A stretch of DNA of 64,000 bases from the NCBI RefSeq assembly GCF_033807715.1, contig NC_084609.1, forward strand, positions 34,458,850 to 34,522,849. The letters run 5' to 3'. The DNA is from Cololabis saira (taxonomy: Eukaryota; Chordata; Actinopteri; Beloniformes; Belonidae). Below the pieces are notes generated by a model. The model was not told the origin of the DNA. It ran no database searches and worked only from the letters and a program-made list of their open reading frames with translations. A program made the position numbers and the translations under genes. Shown here piece by piece: positions 1 through 64,000 of this stretch (positions are counted from its first letter, which is position 1; each line of letters opens with the position of its first letter).

Positions 1-21
1 GGCTACGTGTAAACGTGGCCT

Positions 22-837
<816 letters not shown>

Positions 838-1629
838 CAGGGGTCGGCAACCCGCGGCTCTAGAGCCGCATGCGGCTCTTTAGCGCCGCCGTAGTGGCTC
901 CTGGAGCTTTTTCAAAAATGTTTGACCTTTTTTTCCTTTTTTTCTTCTTTTTCTTCTTTTTTTCTTTTTTTTCTCTTTTTCTCCTTTTTTTTCTCTTTTT
1001 CTTTTTCTTTAAATTTGCTTCCTTTTTTTCTTCTTTTTTATTTTTTTTCTCTTTTTTTCTCTTTTTTCTTTTTTTCTCTTTTTTTTCTTCCTTTTTCCTT
1101 TCCTTTTCAATCTCAAAATTTTGACTTTCTCGACCTTTCGACTTTTTTCTCAACATTTCAACTTTTTTCTCGAGATTTTACTTCAACATTAATCTCGACA
1201 TTCTGACTTTTTTTTCAAAAATTTGAGTTTTTTCTCGACATTTTGACTTTTTTCTCGACATTTCGGCTTTTTTCTCGACATTTCAACTTTTTTCTCAACA
1301 TTTCAACTTTTTTCTCGACATTTCAACTTTTTCCTCGAGATTGTACTTCAACATTAATCTCGACATTCTGACTTTTTTCTCAAAATTTTGAATTTTTTCT
1401 CGACATTTTGACTTTTTTCTCGACATTTCGACTTTTTTCTCGACATTTCGACATTTCTCGAAGTACATAATGAAAAAAAAAATCTTTCCCCAGTTATAAC
1501 TAATATAGAAACATGCAGCATGTGTTCATTCTAATTCTGATACAAGACTTTTAATTTTTTGCGGACATATTTGTTTTTTGTGATTTTGGTCCAATATGGC
1601 TCTAAAACATTTTGGGTTGCCGACCCCTG
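838..1629 (+). mobile_element. Non-autonomous hAT element, 792 bp
   Basis: It starts CAGGGGTCGGCAACC and ends with the inverted counterpart GGTTGCCGACCCCTG. The flanks are GTCTAGAT (830-837) and GTCTAGAG (1630-1637), a hAT-type 8-bp target duplication with one mismatch. The interior is T-rich, with tandem units of the form TTTTTTCTCGACATTTCGAC about 18-20 bp long, and no transposase. Related copies lie at 45361-45680 (truncated) and 52810-53680 (opposite orientation). Confidence 0.9.
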
Positions 1630-1724
1630 GTCTAGAGTCTTGATGATCTGATCATCTGATAGATTTTCACACACCCAGAAGGGGAATTTAAATCTTTAGA
1701 TTGTCTTTGTAAGTGCCTTTGTGC

Positions 1725-4215
1725 ACACAAAAACTGACTAAACACACAAACACCGACTAAACACACAAACACGACTAAACACACAAACACCGACTAAACA
1801 CACAAACACCGACTAAACACACAAACACCGATTAAACACACAAACACCGACTAAACACACAAACACCGACTAAACACACAAACATTGACTAAACACACAA
1901 ACACCGACTAAACACACAAACACCGACTAAACACACAAACATTGACTAAACACACAAACATTGACTAAACACACAAACACCGACTAAACACACAAACACC
2001 GACTAAACACACAAACACGACTAAACACACAAACACCGACTAAACACACAAACACCGACTAAACACACAAACACGACTAAACACACAAACATTGACTAAA
2101 CACACAAACACCGACTAAACACACAAACACCGACTAAACACACAAACACCGACTAAACACACAAACATTGACTAAACACACAAACACCGACTAAACACAC
2201 AAACATTGACTAAACACACAAACACCGACTAAACACACAAACACGACTAAACACACAAACACCGACTAAACACACAAACACCGACTAAACACACAAACAT
2301 TGACTAAACACACAAACACCGACTAAACACACAAACACCGACTAAACACACAAACACTGACTAAACACACAAACACCGACTAAACACACAAACACCGACT
2401 AAACACACAAACACCGACTAAACACACAAACATTGACTAAACACACAAAAACTGACTAAACACACAAACACCGACTAAACACACAAACACCGACTAAACA
2501 CACAAACATTGACTAAAAACACAAACACCGACTAAACACACAAACACCGACTAAACACACAAACACCGACTAAACACACAAACACCGACTAAACACACAA
2601 ACATTGACTAAACACACAAACACCGACTAAACACACAAACACCGACTAAACACACAAACACGACTAAACACACAAACACGACTAAACACACAAACATTGA
2701 CTAAACACACAAACACCGACTAAACACACAAACACCGACTAAACACACAAACATTGACTAAACACACAAACACCGACTAAACACACAAACACCGACTAAA
2801 CACACAAACATTGACTAAACACACAAACACCGACTAAACACACAAACATTGACTAAACACACAAACACCGACTAAACACACAAACATTGACTAAACACAC
2901 AAACACCGACTAAACACACAAACACCGACTAAACACACAAACACCAACTAAACACACAAACACCGACTAAACACACAAACATTGACTAAAAACACAAACA
3001 TTGACTAAACACACAAACACGACTAAACACACAAACACCGACTAAACACACAAACACCGACTAAACACACAAACACCGACTAAACACACAAACACCGACT
3101 AAACACACAAGCACCGACTAAACACACAAACATTGACTAAAAACACAAACATTGACTAAACACACAAACACGACTAAACACACAAACACGACTAAACACA
3201 CAAACACCGACTAAACACACAAACACGACTAAACACACAAACATTGACTAAACACACAAACACGACTAAACACACAAACATTGACTAAACACACAAACAG
3301 AGATTAAACACACAAACACCGACTAAACACACAAACATTGACTAAACACACAAACACCGACTAAACACACAAACATTGACTAAACACACAAACACCGACT
3401 AAACACACAAACATTGACTAAAAACACAAACATTGACTAAACACACAAACACGACTAAACACACAAACACGACTAAACACACAAACGCCGACTAAACACA
3501 CAAACAGAGACTAAACACACAAACACCGACTAAACACACAAACATTGACTAAACACACAAACACCGACTAAACACACAAACACCGACTAAACACACAAAC
3601 ATTGACTAAACACACAAACACCGACTAAACACACAAACACGACTAAACACACAAACACGACTAAACACACAAAAACCGACTAAACACACAAACACGACTA
3701 AACACACAAACACGACTAAACACACAAACACCGACTAAACACACAAACACGACTAAACACACAAACACCGACTAAACACACAAACATTGACTAAACACAC
3801 AAAAACCGACTAAACACACAAACACCGACTAAACACACAAACATTGACTAAACACACAAACATTGACTAAACACACAAACATTGACTAAACACACAAACA
3901 TTGACTAAAAACACAAACACCGACTAAACACACAAACATTGACTAAAAACACAAACACCGACTAAACACACAAACACGACTAAACACACAAACGCCGACT
4001 AAACACACAAACATTGACTAAACACACAAACATTGACTAAACACACAAACACGACTAAACACACAAACGCCGACTAAACACACAAACATTGACTAAACAC
4101 ACAAACATTGACTAAACACACAAACACCGACTAAACACACAAACACCGACTAAACACACAAACATTGACTAAACACACAAACACCGACTAAACACACAAA
4201 CACGACTAAACACTG
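1725..4215 (+). repeat. 2.5-kb satellite of 18-19-bp units
   Basis: About 130 tandem copies of AAACACACAAACACCGACT. Three main variants are interleaved: the CACCGACT type, the CATTGACT type (both 19 bp) and the CACGACT type (18 bp). Rare forms read AAACCGACT, AACAGAGACT or GCCGACT. Every frame is closed by stops. The array is flanked by unique sequence, and no transposon ends were seen. Confidence 0.97.
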
Positions 4216-4259
4216 AAACAAAGAAGAGTTTTATAAGATCAGACCCAGAAAAGTGACCT

Positions 4260-4733
4260 GAAGTAAACCCTTTCAGGCCGACTGTATCACTGATCGTTAG
4301 GGTTTGCTCAAAAATGACTGGAGTCCAGCTGAAGGACCTCTGCTCTCTTTGGAAAGTACGGGTGGTGCAGAAAGCAGACAGGATACTCTCCCACCCTGAT
4401 CATGCTCTGGCCAACCGCTTCGTAATTATGCCCTCAGGTCGGCGGTATTATGTGCCGGTGCGGAAAACTAACCGCTATGCGGATTCCTTTGTTCCGTCTG
4501 CCATAAGGCTGCTAAATGCAAAATTAAACTTAAGTTTTCTTGCTATGAACGACTGTGAACCATAAAGTATTTGCATTCTGCTCTGCTGTGCTGTCACTGG
4601 TTGTGGTTGTTGTTGCTGATGTGGTCGTGGATGTTGCCCGTTTTGTGTATTGTGTGTTGTTGCTATGGACAGGCCGACTGTATAAATTAATTGCCCTTTG
4701 GGATTAATAAAGTGATTCTGATTCTGATACAAT
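4260..4733 (+). mobile_element. 5'-truncated L2/Rex1-like LINE 3' end
   Basis: The frame 4314-4565 (83 codons) matches the C-terminal tail of fish non-LTR reverse-transcriptase proteins, with the signatures MPSGRRYYVP and NRYADSFVPSAIRLLN. It is followed by a short 3' UTR and the tail GATTAATAAAGTGATTCTGA with repeated GATTCTGAT. The RT catalytic domain is absent. The clade (L2 versus Rex1/Babar) is inferred from the tail and is uncertain. Confidence 0.75.
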
Positions 4734-4739
4734 TACAAC

Positions 4740-5003
4740 TTCAGTAACGTGTAAAACACCTCAGCACATTTAGACCAGACCGGTTGGGGGCAGTAAGCAG
4801 AGTCAGAGTTACAAAAGTAATAAAATATTTGGTAATAGTATAATAAACCAGCTGGTGGAATAAAGATAAATAAACCAGACGGCAACACAGATGAAGAGGA
4901 GATCTCTGCTCTGCTTTTCTTGTGATCTCGGTAAAGAAAACAGCGTCATTGGAGATGGTTTGACGACCCGTTCAACCAGAGCCGTCGGGAAACTGGAGAG
5001 CTC
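4740..5003. other. No gene recognised
   Basis: A 264-bp AT-rich stretch without a convincing frame, splice structure or repeat end. Confidence 0.5.
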
Positions 5004-5007
5004 TTAG

Positions 5008-5672
5008 TCCACGTTTCCACATAGCTGGGTATTTACAAAAACGGATATTTCCCCCTCTACGTTTTGAAAAATACCATTATTTACACAAACCTGCATAAAT
5101 ATCTGTTAAGGTGCTATGAGCAGCCAAACCTACAGGGGGCAGTGTAAGGAGAAGATAAAGTCATGCTAGCCAATCAGAATCCTGGAAAAAAACATCAACA
5201 AATGACACGAGTAACTTCCAGTTACTTCCAAGATGAACCAGAGTCTTTGGTTTGGAGTGACAGAGAAGTGGAGTTACTTTTAAGTGGGACTTTAGAAAAT
5301 AAAACAGGTAGAATACAAGAAAATATTGACGGTGGCCAAACAAATTGTAAACACAGGTCGCACTCATGATGCTGGTGACGTTTCTGTTGCATGAAGCCTG
5401 AATTATGGTTCTGCGTTAAATCGACGCAGAGCCTACGCCGTAGGTTGCGCAGCGACCCGCACCGGCTCTGCGTTGCTGTAACGCGGAACCGTAAATCACC
5501 TGTGACGTTTTGAAGCCTAAATATCCGTTTTCCTCTGTTTACAAGCAAATCTCCACTTTGGCTGGAGATTTCAGAAATGATGGTTTTTGGAGACTTTGAG
5601 CTTCGTTTTCATGTGAACGAACAGCCAAAACGCATGAAAACACCACCGTTTTTGCTACATGGAAACGGGGCC
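5008..5672. mobile_element. MITE with imperfect terminal inverted repeats
   Basis: The left end TCCACGTTTCCACATAGC and the right end, whose complement reads GGCCCCGTTTCCATGTAGC, are imperfect inverted repeats followed on each side by AAAAACGG. Both sides are flanked by CTTAG. No coding capacity was seen. A PIF-type foldback MITE (5395-5500) is nested inside. Confidence 0.6.
5395..5500. mobile_element. PIF/Harbinger-like foldback MITE (copy 1)
   Basis: A palindromic element beginning AGCCTGAATTATGGTTCTGC and ending with the inverted ACGCGGAACCGTAAATCA, with a GC-rich centre containing TACGCCGTAGG. Seven copies of this family occur in the window. Confidence 0.75.
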
Positions 5673-5676
5673 TTAG

Positions 5677-6185
5677 TCCTGCCGATGCAGCAACGGATGA
5701 AGATAAACGGCGGCGATATTTCTGCATTTCCTCTGTTTCGTTTGACAACTTGTTACATGGGATTGTCCTGCTGATTCAGCTCCAAACCAGACAGACGCCA
5801 GCAGGGAGCTGGTCGTCTTCCTGCGCTACCTGACGGGGACGAGCTGTCCAGCTGCAGCAGCCAGGTGGAGCAGCACACACATGTCATCAGGAGATTAAAT
5901 ACCCAAATATCTGGAGCAAAGTCAGTGTCGGTGGAGCGTTGACTGAAGAACCTCTGTATCCTGCTCAGACGATTGATCGGTAGGTAAAAACCCCTACCAG
6001 CATCATCACAGATGCCTCCTCCGACGAGCATGGACATAACGAGCACGGACATAACGAGCACGATCTGCCGCCGCTGTTTTTATCCGCATGTTTGTCTCTG
6101 TGCAGCAGCGATCTCACATCATAAATGTGAGGGTAACAGCTGCTAAGCCTCTCTTCAAAACAATCCTCAAGTTTCCGACCTCTGT
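5677..6185. other. No gene recognised
   Basis: About 500 bp without a convincing frame or domain. The sequence 6009-6061 contains two or three copies of ACGAGCAYGGACATA. It could belong to a degraded element. Confidence 0.4.
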
Positions 6186-6862
6186 GTTAAAGGGAAAGTT
6201 CGGTTTTTTACAACCTGGACCTTATTTCTGGTATTTTTTATGGTCGTATACTCACCCAGAAAAGTTTGGTGTCATTTGGAGTCCTTGGGAAGATATTAGG
6301 AGTTTTGTGCGAGCCACTTCTCCACATACAGCGGGACACAGACGATGCAGCGTCTAAATAACACATGGTTGCCGCGAAACTCGTTCATTTCTTTTATGAA
6401 TCACTAGATCTGCTTCCAGGACCTGTTGTCTACATCCGGGGCTGTGTGTGTAACAAATAAATCAGTTTGTAAACAAGACCTCTGACCTGCATGACATCAT
6501 CTCTGTGCTGCACTCTGTCCTCCGTTCAGTGAGCTCTTCAGCCGTATACTCTGGCTCAAAACGGTAAGGACGTCCATCATATTCAAAGTCGTCGTCCACA
6601 ACCTCAGAATTTGACAAATATTCAGACATGTTTCAAATAACTAACAGTAAATTAACAGTAGGAACTCCAGCTGTACACAGAGCTGTGTCTGGGACGCGCG
6701 CACAGAGATGACGTCATCAGGTCATTTTCTTTAAAAAAAAAATAAAAAAATCGAAATTATTTATTATTTATTATTAATTATTTTCGATTTTTTTTTGGGG
6801 GGCCCGATACCATTTATTAATAAAATTATGAATATCGAATTCGATAATCGGCGGTCGCCCAT
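6186..6862. mobile_element. Degraded DNA-element remnant, class uncertain
   Basis: It begins TTAAAGGGAAAGTTCGG, the style of end seen in teleost MITEs, and runs into an AT-rich foldback, ATCGAAATTATTTATT paired with AATTATTTTCGATTT (6750-6790). No matching right end was found, so limits and class are uncertain. It abuts the truncated 3' end of the SUN pseudogene. Confidence 0.35.
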
Positions 6863-7125
6863 TAAATGCAGGTGTAATCAGTGTTTCCCCAGTTACTTTC
6901 AATCTGGATCTTCACGTGACTGAAAACAGTGTTGTCTGCTTTATTCAGTTGGAAGAACTGGAATTCCCTACCGCCTCCATCATACTCCATCCTTCCCAGA
7001 AATGTACCTTTCCCATCAGCCGTCTCCATTCCATAGACAGAGAAGGTCCTGGGTGCACTTTCCATCCGTCCATGGAGGGCTTGACTTTCCAGGATGTGTC
7101 CAAGTGTCAGGTGAGTGATGGAAAC

Positions 7126-8758
7126 ATTTAGATTAAAAAAAAACACGTTTATTAGGACATATTACGTCACATCAGCAAAGAAGTAACACCGCACTGAAAC
7201 TCCCAAACTACCAGAAAAACAGGAGACTGTGCATTAATACTGTAGTAATACCGACATCCATCCTAACAGAAATCCACATGACTGTACATTTGTGCTTTAG
7301 CAATACTGACAGTTACAACAGCAGAACTCCACATGTAAAGTAACATTAGCAGGGAAAGTAACACTCAACCCAGCACGAGGCCAAACCTCAGCTGACCCTC
7401 CGTGACTGTGCAGAGAACGCCAGCGTATCCCCAAACCTCCTGGAATGTCTCCAGGTCGTGGGTTGCCTTGTAAAAGCCAAATTCCAGGACCAGCCTTTTA
7501 AAAACATCGTTTTAAAAACAGACACAACGGCAACATGGACATCCTCCTCAACCTTCTTCCTGCGGCTCACGTAAACGGCCATCTTGGCCTGGCCCAGCAC
7601 AAAGTTCAGGAGCTGACACTTGTGTCTGTGACGCCGCGTGTATTTAAAACCACAAATAAAAACATGCTGCAGGAAAATCTCTCCGCAGCCATTAAAAACA
7701 TCCTCCAAAAGTAAAAACAGAGCAGTGAGACGGGAACACTCGAGAAAACAATGAAAAACAGTCTCTCTGTGGTGACAAAACAGACATTTGTCCTGCACGT
7801 CCTCATTTAAAACGGAGATAAAGGAGTTGACAGCGATGCTGCCGTGGAGAATCCTCCACTGCAGGTCTGTGTGCTTTTTAGTCAGGGGAGGTTTGTACAA
7901 TGACCGCCATGCAGGTTTATATCCAGAGTCCAGTCTCAGGTGAGCCCTCCACGGCGTGTCGCTGCGCCCACTCAGGGTTCCCTTATTCAGGGTCTTTACC
8001 ATGAGCTGGTAGAGAGTCTTCCCCGAGGCGTCCCCCAAGGAAACGCCGTCAGAGCTGTCAGGCCCCAGTAACGGACCGGAACAGTTTTTAAAGTCAGGAA
8101 ACAGTCCGATGGCTGGGTACGGGTCTGAAGAGTCCGGCAGCAGTGCACCGGACCAGAAGTCTGCCAGGAGAGAGGTCTCACGCCGGCTCAGTCGGCCTGA
8201 CCAGTGCTGCAGGAGTCGGCCGATCACCCGCGTGGACCTCACCCCCATCAGACCCACCAGTCTGACGGGATCGTCCAGCCCAGGTCCAGCCAGCTCCACC
8301 ACCCGTCCCAGAGTGGACACTCCTGCACTATGGAGACGCTGGAAGATGCTGGGTCCCCCCCAGCTGGGACAGTCCAGACGGCCCCCGATCAGCACGGGTT
8401 CCTGCAGGAGCCAGTGCAGCCAGTCGGCCTCTCCTCTCCTCTGCTTCCTACGAAGGCTCCACACAGAGAAGACGCTGCTGTAAAACGCCGGCAGCGACGG
8501 CGTGCTGGTCTTCCTCAGGTCGACGGAGAACAGAGAGAGACCCAGTCCCAGTCCACCAAACCACCACAGGATACAGCAGGACAGAGGTCTCCACAGCAGG
8601 TCCGTGGGCCCGGTCAGCAGTGTCTGGACAAACTGAAGGCGGAAGGCAGCGCCCCTACTGGCCAGATGGACCAGGCCTTGTCCACCCTCCTCCTTCGGCA
8701 GGAACAGGACAGAGTGCAGCCTGTCCCAGAAGAAGTCCACCAGGACCCTCTGGACCCA
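7126..8758 (-). mobile_element. Tx1/L1-like LINE, 5'-truncated, in the SUN pseudogene
   Basis: On the minus strand about 450 codons remain open and match the C-terminal part of Tx1-type ORF2: VDFFWDRLHSVLFLP near the start, then a Cys/His zf-RVT-like motif (CLFCHH ... FHCFLEC) near the 3' side. Both ends are flanked by GTGATGGAAAC (7115-7125 and 8759-8769), an 11-bp target duplication of SUN coding sequence, so the borders are firm. The RT catalytic core is missing. An AATAAA lies near the 3' end (complement of about 7150). The long open frame suggests a recent insertion. Confidence 0.85.
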
Positions 8759-9017
8759 GTGATGGAAACGGGGTGAGACAGAGAGGACTAAATGTCCACG
8801 GTTTCCTGGGAGACACCAGCAATCACCTGCCTGGAGTGTGGAACGCTCCTTGATGACTATTCCCTTTCTATTGTCTGAAACTGGAAAAATCCAGTGGAAT
8901 AATCTCCAAAACAGTTTTGCCCCCACAACAGTTTTTCTGTCGTGGGGGCAAATATGTGTCGGAGGACAAGTGTTTGATAACTCTGGCTCCAAGATAGGCA
9001 GAGGCAAATTTGGTTAT

Positions 9018-9396
9018 ATAAAGAGAACTATTTACAGTAATAATAACTAAAATAATAAAACAATAATAAATTAATAAAGCATAACTGGTTAAACAAAATA
9101 AGCACTTAACAGACCAACCAAAGAACATTTTGAGGTCTTAACATATAATAGAACTATTTACAGTAATAATAACTAAAATAATAAAACAATAATAATAAAT
9201 TAAAGCATAACGGGTTAAACAAAATAAGCACTTAACAGACCAACCAAAGAACATTTTGAGGCTATAACATATAATATAACTATTTACAGTAATAAATCCA
9301 AATCATCTACTTTACAGGGGGAGCCATTAATTGAAGTGGGACAGCAGGATAAGGCTGAGGATCTGTTCGTTTTTTGTTTTCTGTTCACGTACAATC
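9018..9396. mobile_element. 0.38-kb AT-rich insert in the SUN pseudogene
   Basis: This sequence splits a SUN codon stretch that is continuous in the intact gene. It is built of about 2.2 tandem copies of a 122-126-bp unit (9026-9150, 9151-9272, then partial) containing GGTTAAACAAAATAAGCAC. No target duplication or TIR was identified. An intron retained from an older gene was considered, but no convincing splice acceptor was found. Confidence 0.6.
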
Positions 9397-9458
9397 ATAC
9401 CGTGATTGCGATCATCTGACCGTATTGTGAAAAACTGTCCATGTCCTTTTGTAATGAC

Positions 9459-9923
9459 TGCACTTCCTCAGGCCCCCCCCCCCGGCGGTGGCCGAAGGGG
9501 CCCCCTCGGCGCGGGAAGAAGCAGCCAGGGATCGCGACCCAGGCGATCCCCGGCCCCCCGGTCCGGGCCGGACACGCGGCCAGGAGGCCCTCACCCTTCA
9601 GGCCAACGACCCCCACACGGCAGGGGGCCAGCCTGCCCGGAGAGACAGAGCCACCCCGGCCGCCGACGTGGGCAGGCGCACCCGCCCCCACGAAAGTGGC
9701 CCTCCAAGACCAGAGGGGCTCCCCGCCGCAGCGGCAGCGTGGGGGACCGGAGAGGGGCCCGGAGAGAGGGAACCCCCCAACAAGGCGACACCCGTGCAGG
9801 CCCGACAACGGAGGGCCCCAGACCCAGGCATCCCATTCATTCATCCATTCACCTATCCGATACCTATATTAATAATAATATGATATATTATACATAATAA
9901 TAATAATAATACTAATAATACTG

Positions 9924-9985
<62 letters not shown>

Positions 9986-10805
9986 CATCTTTGTATAATA
10001 TAATTTTGATAAATTATTAAGTTTCGTTGTCCTGCCAATGGAGGCCCAAATCCTCCATGGCAGTACCCTTCCATACCGCATTCTCACCGACGCAGACACA
10101 CAATCACGCCCCGTTTCCCCCTCCCCTGGGGGGTCCAGCACCGCCAGAAGGCACCCCAGTCTGCACGGCGAGCCCCGCCAGGCCCGGGTACCCCGCCCCG
10201 CCCACCCCAGGCCGGCGAGGGAACGCGGGTGATGTGGGACCCCCTCCCGCCCCTGGTGTTGAGTGCATGTGATTAATGCCATAAAAACAGGGAGGGGGAG
10301 GGCCAAGTATCGATTTGACACCGACCCCCCCCCCTCCCAAACTACGTGTCTTTGTCAAATGTATTTATTAAGTGTTGAATGTGCAGTGTCTATTTTGCTG
10401 TTAAAACCTTGAGGCGGGGAGTGCCGGGCCACGCGGGACAATGCCCCCCATGACCCCGACCCCCCGCCCCTTCGCCTATGTGCGTATGAATCGTGTAGGG
10501 GGGGAAGGAAGGGGAGCGGAGGCCGAAGCCAGGAGGCAGGACCAGCAGAGCCGGCCCTGGTAAGACACCCAAGTTCCACCACCGGCCCTCCGAGCCGGGC
10601 CAGGGCCCCACCGTACCTCTACCGCCGGAGCCCCCAGACGGAGGGGGAAACGGTCCAACATCCCCCCATTCATACTGACAACATAAGACATAGACACCTG
10701 GGAATGGTGCCACCCCGCCGCCGCGCCCGCCCTTGCACCCCCCGGTCAGGGGAGGCCCGATCCCCGGACCTGGCCCCACCCCCCCCCCGGGCCACCTCCT
10801 ACCTT
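9459..10805. mobile_element. GC-rich insert of unknown class in the SUN pseudogene
   Basis: About 1.35 kb of sequence very rich in C on the plus strand, with poly-C runs, a short bridge of (TAA)n at 9869-9980, and AT-rich islands at 9830-10030 and 10345-10400. It replaces the SUN region that encodes the membrane span. Several long frames exist on both strands, but they are low-complexity Pro/Gly/Arg frames without a recognised domain. Confidence 0.55.
9898..9982. repeat. (TAA)n microsatellite
   Basis: About 25 TAA units with a few interruptions, at the AT-rich centre of the GC-rich insert. Confidence 0.9.
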
Positions 10806-11134
10806 TTCTCAATTCTTGCTATGTATTTGTATTAACGCATCTGGAGTAGGGGCCCAGATTATTTAAAGAGCTGCCGGGGTTGATATCGTCTTCCACACTT
10901 GTATCAATGTGAGGATCTTGCTGACGTCTTCCATATTTCCTATTGTCTTTATAGGAGATAATTGGCTTTCCCTCTTCATTATAATATCCTGCTTCCTGCA
11001 GGCGCAAACATCTTCTCAGTCGGGAACTTTGGGATCCTGTTGACATTTTTAGTTGTTTTCAGTTGATTCAAAGTCCAGAACTTAAGTTCACTGTGATCTT
11101 TCTCTTTTGGAATGAGCAACAAGTGGGTGGAATG

Positions 11135-11414
11135 CTTCCACACTCGTATCAATGTGAGTATCGGACGGGTCGTCTGGTCCACGTTGAATCCACCGCACTG
11201 GCGACCCGAAGAAGCTCTTCAACTGACAAGGTGAGTAAGCTCTTCCTGATGCTCCACACCAGGCTTTTCCTCCCACTGTGCCACATGATGGCTCCTCGTT
11301 CCCCTCACGGCTGGCAACACCGTCTGATGATGGCACCTTGGGCTCTGGATCACGGACCTCCACTCCTCCACGGCTGCAGTCCCCACGGCTGGATAGGCTG
11401 TTGGCTGGCGGCTG
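11135..11414. other. Flank of the SUN pseudogene with an extra SUN exon scrap
   Basis: The minus strand at 11134-11175 reads CACATTGATACGAGTGTGG, nearly identical to SUN codons 45-52 (HIDTSVE). It lies directly upstream of the pseudogene's leader, so a small out-of-place scrap of the same gene is joined here. The remaining 240 bp show no recognised gene. Confidence 0.55.
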
Positions 11415-11536
11415 TAGGGGTGGGCAAAAAAATTAATACGGCAATATATCGCCATACATAGTCTCCTCATACGATATCGATATTCAATGTATGTATCGCG
11501 ATATATTGCCGTATCAATATTTTTGCCCACCCCTAG
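11415..11536. mobile_element. hAT-like palindromic MITE
   Basis: The ends TAGGGGTGGGCAAAAA and TTTTTGCCCACCCCTA are inverted repeats. The core contains mirrored GGCAATATATCGCC and GCGATATATTGCC. No clear 8-bp target duplication was found. Confidence 0.7.
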
Positions 11537-11879
11537 CTGCACTTTATTTTGTGATTTCAGTGTGGGTGAGACACTGCATTTTATTTTTGTCATTTTAAGT
11601 CAGGGGCAAGTAGCTGTTCTGTATTTTTGTGATTTCAATTTCAGTGTGGGTGAGACACTGCAATTTATTTTGAGTATTTTGTAACTAAGAATAATGCACA
11701 CACTGCACTTTTCATTGTGTTTCAGTGTGTTTTTTCATGCAAATATGTTGCATAATTAAAATGGAAAGTTTGAATTACATTGTTTTGACTCAGTCTGTCC
11801 AATACATTATCACTATCATCTGATGTACATATATACAGCTTGGATTTTAAGATGTGTAATGCATTTTTACATTTTTTGG

Positions 11880-12009
11880 TGAACTATGTAGAATATCGCG
11901 ATATATCGGGATATATCGCATAATCGGGATATCGCAATGTGTATCGTATCGTGGCTCAAGTATCGTGATGCGTATCGTATCGTGAGGTCCTTCCCAATAC
12001 CCACCCCTA
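11880..12009. mobile_element. hAT-like MITE right half (TATCG-rich)
   Basis: Repeated GTATCGTATCGTG-type sequence ending CAATACCCACCCCTA. Its other end is either missing or shared with the 11415 element. The same right half occurs at 23406-23525. Confidence 0.6.
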
Positions 12010-12255
12010 ATTGGCTGGGTGCTGTGGCCCTCACACCCTGTTGCTGGTCAGCGTTGTCATCACCACTCGGCTTCCAGTCCAGTAGAATGGCACCCAAGTA
12101 TCCAAGGACGAGCCCCCAGGTATCTGTAGCGGGTCCCGGCTGGGCCGCTAGCAGAGAAGATAATCCTGGAACCGGAGTACTGGAAACACACAAATAAAAT
12201 TAGTGACACCGGACCACCTCTGCTCATTCTCCAGTCCAATGGATTATATTTATTC

Positions 12256-13391
12256 TAGGGCTGAAACGATTCCTTGAATAATTCGAGTAATTCGATTACA
12301 AAAAATGATGGAGGAATTTTCTCTGCCTCTAGGAATCGTTTAATGTATTTATTTATTATTTTTTTTCGTTTAATTTCACCAGCTCAAAGCCTCGTATTAC
12401 GCCCGGACCACATTTAATGCGACACAACGCACTGACGCTGCGCCGTACATCCATGCGTTGCGCACGTTAAAGGGGGGAGAAAGAGGCGGCGGGTATGTTT
12501 GGTTTTAGTAACATGCCGTGCTCAGGCAGTCTGCAATGGCCCAGACGGGAGTTCAGTGCTTAACTTTTATTTTTAATCCACGCTATATTCTTCTGGTCCG
12601 TTCTCCTATATGTTCCCCCTCTAAAGCCAAAATTATTGTTCCACGTTAGATCGACGCAGAGCCTACGGTGCTCTCCGGCGAGGGCGGAGACCGGCGGTCC
12701 GGCTGGCGGTGCCACGGCTACGCCGTAGGGTACGGCGTAGGGTACGCAGCGACGCGCACCATTCTGCGTTGTTGTAACGCGGAACCATAAATCAGCATTT
12801 ACCCGGTACATAAACCTCTGTTCCCGCTACAGTTTTAACTAAAAGAAAAGGCAGAAAATGTCAGAAAAATAAAAACTTAATAAAGTTAACTGGGTAGTTT
12901 TCAATTTTAGGTCTGTAGTCATTCATGGATAAAACAAGCAGCGCTGGTGCTCCAATACAGCAGGTCTCATAATTTTATTTTGAACACTGCCAAAACTCAA
13001 ACTTAAAACTTAACTACAACTTAAAATGTGCTTGACACAAATGAAAGATCAATTGAAACACGTGGGAAAACACCTAACATTTTGAGTTATGTCTGATATC
13101 AGGTGTAATGGCATTTTTAGGTTAGAAATAAGAACATTTCTTGGTAAGATCCTTAGTTTTTTAGTGAAGGCAGTGAATTTGGTCGACTGGTGTAAGTTCA
13201 GGGTTTTTAAATGCACAGCCATGAACCTACTGTATTATTTAATTTAGTCTTAGTAATGTCAATTAACATCTAACATCTTATGTATATTTATAATTGCTCT
13301 TTAACTAAACAAATATATGTTTTATCCGATTACTCGATGGAATTTTCAGTAGAATACTGGATTACTAAAATATTCGATAGCTGCAGCCCTA
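12256..13391. mobile_element. hAT element, 1,136 bp, with empty site in copy 2
   Basis: The ends TAGGGCTGAAACGATT and its imperfect inverse GCTGCAGCCCTA are flanked by perfect 8-bp duplications ATTTATTC (12248-12255 and 13392-13399). The paralogous block has a single ATTTATTC at 23764-23771, so borders are exact. A PIF-like MITE (about 12627-12800) is nested inside. No transposase was seen. Confidence 0.95.
12627..12800. mobile_element. PIF/Harbinger-like foldback MITE (copy 2)
   Basis: Foldback of AATTATTGTTCCACGTTAGA against AACGCGGAACCATAAATCAG, with a GC-rich centre that contains two tandem TACGGCGTAGGG motifs. Confidence 0.7.
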
Positions 13392-13770
13392 ATTTATTCA
13401 CATATTTTCTTTAACTGTTCACTGCAACAATTAATTATCTCTGTATACTGATGCATTGGTATCAACCATATGACACATTTCCAGGAAATGTATATCTTAT
13501 GTTTTTCTTTCAGAAATAAACAACAAAATAACCAATATCCTTTGCATTAAACCAAAGAAACATTTTTCTTTGTAATCATGCACAAATGTCTATAACTAAT
13601 CATGTAATCTCATCAATCATGTACACTCTTTTCTCAAACACACATCAGAGTATTTTTGTACCTAAAGTACATCAAGTAAATTAAGTGTTCACTTAACATA
13701 ACAGAATAATAATTATTGGAGTCACTAACTCACGTTATATAACATTAACACAAATGAAAATACATAGCTG

Positions 13771-13906
13771 GATTGGACATTGTCATGACATATCATCTAT
13801 ATAGGAGCCCCCATGTTTTTGTCTGTTTTTTTTTTGTTGTTGTTGTTGTTTGTCTGTTTGTTGTATAAGCTGAAAATACTAAATAAAAAGTTAAAAAAAA
13901 AAAAAA
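13771..13906 (+). mobile_element. Retro-insert: 5'-truncated LINE/SINE with A tail
   Basis: A 136-bp insert ending in AAATAAAAAG and about 14 A's, flanked by a perfect 15-bp duplication GAAAATACATAGCTG (13756-13770, 13907-13921). The paralogous block has one copy of that sequence and no insert. It resembles the 3' UTR of an L1-type LINE, including a (GTT)n run, but carries no coding sequence. Confidence 0.92.
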
Positions 13907-14664
13907 GAAAATACATAGCTGACCGATAGCTTGAACTTTTGGCTTTGAACTCGGTCTTGCGTTACCATGGCAACAGCCGTAGCTGGTGTTAGCTTGTAGC
14001 TTAGTATCTTTAGTGCTGAGCACGACACTACACAAACACTGCTGCGCTCTCTCACACACACACACACACAGTAATAATGCCCAACCTGAATCATGTATCA
14101 TACACACAATTCTTAAAAACAACCCACAAATGCCGGGGAGCCAAAATAAATAAATAAAAAGTACATGTAAAATAGCTGCGGCGGCGGCCGCCATCTTCAC
14201 ATACTCAGTTGTCACGTACGCTTGGATTCACTGTACTCAGGGTTAGTAAGTAAGTAACTGAACTCGTAACTTTTCCACTTTACGTCCGGGGTTTTCATAT
14301 TAACTTAAAAACATCTGAAGTCACAGCAAAACATAAATAACCAACCTGAAAACACACAAATAAATCAATGACACCGGACCACCTCTGCTCATCCTCCAGT
14401 CCAACGGATTATGAGCTTCCCGTCCTCGTCGCTGTGAAGAGTCCCAGCGGCGCGGGCCGGGGCTGGTGCTGCCACCCTGTGTCCGTTTCTGGTACTACAA
14501 GTCCTTGTGTGTTTCCTTCTTGTTCTCATTTTAGCAGGATAAAATAATAAAATAAAAAGATACAAAAACCAAAGATAGCAATAAACCAAAAAGTGACTTC
14601 AGCAGAGATAAAACAATAATAATAACAATAATAATAATTACTACAAAAACACTTTTGTGAGTAT

Positions 14665-14834
<170 letters not shown>

Positions 14835-14837
<3 letters not shown>

Positions 14838-16143
14838 TTAAACTCGAAAATCATTGAGGGCGAGCCCTCATTTACAATGACGTCGAGCAATACAACAGTA
14901 TCAGCTGTAGCACTTTTTTATTTCCCTGTTTGTATGCCGCCCTGACCCTTTGGGTGCACCCCGGACATAAACCATGAAAAGGAACGTTTAAAAACGGAGA
15001 AATAGTACATTGTACATCTAATGACACTGTAGAAAGCTTCTCCCTTTTACCATAAGTTATACAATTGTTACTTGTCAACTAAAAAAAAAAAAGAATCAGC
15101 CTCAAAGTAAAGGCAGGCCTTTATTTCAATGTTATTCATCTGTATGTCTGTAAAAGTCCCCACCCAAACGGGTTTTCTCTGCAACAGAAGACCTGAGCAA
15201 TCATCATGGAACTGTTAAATGACCAGAACGTGTGGCTTTAAAAACGGACATTTATTCTCCTCAAAACAAGTTGCTTACAAAAAAAAACCGGGAAAAAAAC
15301 GATCTTTCTCCGACATCCTCACCTGTCAGTTAGTCTAAAGCTGACGGTAAAAACCAACACGATAGACCATTTCCTGTGGACTTCAAAATAAAAGCGAAAC
15401 CGGAAATAGCGTATTTTCAATACAATCCATTTAACGTTTATGTTCGTGTTCACTTTACTGTAAATAGCTGTAAATAAACTGTAAATACTAAATGTAAATA
15501 AACCGTAAATAATGTAAATAGTGCATCTTACACATTTTAATGTCTAACAACATTTTAACATTTAACAGCTCTAAGTAAACAGGAATTATCTGTTTAAATC
15601 CCTATATAATAAAACAATTCACACCACCCTAGTCCTGTAAAATATAATCTATTTCTTTATCTGAGCAGTCCGCGTGCCTTTACCAATTCATGTGTCACTC
15701 AGTCCATCAAATCAGCTGCTGCAAGATGCTGGTTAACACACACACATTCAGCTGCCAAACAGCTCCTGGAAAAGGTAAGATCTGGTTATAAAACATCCTT
15801 TCACTTCATTTTTCTTTGTTACATGTACACACATGGACATGTTTGTTGCTACCTTTTGATCCAAGAAAGAGAAAGCAACAATCCCAAAATAACTGACAAG
15901 AAAACAGACATTAATTTTGATTAATAGTTCAACAAAATCATATGAAATAAATAAACTAATGAAACTATCCTTGATGGATGAGTTAGTATCCTCAGCTTTA
16001 TTTACACAACCAGGTGATGGCTGTAACTCTCACTGAGACTTTCCACCTGTACACAGGTATTTTGGTATTTTGGTCAACTCTTCACCAGTAAACTGCTCCG
16101 GTTTTCTCATGCGTGAAGGATTTCTGGGACACAAGCAGCCAGA
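14835..16143. other. No gene recognised
   Basis: About 1.3 kb of AT-rich sequence. 14845-14885 (ATTGAGGGCGAGCCCTCATT, with a GAGGGC/GCCCTC foldback) looks like part of an interspersed repeat. The rest shows no convincing frame, splice structure or repeat end. Confidence 0.45.
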
Positions 16144-16259
16144 GGAGAAACCGGTGTCAGAAATCAGAAAAGACACTTCTTTGTAACCTCAGCACCTGGC
16201 CCGCTACATAACTGTTAAAATCCCAGTATAAATTCAGAGAAACTTCAGACTAGATTTCT
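16144..16259. repeat. 116-bp flanking duplication, left copy
   Basis: Aligns over its full length with 17316-17431, with three substitutions. The pair brackets an L1-like insertion exactly, so it behaves as an unusually long target duplication. Confidence 0.88.
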
Positions 16260-17315
16260 TTTTTTTTTCAATATATTTTTATTTCACAAAAGAAAGGCAA
16301 TCACAAACATCCTAAATAACAGTAGGTCTTACAATTTTCTTTTGTGCACACAAGCCAAATCTCGCCTACAACCCACCCCTCCCACCACCCCCCCAAAAGA
16401 ACACAAAAACATACACACGGAATAAATAAAAAATAAATAAACTGTAAAAAAAAAAAAAAAGTAACAGTAACATCAAAACTCAAATACCTACAGATACATA
16501 GGATAAATAAAGTAAATGACAGCAATAAAACAGCAATCAGCGTACCATGAAGTTTAAAATGAATGAAGCTCTAAGCCAGAAAATAATGGGAACAAAATTC
16601 TTGAAAAAGATGAAGCCACGGTTATATTTTTCCAATGTTAGCTTTTCTAATGGTAGAAATGCTGTGATTTGGTCAATGAAAGTCTTAAAACATGGAGGGG
16701 AATCATTCTTCCAAAATTAAAGTATACATTTTCTTGCAAAGTAAGTTATCAAAATTAATATCCTGCATTTTTTGTTATGTAGTTGTAAATTATATGTGTC
16801 ATTTAATAATAATAAACTGCTGCTTAAATCAAATGTTTTGTCCAGGATTAGTTGTGTTAGGGAGTGAATTGATTTCCAATAATTTTGTAAGCGGTCACAT
16901 TCCCAGAACATCTGTATGAATGTCCCCTCCATCTTTTTACATCTTGGACACTTTGATGAAATATCCTTTGATATTTTATGCATTTTTATTGGAGTTAAGT
17001 AGAATTTGTGGATGAATTTAAAATTAGCTCCCTTCATTTTATTGCTTGTAAATGGGAAATGTTTCACAGATATTTAGCCAGGCTTTTTGTTGTAAGGTTG
17101 TGCCTAATTCCTTCTCCCAAATATTTTTTAATAACTGAAAAGTGGATCGACCTTTCCCTGATGAGATGTTGTAGACTTCACTGATCTTTCCTTTTATTGT
17201 GTCTGAAAATAACAACGTTTCTTCAATTTCCGATAACCCAAGTCGTAATTTATTTTTTTTGAATGAGTGAATGAGTAATGCTACGAATTTGTAAATACTT
17301 AAAAAAGTTGCAAGT
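16260..17315 (-). mobile_element. L1-like LINE, 5'-truncated
   Basis: The plus strand begins with a T run (the complement of a 3' A tail). The minus-strand frame 17067-16717 has the L1 ORF2 C-terminal pattern: FKFIHKFYLTP, then CPRCKKMEGTFIQMFWECDR, a zinc-binding RT-associated motif. RT and endonuclease domains are missing. Flanked by the 116-bp direct repeats described separately. Confidence 0.82.
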
Positions 17316-17431
17316 GGAGAAACCGGTGTCAGAAATCAGAAAAGACACTTCTTTGTAACCTCAGCACTTGGCCCGCTACATAACTGTTAAAATCTCAGTA
17401 TAAATTCAGAGAAACTTCAGATTAGATTTCT
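17316..17431. repeat. 116-bp flanking duplication, right copy
   Basis: Right partner of 16144-16259, starting GGAGAAACCGGTGTCAG and ending TTAGATTTCT. Confidence 0.88.
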
Positions 17432-17548
17432 GAACTGAGAGTAAAATAAATCTGCGCTACTCTCATTCAAATCATACAAATATTAAACCACGATAAAGGA
17501 AGGCCCAGCCAGTAAGAAAGTGGAGGAATTCTAGCAACCAAACTGAAA

Positions 17549-17638
17549 ACGGAATGTCCCATGATGCAATCAAACATATTCTCTGATCTTCAGGAAGATC
17601 AAAGAACATGTTTGATTGCATCATCACACATTCCGTTA
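17549..17638. promoter_or_regulatory. Long palindrome upstream of the SUN gene
   Basis: CGGAATGT and ATGATGCAATCAAACAT on the left mirror ATGTTTGATTGCATCAT and ACATTCCG on the right, around a core where TTGATCTTCCTGAAGATCA is itself an inverted repeat. It lies 60-150 bp upstream of the TATA box. It could be a regulatory hairpin or simply a small foldback element. Confidence 0.7.
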
Positions 17639-17704
17639 TGATGTCATCACATTCATGACATCAGTAGCTTGTGGGCGGGGCTAAAGCCAGTCAGAGTCTA
17701 TAAA
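17639..17704 (+). promoter_or_regulatory. SUN gene core promoter
   Basis: TGATGTCA (a near-CRE), TGACATCA, a GC box GGGCGGGGC (about 17673-17681) and TATAAA at 17699-17704 sit in order upstream of the ATG at 17798. The CRE-like site would fit CREM-driven spermatid expression, which is typical of short SUN proteins, but that is inference. Confidence 0.65.
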
Positions 17705-17797
17705 TTCTGCATTCCACCCACTTGTTGCTCATTCCAAAAGAGAAAGATCACAGTGAACTTAAGTTCTGGACTTTGAATCAACTGAAAACAACAAAAA

Positions 17798-18778
17798 ATG
17801 TCAACAGGATCCCAAAGTTCCCGACTGAGAAGAGGTTTGCGCCTGCAGGAAGCGGGTTATTATAATGAAGAGGGAAAGCCAATTTTCTCCTATAAAGACA
17901 ATAGGAAATATGGAAGACGTCAGCAAGATCCTCACATTGATACAAGTGTGGAAGACGATATGAACCCCGGCAGCTTCTTAAATAATCCTGGCCCCTACTC
18001 CAGATGTGTTAATAAAAATACACAGCAAGAATTGAGAAAAGGTAGGAAAACCAGGAGGACTGGAGGACAAAAAATGTCATGGCTAAAGACCATTATGTGG
18101 TTTCTCTTTTTCCTTGTTCTGGGTCTTGGAAATGCATTCACGTTTTATCGTTTAACAAACGTCAATGAGGAAGTGCAATCATTAAAAAAGGAGATGGACA
18201 GTTTTCCACAATACGGTCAGATGATCGCAAAACCAAATTTTGCCTCTGCCTATCTTGGAGCCAGAGTTATCAAACACTTGTCCTCCGACACATATTTGCC
18301 CCCACGACAGAAAAACTCTGTGTTGTGGAGATTATTCCACTGGATTTTTCCAGTTTCAGAGAATAGAAAGGGAATAGTCATCAAGGAGCGTTCCACACTC
18401 CAGGCAGGTGATTGCTGGTGTCTCCCAGGAAACCGTGGACATTTAGTCGTCTCTCTGTCTCACCCTGTTTCCATCACTCACCTGACACTTGGACACATCC
18501 TGGAAAGTCAAGCCCTCTATGGACGGATGGAAAGTGCACCCAGGACCTTCTCTGTCTATGGAATGGAGACGGCTGATGGGAAAGGTACATTTCTGGGAAG
18601 GATGGAGTATGATGGAGGCGGTAGGGAATTCCAGTTCTTCCAACTGAATAATGCAGACAACACTGTTTTCAGTCACGTGAAGATCCAGATTGAAAGTAAC
18701 TGGGGAAACACTGATTACACCTGCATTTACTCTTGGAGGGTTCATGGAGACAAACTACAACGACCCCCAGTCACCTAG
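17798..18778 (+). CDS. SUN-domain protein, SPAG4/SUN3/SUN5-like, intronless
   Basis: A complete 326-residue frame with a TATA box about 95 bp upstream. The N-terminal part (1-92) is polar, rich in Arg/Gln and nucleoplasmic-type. A single membrane segment lies at about 95-115 (IMWFLFFLVLGLG). Only a short heptad-like stretch follows (122-136). The SUN domain covers about 147-317: it starts ASAYLGARVIKH, contains SAPRTFSVYG (246-255), and ends with the family hallmark NWGNTDYTCIYSWRVHG (301-317). SUN proteins sit in the inner nuclear membrane and bind KASH peptides in the perinuclear space to form LINC complexes. The short coiled coil and 326-residue length resemble testis-type SUN3/SUN5/SPAG4 rather than SUN1/2. 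The absence of introns suggests an old retrocopy that acquired a promoter. The last codons and the TAG stop fall inside the first unit of a minisatellite. The exact paralogue is uncertain. Confidence 0.9.
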   Translation: MSTGSQSSRLRRGLRLQEAGYYNEEGKPIFSYKDNRKYGRRQQDPHIDTSVEDDMNPGSFLNNPGPYSRCVNKNTQQELRKGRKTRRTGGQKMSWLKTIMWFLFFLVLGLGNAFTFYRLTNVNEEVQSLKKEMDSFPQYGQMIAKPNFASAYLGARVIKHLSSDTYLPPRQKNSVLWRLFHWIFPVSENRKGIVIKERSTLQAGDCWCLPGNRGHLVVSLSHPVSITHLTLGHILESQALYGRMESAPRTFSVYGMETADGKGTFLGRMEYDGGGREFQFFQLNNADNTVFSHVKIQIESNWGNTDYTCIYSWRVHGDKLQRPPVT

Positions 18779-19340
18779 ACCAGGGCCATCGCCACGGCAA
18801 CGACCCCCCAGTCACCTAGACCAGGAACATCGCCACGGCAACGACCCCCCAGTCACCTAGACCAGGAACATCGCCACGGCAACGATCCCCAGTCACCTAG
18901 ACCAGGAACATCGCCACGGCAACGACCCCCAGTCACCTAGACCAGGGCCATCGCCACGGCAACGACCCCCAGTCACCCCAACCAGGGCCATCGCCACGGC
19001 AACGATCCCCCAGTCACCTAGACCAGGGCCATCGCCACGGCAACGACCCCCCAGTCACCTAGACCAGGGCCATCGCCACGGCAACGACCCCCCAGTCACA
19101 CAGACCAGGAACATCGCCACGGCAACGACCCCCCAGTCACCTAGACCAGGAACATCGCCACGGCAACGATCCCCCAGTCACCTAGACCAGGGCCATCGCC
19201 ACGGCAACGACCCCCCAGTCACCTAGACCAGGGCCATCGCCACGGCAACGACCCCCCAGTCACCTAGACCAGGGCCATCGCCACGGCAACGACCCCCCAG
19301 TCACACAGACCAGGGCCATCGCCACGGCAACGATCCCAAG
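18759..19340 (+). repeat. 41-42-bp minisatellite containing the SUN stop codon
   Basis: About 14 units of the form CATCGCCACGGCAACGACCC followed by CCAGTCACCTAGACCAGG. The first partial unit encodes the SUN C-terminus (RPPVT) and its TAG stop, so the array forms the 3' UTR. The TAG is kept in most units. Confidence 0.93.
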
Positions 19341-19398
19341 GCGGGTAGGCAAAGAACAAAATAAAAGTTAAAGTTAGGGGGCGTATTAATGAAGTTAA

Positions 19399-20340
19399 AG
19401 GGGACCTATTATTGAATCTAAAACCTATTTTAAACAGGCCTTGAATGTCTGAAAAACAAACTTTAACAAGCTCAATAAAATTTATTATTATAACATCTGA
19501 TTTATCTGGAAAAGATTAAAGTAGGGATGCCCCGATACCGATACTGGTATTGAATGTCTGAAAAACAAGCTTTTGATTGTTTTTGCTAAATGAATTAGAA
19601 ATTCAGCCTCTGAGCCATGTCTTTACCTTTACCGTTTCTGACCTCATTATCTATGCAGGATTCTGAGTGGGCGGGGCTATGATAATGAGGCTCTGTGCTG
19701 ATTGGCTGCCTGAATGACGCCATACACCGCTACGATAAAATGGAGGAGGCTCCGGCCGGCGGAGTTAAGCCTGAATTACGGTTCCGTGTTAAATCGATGC
19801 AGACCCTATGCTGTAGGTTCTGCGTTGTTGAAACGCAGAACCATAAATCAGCCTTTACACCGCGTCATAACTGCATGCGATGCGAGCGAGCGTAAGCGAA
19901 AAAATCAATTCCACTGCTTTATTTTCTATTGGACTGTCCTAACTGGCCGTTTTGAGCTGAACATTTGTCGGACTTCCTGTTTCTATTTTCTTCCTGCCGC
20001 TCGCGTTGAACCCGGTTGAAAGCGCTGAAGGAAACGGTCATGATGAGGAACGGCTGATCAAGCTAGTTGAAATGAGAAGTTATCTCTATGATTCCTCCTC
20101 ATTTCACTACAAAAACCTCAATAAAGTGGCAGCAAACCTCTGCTCCTGTCGTTACGTAACGACGGCAGCAAAATCTGAACGGCTCGTAAAAGTCACATCA
20201 CACTGAACGGATCATCCGGGCGGCTGTACAGACACTGCAGAATCTGGTTGATTCCTCCTTCTCTGAGTTGTCAGGCTGAGGGGAGACCACTTTATAAATG
20301 TTAAAGCAAGAGAAAACCTGGTTTTCAGAATATTTCCCCT
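19399..20340. mobile_element. piggyBac-like MITE flanked by TTAA
   Basis: The left end AGGGGACCTATTATTGAA and the right end (complement AGGGGAAATATTCTGAAAAC) are inverted. TTAA flanks both ends (19395-19398, 20341-20344). The interior contains GGCGGGGC, CCTGCATAGATAATGAGG-like sequence and a nested PIF MITE. A second, shorter copy in the opposite orientation lies at 63451-63936. No transposase was seen. Confidence 0.75.
19768..19854. mobile_element. PIF/Harbinger-like MITE (copy 3) with TTA duplication
   Basis: AGCCTGAATTACGGTTCCGT paired with AACGCAGAACCATAAATCAG, flanked by the 3-bp direct repeat TTA (19765-19767, 19855-19857). That TWA duplication is what places the family in PIF/Harbinger. 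Confidence 0.8.
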
Positions 20341-20344
20341 TTAA

Positions 20345-21466
20345 CATCCATCCATCCATTATCTATACCCAGGGATTAAAGCAAAAGAAAATCCCAGGAC
20401 GGAAAGTTTTCAGACTTCCCCCCCCGGTGGTTTAAATGTAGTCATTTCAACCATCAGGGGGCAGGATCAGGGTTTCCGTTGTCCGGTAATTGCCGGAAAC
20501 CAAAATATGCCGAAGTCCGGTATTTTATAATCTCTCCGGTCAAAATGTCTGGTGAAAATACTCACCGGCGCCGGCATCCACCTGTGCGTTGATTTATGGT
20601 TCCGCGTCGCACCGACGCACAGCCTACGGCGTAGTGTTCGCAGCGACGCGCACCCTACGCCAGACCCTACTTTGAAGGCTCTGCGTTGGTGTGACGCAGA
20701 ACCATAATTCCGGCTTAAAAGTAAACAGCATGCGTGCAAGTACCCGTGCATGACAGGCAGACACACACGGGGAGAAGAGACAATGTCTTTAATTTTTTTT
20801 TTTTTTTAAACTTTATCCTTATGAACGCAATTGTTATATAGTCCAACTTTCCTTATTTTAATCAGAACACTTTCTTTTTTCCTCTTCGGCGTGGAGTAGT
20901 GGGCTCAGAGCGGCAGCCATCTCCCCCCCCACCGTCACCTGCTCCGTTATCAGCACTATTTTATTATAAGTCTGATATATGTTGTGATATGTGATGACAT
21001 TATTAAGAGTATGACATGAATCTGGCTTCATTTCACCACCTCACAGCCTGCGTCGCCAGTTCCCCATGTCTTAAGTAAATTCTTACGGGAGGGTCGGGGT
21101 TGCCGTAGGGATACGCAGATTTTTCGGTTAGTTTTTTCTTTTTAGATCCGAGGCTTTGCCTAGATGGCGACTTCCGCAACTTTCAGACGCTTTTTCTGCG
21201 CAAGCAAGCTTTATAGATGAGGCCCCAGGACTGTTACCGCAGTACCGCGGAGGAACACGCCGAGCCTCGGTGCCGGGAGCCGGGAGGAAGCGGAGCTGCG
21301 GCTCCGCCATCCACGTGTGCGTTGATTTATGGTTCCCTATTTTACTGTCATGAGGAGGAAATATTGTAGAAAAACATTAATGTCCACACTAGTATAAATA
21401 CAGGTTTGCATGGCCTCACAAAATGATGCCGTTTACAATGAGGTGGCAGCACTTATGATTCTAATG
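20345..21466. mobile_element. Degraded DNA-element cluster
   Basis: 20469 onward reads AGGGTTTCCGTTGTCCGG, with GCCGGAAACC, AGTCCGGTA and CTCCGGTCAAAATGTC. This resembles a hAT-type end that recurs in inverted form near 23340-23400. A PIF MITE (20588-20716) is nested. A T tract and AT-rich DNA follow to about 21466. The borders are not resolved and no coding region is visible. Confidence 0.45.
20588..20716. mobile_element. PIF/Harbinger-like foldback MITE (copy 4)
   Basis: GATTTATGGTTCCGCGTCGC paired with GTGACGCAGAACCATAATTC around a GC-rich core with CTACGGCGTAG. Confidence 0.75.
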
Positions 21467-21534
21467 TAGGGCTGAACGATTTTTGAAAATAATCTAATTG
21501 CGATTTTTTTCCTCAATATTACGATTTAATATCC

Positions 21535-22070
21535 ATGACACCCTAGGCCGGAGGTCAATGATAGACTTTGTAGTCGTGTCATCTGACCTCCGGCCGTATG
21601 TCTTGGACACTCGGGTGAAGAGAGGGGCTGAGCTGTCAACTGATCACCACCTGGTGGTGAGTTGGATCCGCTGGCAGGGGAGGAAGCTGGTCAGACCTGG
21701 AAGACACAAGCGTATCGTGAGGGTCTGCTGGGAACGTCTGGCAGATTCCCCTGTCAGGGAGGTTTTCAACTCCCACCTCCGGGAGAGCTTTGACCGGATT
21801 CCGAGGGAGGCCGGAGACATTGAGTCCGAATGGACCATGTTCTCCACTTCCATTGTTGACGCGGCCGTCCAGAGCTGCGGCCGTAAGGTCTCCGGCGCCT
21901 GTCGCGGCGGCAATCCCCGAACCCGGTGGTGGACACCGGAAGTAAGGGATGCCGTCAAGCTGAAGAAGGAGTCCTACCGAGCCTGGCTAGCTCGGCGGAC
22001 TCCCGAGGCAGCTGACGGGTACCGGCAGGCCAAGCGGACTGCGGCTCGGGCGGTCGCGGAAGCAAAAACT
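21535..22070 (+). mobile_element. RTE-like LINE fragment, endonuclease end to pre-RT region
   Basis: The plus-strand frame reads MIDFVVVSSDLRPYVLDTRV and then STDHHLVV, the His-containing end of an APE-type endonuclease. The linker before the reverse transcriptase follows (RVCWERLADSPVREVFNSHL, GNPRTRWWTPEVRDAVKLKK). Both ends are truncated. The family is one of the common teleost RTE-type LINEs, and its RT tail is found separately at 45700-45900. Confidence 0.8.
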
Positions 22071-22227
22071 CGGATTTTTCTACTTATTTCAAGTGAAAAT
22101 TTACTTGAAACAGAAAATTGTCAAATAAGTTATTTTTCTGGTGATGACTCTAAATGTTGAAATAGCAGTAAAACCACAGTCATTGATGAAATGACATAAG
22201 GGATGGAAAGGAGGGATTGCAGTTTGA

Positions 22228-22672
22228 CAGGGGGGATGATTTGGACCGTTTTTATTTCAGGGGGGGATGATTTGGACCGTTTTTATTTCAGGGGGGATGA
22301 TTTGGACCGTTTTTATTTCAGGGGGGATGATTTGGACCGTTTTTATTTCAGGGGGGGGATGATTTAGACCGTTTCTATTTCAGGGGGGGATGATTTGGAC
22401 CGTTTTTATTTCAGGGGGGGGATGATTTAGACCGTTTTTATTTCAGGGGGGGGATGATTTGGACCGTTTTTATTTCAGGGGGGGATGATTTGGACCGTTT
22501 TTATTTCAGGGGGGGGATGATTTGGACCGTTTTTATTTCAGGGGGGGATGATTTGGACCGTTTTTATTTCAGGGGGGGGATGATTTGGACCGTTTTTATT
22601 TCAGGGGGGATGATTTGGACCGTTTTTATTTCAGGGGGGGGAAATTTGGACCGTTCTATTTTCAGGGGGGGG
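22228..22672 (+). repeat. 30-32-bp G-rich minisatellite (about 14 units)
   Basis: Tandem units of ATGATTTGGACCGTTTTTAT plus TTCA and 6-8 G's. The same unit is expanded to about 33 copies at 56283-57335 and is nearly single-copy in the related element at 41848-41905. Confidence 0.93.
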
Positions 22673-22894
22673 TGCCATCACATGACCCCTCATCCCCCCT
22701 CAACTCGAATACTGCTCACACGGAACTCAGAACTTCTTCATAAATAACTCAAAAATCCCAGAGAGAAAAAAAAAACCACCAGCAAGCTAACAAACAAACC
22801 AACAAAGCTCTCAGAGTTAACAAAACGAACCAGCAATGAACAACTCGCAGCCCTGCTGTTTTAACCTCTAACCACGGGCTGCAGCTGTGGTTTA

Positions 22895-23014
22895 AGGCTG
22901 ATTTATGGTTCCGCGTTACACCAACGCAGGCCATACGCCGTGGGTTACGCGAACTACGGCGTACCCTACGGCGAAAGCTCTGCGTCGATTTAACGCGGAA
23001 CCATAAATCAGGCT
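22895..23014. mobile_element. PIF/Harbinger-like foldback MITE (copy 5)
   Basis: AGGCTGATTTATGGTTCCGC paired with ACGCGGAACCATAAATCAGG, with TACGGCGTACCCTACGGCG in the core. Confidence 0.8.
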
Positions 23015-23267
23015 TCACAGCGCCCGGCTTGTACTCCTCGCCGACTCCGCGCTGATATATTTAATAACTTTATAAAACCTATATATTAATAAAGCCTCAC
23101 TTGGCCGAGCCCTAACGCTGAGGCCATGTTAGATTTAGGTTACAACCGGACACGCAGCACTGTTGACTTTTCCCTGCCGGCTCTGCTCACTCGCTAAACA
23201 GTCCCATCACAAACGGTGTCCAGCGGCGCTACGTTCCGCCGCGCCGCGTTCCCAACGTTGTGTGCGC

Positions 23268-23405
23268 TACTCACCGGTATTACGGTATATGAAAAATTCA
23301 TATCATAAGAAAAATAAACGGCAAACCTGATTTTATTTTTTTTTTTCTCGCAAACACCTCGGTATGCCGGAAATCCGGCGTGACGCCGGAGCGCTATCAC
23401 CCCTG
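23268..23405. mobile_element. hAT-like MITE end (CCGG-rich)
   Basis: ACTCACCGGTATTACGG through GTATGCCGGAAATCCGGCG and CGCTATCACCCCTGAG. The right end is the inverse of CAGGGGTGATAGCG, a hAT-like terminus. It truncates the left side of duplication copy 2. Confidence 0.55.
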
Positions 23406-23525
23406 AGAATATTGCGATATATCGGGATATATTGCATAATTGGGATATCGCAATGTGTATCGTATCGTGGCTCAAGTATCATGATGCGTATCGTATCGTG
23501 AGGTCCTTCCCAATACCCACCCCTA

Positions 23526-24463
23526 ATTGGCTGGCTGCTGTGGCCCTCACACCCTGTTGCTGGTCAGCGTTGTCATCACCACTCGGCTTCCGGTCCAGTA
23601 GAATTGCACCCAAGTATCCAAGGACGAGCCCACAGGTATCTGTAGCGGGTCCCGGCTGGGCCGCTAGCAGAGAAGATAATCCTGGAACCGGAGTACTGGA
23701 AACACACAAATAAAATTAGTGACACCGGACCACCTCTGCTCATTCTCCAGTCCAACGGATTATATTTATTCACATATTTTCTTTAACTGTTCACTGCAAC
23801 AATTAATTTTCTCTGTATACTGATGCATTGGTATCAACCATATGACACATTTCCAGGAAATGTATATCTTATGTTTTTCTTTCAGAAATAAACAACAAAA
23901 TAACCAATATCCTTTGCATTAAACCAAAGAAACATTTTTCTTTGTAATCATGCACAAATGTCTATAACTAATCATGTAATCTCATCAATCATGTACTGTA
24001 CACTCTTTTCTCAAACACACATCACTAATCATGTAATCTGAGCCATCATGTACAAACTTTTCTGTCTCTTACTGAAAGAGTATTTTTGTACCTAAAGTAC
24101 ATCAAGTAAATTAAGTGTTCACTTAACATAACAGAATAATAATTATTGCAGTCACTGACTCACGTTATACAACATTAACACAAATGAAAATACATAGCTG
24201 ACCGATAGCTTGAACTTTTGGCTTTGAACTCGGTCTTGCGTTACCATGGCAACAGCCGTAGCTGGTGTTAGCTTGTAGCTTAGTATCTTTAGTGCTGAGC
24301 ACCTCACTAAACAAACACTGCTGCGCTCTCTCACACACACACACACACAGTAATAATGCCCAACCTGAATCATGTATCATACACACAATTCTTAAAAACA
24401 ACCCACAAATGCCGGTGAGCCAAAATAAATAAATCAAAAGTACATGTAAAATAGCTGCGGCGG
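23526..24463. repeat. Local duplication, copy 2, left part
   Basis: Partner of 12010-14184 without the two insertions found there. Extra sequence at about 23995-24075 (a short tandem duplication around CATGTACTGTACACTC) is specific to this copy. It ends at CGGCGG (24458-24463), the left target duplication of the giant transposon, and resumes at 39994. Confidence 0.88.
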
Positions 24464-24980
24464 TATGGAGCCAAATCAGGGCCAAAAGTTTTGCTAATTT
24501 GAAAATAAAATTTGAACCTGAAAATTCTTTTTTACAGTTTCAGTTTTATTTTTTTCAGTATCAGATCTTTTTTTTTAGTTTCAAATCTTTTTATTTCAGT
24601 TTCAAATCTTTTTTTCAGTTTCAAATCTTTTTTTTTCAGTTTCTCGTCTTTTTTTTCAGTTTCAAATTTTTTTTTCAGGTTCAGACTTTTGGCCCCGATC
24701 TGGCGTGGGGGGCGTGGCATCAACTGAGAGGGGCGTGGCATCAACTGAAAGGGGCGTGGCATCAACTGAGAGGGGCGTGGCATCATGAGTGACAGCATAA
24801 CAGAGAAGGCGGGGGACGTTCCTCAGTCATGTTGCCTTCAGGAAACGTAGGTTGCAGAAGTTATCAGTAGAAGTTTGAATCAACACTGTATATACACCAT
24901 ATTCACGTGATTGGCAGTGGAAAAAACTGATATTAGTGACACATTTCTGTTTGAAAGGCTGTTTTAGACCGTACTTGGCA

Positions 24981-24998
24981 CCAATCGCAGTATAAAAG
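24981..24998 (+). promoter_or_regulatory. TIR-borne promoter of the HECT gene
   Basis: CCAAT at 24981-24985 and TATAAAAG at 24991-24998, inside the left TIR. The ancestral distance to the ATG was about 80-110 bp; the LINE now inserted between them puts the ATG 2 kb away, which should have broken the transcription unit. Confidence 0.75.
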
Positions 24999-25070
24999 CA
25001 ATAAACTATGCCAGACTGTACAGTTCAACAGCCACACTTTAAAGTTTGACATTTCCCACTTCCACATACT

Positions 25071-27005
25071 TCCTGTATTGTTCAATGTAATGATCAATGA
25101 CATCTTTACAAATTTAGATGGATGCATCAAATCAGCGCTGTACGCAGATGATGGGCCATATGGATAAGGGGAAAAAATGTGTCAACAAGCAAGTCATGTT
25201 ACATGATTTTTACAAATAAGTGCAAGATTGACATTGAGAAGCTAACACTATATGGTCAGCCGATGGAGAGGGTGAATGAGTTTAAATACCTGGGTCTATG
25301 GCTAGATCACAAATATACATGGAAAGCACACATTGAACATTTGGAAACTAAGTGCAAAAAGGTTATAAATCTACTACGGGCTGTGGCAGGCTGTGACTGG
25401 GGGGCAGATAAAAAATCATTAATTGACATATACAGGCAATTATGAGGTCAACAATAGACTATGGTTGTATAGTATATGGAGCAGCAGCAAAGACATCATT
25501 ACAAAAAGTAGACAGACTGCGGTATAGAGCATTGAGAATATGCATAGGAGCTATTAGGTCAACCCCCACTAACGCAATATTAGTAGAAGCAGGAGAGATA
25601 GCCTACCAGTGGACTTCTACTGACACTTACATACTGGGTAAGATTAAAAGGGAGTGGGGAAGAAAACCTTGCAACAATGACAATAAAGGACTGTTGGGAA
25701 TACTCTAAATTCCAGAGACATGGGTTTGGGTGGTCAAGGGATGAAAGACTGAGAATATGGAATATGGAATGGAGACATTAGAGTTCAATAAGTACACACT
25801 GATGAGTAATATACCCCCTTGGCTCTTCCCAGAAGCAAAGATAGACATGAACATACTGGAACAGAAAAAAGAATAGAGAATGAATGAAGTAGGAGTCAAA
25901 GCGAGTGTATACTTGAGAAATAGTTATTACAATTACCTGAAAATATGCACAGATGGGTCAAAAAATCTAAAGGATCATGCGGGAATAGGTGTATCTATCC
26001 CTGAGTTTGATGTAAATATCTCCAAAAGATTATTTAATCAGTTATCAGTATACACAGCAGAAATGGTGGCAGTCTATATTGGTTTACAGTGGGTGGAAGA
26101 CGTTAGTCCTGATAAGGTGGTGGTTGCACAGATTCAATAGCTGTATTGGAAAGTATACAATCAACAAAAACGTGCAGAGAAGACTTACTCATAGATATTT
26201 ATCATAGTTTATTAAGAATACAGAGATGTGGCATAGACATACAGTTCTGTTGGTACCAGCACATGAGGGAGTAACAGGGAACGAGGAGCTGATAAACTAG
26301 CAAAAATGGCACTGCAAAGGGAAATAACAATACCAGTTGTACTAGGAAAAGGAGAAGGTAAAGCAGTAATAAAGAAGAAAGGAATGGAAATGGCAGAAAA
26401 GGTGGGAGGAAGATCAGAAAGGACAGGGATATCACAAAATACAGAAGTCTATCATAACAAAGGATTATACAGAAAGGAACATAAGGGATGAAATAGTCAT
26501 ACCAAGACTCAGACTGGACCACACAGGATTAAATAGCACTTTGTATGTTATGGGAAAAAGGGATGGTGATAAGTGTGAGAACTGTGGAGTAAAAGAAAAC
26601 AGTGAACATATTCTAATGTATTGCAACAGATGAAATAGAAAGAGAAAGGCTACAGGAAAAAGTGAGAGAGGCAGAACCAGAGTGGAATTAAAGGGAGATA
26701 CTGGGAACAGAGGGAGAGGGGGTTGGAATCACCAGAAAGGCACTCATTCATTTCTTAAAGACACTAGGCTGATAAATAGAATTTAAAACAGGCTAAATGA
26801 AATGATTTTACACACTCTTGTACAGTAGGTGGCGGTATGAACTTTAAAGTTGTTTGTGATCCGTCAATAAAACAGAGAAGAAGAAGAAGAACTTACACCT
26901 CAGCTATACAGGTTATACCGATTTTATTAATAGATCCATGGGTTATACATTTTATACAGTTTAAATACAGTATACAGTGTATATACAATTTCTAAAAGAT
27001 CTCTG
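25071..27005 (+). mobile_element. I/Nimb-like LINE fragment with RT tail and RNase H
   Basis: Flanked by the 12-bp direct repeat CTTCCACATACT (25059-25070, 27006-27017). It starts inside a reverse transcriptase just before the YADD active-site motif (near 25140). A C-terminal RT/thumb region follows (FKYLGLWLDHKYTWKAHIEH; then MRSTIDYGCIVYGAAAK), and then an RNase H-like region with ICTDGSK and YTAEMVAVYIGLQW (25880-26140). Stops and frameshifts break it into at least three frames. The region ends near a (GAA)n tail at 26875-26892, typical of Nimb-type LINEs; about 110 bp of AT-rich sequence follows before the duplicated target. Confidence 0.82.
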
Positions 27006-27153
27006 CTTCCACATACTACGATACTATTTCAGTATCGTTTGCGATGTCGTCCGTTCCGCCAGGACAAGCCGCGGGCCCCAGCACTCAGGTAAGAAATGTT
27101 ACTTTTTCAATAGATGCTCTGGGGAAATATCTTAAAAATTAGAATGATGTAAG

Positions 27154-27214
<61 letters not shown>

Positions 27215-27300
27215 AGCATCCGTATTAATGATGCCATGGGTGTGAACAAGTTCTCTCGTCTGACTTATGTCTGACTTGGCAATAAAGCCTTTTCTGATTC
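27154..27300. mobile_element. (AT)n tract plus LINE 3' tail
   Basis: About 55 bp of AT repeats, then sequence ending CAATAAAGCCTTTTCTGATTCTGA, an L2/Rex1-style tail. It is absent from the right TIR. Confidence 0.6.
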
Positions 27301-27329
27301 TGAAAGCTGGAGATTAAACATAGGGCTAG

Positions 27330-27716
27330 TGTAGCTACACCGGTTCAACAAAGGCCACGATTCAAACTGATGTCTTGATTTACGTTCTTTTATTCTCCTT
27401 TTCCTCCGCAAAATCATAGAACAGCGTGAAAACGTTTGCGCCTCTTGAGCGCAGTGTAATTATTCTCATCCCGTGTCGCGCCTTCCTGCCTCCATTGTCT
27501 GTGGTCCCGCGTTTTTCTATTGACCCCCAATCCCTCAGTTGACCCTCACGACAGACCAGGGGAAGCGACCACACCCTTTCAAAATAATATATCCTAAACT
27601 CTCTTATTAATCAATTTAAACACTTTATGAACTTGGATATATTTGTGTTTTTTATATCATGTAAAATGTTATAAAATGAATTCTAAACAACGAACTCTGT
27701 CTCACAGACAGTTACA
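27330..27716 (+). mobile_element. Solo LTR, 387 bp
   Basis: It starts TGTAGCTACACC and ends GACAGTTACA (TG...CA), flanked by the 5-bp direct repeat GCTAG (27325-27329, 27717-27721). The right TIR has uninterrupted GGGCTAGCATTAACTAG at the matching place. No internal retroelement genes remain, so it is a recombined solo LTR. Family unknown. Orientation is not certain. Confidence 0.85.
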
Positions 27717-29790
27717 GCTAGCATTAACTAGCCTTATGTTAATCGCTAGTGGTTATGAGTTTTACACTCCTTACAGTGTACAGCTCGGGTATTTGTCTCT
27801 AATGTGTATTGTCTTTGTTATTAATATCTGTGTTTGTTTGCCAGAATGTCGACCATAACTGGACAGTGGCTGCAGCTGCACAGAGCCTTATAAATGTGCT
27901 CACACAGAACAGGACTCAGGGACAGCAAGTGCCAGAAAGGAAGCAGGAGCAGGGATCGTCTTCTGTTGAACAGGAGATGGCCAGGTTATATATTTTATGG
28001 AGTTTTATTTTCATGTTCATTTAAATGTAATTTGACTGTTTATGTTTAATATGTATATTTAATATCATGTTTTAAACAAATATAGGATTTTTTTTTTTAA
28101 TTATGCAGATCTTTCCCTGGGTTTTTTACGAAGAAAAGCCAAATTGGAAAAAGAAAGAATCAGGGTCTGAACACATGTGGCACAGGATCTAGAAAAGCCT
28201 GGAGGCCTTTTAGCTTCTATGTGTACCTTTTGAATATCAATTCAGAGATGACCCCAACCTCCCCTGAAGAATTTGAACTTGCTCAGGCCGGACTTGGAAA
28301 ACGCTATCTGAACTTGTCCAAGGATGTGAGCCATGAAGAGGTATTGCATAAAGGAAAACACATTAGTTACAAATTGCACCTAAGTGTTTATATTTGAAGC
28401 ATCCCACTTTATCTTTGTATTAGTCTTTTCTTTAAACATGTAGACATCACCTAGTCCACCATCACCTATGTTACTGTTTCCTTAGTTCTTCACACTCCTA
28501 AAACATGAGTATCCCAAGATGCAGGAGGTGACAGGAGGATGGCTACTGTACAAGGCTACAGGTGGAGAAAACTTGTAATATAACATCCATTGTAATGCAC
28601 TGCTTTTCAAATAACTTGCCCAAACAAACACAACTGAAATTGTCTAAACAATGTTGCATTTACAGGTGGTCAGGGTAAAAGGAGACTGACGACGATTCCT
28701 CCTGATTCAGACGGATACACTGGGACCCTGATTCGCAGTGTTACGGGGACAGGGAAAAGCACCCTGTATATTGTGCCTTTACAACACACATTTGACCCGA
28801 CTCCGTTACCTCCAGATTCCATCGAGTTTCAAAGTATGCCAAAGGCACAATGCCAAACTTGCAAAGTTAATTTTCCTTTGCAGATTTTGGCCCTTCATGT
28901 CCAGGAGTGCATGGAGTCGGCAGCAGGGGATATTGACGTAAATGCGGCTATGACATATATGTGATGTTGCATTGTGCTAGTACAATTTATTTTAGATTTT
29001 GATTGTTGTTCATTGAGTTATTGCAGAATATGTGTGGGTCATTTGTAATATTTTAGACATGTCAACATGAGGTCCAGATAGTGTCTGTGACAGCTCCTCC
29101 TGTGCACTGTGACACAGAGACACCTGTTGAAGAGGTACAGTACTTAATGTTATTGTATGCACTGTGAAATGCCTACATTTTTTTATGGGACAGTTGTTAA
29201 TATTCAAACTGTTTTATCTCCATCAGAAGGTTCCGTGTCCTATCTGCTTCATGAACTTCACACCTCAGTTCTTGGAGTTCCATGCTAGCGCATGTGGAGA
29301 AAGGTATTTGAGATGGTTTATGTTCATTTTAAATGTATATGTTATTTATAGTACTTATTTTTTTATATTAGTACCAAAACATGTCTCCGCTGTACTTTTT
29401 AGAAAGGAAGATCTTGAGATGCCTGAGACATCTGCCATGATCCAGGACAATGTGGAGGAGCAGCTCAAAAGGTAAGTACTCTTTCATTCTACAAGGATCT
29501 CTACAGAGCTTTTGGAGTCAACATTAGTAGTTTTCATCCGTTCATTTTGACTTTTGTTTGGCAGTGTTGATGATGTATTGGATACCATTTGTCAAAGAAT
29601 TGATGTTGAGAAAGAGTTCACAATCCAAATCTCAAGAAGGAACATTTTGGAGAGAGGCCTTCTGCAGTGGCAACGTCAAAAGAAAAAATCACCCACTTCT
29701 ACTCTGAAAGTGACCTTCTTTGGGGAGGCAGGAGTGGACACAGGTGCTCTCCCAAAAGAATTTCTCACAGGTAAAACAAAAACAAATATA

Positions 29791-30332
29791 TACCGTATTG
29801 GCCTGAATATAAGACGGTGTTTTTTGCATTGAAATAAGACTGAAAAAGTGGGTGTCGTCTTACATTCGGGGTCTAGACGTTATACCCATTTACACCGCTA
29901 GATGGCGCCAGATATCTTTAAAGCGAATGCTGAATTTAACTCCCCAGGCCCAAGCCAACCCCTGTCACGAAGAAGAAAAATAAAAAAATAGTATAAGAAA
30001 GAAAAGAGAATAAAATAAGAGAAGAGATAACAGAAAGTGGAGAAACGTAGCGACAATCTGGAGAAAAGAGGGTGGAAGTTGGGCAGGTAAACCGGCAGCT
30101 GAGGAGAAGTTATGATGCAAACTTCAAGATAATGATTTCAAATAGTCAAAGTAACATGCATTTTCTCTCGAATATATTGTTATAATCATTTGTTTCAGAT
30201 GTACTGTAATTATTTTCTGAATAATTGAAAAATTGAATTTGGTGTTCAAAAAGTCTTTCTTCAAACTTGAGTCTTGAAAAAGAGGGGGTCGTCTTATAAT
30301 CGGGGTTGTCTTATATTCGGGACAATACGGTA
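29791..30332. mobile_element. MITE with TACCGTATTG ends in HECT intron 9
   Basis: TACCGTATTGGCCTGAATAT on the left mirrors the right end ATTCGGGACAATACGGTA. Repeated GTCTTA(C/T)ATTCGGG motifs lie inside. TA at each end may be the target duplication. It sits 20 bp after the exon 9 donor. Confidence 0.75.
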
Positions 30333-31067
30333 TTTACATTCTCATGTTGACTCTTAAGCGCCTTATAAATATAAAGTGGGTGAAAAACAGAGTCCATATA
30401 AACAGTTTTTTGAATGATGTCCTGTACTTTGGTTAAAAGGGCAGCCAACCCAAGATTTATGAAGAAAATGTACACTTTTATCATTAATATATCCACTTAT
30501 CGAAGGATCTCTGTCTTGAGTTGTGTGTTATGCTGTTAATCGTTGTACTTTTTCTATAATGTAGGCCTTCTTAAAAAAAAAGTAATATAACCCCATTCAT
30601 TTAGAGTAGTGGCAGTCTAAGACAACCAAATTAGACAACCCCAACTAAAACTATCTGGATGGCTACATAGAAATATGGTTAGACAAAACAAAACAAAAAT
30701 ATACATATTATTGTTTTGTGTATGTGCAAAACTATTTTGTGTATAGAAATGGTGGCAGGAATTGAGGGTGGTTTCTTTGAGGGACCACAGCATCAGAAGA
30801 GTCCACGATACTCTCTGACTGACTTCTACAGTGGCCTCTACAGGTGGGTTTATTTTTATGCAAGTAAGGACAAATTATTCCTTTTTGGTAAATGTTTTCT
30901 AACATATGTAATACATTAATGCTCAATTTGTGTAAATAGGACTGTTGGACAGATTCTGGCTGTTAGTTTGGCTCAAGGTGGCCCGGCTCCTGCCTTTTTC
31001 AGCCCATGGACTTAGTTACCTCTGCACTGGGCAGATAAACCCGACAGTTATTAACATTGATGCAGTG

Positions 31068-31074
31068 TTTGGTT

Positions 31075-31151
<77 letters not shown>

Positions 31152-31167
31152 GTCATTTAGTCACATG

Positions 31168-31211
<44 letters not shown>

Positions 31212-31715
31212 CATGATCATATACATACACACACACACACATAGACATACACACTGGCTTGTTCACCTGCATGCTGGCTCTCTAGTTTTTGGGTTTAGGT
31301 AGCGGTAGCGATAGCTTAGCTCAGACTGCGATCAGATCTCAAGATTTAGGTCGATTGCTGTTATTGTTTTGGTTGGCTCCGTGCCGGTTTCGTGTTTTGT
31401 TTGTGGTTTTTTGTTGCAGATTTCCAGTGCTTGACGTGTGTCTCCGTGTGCTCCTGCTTCCTGGATTGGTAGTGGATGTCGTCACCCCCCCCCCCCCCAC
31501 CCCCTCCCCCCCCCCCCCAAAAAAAAAAAAAAAAAAAAGCTGGGTTTGTATGTGTATATTTATGTATGTGTACGCATATGTGTGCGTATATATATGTATA
31601 TATTACATATAGTAATAATGCACATATATACACTTTTGGTTTCTACCGTCATGGTATCAATCAATAATATGTGTGCAGACAAGGTAAAAAAAAAATAGAA
31701 AAAAAAACAAAAAAA
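31068..31715 (+). mobile_element. Retro-insert in HECT exon 11
   Basis: A 648-bp insert flanked by the 15-bp duplication AACATTGATGCAGTG (31053-31067, 31716-31730). It contains two (CA)n tracts, GC-rich sequence with C and A runs and an A-rich 3' end, consistent with a LINE-mobilised transcript. No coding domain was recognised. Removing it restores the continuity of exon 11, which fixes its borders. Confidence 0.88.
31079..31212. repeat. (CA)n microsatellites
   Basis: Two CA tracts (31079-31146, 31170-31209) inside the retro-insert. Confidence 0.95.
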
Positions 31716-32792
31716 AACATTGATGCAGTGGCAGATGTCCAGTTGCGAGAATTAATTGAGCAGGTATGACCCTATATGATGGAAATGCTGAGTTAATGAA
31801 AAAAAGCATTCCTTGTCAAATGATATTGTTATATGTTTACATGGAATATGGCAAAGATGTTCTTCCTGTTTTTTTTTTTTTTTTCCCAATTGTCAGGTTA
31901 AGTTGTCGACTGAGCATTCAATTGGAGGCCTATCTGATGAAATCTTCAATTGCGGATATACTGGAGCCATCTCCGTTCAAAACAAGGAGTCCATTATTGG
32001 GTATGCTAGAACACATATTTCTGTTTGTATAGGAAAATATAATGCATGAGTAAGGTTTTGTAGGAATTTTTCTCTTTTCCACTATTGTAGTGCCATCATA
32101 CTCCACGCAGTGCTGAGGTTGCAGCCTATGTTGGAACAACTAAGGGAAGGCCGGCTGTATGACCTTCTCTCACTGATCAGGCAGTACCCAGATATCTGCC
32201 AGCCCTTGTTTGTTCCCGGGGAAGATGTAAAAGTGAGCAAAACAAGAGTGACCCTTTATTATTATGAACAAGACACACTTACTTGCTATGAACTTTCATA
32301 AATAAACGGTGACATAATTTACATCTTGATTTTATCTCATCAGGTCAATGCAGAGTTTGTCATGGCATCCATTCTTCCTCAACTAAGTGACAAAGGGACG
32401 AGCAGGCATCAGGTTGAGCTAGAGATGATGAACTTTGTTCAGGACTTTCTTTATGAAGTTGAAGGTAAAAACAGTTTTTGATTTCCTGCATTTCATAAAT
32501 GCTGACATATTTGAGTGTTTTCGTGACGAAAGATTTAAGTTTATGACTGCTTGTAGTCTTTAAAAATAACCAGCTACCACCTGTAGTTATACTGGTATTG
32601 AACAGGTTAAACTTTTATTCTCCTTGAAAAAATCTTGATGATTGTAATTGTAAGGTATTATTTGCCAGGATACTGTGTCTTTTAAAATGATAGTCCAGCA
32701 TCTCTCAGCTTTTTTGGGCTGAGCAAGGCCATAATCACAATAAGCATACATTTAGAACGTGATGGAAGACATATTCAGATCTTTGACTAAAG

Positions 32793-33016
32793 CAGTGGTT
32801 CTCAACTCCGGTCCTCGGGACCCCCTGCCCTGCATGTTTTAGATGTTTCCCTGCTTCAGCACACCGTGATACAAGGAGCTGTGTCAACAACAGAACTGTC
32901 CAGACTTTGATGACAAGCTGGTGATGACTCTTAATTAGAATCAGGTGTGTTGATGCAGGGAAACATCTAAGACATGCAGGGCAGGGGGTCCCGAGGACCG
33001 GAGTTGAGAACCACTG
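32793..33016. mobile_element. hAT MITE in HECT intron 14, 224 bp
   Basis: CAGTGGTTCTCAACTCCGGT on the left and ACCGGAGTTGAGAACCACTG on the right are perfect inverted ends, with the 8-bp duplication GACTAAAG (32785-32792, 33017-33024). Related copies occur at about 38993-39172 and 59445-59615. Confidence 0.93.
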
Positions 33017-33953
33017 GACTAAAGTAAAAGTAGCAATACCACAGTGTAAAAATGCTTTGTTACAAGTAAAAAGTCCTGCACTCAAAATTTTAAGTCAAAG
33101 TACAAAATTATTAGCATCAAAATATACTTAAAGTAGCAAAAGTAAAAGTAGTCATTGTGCAGAATGGCTCATATCATGTTATTGGACGATAATTATTGAT
33201 GCATTAATGTGTTCATCACTTTAGTGTTGCAGCTGGGAAAGGTGGAGCTAATTTTAATTACTTTATATACTGGGAAGCTCAACCTATACAAATATAATTA
33301 GCTGATTTATTATATTTGCAAAGTAACTAAAGCTGTCAAATGTAAGTACCTCAAAAAAAATAAACCTCTAGTTCTTAATTAAAATTTTAACAAAGACAAA
33401 TCTGTCTCCAGTCTACGTAGAAAGGCGTATTGCTAATAATAAAACACATCATGCAATTTAAAAACCATTGTGCTTGGCTGAGATAGTCAATTATCTCCAA
33501 ACCTCATGAATTCACACATTTGAATTATTTTTAGGACCAGGAGCTGCTTTGTGGCTGAGAGTACCTCTCTCTGACCCCCTTCTTTAAATTCAAGAACTGC
33601 ATACTGTCACATAACACTTTTTTTTTTTAATCTATTTGCTTCATAGATGAAGATCAGGAGCATATGACAGACAAAGATGGTCCACATCCCATCACACCTG
33701 CAAGGTTTCTGCAGTGGATCACAGGCCAAGGTCACATCCCACTTCTTCCCTCAGAAAAGAAGGATTTCTCCGTACTAATCAAATTTAACCATGACTGCAG
33801 TGCAGACTTTGGCCATCACAGTGTCTGTTACCCTGTTGTGTCGGCATGTGCCAAGACTATTGTGCTACTGTGAGACATATGAGGTCCTATGACCAATTCA
33901 AAAAGGTTATCACGGAGGCTTTTCATCTAGGCCAAGAATTTAGCAATGTATAG

Positions 33954-35078
33954 CAACCAATGTTAGCTGCCTCTGGTTTTTAAAGTGAAACTAGAACCTA
34001 CATGTTTAGCACCCACTGCTACTATTCTGTCCTCGCAGTACGTTTCAGCTTCTTCAACTAGACAGATGGCTAACGTTCTGAAGAAAAGGAGAGGCTGAAG
34101 AAATTATTTTGTTTGAGGATTTCTTCTCTTTTGGTCCTCAGTTTTATTTCTTGTATTTCTCTCCAGTTCAATCAGTTATTATTTTTGTAAGACTGCATAC
34201 AAATAAAGATAAACATTACTACAAATAATGTCTGTTATATCTGGATGCTTTTCACACAAACATATTTACATAGTAAGATGGCAACAAACATAAGCAGCAA
34301 TAACATTAATGTCACTTTTTCTAACGCTATTACTTAACTATTAAACTATTACTATTAAACAGATAAATAAAGCAGCTAAATCGCTGTGACGGACTAACTG
34401 GCGTCCTCTGGTGGACAAATAAAAACACTGCGCTGCCACGATAAAAGTGACAAACTACGTTAAGAAATAACAACCAAATTTGAACTGTAAGTAAGAGTGT
34501 ACACTACAAATCATAGTAAACTTAACAATATAACATGTCATTACTTACAGACAAAGATTTACCAAGCTCCGTTTGAGAGACAACTTGTAACTGTGTTCAT
34601 GCTGCGTTTTCCAGCCCCGTTACCATGGTAACCGTTAACGTCGCCGGAGCTGCACGCGTCTGTCTCAGAAAACAGTCAGACTAGGAACGTTACTAGTTCA
34701 CCGCAGGGCGGAACAGCTACTGTTGTACTACTCTATGTTCTGGTTAAGAAAAACATTCTTAGTAATACTGCGTTCCAAGATCTTGCCATATTTGGAGAGA
34801 GAAATGTGTTATGTTTAATGGCAATACTGTTGACCAGTTCTAAAAAGTAATACAGTGTTTGAAGTTTGGAAGCTTATCTTGAAACATTTCATAAGATTGA
34901 TTACTGTCCTTGAATCCTTGTCTCAGCAACATTTTGCTACCCAGAACTCTTGAGAAACAGTTTCACCATGTGGCTTCACTGTTGTCAGTCACAATAAATA
35001 CACATTTAAAAACACATTCATTGTGAACTTTTTGATTTTAAATTTATTAAACCCTTGAAATGCATGTAACTTTTGCAT
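33954..35078. other. Spacer between the two convergent transposon genes
   Basis: About 1.1 kb of AT-rich DNA. AATAAA at 34202-34207 probably ends the HECT transcript, and the complement of 35042-35047 (AATAAA) ends the integrase transcript. No further frame with a recognised domain was found, so no third gene is supported. Confidence 0.6.
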
Positions 35079-35973
35079 CTAGGATACACAATTTAGTGCA
35101 TAGTTCAATACAGCTAAATAAATGTGTGGAGCGTATGAGTCAGAGGTCCTCGTAACATCAATAGTGGTACTAAGGCCTGCCATATCCTGCTCACATAGGG
35201 GACTTGCAACAGGTGGAAGAATCACTCCAGAACTGGTCGCATCTGGCTCACTGGCAGTGTTGAAATGAAGATCTGCATCCTCAATTTCCTACATTTAAAA
35301 ACAGATTTCAAAATGAAAAAAAAAAAAATGTGTCATAGAAAACAGGGGACATACAGTAAAACTAAAAAGGACTAGTAGATATTAAGTAGATCAACATGTG
35401 AACAGAACTGATACTATGCTGATGAAAGTATCAACATAGTCATCAGTTCTTTTGCTTTTACAATGTGGTCAAAGAAATAGAAGCCTCATTCAGCTTTTGA
35501 ACAGTTCACCTATCAAGAGGTTATTCAGAGGTCTAACTTTATACATAATGCATGTTTCATGTAATTATAAACAGTGCATATATTGCATTTTAATCATCAA
35601 CTTGATATTAGAAAGCATTTTTTTTAAAGTTCTCTGCTATTTGTATTTGAATAAAATTAGCTCCGTTATTTTTCATTTACTTGATGCTGGTGATTGGAGA
35701 CCACTTTGAAACCTCTGTTTTTGTAAATGACAAAGTGATGATACTAAAAAAATTAATATTGAATTATCATTCCCCAAATTTTAATTACTAGTGTAAAAAT
35801 ACAGTTGTACTTCCAGGTTTCTTCATGATACAAGTTTTGAGGGCTTCCTTTACAGTGTTGTAAAGCAGTTTTAAGCACAACGCTTGTCTAAAATCTTTCA
35901 AATGAAATGGTGTGAGCATTGTAATTATATGATATAGGAAAACTGGACAAAAGTATAACAGTGCACCATGTTT

Positions 35974-37138
35974 TAGTGATGCACCGAAATGAAAATTTGT
36001 GGCCGAAACCGAAACTAATAATAAACACTTGGCCGAATACCGAACAATACCGAACATGGTTCTTCGCAGTTTTTCATTTATTTTGCCAATTTTTTCACCA
36101 TTGCATAAATCAAATAAATGTGATTTAGGCATGCTTTTAAAAGAAAAAAATCTTTTACAAAATTACAAGGTAGAAAACATTTGTTGAACATAAAAAACTG
36201 AACATTTTTTTAATTTCCCAGCATTTCTTAAATATTCCAGCAGACATTATACCAGCAAATAACAATAACTTAAGATAAATAAATTAGCAAAATACATTTT
36301 TTATGATTTCAAAAGATAAATCAAACTTGTAGTGCTGAAAGACTTTGCAGATGTGCCCCCTCTAGATATTTGAGCAGAACATTCATTGCAAACAGTCATT
36401 CTTGTTTTATTCTTTGCCACTCTAAAATACTTCCACACTGCTGACATGTTTGCACCACTTCACTCCACGCTCTTTGCCGTTTGATTTCCTCATCTAAACG
36501 CACCTGTAATAGATTGATTTATGTTGTTTTGGTTCCACCTGCTGGTGAATGTTAGGTAAAATTCTTATGTGGCTAGTTTTTGGTTGGCCAACTATTTATG
36601 TGGTGCGCAATCATAACGGGAGCGTTATGTGGCTAGTTTTTGGTTGGCCAACTATTTATGTGGTGCGCAATCATTACGGGAGCGTTATGTGGCTAGTTTT
36701 TTAGTTGGCCAACTATTTATGTGGTGCGCAATCATTACGGGAGCGTTATGTAGCTAGTTTTTGGTAGGCCAACTATTTATGTGGTGCGCAATCATTACGG
36801 GAGCGTTATGTGGCTAGTTTTTTAGTTGGCCAACTATTTATGTGGTGCGCAATCATTACGGGAGCGTTATGTAGCTAGTTTTTGGTAGGCCAACTATTTA
36901 TGTGGTGCGCAATCATTACGGGAGCGTTATGTGGCTAGTTTTTGGTTGGCCAACTATTTATGTGGTGCGCCACAGTTACGGAGCGGCCGGTCTATTTATA
37001 TTACAACGCCGTTATTAATTGTTCGGTTTTTTTTCCCCACTTATTCCACCGAACACCGAAAGTGTTTTTTTGCCATTTTCGGCCGAACAATTTCGGTTAC
37101 CGAACAATTTCGGTTACCGAACAATCGGTGCATCACTA
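35974..37138. mobile_element. hAT element, 1,165 bp, in an integrase intron
   Basis: TAGTGATGCACCGAAATGAA and the inverse CGGTGCATCACTA are the ends, flanked by perfect CCATGTTT duplications (35966-35973, 37139-37146). The outer parts repeat TACCGAACAA. The middle has a 60-bp tandem array. No transposase frame was seen. Confidence 0.94.
36550..36970. repeat. 60-61-bp tandem array inside the hAT
   Basis: About seven copies of GTTATGTGGCTAGTTTTTGG plus TTGGCCAACTATTTATGTGG plus TGCGCAATCATTACGGGAGC, each containing the palindrome GTTGGCCAAC. Confidence 0.92.
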
Positions 37139-38992
37139 CCATGTTTGCTTAAAAAATACTTTTAATTGGTACCTCTGCCAGGTCTGGAGCATCAACAGGA
37201 TTCTCGAGGAGTCCCAATGTCCACAGTTGTTGTGGGGACATATTTTGCTCTGTTCCAACCCACCCGGAAGACATCAAGATCCCTCTGCAGACGTGGAAGA
37301 AATACATGCTGGGCACAAAACAAGTGGATGCTATCAGAAGGATCTAGAACACCTTCATCCTCAAGGCTGTGAAGAACCTCGTAGTGCACGTTTGAAACAG
37401 CCATCCACACATCTCGCCACAAATGCTCTATTCTGTTAAAAACAAATTACCCTCAAATTTGTACAGTATATTTGATAAAGTATGACTGTGGAAGGCAACA
37501 TCTGACATGATTAATTCTACTGAATATTATTTAAAAAAAAAAATATATATACACACCTTTGATTGTGCACACTCTTTCCTGACAGGAAACTTCCCCTTCC
37601 ACAGCCTCTAATAGTGAACATGCATCGTGCTATGCCAACATTTTCCACTCCTTGGTCACCTCTTACTCTAGAGAGACACACACACACACACACACACACA
37701 GACACACACTTGTGTCAGTTTGTCCCGGTAGGCTGCTCTGTGACTATAAATCATATGCCTTGTTAACAGCAGATCAGCTGCACAGATGAATGCCATACAG
37801 TTATTGCCATGCACACAGTTATTTGTTACTTGATATCATTCATTTCCCACCCGTATTGCTTTCATTTTTCACATAGTTCTTATCAAACAGACTTTTCATA
37901 GATTTATTTAACTTAGCTCACATAAGAGCTGTTAAAGTTAAATATCAGCTAAAATTAAAAGTATTTTTTTTTTTTCAAGAGTCATACAACAAACATACAT
38001 CTGGTTCCACAGCTCTGCTTCCCCTAGAGTCAACCAGCAGAAATACAGATAGCACCACTCTGCAATTGCTGACTACATTATGGTCAAAGGGGGGTATATA
38101 GTACCCGTCAAATGAAATTTGATCATCATTCGATATCCTACATGTGGTGTCCTGGCCTTCACTGACCTCACCAAATTGTCCAGTTGTTCATCAGTTAAGT
38201 TACTGTAGAACTGTATTATGGAAAGGCCATTATCGTGCATGCGCCGTTTCACTGTCCTCTCAGATACACCCAGATGTTTTGCAATGCATGACACTGGTAG
38301 AGACATTTCTATCAGGCTTTGTAGTTGCTGAGGAGACACAACACATTTTGGCCGTCCCATTTGTCCTTGCAATACTGCACCTGACTAGCGGTCAGATTAG
38401 AGTTGTCCTCTGTATTGACAAGCGTTGTAAACTCAGTCAAAGCATTGACTACATCCTGTGGCATCCCAACCTGGCCCAACGACAACCTAAAAAGAAGCAT
38501 CTCTTGGTTGACTACAAATTGTAAATAGTTTACATCTAAGGGCAGTCTTTGCGTGACCTGGGAAATTTTAGTCAGTAGTCTCTGAAGAAAGTCCCTTTTC
38601 AGTGGCTCCTAGAATAAAACAGACACCACTTTACATTACTGTACTGGCTTGATTAAATGATTTAAGTTACACACACGCATAGGCCTGTAACAAACAAACA
38701 GCATGCAAGTTATCACTTAAGACACATGTAAAGTGAGCTAAACCTTGAAGGCATCTACCATAGCCAAACTTATCAGAATACAAAAAAAGAGGACTGCAGA
38801 GATTATACAATGTAAACTAACTCTGTGAAAAGCTAACACTAACAATTAACAACTTCTGTGTGAGCACATTTATAAGGCTCTGTGCAGCAGCAGCCACTGT
38901 CGAGTTATAGTCGACATTCTGGCAAACACAGACATTAATAACAGAGACAATACACATTAGAGACAAATACCTGAGTTGTATAATGTAAGGCA

Positions 38993-39172
38993 GTGGTATC
39001 AAACTGAATCCATGGAGGGTCGGTGTCCTGCATGTTTTAGATGTCTCCCTCTTCCAACACACCTGATTCCAATGATCTCATCATCAAGCTCTGCAGAAAC
39101 CCGATAATGACCCATTCATTTGAATCAGGTGTGTTGGAAGAGGGAAAGATCTAAAACATTCAGGGACACCTC
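38993..39172. mobile_element. hAT-like MITE within the right TIR
   Basis: It starts CAGTGGTATCAAACTGAATC and contains GATGTCTCCCTCTTCCAACA mirrored by TGTTGGAAGAGGGAAAGATC. CCTTACA lies on both sides. It belongs to the same family as 32793-33016 and is absent from the left arm. Confidence 0.7.
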
Positions 39173-39480
39173 TGTGCTGTAAGGAGTGTAAAACTCAGAA
39201 CCACTAGCTAATAGGATAAAGCTAGTTAATGCTAGCCCTATGCTTAATCTCCAGCTTTCCCCACCTAAAGACGTCTTTTCCCATACGTAATTACACACGC
39301 TACACATCATTATAACTTTTAAGATATTTCCCCAGAGCATCTATTGAAAAAGTAACATTTCTTACCTGAGTGCTGGGGCCCGCGGCTTGTCCTGGCGGAA
39401 CGGACGACATCGCAAACGATACTAAAATGTCAAACTTTAAAGTGTGGCTGTTGAACTGTACAGTCTGGCATAGTTTATTG

Positions 39481-39498
39481 CTTTTATACTGCGATTGG
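39481..39498 (-). promoter_or_regulatory. TIR-borne promoter of the integrase gene
   Basis: On the minus strand CCAAT (39498-39494) and TATAAAAG (39488-39481) lie 70-80 bp before the ATG at 39410. This is the undisturbed version of the promoter in the left arm. Confidence 0.78.
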
Positions 39499-39993
39499 TG
39501 CCAAGTACGGTCTAAAACAGCCTTTCAAACAGAAATGTGTCACTAATATCAGTTTTTTCCACTGCCAATCACGTGAATATGGTGTATATACAGTGTTGAT
39601 TCAAACTTCTACTGATAACTTCTGCAACCTACGTTTCCTGAAGGCAACATGACTGAGGAACGTCCCCCGCCTTCTCTGTTCTGCTGTCACTCACGATGCC
39701 ACGCCCCTCTCAGTTGATGCCACGCCCCCCACGCCAGATCGGGGCCAAAAGTCTGAACCTGAAAAAAAAATTTGAAACTGAAAAAAAAGAAGTGAAACTG
39801 AAAAAAAAAGATGTGAAACTGAAAAAAAAAGATTTGAAACTGAAAAAAAGATTTGAAACTGAAATAAAAAGATTTGAAACTGAAAAAAAGATCTGATAAT
39901 GAAAAAAATAAAACTGAAACTGTTAAAAAGAATTTTCAGGTTCAAATTTTATTTTCAAATTAGCAAAACTTTTGGCCCTGATTTGGCTCCATA

Positions 39994-40484
39994 CGGCGGC
40001 GGCCGCCATCTTCACATACTCAGTTGTCACGTACGCTTGGATTCACTGTACTTAGGGTTAGTAAGTAAGTAACTGAACTTGTAACTTTTCCACTTTACGT
40101 CCGGGGTTTTCATATTAACTTAAAAACATCTGAAGTCACAGCAAAACATAAATAACCAACCTGAAAACACACAAATAAATCAGTGACACCGGACCACCTC
40201 TGCTCATCCTCCAGTCCAACGGATTATGAGCTTCCCGTCCTCGTCGCTGTGAAGAGTCCCAGCGGCGCGGGCCGGGGCTGGTGCTGCCACCCTGTGTCCA
40301 TTTCTGGTACTACAAGTCCTTGTGTGTTTCCTTCTTGTTCTCATTTTAGCAGGATAAAATAATAAAATAAAAAGATACAAAAACCTAAGATAGCAATAAA
40401 CCAAAAAGTGACTTCAGCAGAGATAAAACAATAATAATAACAATAATAATAATTACTACAAAAACACTTTTGTGAGTATCACAC
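39994..40484. repeat. Local duplication, copy 2, right part
   Basis: It resumes at CGGCGGCGGCCGCCATC and matches 14179-14670 until a CA/TA tract, after which similarity to copy 1 ends. Confidence 0.88.
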
Positions 40485-41394
40485 ACATATATATTTTCCA
40501 CCATATTCCAAAACATTCACGAGCCTCCATGAATAGATCCATTGTTGTTATAAATGTTATGTATTTACGGTGTTATGCACTTCAGTTAACCCCCTCCAAC
40601 CATGACGGTTCAGATGGAGGAAAATTGAGAGGTCTAAGCCCTCGTTTCGTCTTCAAGGAGAACGAATAAACAACAGACCAACTTTGACCATAAAACCACT
40701 GATGACACGGTGGGTCATTTATCCACTGTTTACAGTCGGAATGGAGCTTTATTTATTTTAATGGAGCTGTACTAAAATCAAAACAGCATTTGAACCGTAG
40801 TGACAGCAGGCCTCTGCTCTCAATCCGTGAGCATTGTTTTAAAGGAGCCAGAACTGTGTAACTTACCCCATTATCAGTAAATTACTGAACGCTGTATTTC
40901 ATTTGCACTATGTTCTAGAGATACAACTGATGAACCAAATAACGAGTTAAATGCTAAAACTATACACATTGCATGTTTTCCTAGCTTTTAGTCTTGTTTG
41001 TATTTGCTGTAGGGTCCTGTCACCACTAGATGGCGGCAGCAGACAGACAGGGCCAGCTGCCGGCTGTTTGGCCTCTCACGCTGTCCTTTTCATTTGCTTA
41101 TATGGCTCGGTTGTGAAATAATTAAGAAATTAGTATTTAATCTCAGAATATAAAACCTATCATCGCTTTATTCTGGTTTTTGCTCTTTGACCTCATGACA
41201 AGTTTTAAGACTTTCTCCAGCTCAGCTCCTTTTGTACATTTAATTGCACAACCTTGCAGGATGCACTTATTAATGAAATTAAGGACACTTTCACCCATGA
41301 TGTGTTTAGCTGCAGTCTGTTTAAGAGGATAGCTTTACATAAGTCTGTATCTCACTATAAATGAGAACGGGTGCATAAAATAGGTAATATGTTG
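40485..41394. other. No gene recognised
   Basis: About 0.9 kb without a convincing frame, splice pattern or repeat end. The text CACCACTAGATGGCGGCAGC (41021-41040) is a common style of DNA-element fragment. Confidence 0.45.
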
Positions 41395-41579
41395 TTTTCC
41401 ATCTGTAGTTCTAAGAAATCATTGCCACTGTAGGTTTTTCTCCCACTAGGGGAGTTTTTACCTGCCATTGTTTATGTAATAATTGCTCGGGGTTCATGTT
41501 CTGGGTCTCTGGAAAGCGTCTAGAGACAACATTTGTTGTATTAGACGCTATATAAATAAAATTGAATTGAATTGAATTA
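41395..41579 (+). mobile_element. LINE 3' end with (GAATT)n tail
   Basis: GGTTTTTCTCCCACTAGGGGAG through GGAAAGCGTCTAGAGACAAC to CTATATAAATAAAATTGAAT with a repeated TTGAA tail. This is a very common 3' UTR of teleost L2/Maui-type LINEs. No coding part is present. Confidence 0.6.
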
Positions 41580-41999
41580 CAGCAGGGTACATGTTAGCTG
41601 TACATTAGGGCTGAACGATTTTTGAAAATAATCTAATTGCGATTTTTTTCCTCAATATTGCGATTGCGATTTAATATGCGATTATTTTTTCAAGGTCCTG
41701 TTCTCATGTATTTTTCAACTACACAAGCAATAAATTGGTCTGTTTTATAATAAACAATGTCAGATTTATTTAAAGCACAGATAACAACAATAAAGAAAAC
41801 AAATCTGTGGCTTTACCCAGTACTGAAGTTGAGGGGGGATGAGGGGGGATGGCATCCCCCCTGAAATAAAAACGGTCCAAATCATCCCCCCTGTAAAACT
41901 GCCATCCCCCCTTTCCATCTCTTATGTCATTTCATCAATTAATGTAGTTTTACTGCTATTTCAACATTTAGTCATTACCAGAAAAATAACTTATTTGAC

Positions 42000-42160
42000 A
42001 ATTTTCACCTGTTTCAAGTAAATTTTCACTTGAAATAAGTAGAAAAATCTTTTTTTTATCTTCTCATTACAAGTAAAAAAATCTTGTTCCACTGGCAGAT
42101 TTTTCTACTTATTTCAAGTGAAAATCTACTTGAAACAGGTGAAAATTGTTGTTTTTTCCA
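42000..42160. mobile_element. Foldback MITE with AAGTAGAAAAATC arms
   Basis: CAAGTAAATTTTCACTTGAA and the following AATAAGTAGAAAAATC mirror GATTTTTCTACTTATTTCAAG and its continuation. The same foldback lies at 56010-56170, and half of it at 22078-22110. Confidence 0.75.
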
Positions 42161-42833
42161 GTGATGAGTCTTGTTTTAAGTGTAATGAGATTTTTTGTAC
42201 TAAAATTAGACATTTTAACTAGAAATAAGACAAATATTCTTGTTAAGATTGTGAGTTTTTGCAGTGATCCATTTTACTTATCCTGTGAAGGACAGAGTCA
42301 TATTGATAAGTTCAGAAAAGTGTTTTTTATTGTTGTGTTTTGATGTATTTGATGTAAGCCCAGTGGATATTTAAAGCTTACAGAAGGCTGCATTTAACTG
42401 CTGCTATGTCATTCCTGCAGTATTTCTGCAGCTGTTTTGGTCACTGCTATTATTTGTAATATATTATATTATTTGTAATCAGCACAAATTATCTGTCCCC
42501 ATATGATAAAATCCACCATGCCCCCTGATTTTTTTTTTTTTACAACTCGAGTACTGGCTTTACCTCTAACCCAATCGCACGACACCAAACCGGGTTAAAC
42601 TTTAGCCAAAACGAGGCGTAGTTTAATAGAAAAACACAGAAAAACTCCCACAGGGAACAAAAAAACTTCCTCACAGGAAACTCAGAACTTCTTCACAAAT
42701 AACTCAAAAATCACATGGAAAAAAACCCACCAGCAAACTAACAAACAAACCAACAAAGCTCAGAGTTAACAAAACCAACCAGCAATGAACTCGCAGCCCC
42801 GCTCTCCTCCGACGGGCTGCAGGTGTGGTTTAA

Positions 42834-42977
42834 AGCTGATTTATGGTTCCGCGTTACACCAACGCAGGGTACGCAGTACGTACGGCGCGCGACGCCGCGT
42901 ACACCTACGCCGTAGCCTACCGCGTACCCTACGGCGTAAGCTCTGCGTCGATTTAACGCGGAACCATAATTCAGGCT
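42834..42977. mobile_element. PIF/Harbinger-like foldback MITE (copy 6)
   Basis: AGCTGATTTATGGTTCCGCG paired with ACGCGGAACCATAATTCAGG. The core holds several TACGCCGTA and ACGCGGTA variants. Confidence 0.8.
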
Positions 42978-43290
42978 TCACAGCGCGGCTCCACTGTCCG
43001 CCGGCGCCCGGCTCCTCGCCACGCCGACTCCGCGGTCATATATTTAATAAATGTATAAAGCCCATATATCTATAAAGCCCTGTCTGGCCGAGCCCTAACA
43101 CTGAGGCCATGGTAGAAACAGTAGGTTACAGGCGGACATGCGGCACTGTTGACTTTTTTTCCCTGCCGGCAACGTGACCAGATCACGTGACCAGATCACG
43201 TGACTGGTCAAATCGCAGCCTTTGCGGTTTGAAAATCTCGTTTTTTCACATCGCGATATTATCGCAAATGCAATTAATCGTTCAGCCCTA

Positions 43291-43626
43291 CTGTACATGT
43301 TAGCTGTACATGTTAGCTGTAAATGTTAGCTGTACATGTTAGCCGTACATGTTAGCTGTACATGTTAGCTGTACATGTTAGCTGTAAATGTTAGCTGTAC
43401 ATGTTAGTTGTAAATGTTAGCTGTACATGTTAGCTGTACATGTTAGCTGTAAATGTTAGCTGTAAATGTTAGCTGTACATGTTAGCTGTACATATTAGCT
43501 GTACATGTTAGCTGTACATGTTAGCAGTACATGTTAGCTGTACATGTTAGCTGTACATGTTAGCTGTACATGTTAGCTGTACATGTTAGCTGTACATGTT
43601 AGCTGTACATGTTAGCTGTACATGTT
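43291..43626 (+). repeat. 13-bp minisatellite (CTGTACATGTTAG)
   Basis: About 26 copies of CTGTACATGTTAG with a CTGTAAATGTTAG variant. One further unit lies to the left of the hAT (41590-41605), so the hAT landed inside this array. Confidence 0.94.
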
Positions 43627-44510
43627 GCCACAAAGTCCCTCAGGATGATAAACCTCAGCACATGCTCAGAAGATAGCTGTAAAACCGTTTTTACAAGCTG
43701 ATATCACCCAGGAAGCAACTTTATTGGTGCTCATGTTCTTATGGGGGAACTTTGCTTGTACTCAGTCATTTTACACATCTGTTTGTGTCATTACATTTAC
43801 AGATGACCAGAGGTTATAATGCTTGACATGTTCTGTGTTGTGGATCAAAGCAAACAATCACGTCCCTGTTTCTTTATGCAAAAATCATCAATTTATTGCT
43901 TAAAAGTGTGACCAGACTAAGAAAGTTCAATTCAATCAACAGAAAAAAAAGATTTTTTTATTTGATCTTTTTAATCTGGCCACTAATCGTATCATGGAAA
44001 TTGGTATTCTTTGGTGAGATAAACCTCTGGGAGTGTTTGTGTTGGACATTTTTTATTCAGGGCTTTCCATGTTGTGTGCCAAAGAGCCCCAACCCTGCAC
44101 ACTGTACTTCCATGTTTGTCTGCCAAGCCCATCTCACTCCCAGACAAAATGGAAAAACATCACCTTCACCTGACCTGCATAAAAAGAGGAGTGGGAGAGA
44201 ATAAAGCTTAGTTTCCCTCGTGACCGGGCACAATGTGCTAGACTGCTGGGGGGATATTACTTCTCAGGGTTTTTCTTGCCAAGCATGTGGAGTGCATGTA
44301 GAAGACTGGTTGAGTCTGTGAACTCTACGTTATGAGGTCAGAATATGGAAAATTGTCTTAAGGAAGAGGTTTGGGTCTCGTAGAAATAGAAACTATAGAG
44401 CATCATACAAACGGAAGAAGCTTTTATCAGTCAACTCTTCTTCTAATGCTGTTGTGGACTACTAACATTTAATATGCACAATGATCCCTGAGATGCAGCC
44501 CAGACATCTA
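43627..44510. other. No gene recognised
   Basis: About 0.9 kb, AT-rich. The sequence around 44060-44170 (CAGACAAAATGGAAAAACAT) shows no recognised domain. Confidence 0.4.
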
Positions 44511-45350
<840 letters not shown>

Positions 45351-45680
45351 TCTAGAGCCGCGGGTCGGCAACCCGCGGCTCTAGACTCTAGGCTTTTTTG
45401 CGCCGCCGTAGTGGCTCCTGGAGCTTTTTCAAAAATGTTTGACCTTTTTTTTCCTTTTTTTCTTATTTTTCTTCTTTTCTAATTTTTTTCTCTTTTTTTC
45501 TCTTTTTCTTTTTTTTTTCTTCCTTTTTCCTTTCCTTTTTAATCTCAAAATTTCGACATTTCAACTTTTTTCTCGACATTTTGACTTTTTTCTCGACATT
45601 TCGACATTTTTCTCGAAGTGTATAATGAAAAAAAAAATCTTTCCCCAGTTATAACTAATTTGCGGCTCCAGATATATTAG
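45351..45680 (+). mobile_element. Truncated hAT copy with a terminal hairpin
   Basis: GGGTCGGCAACCCGCGGCTC and the T-rich TTTTTTCTCGACATTTCGAC interior match the 838 element, but the interior is shorter and the right end is missing. Its left end is altered into a perfect hairpin (45351-45385). It joins the RTE fragment near 45690. Confidence 0.8.
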
Positions 45681-45689
45681 TTTGTTGTG

Positions 45690-45905
45690 TTTTTGGTCCA
45701 GCGGTACAGCTTCCGCAGTCATGCGGTCGATGTACCGGACCGTCGTGGTAAAGAGGGAGCTGAGTCGAAAGGCGAAGCTCTCGATTTACCGGTCAATCTA
45801 CGCACCTACCCTCACCTATGGTCATGAACTTTGGGTAGTGACCGAAAGGACAAGATCGCGGATACAAGCGGCCGAGATGAGTTTCCTCCGCAGGGTGGCT
45901 GGACG
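45690..45905 (+). mobile_element. RTE-like LINE fragment, reverse-transcriptase C-terminus
   Basis: The frame reads YRTVVVKRELSRKAKLSIYR, SIYAPTLTYGHELWVVTERT and then AEMSFLRRVAGRSLRDE, the tail of a common fish RTE-type RT. The last 15 codons are the founder of the following tandem array. Confidence 0.8.
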
Positions 45906-46205
45906 CTCCCTTAGAGATGAGTTTCCTCCGCAGGGTGGCTGGACGCTCCCTTAGGGATGAGTTTCCTCCGCAGGGTGGCTGGACGCTCCCTTAGAGATGA
46001 GTTTCCTCCCTTAGAGATGAGTTTCCTCCTCAGGGTGGCTGGACGGTCCCTTAGAGATGAGTTTCCTCCGCAGGGTGGCTGGACGCTCCCTTAGAGATGA
46101 GTTTCCTCCCTTAGAGATGAGTTTCCTCTGCAGGGTGGCTGGACGCTCCCTTAAAGATGAGTTTCCTCCGCAGGGTGGCTGGACGCTCCCTTAGAGATGA
46201 GTTGT
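45875..46205 (+). repeat. 40-bp minisatellite derived from RT coding sequence
   Basis: Units of AGATGAGTTTCCTCCGCAGG plus GTGGCTGGACGCTCCCTTAG, about seven full plus several 20-bp short units (AGATGAGTTTCCTCCCTTAG). The unit is the coding stretch for EMSFLRRVAGRSLRDE of the adjacent RTE remnant. Confidence 0.92.
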
Positions 46206-47305
46206 TATAGACAAGCAACGGACACAAGCTCATGTAAGCTACAGATCAGACCTGACAACAAAAACGGTCTATTTGCTTTTAAATAAAGAAGTGAAAGAAA
46301 GAGGCCAGAGTCCATCAGGCAGACCTGACAACACTGGTCAGTCTGACACAAGCACAGTATGTGCATCAGACATACACGGCATCATGAGCTGCTTTCACTG
46401 TCAACACAATAAAGCAGATTTTCTTCAGAGACGTCCAAAAGATGAACCGGTTATTTTACGCAGCCAAGCTCCCCCCAACATCTGGCATCTGGTTTTCCTG
46501 CTGTTCTATAAGCTTATGACCCCACTGGATCAGCTCTCAGACAGGTCTTTCATCTTTCATAGCTGCAGTAGTAGCATAGAAGCTGGGGACCTGGCTGTCA
46601 ATCATCTGCTGGAAATCACTGATCTTTCCTGCTCCTCCTTCATGACTCGCTCTACAACAATCACCGATTAAAGTCGTGACGTCCTAACTGCGTGTGAAAG
46701 AGCAGTTCTGTTTAATTGCTGCAGGCCTCCGTCTCCGTTCCCAGCTTGTTCTTCAGTGAGATCCAGCCTCCCTGGGGCATCGGCTCTATCGGGTGACAGT
46801 CCCCTGGTTTCATCACCAACGCCTGTTGTGTCTTTTAGACGCGTCATCAACCACAGTGAATTCCTCTTCATCTGGAAGAAGCTTCTGTCCCAACAGCAGC
46901 GAGAAGTCGCAGTCCTGACCTGTTTCCCATGAATCCCCATGCAAGGTCATTTGTCATATTTCCATGTGTGATTCTTCATTCTGTGATGGAGGGGTGATGC
47001 AGTTGGAGGAAGGGGTCTGGTGTAATTTTATTTTTGTAAATTTTGGTCAAGTAACACTCTGCTAGATCATTTCTCTAAGATAGATCGATACCCCTTCTTT
47101 CAGTTCTGAGGTTTTACATGTCAGGGGCAAAAGAATTACGCAACACCTGACGAGCAGCACTTACTGTACATGTTAAACTACGTCTTTACTCATGAACTAA
47201 AACCAAATGCATGACCAAGCACGACATATGATTCGGGTTCTTTGGTAATTACTCCCTGACATGTGGAACCCTTGACTTGAGAAGAGACACGTGACTGATC
47301 AGAGC
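46206..47305. other. No gene recognised
   Basis: About 1.1 kb. A 132-codon frame (46273-46671) has no recognised domain, signal or splice support and is not called as a gene. Confidence 0.4.
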
Positions 47306-47876
47306 TAGGCCTGTGTTGAAAAAAATCGACTTTCCGATTCTAAATCGATTCTCATATTACAGTAATTCCTAAAAATCGATTTGTATGTCTAAAGATCAAT
47401 TTTTTTTTCATCATTACAACTTTTGGTATTTTTTTTGTTTATGCCCAAAAAAGGACACCAGAATAACTGGTGCCATGTTTTTGCCTTTAAATATGTTTAA
47501 ACTGTGTAAAAACATTAGGGTTTTCAGTTATAATTGCATACATTGTCTATATTTCATTACTTTATATACTGTCTTGGGGTGACATTTGCATAAATGCTAA
47601 AAACCAAATTCTCAAAATTTAAAACCGAAATAGACCAAAAATGGAAAAAATGTGGGAAAAATTCAAACTGATTTCATACGGCCTCTGTTTGCTGTATATT
47701 ATATATATATATATGATATATAATACTAGTATTAATATGTTGCGCAACTACACAGTCATATGATTCATGCAACAGCTCAAAATACATTTTTAATAACACT
47801 AACCCAAATCGATATTGGAATCAAATCGAATCGGAACCGAATCGATTCTTGACATTTGAATCGATACCCAGCCCTA
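47306..47876. mobile_element. hAT-like MITE with AATCGAT ends
   Basis: The left end TAGGCCTGTGTTGAAAAAAA and subsequent CGATTCTAAATCGATTC mirror the right end (complement TAGGGCTGGGTATCGATTC). Flanking 8-mers ATCAGAGC and AACACAGC match only partly, so the duplication is not certain. Confidence 0.6.
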
Positions 47877-47879
47877 AAC

Positions 47880-48200
47880 ACAGCCCTTTAAACTTGGCTG
47901 CTTTACCTGGGCCCCTGGCGCTAGGAGACTTGAGTACCTTAGCTCTTGTTAGGACTTCCTCATCTGGAGCAAATGTTGTCGCTCGAATCTGCTGGAGCAG
48001 TCTTCCAGTCCGGGACACTGGCCCAGAGTGCTCTTATTGCCCTGGATTTACTGTTGCCTTCACTTTCCAGACCCCTTCTCAAGCTTTTTGTGCCTTCTTG
48101 GTGTTTGTCCCTCCATATACCACTACTGCGTTCTTCTGGAGGTTACTGATGACCACAATGTCCGGGTGGTTAGCTACCGCTAGTTTATCATCATAGATGT
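47880..48200 (-). mobile_element. Possible LINE ORF2 C-terminal remnant
   Basis: The minus strand contains RPDIVVIS, EGVWKVKATVNPG and GRLLQQIRATTF in two frames, similar in style to the C-terminal endonuclease-like tail of some fish LINEs. Frameshifts and stops interrupt it. The assignment is tentative. Confidence 0.4.
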
Positions 48201-48267
48201 TGAAATCCTAATGGATCTTTGCTCTTTAACTCATCACTTCAACTTTGGGAAGCCGTGTTTGGCACCT

Positions 48268-50394
48268 ACGTTCCTCCACGCACACGTATGCTCCACGCAC
48301 GGCGTACGCTCCACTCATGCCGTACGCTCCAGGCACGCCGTACGCTCCAGGCACGCCGTACGCTCCAGGCACGCCGTACGCTCCAGGCACGCCGTACGCT
48401 CCACGCGCGGCGTACGCTCCAGGCACGCCGTACGCTCCAGGCACGCCGTACGCTCCAGGCACGCCGTACGCTCCACGCACGGCGTACGCTCCAGGCACGC
48501 CGTACGCTCCAGGCACGCCGTATGCTCCACTCATGCCGTACGCTCCAGGCACGCCGTATGCTCCACTCATGCCGTACGCTTCAGGCACGGCGTACGCTCC
48601 ATGCACGCCAAACGCTCCACGCACGCCGTACGCTCCAGGCACGCCGTACGCTCCACTCATGCCGTACGCTCCAGGCACGCCGTACGCTCCACGCACGCCG
48701 TACGCTCCAGGCACGCCGTACGCTCCACGCACGCCAAACGCTCCACGCACGCCGTAATCTCCGCGCACGCCGTACGCTCCACGCACGCCAAACGCTCCAC
48801 GCACGCCGTACGCTCCAGGCACGCCGTACGCTCCACGCACGGCGTACGCTCCAGGCACGCCGTACGCTCCAGGCACGCCGTACGCTCCACGCACGGCGTA
48901 CGCTCCAGGCACGCCGTACGCTCCAGGCACGCCGTACGCTCCAGGCACGCCGTATGCTCCACTCATGCCGTACGCTCCAGGCACGCCGTATGCTCCACTC
49001 ATGCCGTACGCTTCAGGCACGGCGTACGCTCCATGCACGCCAAACGCTCCACGCACGCCGTACGCTCCAGGCACGCCGTACGCTCCACTCATGCCGTACG
49101 CTCCACGCACGGCGTACGCTCCAGGCACGCCGTACGCTCCAGGCACGCCGTACGCTCCACGCACGGCGTACGCTCCAGGCACGCCGTACGCTCCAGGCAC
49201 GCCGTATGCTCCACTCATGCCGTACGCTCCAGGCACGCCGTATGCTCCACTCATGCCGTACGCTTCAGGCACGGCGTACGCTCCATGCACGCCAAACGCT
49301 CCACGCACGCCGTACGCTCCAGGCACACCGTACGCTCCACTCATGCCGTACGCTCCAGGCACGCCGTACGCTCCACGCACGGCGTACGCTCCAGGCACGC
49401 CGTACGCTCCACGCACGCCAAACGCTCCACGCACGCCGTAATCTCCGCGCACGCCGTACGCTCCACGCACGCCAAACGCTCCACGCACGCCGTACGCTCC
49501 ACGCACGCCAAACGCTCCACGCACGCCGTACGCTCCAGGCACGCCGTACGCTCCACGCACGCCGTACGCTCCAGGCACGCCGTACGCTCCACTCATGCCG
49601 TACGCTTCAGGCACGCCGTACGCTCCAGGCACGCCGTACGCTCCAGGCACGCCGTACGCTCCAGGCACGCCGTACGCTCCACTCATGCCGTACGCTCCAG
49701 GCACGCCGTACGCTCCACGCACGCCGTACGCTCCACGCACGCCAAACGCTCCACGCACGCCGTACGCTCCAGGCACGCCGTACGCTCCACGCACGCCGTA
49801 CGCTCCAGGCACGCCGTACGCTCCACTCATGCCGTACGCTTCAGGCACGCCGTACGCTCCAGGCACGCCGTACGCTCCAGGCACGCCGTACGCTCCAGGC
49901 ACGCCGTACGCTCCACTCATGCCGTACGCTCCAGGCACGCCGTACGCTCCACGCACGCCGTACGCTCCACGCACGCCAAACGCTCCACGCACGCCGTACG
50001 CTCCAGGCACGCCGTACGCTCCAGGCACGCCGTACGCTCCACTCATGCCGTACGCTCCAGGCACGCCGTACGCTCCACTCATGCCGTACGCTTCAGGCAC
50101 GGCGTACGCTCCAGGCACGGCGTACGCTCCAGGCACGGCGTACGCTCCACGCACGCCAAACGCTCCACGCACGCCGTACGCTCCAGGCACGCCGTACGCT
50201 CCACTCATGCCGTACGCTTCAGGCACGCCGTACGCTCCAGGCACGCCGTACGCTCCACTCATGCCGTACGCTCCACGCACGCCGTACGCTCCACCCACGC
50301 CGTACATTCCACCCACGCCGTACGCTCCACGCACGCCGTACACTCCACCCACACCGTACGTTCCACGCATGCTGTACACTCCACGCACTCCGTA
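48268..50394. repeat. 2.1-kb GC-rich array of an 18-bp unit
   Basis: About 117 copies of GCTCCAGGCACGCCGTAC with variants CCACGCACG, CCACTCATG, TTCAGGCACGG and CCACGCACGCCAAAC. Blocks of variants recur in the same order (48530-48665, 48958-49095, 49210-49345), showing higher-order duplication. As 18 is divisible by three and the unit lacks stops in most frames, five of six frames stay open for hundreds of codons, giving hexapeptide repeats. No promoter, splice site or flanking coding sequence supports a protein. Confidence 0.95.
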
Positions 50395-50399
50395 GCGTT

Positions 50400-52090
50400 T
50401 AAAGCAACACCCCCCTGCTGAGCATGTCCAATGCTGTGAATCTACAGTAGCAAAGGCTGAGGAGTTAAAAGTAAAGATAGAACAAAGCCTTCTGTCTTCT
50501 TCAGGATGATTATACATTTTAGAAATAAAATCCATTAATGAATTAAATCTAACAATATCAAATTATTGTATTATTGGACTAAACATTTTATCTTGTTGAA
50601 GATGTTCTTCACGTCACGTGTGGAGACTAAACATGCTGGGGCTGTGCGGAGGACATGTCCTCATGCAGCCACAGCAACGGTCAGGGCCACCGGAACTGGA
50701 GATAAGAGCACTATCTTGGAACCTTTCAGAGTAGACTTGGAGCATCATTCATTTTATTGCACTTCATCTGGCTCTCATATTTGAAATCTGACACCAAAAT
50801 GGCCAAATGGAAGACTGAAACCAAACGGAAGCCAAACTGTCTCCTGGGTTTCTTGAGCAACCGTTTTGGTGGTTAAAGTTAGAGCGACACCTGCGACCTC
50901 TGGCCCGTCACGAGGACACCCACAGAGTTTCTGAAGCTATTTTTGCTGTTACGCAACACATGCTGTTTTTGCAAGGCCTCCTACGGGAGGTGTCCGTGCA
51001 CTTCCAACACGGGTGGTCCCAACAGAGACCAGGGATCTAAAACAACACATGACGGACCAGCAAGACCTGCTGTCTACAGAAATGCTTCCATTTGAAAAGT
51101 TCAGCTTTTACTGATATTGCTAGAAATCCCCTCTGACAACTTCTGTGTTTGACGCTTGGTGGCTCGCGCTCATCTAAACGTCAGGTGTCTCCATTGCTGA
51201 AAACTAACAGGAGAGCATCTGCTCCAGTGGACTGGGGGAACTACTCAGTGCCAGTGTCAATGAATTGAAGAATATGGGAAGTGTAAATGTTTGCTTGGTT
51301 GTATACACCACACAGCCCTGCAGAGGTTTTACTGGAATTTGCAGTTATTTAGTTAAACTGTTACAGAAAGTCCCATGATAAAGTGCTTTGTAGAACCTAG
51401 ATAAGATTATAAAGGTTCTATCTAAGCGCTGACCATTTACCATTAGTTACCTGTGGTATTTACCATTAAAGTACAAAACATGGCTTATGTGCATGTGCTC
51501 GTTGCTGAGCAACATGAAACGCTCAGCTTCCACTATCATCATGAAGACGTGTCATGAGCATCTTAAATGATGTTTCATTCATGCAGCATGGAGTGTTAGT
51601 GAAGCTAGGAGATGTGAAAGGGAGCAGGAGTTGCTGTAGCTGCCTGCCGTCTGTCCGGCGGCCTGCAGGACAGCTGGCCAGTGTGCAGGATGACTGGAGT
51701 GACTCAGCCCTTGAGCAGCACTTGTTGGACACACACAGAACAGGTGTTTCTCTGCACTACAGCATTCTCCGGATTCTCCTGCCTTTTTCAGCCGCAGCAT
51801 CTTGAGCCCACAAGACTTTATTCTTCAGTATTATCAACGGTTCTCACACTATGTATAACAACGCAAACAATCCATATTCCTTTGTGAAACATTTGGATTC
51901 AGCGTGTTATTGGAGCTGCGTCTGTTTTCCCGTGTTTATGGAGAACAGAATCCACTTCCTCACATGCCGTCTTTTGTTTTGATTTTACCAGCTAACTGTT
52001 GTCAGGCTTTAAAAGTAAAATGATTTGATTTTATTGAGCATATTTTCAGCGTGAAAGCAAAATATGAGAGTTATAAAAAGTATCGTCATC
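50400..52090. other. No gene recognised
   Basis: About 1.7 kb of non-repetitive-looking sequence. Short frames (50566-50784, 51554-51805 and shadows) show no recognised domain. It may be host intergenic or intronic DNA. Confidence 0.4.
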
Positions 52091-52096
52091 CAAATA

Positions 52097-52464
52097 CAGG
52101 ACTGTCTCAGAAAATTAGAATATTGTGATAAAGTTCTTTATTTTCTGTAATGCAATTAAAAAAACAAAAATGTCATACATTCTGGATTCATTACAAATCA
52201 ACTGAAATATTGCAAGCCTTTTATTATTTTAATATTGCTGATTATGGCTTACATCTTAAGATTAAGATTCCCAGAATATTATAATTTTTTGAGATAGGAT
52301 ATTTGAGTTTTCTTAAGCTGTAAGCCATAATCAGCAATATTCAAATAATAAAAGGCTTGCAATATTTCAGTTGATTTGTAATGAATCCAGAATGTATGAC
52401 ATTTTTGTTTTTGTAATTGCATTACAGAAAATCACAATATTCAAATTTTCTGAGACAGAGAGTT
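52097..52464. mobile_element. Tc1/mariner-type palindromic MITE
   Basis: AGGACTGTCTCAGAAAATTAGAA on the left mirrors the right end near TTCAAATTTTCTGAGACAG. Long inner arms (GGCTTGCAATATTTCAGTTG and its complement) fold over most of the element. TA lies at 52095-52096. It is a common teleost family. Confidence 0.85.
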
Positions 52465-52559
52465 AGTTGCTAGTGCTGCTCTTCTTTTTTCTGCTCCAGC
52501 TTCATGTGAACAGGGCTACTGGTTCCTGTCCCTCCGTGACTGAGTCGGCGTGCCGCTGA

Positions 52560-52801
52560 GCAAACGAGAGAGATAATAATAATAATAGATTTTATTTGTA
52601 AAGCAATTTTCATAAAATAACCTCAAAGTGGTTCAGAAACCAGCAAACAAAATAAACAAAAAGGAATAAAATCAAGACACATAAAAAAACAGAAGTAAAA
52701 GCATAAAAGCACAGAGACAATAAAAGCATCTATGAAAGACCAGGGAAAGCCTCCCAAAAGGTTTTAAGCCCCTTTTTAAAAGTGTCCACAGACTGGGGTT
52801 G
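52560..52801. mobile_element. Interspersed repeat, left part
   Basis: GATTTTATTTGTAAAGCAAT through CCAGGGAAAGCCTCCCAAAAGG to ACTGGGGTTGACGTAGG. It is continuous with 53689-53843 once the hAT is removed, and then with 54320-54355 after the PIF element. The class is unknown, but this style (GGGAGTTCCAGAG) is common in fish. Confidence 0.5.
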
Positions 52802-52809
52802 ACGTAGGT

Positions 52810-53680
52810 CAGGGGTCGCAACCCAAAATGTTGAAAGAGCCGTATTGGACCAAAAACACAAAAAACGAATATGTCTGGAGCTGCAAAAAGTGAAAAGTCT
52901 TGTATCAGCCTTAAAATGAAGACAACACATGCTGCATGTTTCTATATTAGTTAGAACTGGGGGAAGATTTATTTTTTCATTATGCACAAAAGTCGAAATG
53001 TCGAGAAAAAAGTTGAAATGTTGAGAAAAAAGTCAAAATGTCAAGATTAATGTTGAAGTACAATCTCGAGAAAAAAGTCAAAATGTCGAGAAAAAAGTCG
53101 AAATGTTGAGAAAAAAGTCAAAATATCGAGAAAAAAATCTAAATGTCGAGAAAAAAGTCGAAATGTTGAGAAAAAAGTCAATGTCAAGAAAAAGGTTGAA
53201 ATGACGAGAAAAAAGTCAAAATGTCGAGAAAAAAGTTGAAATGTTGAGAAAAAAGTCAAAATGTTGAGAAAAAAGTCGAGAAAAAAGTCGAAATGTCGAG
53301 ATTAAAAAGGAAAGGGAAAAAAGAAGAAACGAGAAAAAAAGGAAAAAAAAGAAAAAGGAAAAAAAGGAATGTTGAGAAAAGTCAATGTCAAGAAAAAAGG
53401 CGAAGTGTCGAGAAAAAAGTCGAAATGTCAAGAAAAAAAGAAAGGGAAAAAAGAAGAAACGAGAAAAAAAGGAAAAAAAGAAGAAAAAGGAATAAAGAAA
53501 AAAAGGAAGAAAAAAAGAGAAGAAAAAAAGAAAAAAAAGAGAAAAAAAAGAAAAAAAGGATAAAAAGAAGAAAAAAGAAAGAAGAAAAAGGTCAAACATT
53601 TTTGGAAACGCTCCATTGAGCCACTAGGGCGGCGCTAAAGAGCCACATGCGGCTCTAGAGCTGCGGGTTGCCGAGCCCTG
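52810..53680 (-). mobile_element. hAT element, 871 bp, same family as 838-1629
   Basis: CAGGGGTCGCAACCC to GGGTTGCCGAGCCCTG, with perfect ACGTAGGT duplications (52802-52809, 53681-53688). It is inverted relative to 838-1629: A-rich GAGAAAAAAGTCGAAATGTC units come first, then a long GAAAAAAAG low-complexity stretch. Confidence 0.93.
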
Positions 53681-53688
53681 ACGTAGGT

Positions 53689-53843
53689 GTTCAGGGAGGG
53701 AGTTCCAGAGATGGGGAGAGTTCCAGATGTGGAGGGCAGCAGAGCAGAAGGCTCGGTCTCCCATGGAGCAGAGTCGTGTGCGAGGTTTGATAGAGGAGGT
53801 TGTTGCTTTGTGACCCGGAGGTTACGGGTGGATGAGTGAGGGG
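53689..53843. mobile_element. Interspersed repeat, middle part
   Basis: GGGAGTTCCAGAGATGGGGA through TGTGACCCGGAGGTTACGGG. Continues the repeat cut by the hAT at 52810. Confidence 0.5.
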
Positions 53844-53846
53844 TAA

Positions 53847-54316
53847 AGCCTGATTTATGGTTCTGCGTTAAACCAACACAGAGTCTACTCCGTCACCGTG
53901 ACGCCGTCGTGAACCTTCGGACTTCTCCATCACTCCATTTCTCCGCGGTGCAAAACCCCCCCAGAGCACTAGTTGATACTTTGTTTAGCTTCCAGCTTTT
54001 CTGGTCACAGTGAATCAAGGAGATAAGGACAACTATTGTCCAAAAAACCAAGACAACCCAAAAAAAAAAAATAAATCACACACACGAAGAAAAGAGCGCT
54101 GAAAGTTCACGACTGCTTCACGAACCGGAACCAGAAATGCGCTGCTACCAAGCGAACCAATCACAGCCCTCTCGGTCTGCGTTGGGTCTGCGTCACCTCG
54201 ACGCGTAGTTCCATTTTTTTGGAGGTGCAGGTCAGGCTACGGCGTAGCTACGGAGAGACTCCCGCGTAGCCGCGTACCCTACGGCGTAGGTTTAACGCAG
54301 AACCATAATTCAGTCT
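53847..54316. mobile_element. PIF/Harbinger-like element (copy 7, long form)
   Basis: AGCCTGATTTATGGTTCTGC paired with ACGCAGAACCATAATTCAGT, flanked by direct TAA (53844-53846, 54317-54319). At 470 bp it is the longest copy here and keeps an internal region of unrelated sequence that the short MITEs have lost. No transposase. Confidence 0.85.
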
Positions 54317-54355
54317 TAAGGAGGTCTTTGAGGTGCAACTCTCCAGTCCGTTTAT

Positions 54356-54963
54356 GGCCCTTTTCGACTAGTACCTACTCAGCGCGCCCCGACTCGGCAC
54401 GAGGCGTACCGCCTCCACCTGCTTCGTCCCCGTTTGTTTTTCCACACCCAGGTGAGAAGTGGGGGGGTTGGGGTGAAGCTGCTGTGATGTACTCGATTGC
54501 GCAACCCCTTTGTTCATGTCGGCGCTGATCAGAAATCAGCTGGAGCGAGCGGCTGAGAGGAAACAGAGCTCCTGGTAGATCTGGTCGTTCCTTATCTCCC
54601 GTCTAGATCCCTTTTTAATTCTCTCATCAGCACCAGGTTTATGAACATCTGACCCTCAGAGTTGGATCACCAAACAGACGTTTGCTCTTTATAATAAAAT
54701 CGCCGTGAGCCGCGAGTCGTTCTCTCGCTGACTCCCGCTTCCTGATTCAAACGTCTGACGGCCCCGCCCCCCGACCAATCAGAGGCGTGGAGGGTGGTGA
54801 CGTCAGATATAGTGCCGGCTCAGCACGCTTAGAACCTCGGCAGAATGGTTACAGAAAAAGTATCTGCTTGGCACGGCTCCACCTGCCTCGGCCCGTAGTG
54901 GAAAAGCGCAAGACGGGGCCGTGGCAGGTAGAAGCGCTGAGTAGGTACTAGTGGAAAAGGGCC
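54356..54963. mobile_element. MITE with GGCCCTTTTC ends
   Basis: GGCCCTTTTCGACTAGTACC plus TACTCAGCGC on the left mirrors GCGCTGAGTAGGTACTAGTG plus GAAAAGGGCC on the right. It contains CCGCCCCC and an MITE-like GC-rich interior. The target duplication was not resolved. Confidence 0.85.
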
Positions 54964-55630
54964 AGTAGAGCCCTGAATCACACACCAAAATCATGTTTCC
55001 TTTTTCTCTCGTTTGTGTTGCTTAAGTGGAGTAAAATGAATGAACTTTCAAAAATGTGCTGTTTCAACTTTTGTATTATTCTCAGCAGAAAAACAGAGTC
55101 TTACACACCTTTTTACCACCTGTCTTTGAAAGTCCACACAAAGCCTCAGTAATGGATCAGGTTCATTAGTACGGGGAAAAACTACTCAGATTAGACTGAG
55201 GTGCACTATTAAACAAAGTATTAGTGTGAGTTGGTGCCTCAATAAGGTTAAAAAAAGGCAGATCTTCGGAGCAGCTCAGAGGCATAACCATCCACTCACC
55301 CAGCAACATCCGTTGCATAATGGTCCTCACTGTGGCCTTATCCAGCTGGACTTTTGCTTAATGCTTAATAATCACAGCATTAAAGATAATCGGTTTGACA
55401 TTAATGGGATTTACAGCTTCTGTTTTTTTAGTGGGGACATTCTCACCATGCAGCACTAAAAAGGGAAAGAAAAGCTCAGTGAGGGAAGAGCTACCAAAAT
55501 AAGGGGGGCTGCTTGTGTTTTGTGGAGGGTGGAAGGTGTGGGATAGATGACTCCTCCTTCAAATGTCCCTTCAAAGGTGTTGAATCAGTGGCTGCTGAAG
55601 TCCCTGTGAACAGTACTGAAGTTGTAAAAA
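54964..55630. other. No gene recognised
   Basis: About 0.67 kb without a convincing frame or repeat end. Confidence 0.4.
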
Positions 55631-57345
55631 TAAATCAGGGGGGATGGTGGATTTGATCATATGGGGACAGATAATTTGTGCTGATTACAAATAATATAAT
55701 ATATTACAAATAATAGCAGTGACCAAAACACCTGCAGAAATACTGCAGGAATGACATAGCAGCAGTTAAATGCAGCCTTCTGTAAGCTTGAAATATCCAC
55801 TGGGCTTACATCAAATACATCAAAACACAACAATAAAAAACACTTTTCTGAACTTATCAATATGACTCTGTCCTTCACAGGATAAGTAACATGGATCACT
55901 GCAAAAACTCACAATCTTAACAAGAATATTTGTCTTATTTCTAGTTAAAATGTCTCATTTTAGTAAAAAAATCTCATTACACTTAAAACAAGACTCATCA
56001 CTGGAAAAAACAACAATTTTCACCTGTTTCAAGTAGATTTTCACTTGAAATAAGTAGAAAAATCTGCCAGTGGAACAAGATTTTTTTGCTTGTAATAAGA
56101 AGATAAATCTTGTCCCACTGGCAGATTTTCCTACTTATTTCAAGTGAAAATGTACTTGAAACAGGTGAAAATTGTCAAATAAGTTATTTTTCTGGTGATG
56201 ACTCTAAATGTTGAAATAGCAGTAAAACCACATTCATTGATGAAATGACATAAGGGATGGAAAGGGGGGATGGCAGTTTTACAGGGGGGATGATTTGGAC
56301 CGTTTTTATTTCAGGGGGGGATGATTTTGACCGTTTTTATTTCAGGGGGGGATGATTTGGACCGTTTTTATTTCAGGGGGGGATGATTTGGACCGTTTTT
56401 ATTTCAGGGGGGATGATTTGGACCGTTTTTATTTCAGGGAGGGGATGATTTGGACCGTTTTTATTTCAGGGGGGGATGATTTGGACCGTTTTTATTTCAG
56501 GGGGGGATGATTTGGACCGTTTTTATTTCAGGGAGGGGATGATTTGGACCGTTTTTATTTCAGGGGGGGATGATTTGGACCGTTTTTATTTCAGGGGGGA
56601 TGATTTGGACCGTTTTTATTTCAGGGGGGGATGATTTGGACCGTTTTTATTTCAGGGGGGGATGATTTGGACCGTTTTTATTTTGGGGGGGATGATTTGG
56701 ACCGTTTTTATTTCAGGGGGGGATGATTTGGACCGTTTTTATTTCAGGGGGGATGATTTGGACCGTTTTTATTTCAGGGGGGATGATTTGGACCGTTTTT
56801 ATTCCAGGGGGGATGATTTGGAGCGTTTTTATTTCAGGGGGGATGATTTGGACCGTTTTTATTTCAGGGAGGGGATGATTTGGACCGTTTTTATTTCAGG
56901 GGGGGATGATTTGGACCGTTTTTATTTCAGGGGGGATGATTTGGACCGTTTTTATTTCAGGGGGGGATGATTTGGACCGTTTTTATTTCAGGGGGGGATG
57001 ATTTGGACCGTTTTTATTTTGGGGGGGATGATTTGGACCGTTTTTATTTCAGGGGGGGATGATTTGGACCGTTTTTATTTCAGGGGGGATGATTTGGACC
57101 GTTTTTATTTCAGGGGGGATGATTTGGACCGTTTTTATTCCAGGGGGGATGATTTGGAGCGTTTTTATTTCAGGGGGGATGATTTGGAGCGTTTTTATTT
57201 CAGGGGGGATGATTTGGAGCGTTTTTATTTCAGGGGGGGATGATTTGGAGCGTTTTTATTTCAGGGGGGGATGATTTGGAGCGTTTTTATTTCAGGGGGG
57301 GATGATTTGGAGCGTTTTTATTTCAGGGGGGATGCCTTCCCCCTT
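55631..57345. mobile_element. Internal part of the composite hAT, third copy, with expanded array
   Basis: 55631-56275 is the inverse of about 41880-42500, including the AAGTAGAAAAATC foldback (56010-56170). The G-rich array follows. Neither hAT end is present, so this is a truncated copy or an independent insertion of the internal element. Confidence 0.7.
56283..57335 (+). repeat. 30-32-bp G-rich minisatellite (about 33 units)
   Basis: The same unit as 22228-22672. The variant GGAGCGTTT (instead of GGACCGTTT) fills the last six or so units and appears once earlier. The block 56637-56830 is repeated almost exactly at 56978-57160, showing segmental duplication within the array. Confidence 0.94.
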
Positions 57346-59080
57346 ATCCCCCCTCAACTCCAGTACTGCCTGTGAGGAAGTGGAGGGTCGTGATGTTCCT
57401 TCTCTCCGATGGGGTGGATTGTCTGACAGTCTTGGTCTGAGCTGCAGCTGCGTCATGCTGAGACTCTGGTAGGTAACGGCATGGAAAGTTTCCTCCCCGT
57501 TCTGACCAGCAGACCAGCCACGCCACCCAAACAATGCGTTTTATGTTCGGATTGAGCATCGGGGGGAACCGCACTAATATCTCAAATCGGTCTTTTCCTG
57601 AATGTTTGCAATAAAAGAGATGAAATGAAAGGATGCGCAGACCTTGTACATGATCAGGAAAACTCACTGTAACGAATTACAGGAAAAAAGGTCCTCAACC
57701 AAAATCCACAATTGTAATCAAAGACTTCCAGAAAAACCACGACCAAGCACACGAGTGATAACAACGAACTCACAAGGGTTCGCCGGCAGTTCTGACCCTT
57801 ATATCCTTCCTGGAAATGATCTGATGCAGCTGGCTGAGACCTAACATAAACCTCAATTCGGAATTACGGTTTCCATGTAAACCCGAAGGAAAATAGTTTA
57901 ATTCTGAATTATTTAATTCGGAATTAAAAAAACATCATGTAACCGTGGCCATTGATGTCGTATCCATCACATTTCTCTACATTCCAGTTCTTCTGTTATC
58001 TTAGTGCATTTCCTTATCTAATACCTCTCTGGGGGACTGCGATGGAAACGGAAACTTATCTACTCCCTAGGTAACACCAGGGCATACCAGCTTTGCGTTA
58101 CCTAAAAAACTGCTGCAGCTTGGCTTACAGTTGGCCTGGAATGAAACAAAATGATTAAAAAGAAAAGAACAAACAGAGCTGATGGCACCATGAGCAGTGT
58201 GTCGGCATTCCTGCGTTAACAGCTTCCTGAAACCCAATCCATCACTCCTCTGAAGGCAAAGAGGAGAAATGGATGCACCGCTGGCTCTTTATCTCATGCC
58301 AGGCTGCTGCCTTTGATTCACACATGTGGCACACTTAGCTCATCCTCCACATCCATGTGGAACTTGTTAACCTGCTCCTTTCACTCAGTTCCTGGCCTCC
58401 ACGTTTTTTCTGTTAGATATAAATATCTGAAATAGCTGACCGGGAGAAAAATCCTCGCCTGATTGCCTCCCTTATCTCGCCCCTACCATTTCAGTTTGAA
58501 GGTTTTGCCAAGGCTTTGTGTAAAGTTTATCATAGTCCCGGCGTTTCTCACCTACGAAGGCCTGGAGGGGCTTCCTGTCATCGTAAAAACATGAGTCAAC
58601 ATTCTAATATGAAGACATGGTGGTGCTTATCAAACCAGACTGTTGTTCAGTGGAATGTGAAGGTAATTAAGGTTGGTGAGAAATGGGCTCTTTAAGATTC
58701 TGTCTCCTCCAACAAGCCGAGGCAGCCGGAGATGCCAGCCGAGGAAAGTGACCCGCCCGGAGAGCAGCGTTCCAGCTTTGATCAGGTGATGTGGTTTCAT
58801 GTGGCTGCCAGCTGATGACTGGAGTCTGGCAAACACTGCTAACTATTCCCATTACATATGATTTAATTACAGAAGATGATATTGATCTAAGCATTAAATA
58901 TCCCACAAGGAATTGTTGCTGTGACTGAAGCGGTGCCGTTGCTGCTACAACACACTTTTATTTCCATGCAGATAGTGTGAGCTCAAGATGTTTTGTGTTT
59001 TATCAACTCCAATTCATTTGTTAACATACAGGCGCATGCTCAAAAACTAATTATGTTTGTGTTTTACATTCTGACATCAA
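57346..59080. other. Mostly unrecognised; one MITE-like stretch
   Basis: 57850-57960 holds AATTCGGAATTACGG, GTTTCCATGTAAAC and AATTCGGAATT, resembling sequence at 60520-60665. The rest (about 1.6 kb) has no recognised gene, splice structure or repeat end. Confidence 0.4.
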
Positions 59081-59240
59081 GGCAAGGCAAGTTTATTTGT
59101 ATAGCACAATTCAACACAAGGTAATTCAAAGTGCTTTACATCAACATTAAAAGTGGCAAGACACAATTAAACAGTAAATAACAAATAAAATGATAAGAAA
59201 AGAGGTAAAATAATAAAAAGCACAAGTTGTTAAAAAGTAA
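59081..59240 (-). mobile_element. LINE/SINE 3' end, inverted
   Basis: AAGGCAAGTTTATTTGTATA with GCACAATTCAACACAAGG and TCAAAGTGCTTTACATCAA, a very common teleost 3' UTR fragment in reverse orientation. Confidence 0.5.
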
Positions 59241-59269
59241 GGCCAGTAGAGTACAGCAGGTTCATCTCA

Positions 59270-60250
59270 TTCTTAAGCCTTTTTCACATAGAACGCGGCA
59301 ACACCGCCGGGGTGGCGCAGACTCGGCGCAGAGTCGGCGCAGGTGGAGCAGAGTCGGCGGCGAGTGGGCGCAAGGTGGCCGCAAGTGGGCGCAGAGTCGG
59401 CGCAGACTCGTCGCAGAGTCGGGGCAGAGCAGGGCGCGCATGCATGCATGGGTCTCCAACTCACACCAGGATACAAGGAGCTGTGTCAGCAACAGAACTG
59501 TCCAGACCTTGATGACGAGTTAATGACAACCATTGATTAGAATCAGGTGTGTTCATGCAGGGAGACACCTAAAACATGCTGGATAGGTGGATCCAGGACC
59601 GGAGTTGGAGAACCCTCGTACATATTTGTTGCAAGTTGCTTGGCGACCGAAAAAAAGTTTCATAACCATATATTGATAAATGATTCAATTGATCCTGAGA
59701 TGAGGCATGGAAATGCTATATTTTATTTTAAATTAACATTTTATTGTTAAAAGAGCAAAAGAATATCACATTTCTACCACTTTTAAACACACCATGTCCA
59801 AATTCTGGGAGATTTCCTTTCCACTTTTGTCCCTTTTTATTGATGTCCCGATAGGCCTGCAGTCTCATCCCACAGCTCCTCACAGACTCACAGCCAAGAT
59901 CATTCTTTCTTCCATCTTGATTGTCTCGGATCTACAAGCTGCAACTTTTCTTTTCTCCCTCCAACACCTTCTCTCCTATTGGACACCGCCGAGATGCCGT
60001 CACAGGGCGCACGGTGAAATTAAAAAATGTTCAATTCGCAGCAGAAGCTTGGGGCGTCTTACGCGGTAACCCGGCGGCAGCTCAGCCTTGTGCGCCTGTT
60101 GCGCGCTCTGCCGCCGCGGCAAACCGGCGGCGTGCGTCCACTTGCGCCCTTTGCCGCCGCGCAAAGTCAGCGGCGTGCGCCCTGATGCGTGCCGCTGACC
60201 GATTGGATTACCGATTGGATAGGGGGGCGGACCGGAAGTTAAGTCTACCG
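59270..60250. mobile_element. GC-rich DNA-element debris with nested hAT MITE
   Basis: 59280-59444 has tandem GTCGGCGCAGAGTC-type units. 59445-59615 is a copy of the CTCAACTCCGGTCC hAT MITE (GGTCTCCAACTCACACC to GACCGGAGTTGGAGAACC). 59980-60200 has GCCGCCG-rich sequence that partly mirrors the first block, so the whole may be a single MITE about 1 kb long. The borders are uncertain. Confidence 0.5.
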
Positions 60251-60519
60251 GAAGAAAAACAAACTTAGCCGCTTAGCCGCTACAACTTTGAAAAGCTCAC
60301 AATTTTGATGTTTCCTGTTTCCATGTGTTCTTTTAATGATTTCTATTTATTAAATAAATGGTCTCTGCTCTTGACCAGCGTTTACTGCGTGCTGCCATCT
60401 TGAAACTTTGTTTGGAAAACCAGCCCAGTGGAATATAAGATCATGGAGACAGACGGGCGAGGGAACGAGCAGAAAGAAAGACCGGAATTAATTTAAAGAG
60501 GAATGAGTGGATACATGAT

Positions 60520-60670
60520 CTGGAATTATTCTGGAATTAAGTTTAATTCGGAATGGCCATTTTCATTCGGAATTAGGTGTTTACATGGTAATTTTTACTA
60601 ATTTTAAATCTGATTTAATTTTAATTCTGAATTCAAGAGGAATTAAACTTCCCATGTAAACGCACAGAAT
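60520..60670. mobile_element. MITE-like AATTCGGAATT stretch
   Basis: GGAATTAAGTTTAATTCGG through TTACATGGTA to CTTCCCATGTAAACGC. It resembles 57850-57960 in inverted order and may be the partner end of one larger element. Confidence 0.45.
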
Positions 60671-62090
60671 CTGTTTACTTTCACAGGTGTACGTCTGTGT
60701 TTAAACATCCTGGTTTTAGTGTAAAAGAGCACATCTGTGGTTTTAAAAGGAGGCTGTGGACCATGTCAGCAGACGACTCCTGTTTTTACTGCCACTGACA
60801 CGTGACTGAGGTGTGAGGGAACAATAGCGCGGGGTGGGGGGGGCTGTAGCCGTACACGGCTTGTTGCTAAGCCCACCACCCCCACGTATGACCCCGTCCC
60901 AAAACATACATACATACCGGAGAATCAAAACTGCAGCCAAAGCTGTTAGTTTTCCATCTGCGCACACGTGCGTGCGCAGGTTTTTACATCCTGTACACAC
61001 AACAGACACTTCTTTCTGTCTGTCTGAATATTTATATACCAGTTTATCAAACCTGACAATGTACCAGCTCAGCATTGCTCACCTCCTCCAGACCGGAGCC
61101 AGAATGAGCTTCCTCTCAGGTCAAAGGTGAGTCGAGCTCATGATGTCGCAGTCATCTGAGACTCTTATTCAAACCCTGCCAGCCGTCAAACTGCTCATCA
61201 AGCTGAGATTTTAAGACTGACAGCACACTCCTCTGAGTTTGGAAGTCTTAAACATCTTAAATGTTTGATACGAGCAGTTGTGTTGTGGCGGTTTCTTTGT
61301 GCGTTGCTGTCTGTGCACGTCATGGTCCTTTTTATGTAACTTAGAAATCTGTCAGTGGCTACCAATGTGAGTAACACAGGTACCTCAGACAGTTTCTCCA
61401 TGCCCTCAGCTTGTGTAATGAGTGGGTGTTTTGGCTGAGGTGGGGGTGGGGTCTTGGTTTTTCCCCAGAACCCATCCCACCTCGTCAACAAGCTGCTGCT
61501 TGGCCTATCTAGTGGGACAGGCGGGCTGCTGACGGAGGGATTTGCAGGGGTGGCAGGAACATGACGGCTCATTTTCTCAATCGCCCTGCTGTGTGTGTTT
61601 GTGCAGACTGCTCCTGTCACTTTTATCTTCGGGTGTAAGATGTCGGCTTTAGGCAATATTTTACTTGGATTGAGCTTCCACGCTTTGCACGCACAGGAAA
61701 ATGAGCAGCGACCTGCTGACTTCGGCTGACTTCCAGTCTGCCCCGAAAGACCACTGCTGAAGCTTTTTATAATATTTTTCTAGATGGTTTCATAAGCCAG
61801 TCTATTCCACCTTTGACATAACTCCTGCATGCACAAACTCGCAGACACATCCCAGTTGCCAGGAGTATGAAATGTTGATCTGCCAAGTGCTGCTTTTAAG
61901 AAGAAAAACGAAACTCTAAGATTCAGCCGTACAAATGCAATGAAAGTCATTCATTTTTGTTTGCTTTGCTTCTTTTTTTTAAATTGTCTAAATCAAGTTT
62001 TTTGCTCTTAGACAAAGCAAGAAAAAATGTTAACATACAACTCCAATTCTAAAAGAGATGGGACACATGAAATCATGTTCAAGTCCCTGA
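60671..62090. other. No gene recognised
   Basis: About 1.4 kb. A 152-codon minus-strand frame (61656-61198) is proline-rich, lacks a domain and splice support, and is not called. Confidence 0.4.
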
Positions 62091-62094
62091 AGTA

Positions 62095-62900
62095 TCCCTG
62101 GCGTGTCCCTGGCGTGTCCCTGATGTGTTCTTGGTGTGTTTCTTGCATGTTCCTGCCGTGTCCCTGGCGTGTCCCTGGCATGTTCTTGGCTTGTTCCTGG
62201 TGTGTCTCTGGCGTGCTCTAGATGTGTTCCTTGGGTGTTCCTGGCGTGTCACTTGCGTGTTCTTGGCTTGTTCCTGGTGTGTCCCTAGCGTGCTCTGGAC
62301 GTGTTCCTGGCGTGTCCCTGGCGCGTTCTTGGCTTTTTCCTGGTGTGTCCCTGGCGTGGTCTGGATCTGTTCCTGACGTGTTCCTGGCGTGTCCCTGGCA
62401 TGTTCTGGGCTTGTTCCTGGTGTGTCACTGGCGCGTTCTTGGCTTGTTCCTGGTGTGTCACTGGCATGTTCTTGGCTTGTTCCTGGTATGTCCGTGGCGC
62501 ATTCTTGGCTTGTTCCTGGTGTGTCACTGGCACGTTTTTGGCTTGTTCCTGGTGTGTCCCTGGCGTGCTCTGGACGTGTTCCTGGTGTGTCCCTAGCGTG
62601 CTCTGGATGTGTTCCTGGTGTATCCCTGGCGTGTTCCTGGTGTGTCCCTGGCGTGGTCTGGATCTGTTCCTGACTTGTTCCTGGTGTGTCCCTGGCGTGC
62701 TCTGGATGTATTCCTGGCGTGCTCTGGATGTATTCCTGGCGTGCTCTGGATGTATTCCTGGCGTGTCCCTGGCGTATCCCTGGCGTATCCCTGGCATGTT
62801 CCTGGTGTGTTCTTGACTTGTTCCTGGTGTGTCCCTGCCGTGCTCTGGTTGTGTTCCTGACGTGTCCCAGGCATATTCCTGACGTATTCCGGATATCTTC
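62095..62900. repeat. 11-bp minisatellite (TGTCCCTGGCG)
   Basis: About 73 copies of an 11-bp unit with variants TGTTCCTGGTG, TGTTCTTGGCT and TGCTCTGGATG, arranged in recurrent blocks. The unit has few stops in any phase, so several long but meaningless frames run through it on both strands. Confidence 0.92.
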
Positions 62901-62929
62901 CTGTGACTTAAATGAGTGGGAGACGTTCG

Positions 62930-63440
62930 ATTAAAAAACACCAGTCCACAGGAGCAGCGATGTTTACCAACATCACCCTTAAAACAAGAGGACTTGGTGG
63001 AGGACGTTGCAGATCTGGTGGTGTACACCACTGATCATATGGTTCACCGTAGGTGAGGACAAGATCGAGGGTATGATTAAAACGGTTTGTCCACTTTTTG
63101 TGAGATACCCATCGATTCTAGAAGAGAATTGAAAGCTAATTTAAGATTATTGCTTTCAACCTCCATATGAATATTAAAGTCACCCACTATGATGAATTTA
63201 TCTGTACTGATCAATAAACCAGATAGGAAATCTAGAAATTCAGACAGAAACTCTAGATAAGCACCAGCAGGGGGCCGGTACACTACCACTAACACAACTG
63301 GCTTCTCTGATTTCCAGCTCGGGAGTTTCAGACTAAGCCTGAGGCTTTCAAAAGAATAATAATCGCATTTAGGTTCAGATTTTGTTTGAAGACTGGAGTG
63401 ATAAACTGCTGTGACTTGAATCCCGTGCTTCGAGGTATAT
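62930..63440 (-). mobile_element. L2/Maui-like LINE endonuclease fragment
   Basis: The minus strand encodes VVYRPPAGAYLEFLSEFLDF, then FIIVGDFNIHME (the catalytic-site GDFN motif of APE-type endonucleases), ESMGISQKVDKPF and NHTLDLVLTYGE. Stops interrupt the frame after that. The reverse transcriptase is absent. Confidence 0.82.
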
Positions 63441-63450
63441 GATGATTTAA

Positions 63451-63936
63451 AGGGGGCCTATTATGAAAAACATGTTTTATCTTGCTTTAACATATATAAA
63501 GTGGTCTCCCCTCAGCCTGCCAACTCAGAGAAGGAGGAAAGCAACCAGATTCTGCAGTGTCTGTACAGCCGCCCGGATGAGCCATCCAGTGTGATGTGGC
63601 TTCTACGAGCCATTCTTCTCCCTTTCGTTACGTAACGAAAATGCGATTTACATCGGTTGGCCTCCGATGCGTGAAACCACGCCCACAACTAACTCCCCTG
63701 GCCGGAGGTTCCGCCATTTTTTCGTAGCGGTGTATCGCGTCATTCAGGCAGCCAATCAGCACAGTGCCTCATTATCATAGATTCCCCGCCCACTCAGAAT
63801 CCTGCATAGATAATGAGGATAGAGACTGGGATGATAAAGACATGGCTCATAGGCTGAATTTCTAATTTATTTAGCAAAAACAATCAAAAGCTTGTTTTTA
63901 AGACATTCAAGGCCTGTTTAAAATAGGTATTACCTT
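63451..63936. mobile_element. piggyBac-like MITE, 486 bp, flanked by TTAA
   Basis: AGGGGGCCTATTATGAAAAA at the left, TAAAATAGGTATTACCTT at the right, TTAA on both sides (63447-63450, 63937-63940). The interior matches 19399-20340 in inverse order (AACAATCAAAAGCTTGTTTT, CAATCAGCACAG, GGCTCATAGGCTGAATTTCT) but lacks that copy's nested PIF MITE. Confidence 0.78.
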
Positions 63937-63940
63937 TTAA

Positions 63941-64000
63941 GTAGCCGGGCGGAGTTGATTCAAACTAACATACTCTTACTCCTGTAGCCTTGTTTCTGTT
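63941..64000. other. Window end
   Basis: Sixty bases after the MITE; nothing recognised. Confidence 0.4.

Follow-up and report, generated by a model that had tools for sequence, protein, structure and literature searches.

We find that a 64-kb stretch of Cololabis saira DNA, called the window below, contains a DNA transposon that likely represents an IS3EU-like family of fishes. In this family a transposase gene and a HECT-type ubiquitin ligase gene face each other, the two arms share a TATA-like box and a predicted first coding exon, and the ligase is predicted to be an accessory protein that aids movement or persistence. The window copy has exact borders, a flanking duplication, matching arms and a duplicated exon with its splice donor. 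In other fishes, HECT and integrase pairs with common N-termini recur; the paired proteins diverge together and have conserved catalytic residues and predicted folds.

Borders and arms of the element

The features of the element are collected in Table 1. An earlier note on this DNA had claimed exact borders with perfect inverted ends, and this is borne out by the presence of TATGGAGCCAAATCAGGGCC at 24464 and of its reverse complement finishing at 39993. These termini are derived from the single copy in the C. saira window, where the 9-bp tip of the element end has no further occurrence. The CGGCGG that had been noted on both sides does abut both element ends directly, though the right flank is a triplet run (CGGCGGCGGCC), so the 6-bp duplication is by itself weaker evidence than it appears. 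The long arms were also correctly described, with matching blocks of 304 nt at 99%, 134 nt at 98% and 125 nt at 98%, and more blocks inward to 27909 and 38854. Specifically, the left and right inverted repeats have 7 mismatches over 677 aligned positions in the outer 750 bases, and more mismatches further in. The subterminal arrays in both arms are possible transposase sites; the right arm also has two occurrences (39698 and 39719) of the core motif of the adjacent GGGGCGTGGCATCAACTGAGA unit.

Table 1. Features of the element, in window positions
Feature	Position	Strand	Detail
Whole element, 15,530 bp	24464..39993	.	ends TATGGAGCC..GGCTCCATA
Target duplication CGGCGG, 6 bp, left copy	24458..24463	+	
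Target duplication CGGCGG, right copy	39994..39999	+	
Left inverted repeat	24464..27909	+	interrupted by insertion 25059-27005
Right inverted repeat, 1,140 bp	38854..39993	-	
Subterminal array, ~8 copies	24528..24690	+	20-21-bp unit TTTTTTTCAGTTTCAAATCT
Mirror subterminal array, ~8-9 copies	39747..39929	-	
21-bp unit, 3.7 copies	24709..24785	+	GGGGCGTGGCATCAACTGAGA
TATA-like box, left arm	24991..24997	+	motif only
TATA-box segment as in left arm, right-arm copy	39480..39492	-	motif only
HECT gene, first coding exon	27044..27088	+	MSSVPPGQAAGPSTQ then GTAAG; database model P0003 has same start
Integrase-side predicted first coding exon, identical	39366..39410	-	MSSVPPGQAAGPSTQ then GTAAG
HECT exon 2	27845..27984	+	
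Partial HECT exon 2 copy in integrase-side arm	38856..38921	-	ends abruptly at arm boundary
HECT-type E3 gene, broken	27044..33952	+	
Integrase-type transposase gene, broken	35082..39410	-	
Later insertion	25059..27005	.	12-bp flanking repeat; separates TATA-like box from HECT start codon
Later insertion	29793..30330	.	inverted ends CCGTATTG..CAATACGG
Later insertion, 663 bp, within HECT exon	31054..31716	.	14-bp flanking repeat ACATTGATGCAGTG
Later short inverted-repeat insertion	32793..33016	.	CAGTGGTTCTCAACT..AGTTGAGAACCACTG
Later insertion	35974..37138	.	8-bp flanking repeat CCATGTTT; 60-bp tandem array inside

Two broken genes with a mirrored start

The TATA-like box, predicted first coding exon and splice donor of one inverted repeat are found again in the other, and both genes therefore begin with MSSVPPGQAAGPSTQ. 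This common first exon was absent from the earlier note, as was the broken state of both genes. The facing DDE integrase and HECT genes described there are present, with HECT on the + strand and the integrase on the - strand, but neither is intact. The HECT gene has frame breaks near 31012 and 33868 and a 663-bp insertion in an exon (31054-31716), and the transposase gene has frame breaks near 38377 and 37250 and is missing, between 38123 and 37670, the segment with the first catalytic Asp. With both frames broken and a transposase that lacks this residue, the element is a decayed, dead copy. One guessed integrase exon (36405-36505) was dropped since it is unsupported by relatives P0117 and P0118; it formed part of the integrase query in the domain and relative searches.

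The span of 15.5 kb, earlier called very large, is partly due to nested insertions. Five later insertions, together about 4.5 kb, inflate it, and without them the unit is about 11 kb. One of them, of 1.95 kb, splits the left arm, and the two copies of its 12-bp flanking repeat lie at 25059 and 27006; it has a LINE-like look, but four of its ORFs have no Pfam match and we leave it unnamed. An Rfam search gave zero matches.

HECT and integrase pairs in other fishes

The pairs from other fishes come from protein records, which in many cases are automatic gene models, with ‘same contig’ deduced from agreement of contig names and lengths. Among 13,920 HECT by integrase pairs, 12 have 13-61 identical N-terminal residues in common, all of them intraspecific or between close carps, and beyond the common N-terminus the sequences were unrelated in 7 of 7 tested pairs. 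When same-contig pairs were compared (n = 11), two had a long common prefix and two had four common residues (MQSQ and MQSE), the latter being weak matches because 16 of the 13,920 pairs match at exactly four. The other seven match at no more than the initial Met (P0012/P0120, P0050/P0175, P0070/P0145, P0001/P0134, P0005/P0131, P0004/P0168 and P0063/P0144); among these, several models are truncated and two pairs resemble members of different subfamilies.

HECT and integrase distances are correlated at r 0.92, a value reached in 0 of 9,999 permutations, for pairs picked by common N-terminus or contig and trees that carry no support values. Two Carassius and two Brachyhypopomus pairs split over two clades in both trees, and the position of Fundulus differs between the trees. 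At 90% identity, clusters reach 103 members for HECT and 70 for the integrase, counts that may include cross-database repeats. NCBI names relatives of both proteins as genes in several fishes, and many of the related HECT proteins from fishes are partial or of short length.

Outside fishes, viral contigs yielded neither HECT nor integrase relatives. Among genome contigs, an integrase relative is encoded by 3 of 19 pattern matches, all from one sponge-symbiont bin, and we take these contigs as sponge DNA because the named relative P0270 is from Amphimedon. No HECT-like ORF was seen by eye on the three contigs (3.4-4.2 kb), and their inverted pairs are short only (16-35 nt).

The HECT protein

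The HECT pieces of the window reached only E 0.018 in Pfam, below the cut-off, and of 38 relatives 14 have a Pfam HECT match at E <= 0.01. The catalytic Cys aligns with the TCFN site of ITCH and is retained in 81 of the 83 proteins having a residue at that position. Two C2HC fingers precede the HECT domain, with zinc-finger ligands retained in 93-102 of 116 alignment rows, and the identity of full-length members to the first row is as low as 29%. Both lobes of the bilobed HECT fold were recovered by fold prediction and search, at about 15% identity to HUWE1/NEDD4-type proteins, and a weak profile signal marks the fingers as UBZ-like (RAP80 row, E 0.00035). As a HECT-type ligase the protein would be predicted to form a ubiquitin thioester and pass the ubiquitin on.

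The earlier note had called the HECT gene cargo. The gene is real, but its pairing with the integrase recurs in other fishes and ‘cargo’ thus probably understates its role. Taken together, the common N-termini, co-divergence, kept catalytic residues and recovered folds make the ligase look like a resident partner and not chance cargo.

Proposed role of the ligase

In the mechanism that we propose, the two matched promoters would fire inward, with each protein thereby gaining the common leader peptide. The transposase would bind the subterminal 20-bp arrays, excise the element and insert it where cuts are staggered by 6 bp. Ubiquitin would be taken up by the conserved Cys of the HECT protein, which, aided by its pair of UBZ-like C2HC fingers, might then tag for removal a host factor of silencing or repair, a target that is a guess. 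Copying between the arms, if real, would hold the first exon identical within an element while letting it diverge between element families, which is the pattern seen. A stronger version, which we offer tentatively and which may well go too far, is that the inverted repeat is a common gene start that puts the same tag on the transposase and on a dedicated HECT ligase made in step with it, and that this ligase is obligatory for transposition, stripping host silencing or repair proteins from the element DNA.

It is possible, if doubtful, that the HECT protein is directed at the element that encodes it, ubiquitinating the transposase and so limiting its dose or dismantling the transposase-DNA complex after joining. 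The matched promoter segments and common N-terminal peptide would couple both proteins, and the UBZ-like fingers, weak by profile (E 0.00035 for the RAP80 row), are consistent with this role, as is the co-divergence (r 0.92), although the latter is expected from linkage alone too. It is improbable that the HECT gene was captured a single time and has since travelled as a passenger lacking any role: the broken window copy and the many short or partial fish HECT proteins would suit a passenger, but the catalytic Cys (81/83) and the zinc-finger ligands (93-102/116 rows) have been kept despite identity down to 29%. We give little credence to the idea that an inverted duplication encloses, by chance, two genes of the host (in zebrafish-style naming, zgc:112970 and zgc:174680). 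Their NCBI gene names in several fishes agree with this, whereas the exact TA..TA ends with a 6-bp duplication, the Carassius and Brachyhypopomus pairs that fall in two clades in both trees, the same first residues in proteins on differently sized contigs of one species, and the clusters of up to 103 and 70 members (cross-database repeats possibly included) argue against it.

Placement of the transposase

Passages of PMC10045372 give IS3EU/GingerRoot elements TA..TA termini, usually a 6-bp duplication, and an IS3/IS481-like DDE transposase whose first D lies 100-300 residues into the protein. A passage of PMC12730594 describes fungal TET+ IS3EU elements with TAYGG..CCRTA ends and with an alpha-kinase gene oriented oppositely to that of the transposase. 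The ends found here, TATGG..CCATA, agree with both patterns, and the duplication, in one copy, is 6 bp, unlike the 4 bp of Ginger1 and 4-5 bp of Ginger2 (given in passages of PMC10045372). IS481 and IS3 profile models match 47 of 47 transposase relatives, and the first catalytic D is at residue 232 in relative P0118, the window copy itself being without it. HTH-type matches lie ahead of the transposase core; a fold search recovered the integrase fold, whereas profile comparison of the integrase with the PDB yielded only weak matches, to resolvases and HTH proteins. The assignment as IS3EU-like, already made in the earlier note, is thus supported by ends, duplication length and transposase type, as a match by features. 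Another 6-bp-duplication group, such as Polinton/Maverick, whose genes include those for polymerase B, a capsid protein and a packaging ATPase, shares the duplication length, long inverted repeats and an integrase but is very improbable given the IS481/IS3 matches in 47 of 47 relatives and given that none of the 37 ORFs of 80 aa or more looked by eye like a polymerase, capsid or ATPase.

Relation to known systems

Literature searches did not find IS3EU together with HECT; Repbase was outside their scope and may hold HECT-carrying IS3EU entries. Papers on IS3EU and ubiquitin are unrelated by title, those on HECT domains together with transposases and DNA transposons had nothing on topic in the parts available, and broad searches had nothing on topic among the matches listed. 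In the available parts, a killifish paper covers IS3EU by abundance, and ‘integrase core domain’ in a coelacanth paper refers to retroviruses.

If the reading of an IS3EU-like family with an accessory ligase is true, a vertebrate DNA transposon family encodes a ubiquitin ligase of its own and would offer a direct way into the question of how animal transposons cope with host defence or regulate their transposase. The mirror-exon layout accounts for the same first residues in two otherwise unrelated ‘uncharacterized’ fish proteins, and a set of fish genes annotated as ‘G2/M phase-specific E3 ubiquitin-protein ligase-like’ would become recognisable to annotators as transposon genes.

The HECT protein resembles HUWE1/NEDD4-type E3 ligases in both lobes of the fold and in the catalytic Cys site, but it is only about 15% identical to them, has two C2HC fingers in front and is encoded by a gene paired with a transposase. 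The maize MuDR transposase belongs to another superfamily than that of this element. As described in passages of PMC3440606, MuDR likewise has two convergent genes, for a transposase and a second protein, with promoters within its inverted repeats; however, its arms are about 215 bp, the mudrB product is of unknown function and a common coding exon is not described there. Vandal and Kaonashi MULEs with VANC and Ulp1 are also DNA transposons, of plants, and carry an anti-silencing gene; a Ulp1 domain, not an E3, is present in some of them, and the passages of PMC13317346 do not name a HECT gene. With IS3EU/GingerRoot elements, as presented in parts of PMC10045372 and PMC12730594, the element shares its TA..TA ends, 6-bp duplication and IS3/IS481-like DDE transposase, and it differs from them in having a HECT ligase as the accessory protein in place of a TET dioxygenase or alpha-kinase, and in its long arms with a common coding exon.

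Borders, arms and classification of the element

The element has the exact borders and 6-bp duplication that an earlier note had claimed for it: its two 20-base ends, TATGGAGCCAAATCAGGGCC, match each other and CGGCGG lies directly outside both of them (24464 and 39993). The arms of about 1.1 kb given in the note were also recovered, with a right arm of 1,140 bp and a left arm of the same content that is split by a later insertion. With this insertion removed and gaps left out, the left arm differs from the right arm at 7 of 677 aligned positions in its outer 750 bases, at 38 of 269 in the next 600 bases and at 9 of 133 at its inner edge.

Coordinates of the element, its genes and two later insertions
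Feature	Position	Strand	Remarks
Element	24464-39993		15,530 bp; 20 identical bases at each end
HECT gene	27044-33952	+	broken
Integrase gene	39410-35082	-	broken
Nested insertion	35974-37138		inside integrase gene; 8-bp flanking repeat CCATGTTT, inverted ends, 60-bp unit x7
Fifth insertion	29793-30330		known by its inverted ends

TA..TA ends, usually together with 6-bp duplications, are found in IS3EU families (PMC10045372), and fungal TET-carrying IS3EU elements have TAYGG..CCRTA ends with oppositely oriented transposase and alpha-kinase genes (PMC12730594). The ends of our element, its 6-bp duplication and the IS481/IS3-type transposase match found in 47 of 47 relatives all fit. Ginger1/2 duplications are shorter than 6 bp (PMC10045372). 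IS3EU is thus a good fit, as the earlier note had supposed, with the name given by ends, duplication and transposase type rather than by a tree with Repbase IS3EU, and so not a proven filing. That the element is a Polinton is unlikely, with Polinton marker genes judged solely by reading ORFs.

Both genes are broken

The two genes do face each other as anticipated, but neither is intact. The HECT reading frame is broken near 31012 and near 33868, and one HECT exon holds a 663-bp insertion. In the integrase gene the frame is broken near 38377 and near 37250, and the segment holding the first catalytic Asp is absent. A 1.95-kb insertion also lies between the TATA-like box of the left arm and the start codon of HECT. 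Altogether five later insertions (~4.5 kb in total) lie in the element, four of them bounded by flanking repeats or by matched ends plus a repeat. The insertion nested in the integrase gene we take to be hAT-like, judging by its 8-bp flanking repeat. Separately, a 154-bp stretch at 59462-59614 has 84% identity to part of the element's middle and is probably a short repeat.

The arms carry a mirrored, predicted first exon

From the tip inward, both arms have the same order of a 20-21-bp array (~8 copies of the unit in each arm), 21-bp units, a TATA-like box, a first coding exon and a GT donor. The 21-bp unit contains GGGGCGTGGC, and its core motif occurs four times in the left arm and twice in the right. 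The same 15 residues, MSSVPPGQAAGPSTQ, are encoded inward from both arms, followed by GTAAG, and P0003 (LOC133424185), the Cololabis saira database protein of this locus, starts with these residues and proceeds into the second exon. The end of the P0003 model is encoded at 46808-46915, ~7 kb outside the element, and is probably read-through or an annotation artefact. Part of HECT exon 2 is also present in the integrase-side arm, ending at the arm boundary, as would be expected if one arm's sequence had been copied to the other.

Some HECT and integrase relatives share N-termini

The HECT query matched 116 proteins among at least 7,990 candidates scored, and all 113 with a source name are, as read from the list, from fishes. 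The integrase query gave 237 matches, 120 of them listed. Several HECT and integrase proteins have adjacent gene numbers, among them ACER0C_003057/003058 and LOC130563200/130563201.

When the first 12 residues of all 116 HECT proteins were compared with those of the 120 listed integrases, 12 pairs were identical, four had 9-10 matches and 13,904 had at most 8. All 12 identical pairs come from the same species or link Carassius auratus with close carp relatives, and each of the four intermediate pairs spans different species. The identical pairs involve eight HECT proteins from six species (Danio rerio, Carassius auratus, Paramisgurnus dabryanus, Triplophysa rosa, Brachyhypopomus gauderio and Acanthochromis polyacanthus) and have a common prefix of 13 to 61 residues. 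The last residue of this prefix is Q or E in 10 of the 12, as would be expected if the final bases of the exon, ahead of GT, were CAG or GAG; in the other two it extends one G beyond Q. Past the prefix, HECT and integrase sequences are unrelated in all seven pairs tested. A further same-species pair from Nothobranchius (P0048/P0148) has eight residues in common.

Some prefix-sharing pairs, such as P0045 with P0152 and with P0203, lie on contigs of different length, a hint that the copies are dispersed. As a counterpoint, among 11 same-contig pairs compared, two have a long shared prefix, two share four residues and seven share the first Met at most; the models are truncated in several of these seven, and two seem to belong to different subfamilies.

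The two genes co-diverge

Tree distances of HECT and integrase are correlated at r = 0.92 (13 pairs from 11 species and the window), a value reached or exceeded in 0 of 9,999 permutations. Pairs were picked by shared N-terminus or shared contig, and subfamily choice builds in some of the agreement. For D. mawsoni the integrase used was P0131 and not the adjoining gene P0158, and members of the two Carassius pairs and of the Paramisgurnus and Acanthochromis pairs are listed on contigs of different length. Both trees contain a clade of Triplophysa, Acanthochromis, one Carassius pair and one Brachyhypopomus pair, and a second clade of Danio, Paramisgurnus and the other Carassius and Brachyhypopomus pairs. 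This splitting of two hosts between clades indicates that the trees track element lineages and not hosts. The position of Fundulus differs between the trees, and branching within clades disagrees in places.

Several individual relatives are also of note. The Astyanax HECT (P0002) and integrase (P0118) are 76% and 63% identical to the window copy, with many other matches at 40-50%; as these fishes are distantly related, the sequence identities may reflect horizontal transfer. In P0055 from Corythoichthys intestinalis, a single protein model combines an N-terminal helix-turn-helix half resembling the integrase with a HECT half, which reflects a genuine fusion or else an error in the model. The HECT-family protein P0035 (Engraulis) has a PHD-type finger (PF23011, 1.3e-10, residues 647-691). 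Integrases related to that of the element are also encoded on L001-L003, three contigs assigned to a bacterial symbiont of sponges; these contigs are probably host sponge DNA in the symbiont bin, in which case the transposase family would extend to sponges.

Proposed mechanism and comparison with known systems

The matched ends would drive inward transcription of the transposase and a second protein, predicted to be a ubiquitin ligase. Our favoured role for this HECT protein is that it would remove a host silencing or repair factor; the main rival is that it controls the transposase. Among open-licence papers in PubMed Central, we found none that mentions both IS3EU and HECT.

This arrangement resembles maize MuDR, in which promoters in the inverted repeats drive two convergent genes inward (PMC3440606), but in the fish element the protein start is also common to both genes. 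Vandal elements of plants have anti-silencing VANC genes, in some cases with a Ulp1 domain (PMC13317346), and are the nearest precedent we came across for a DNA transposon that encodes a domain of a modifier pathway.
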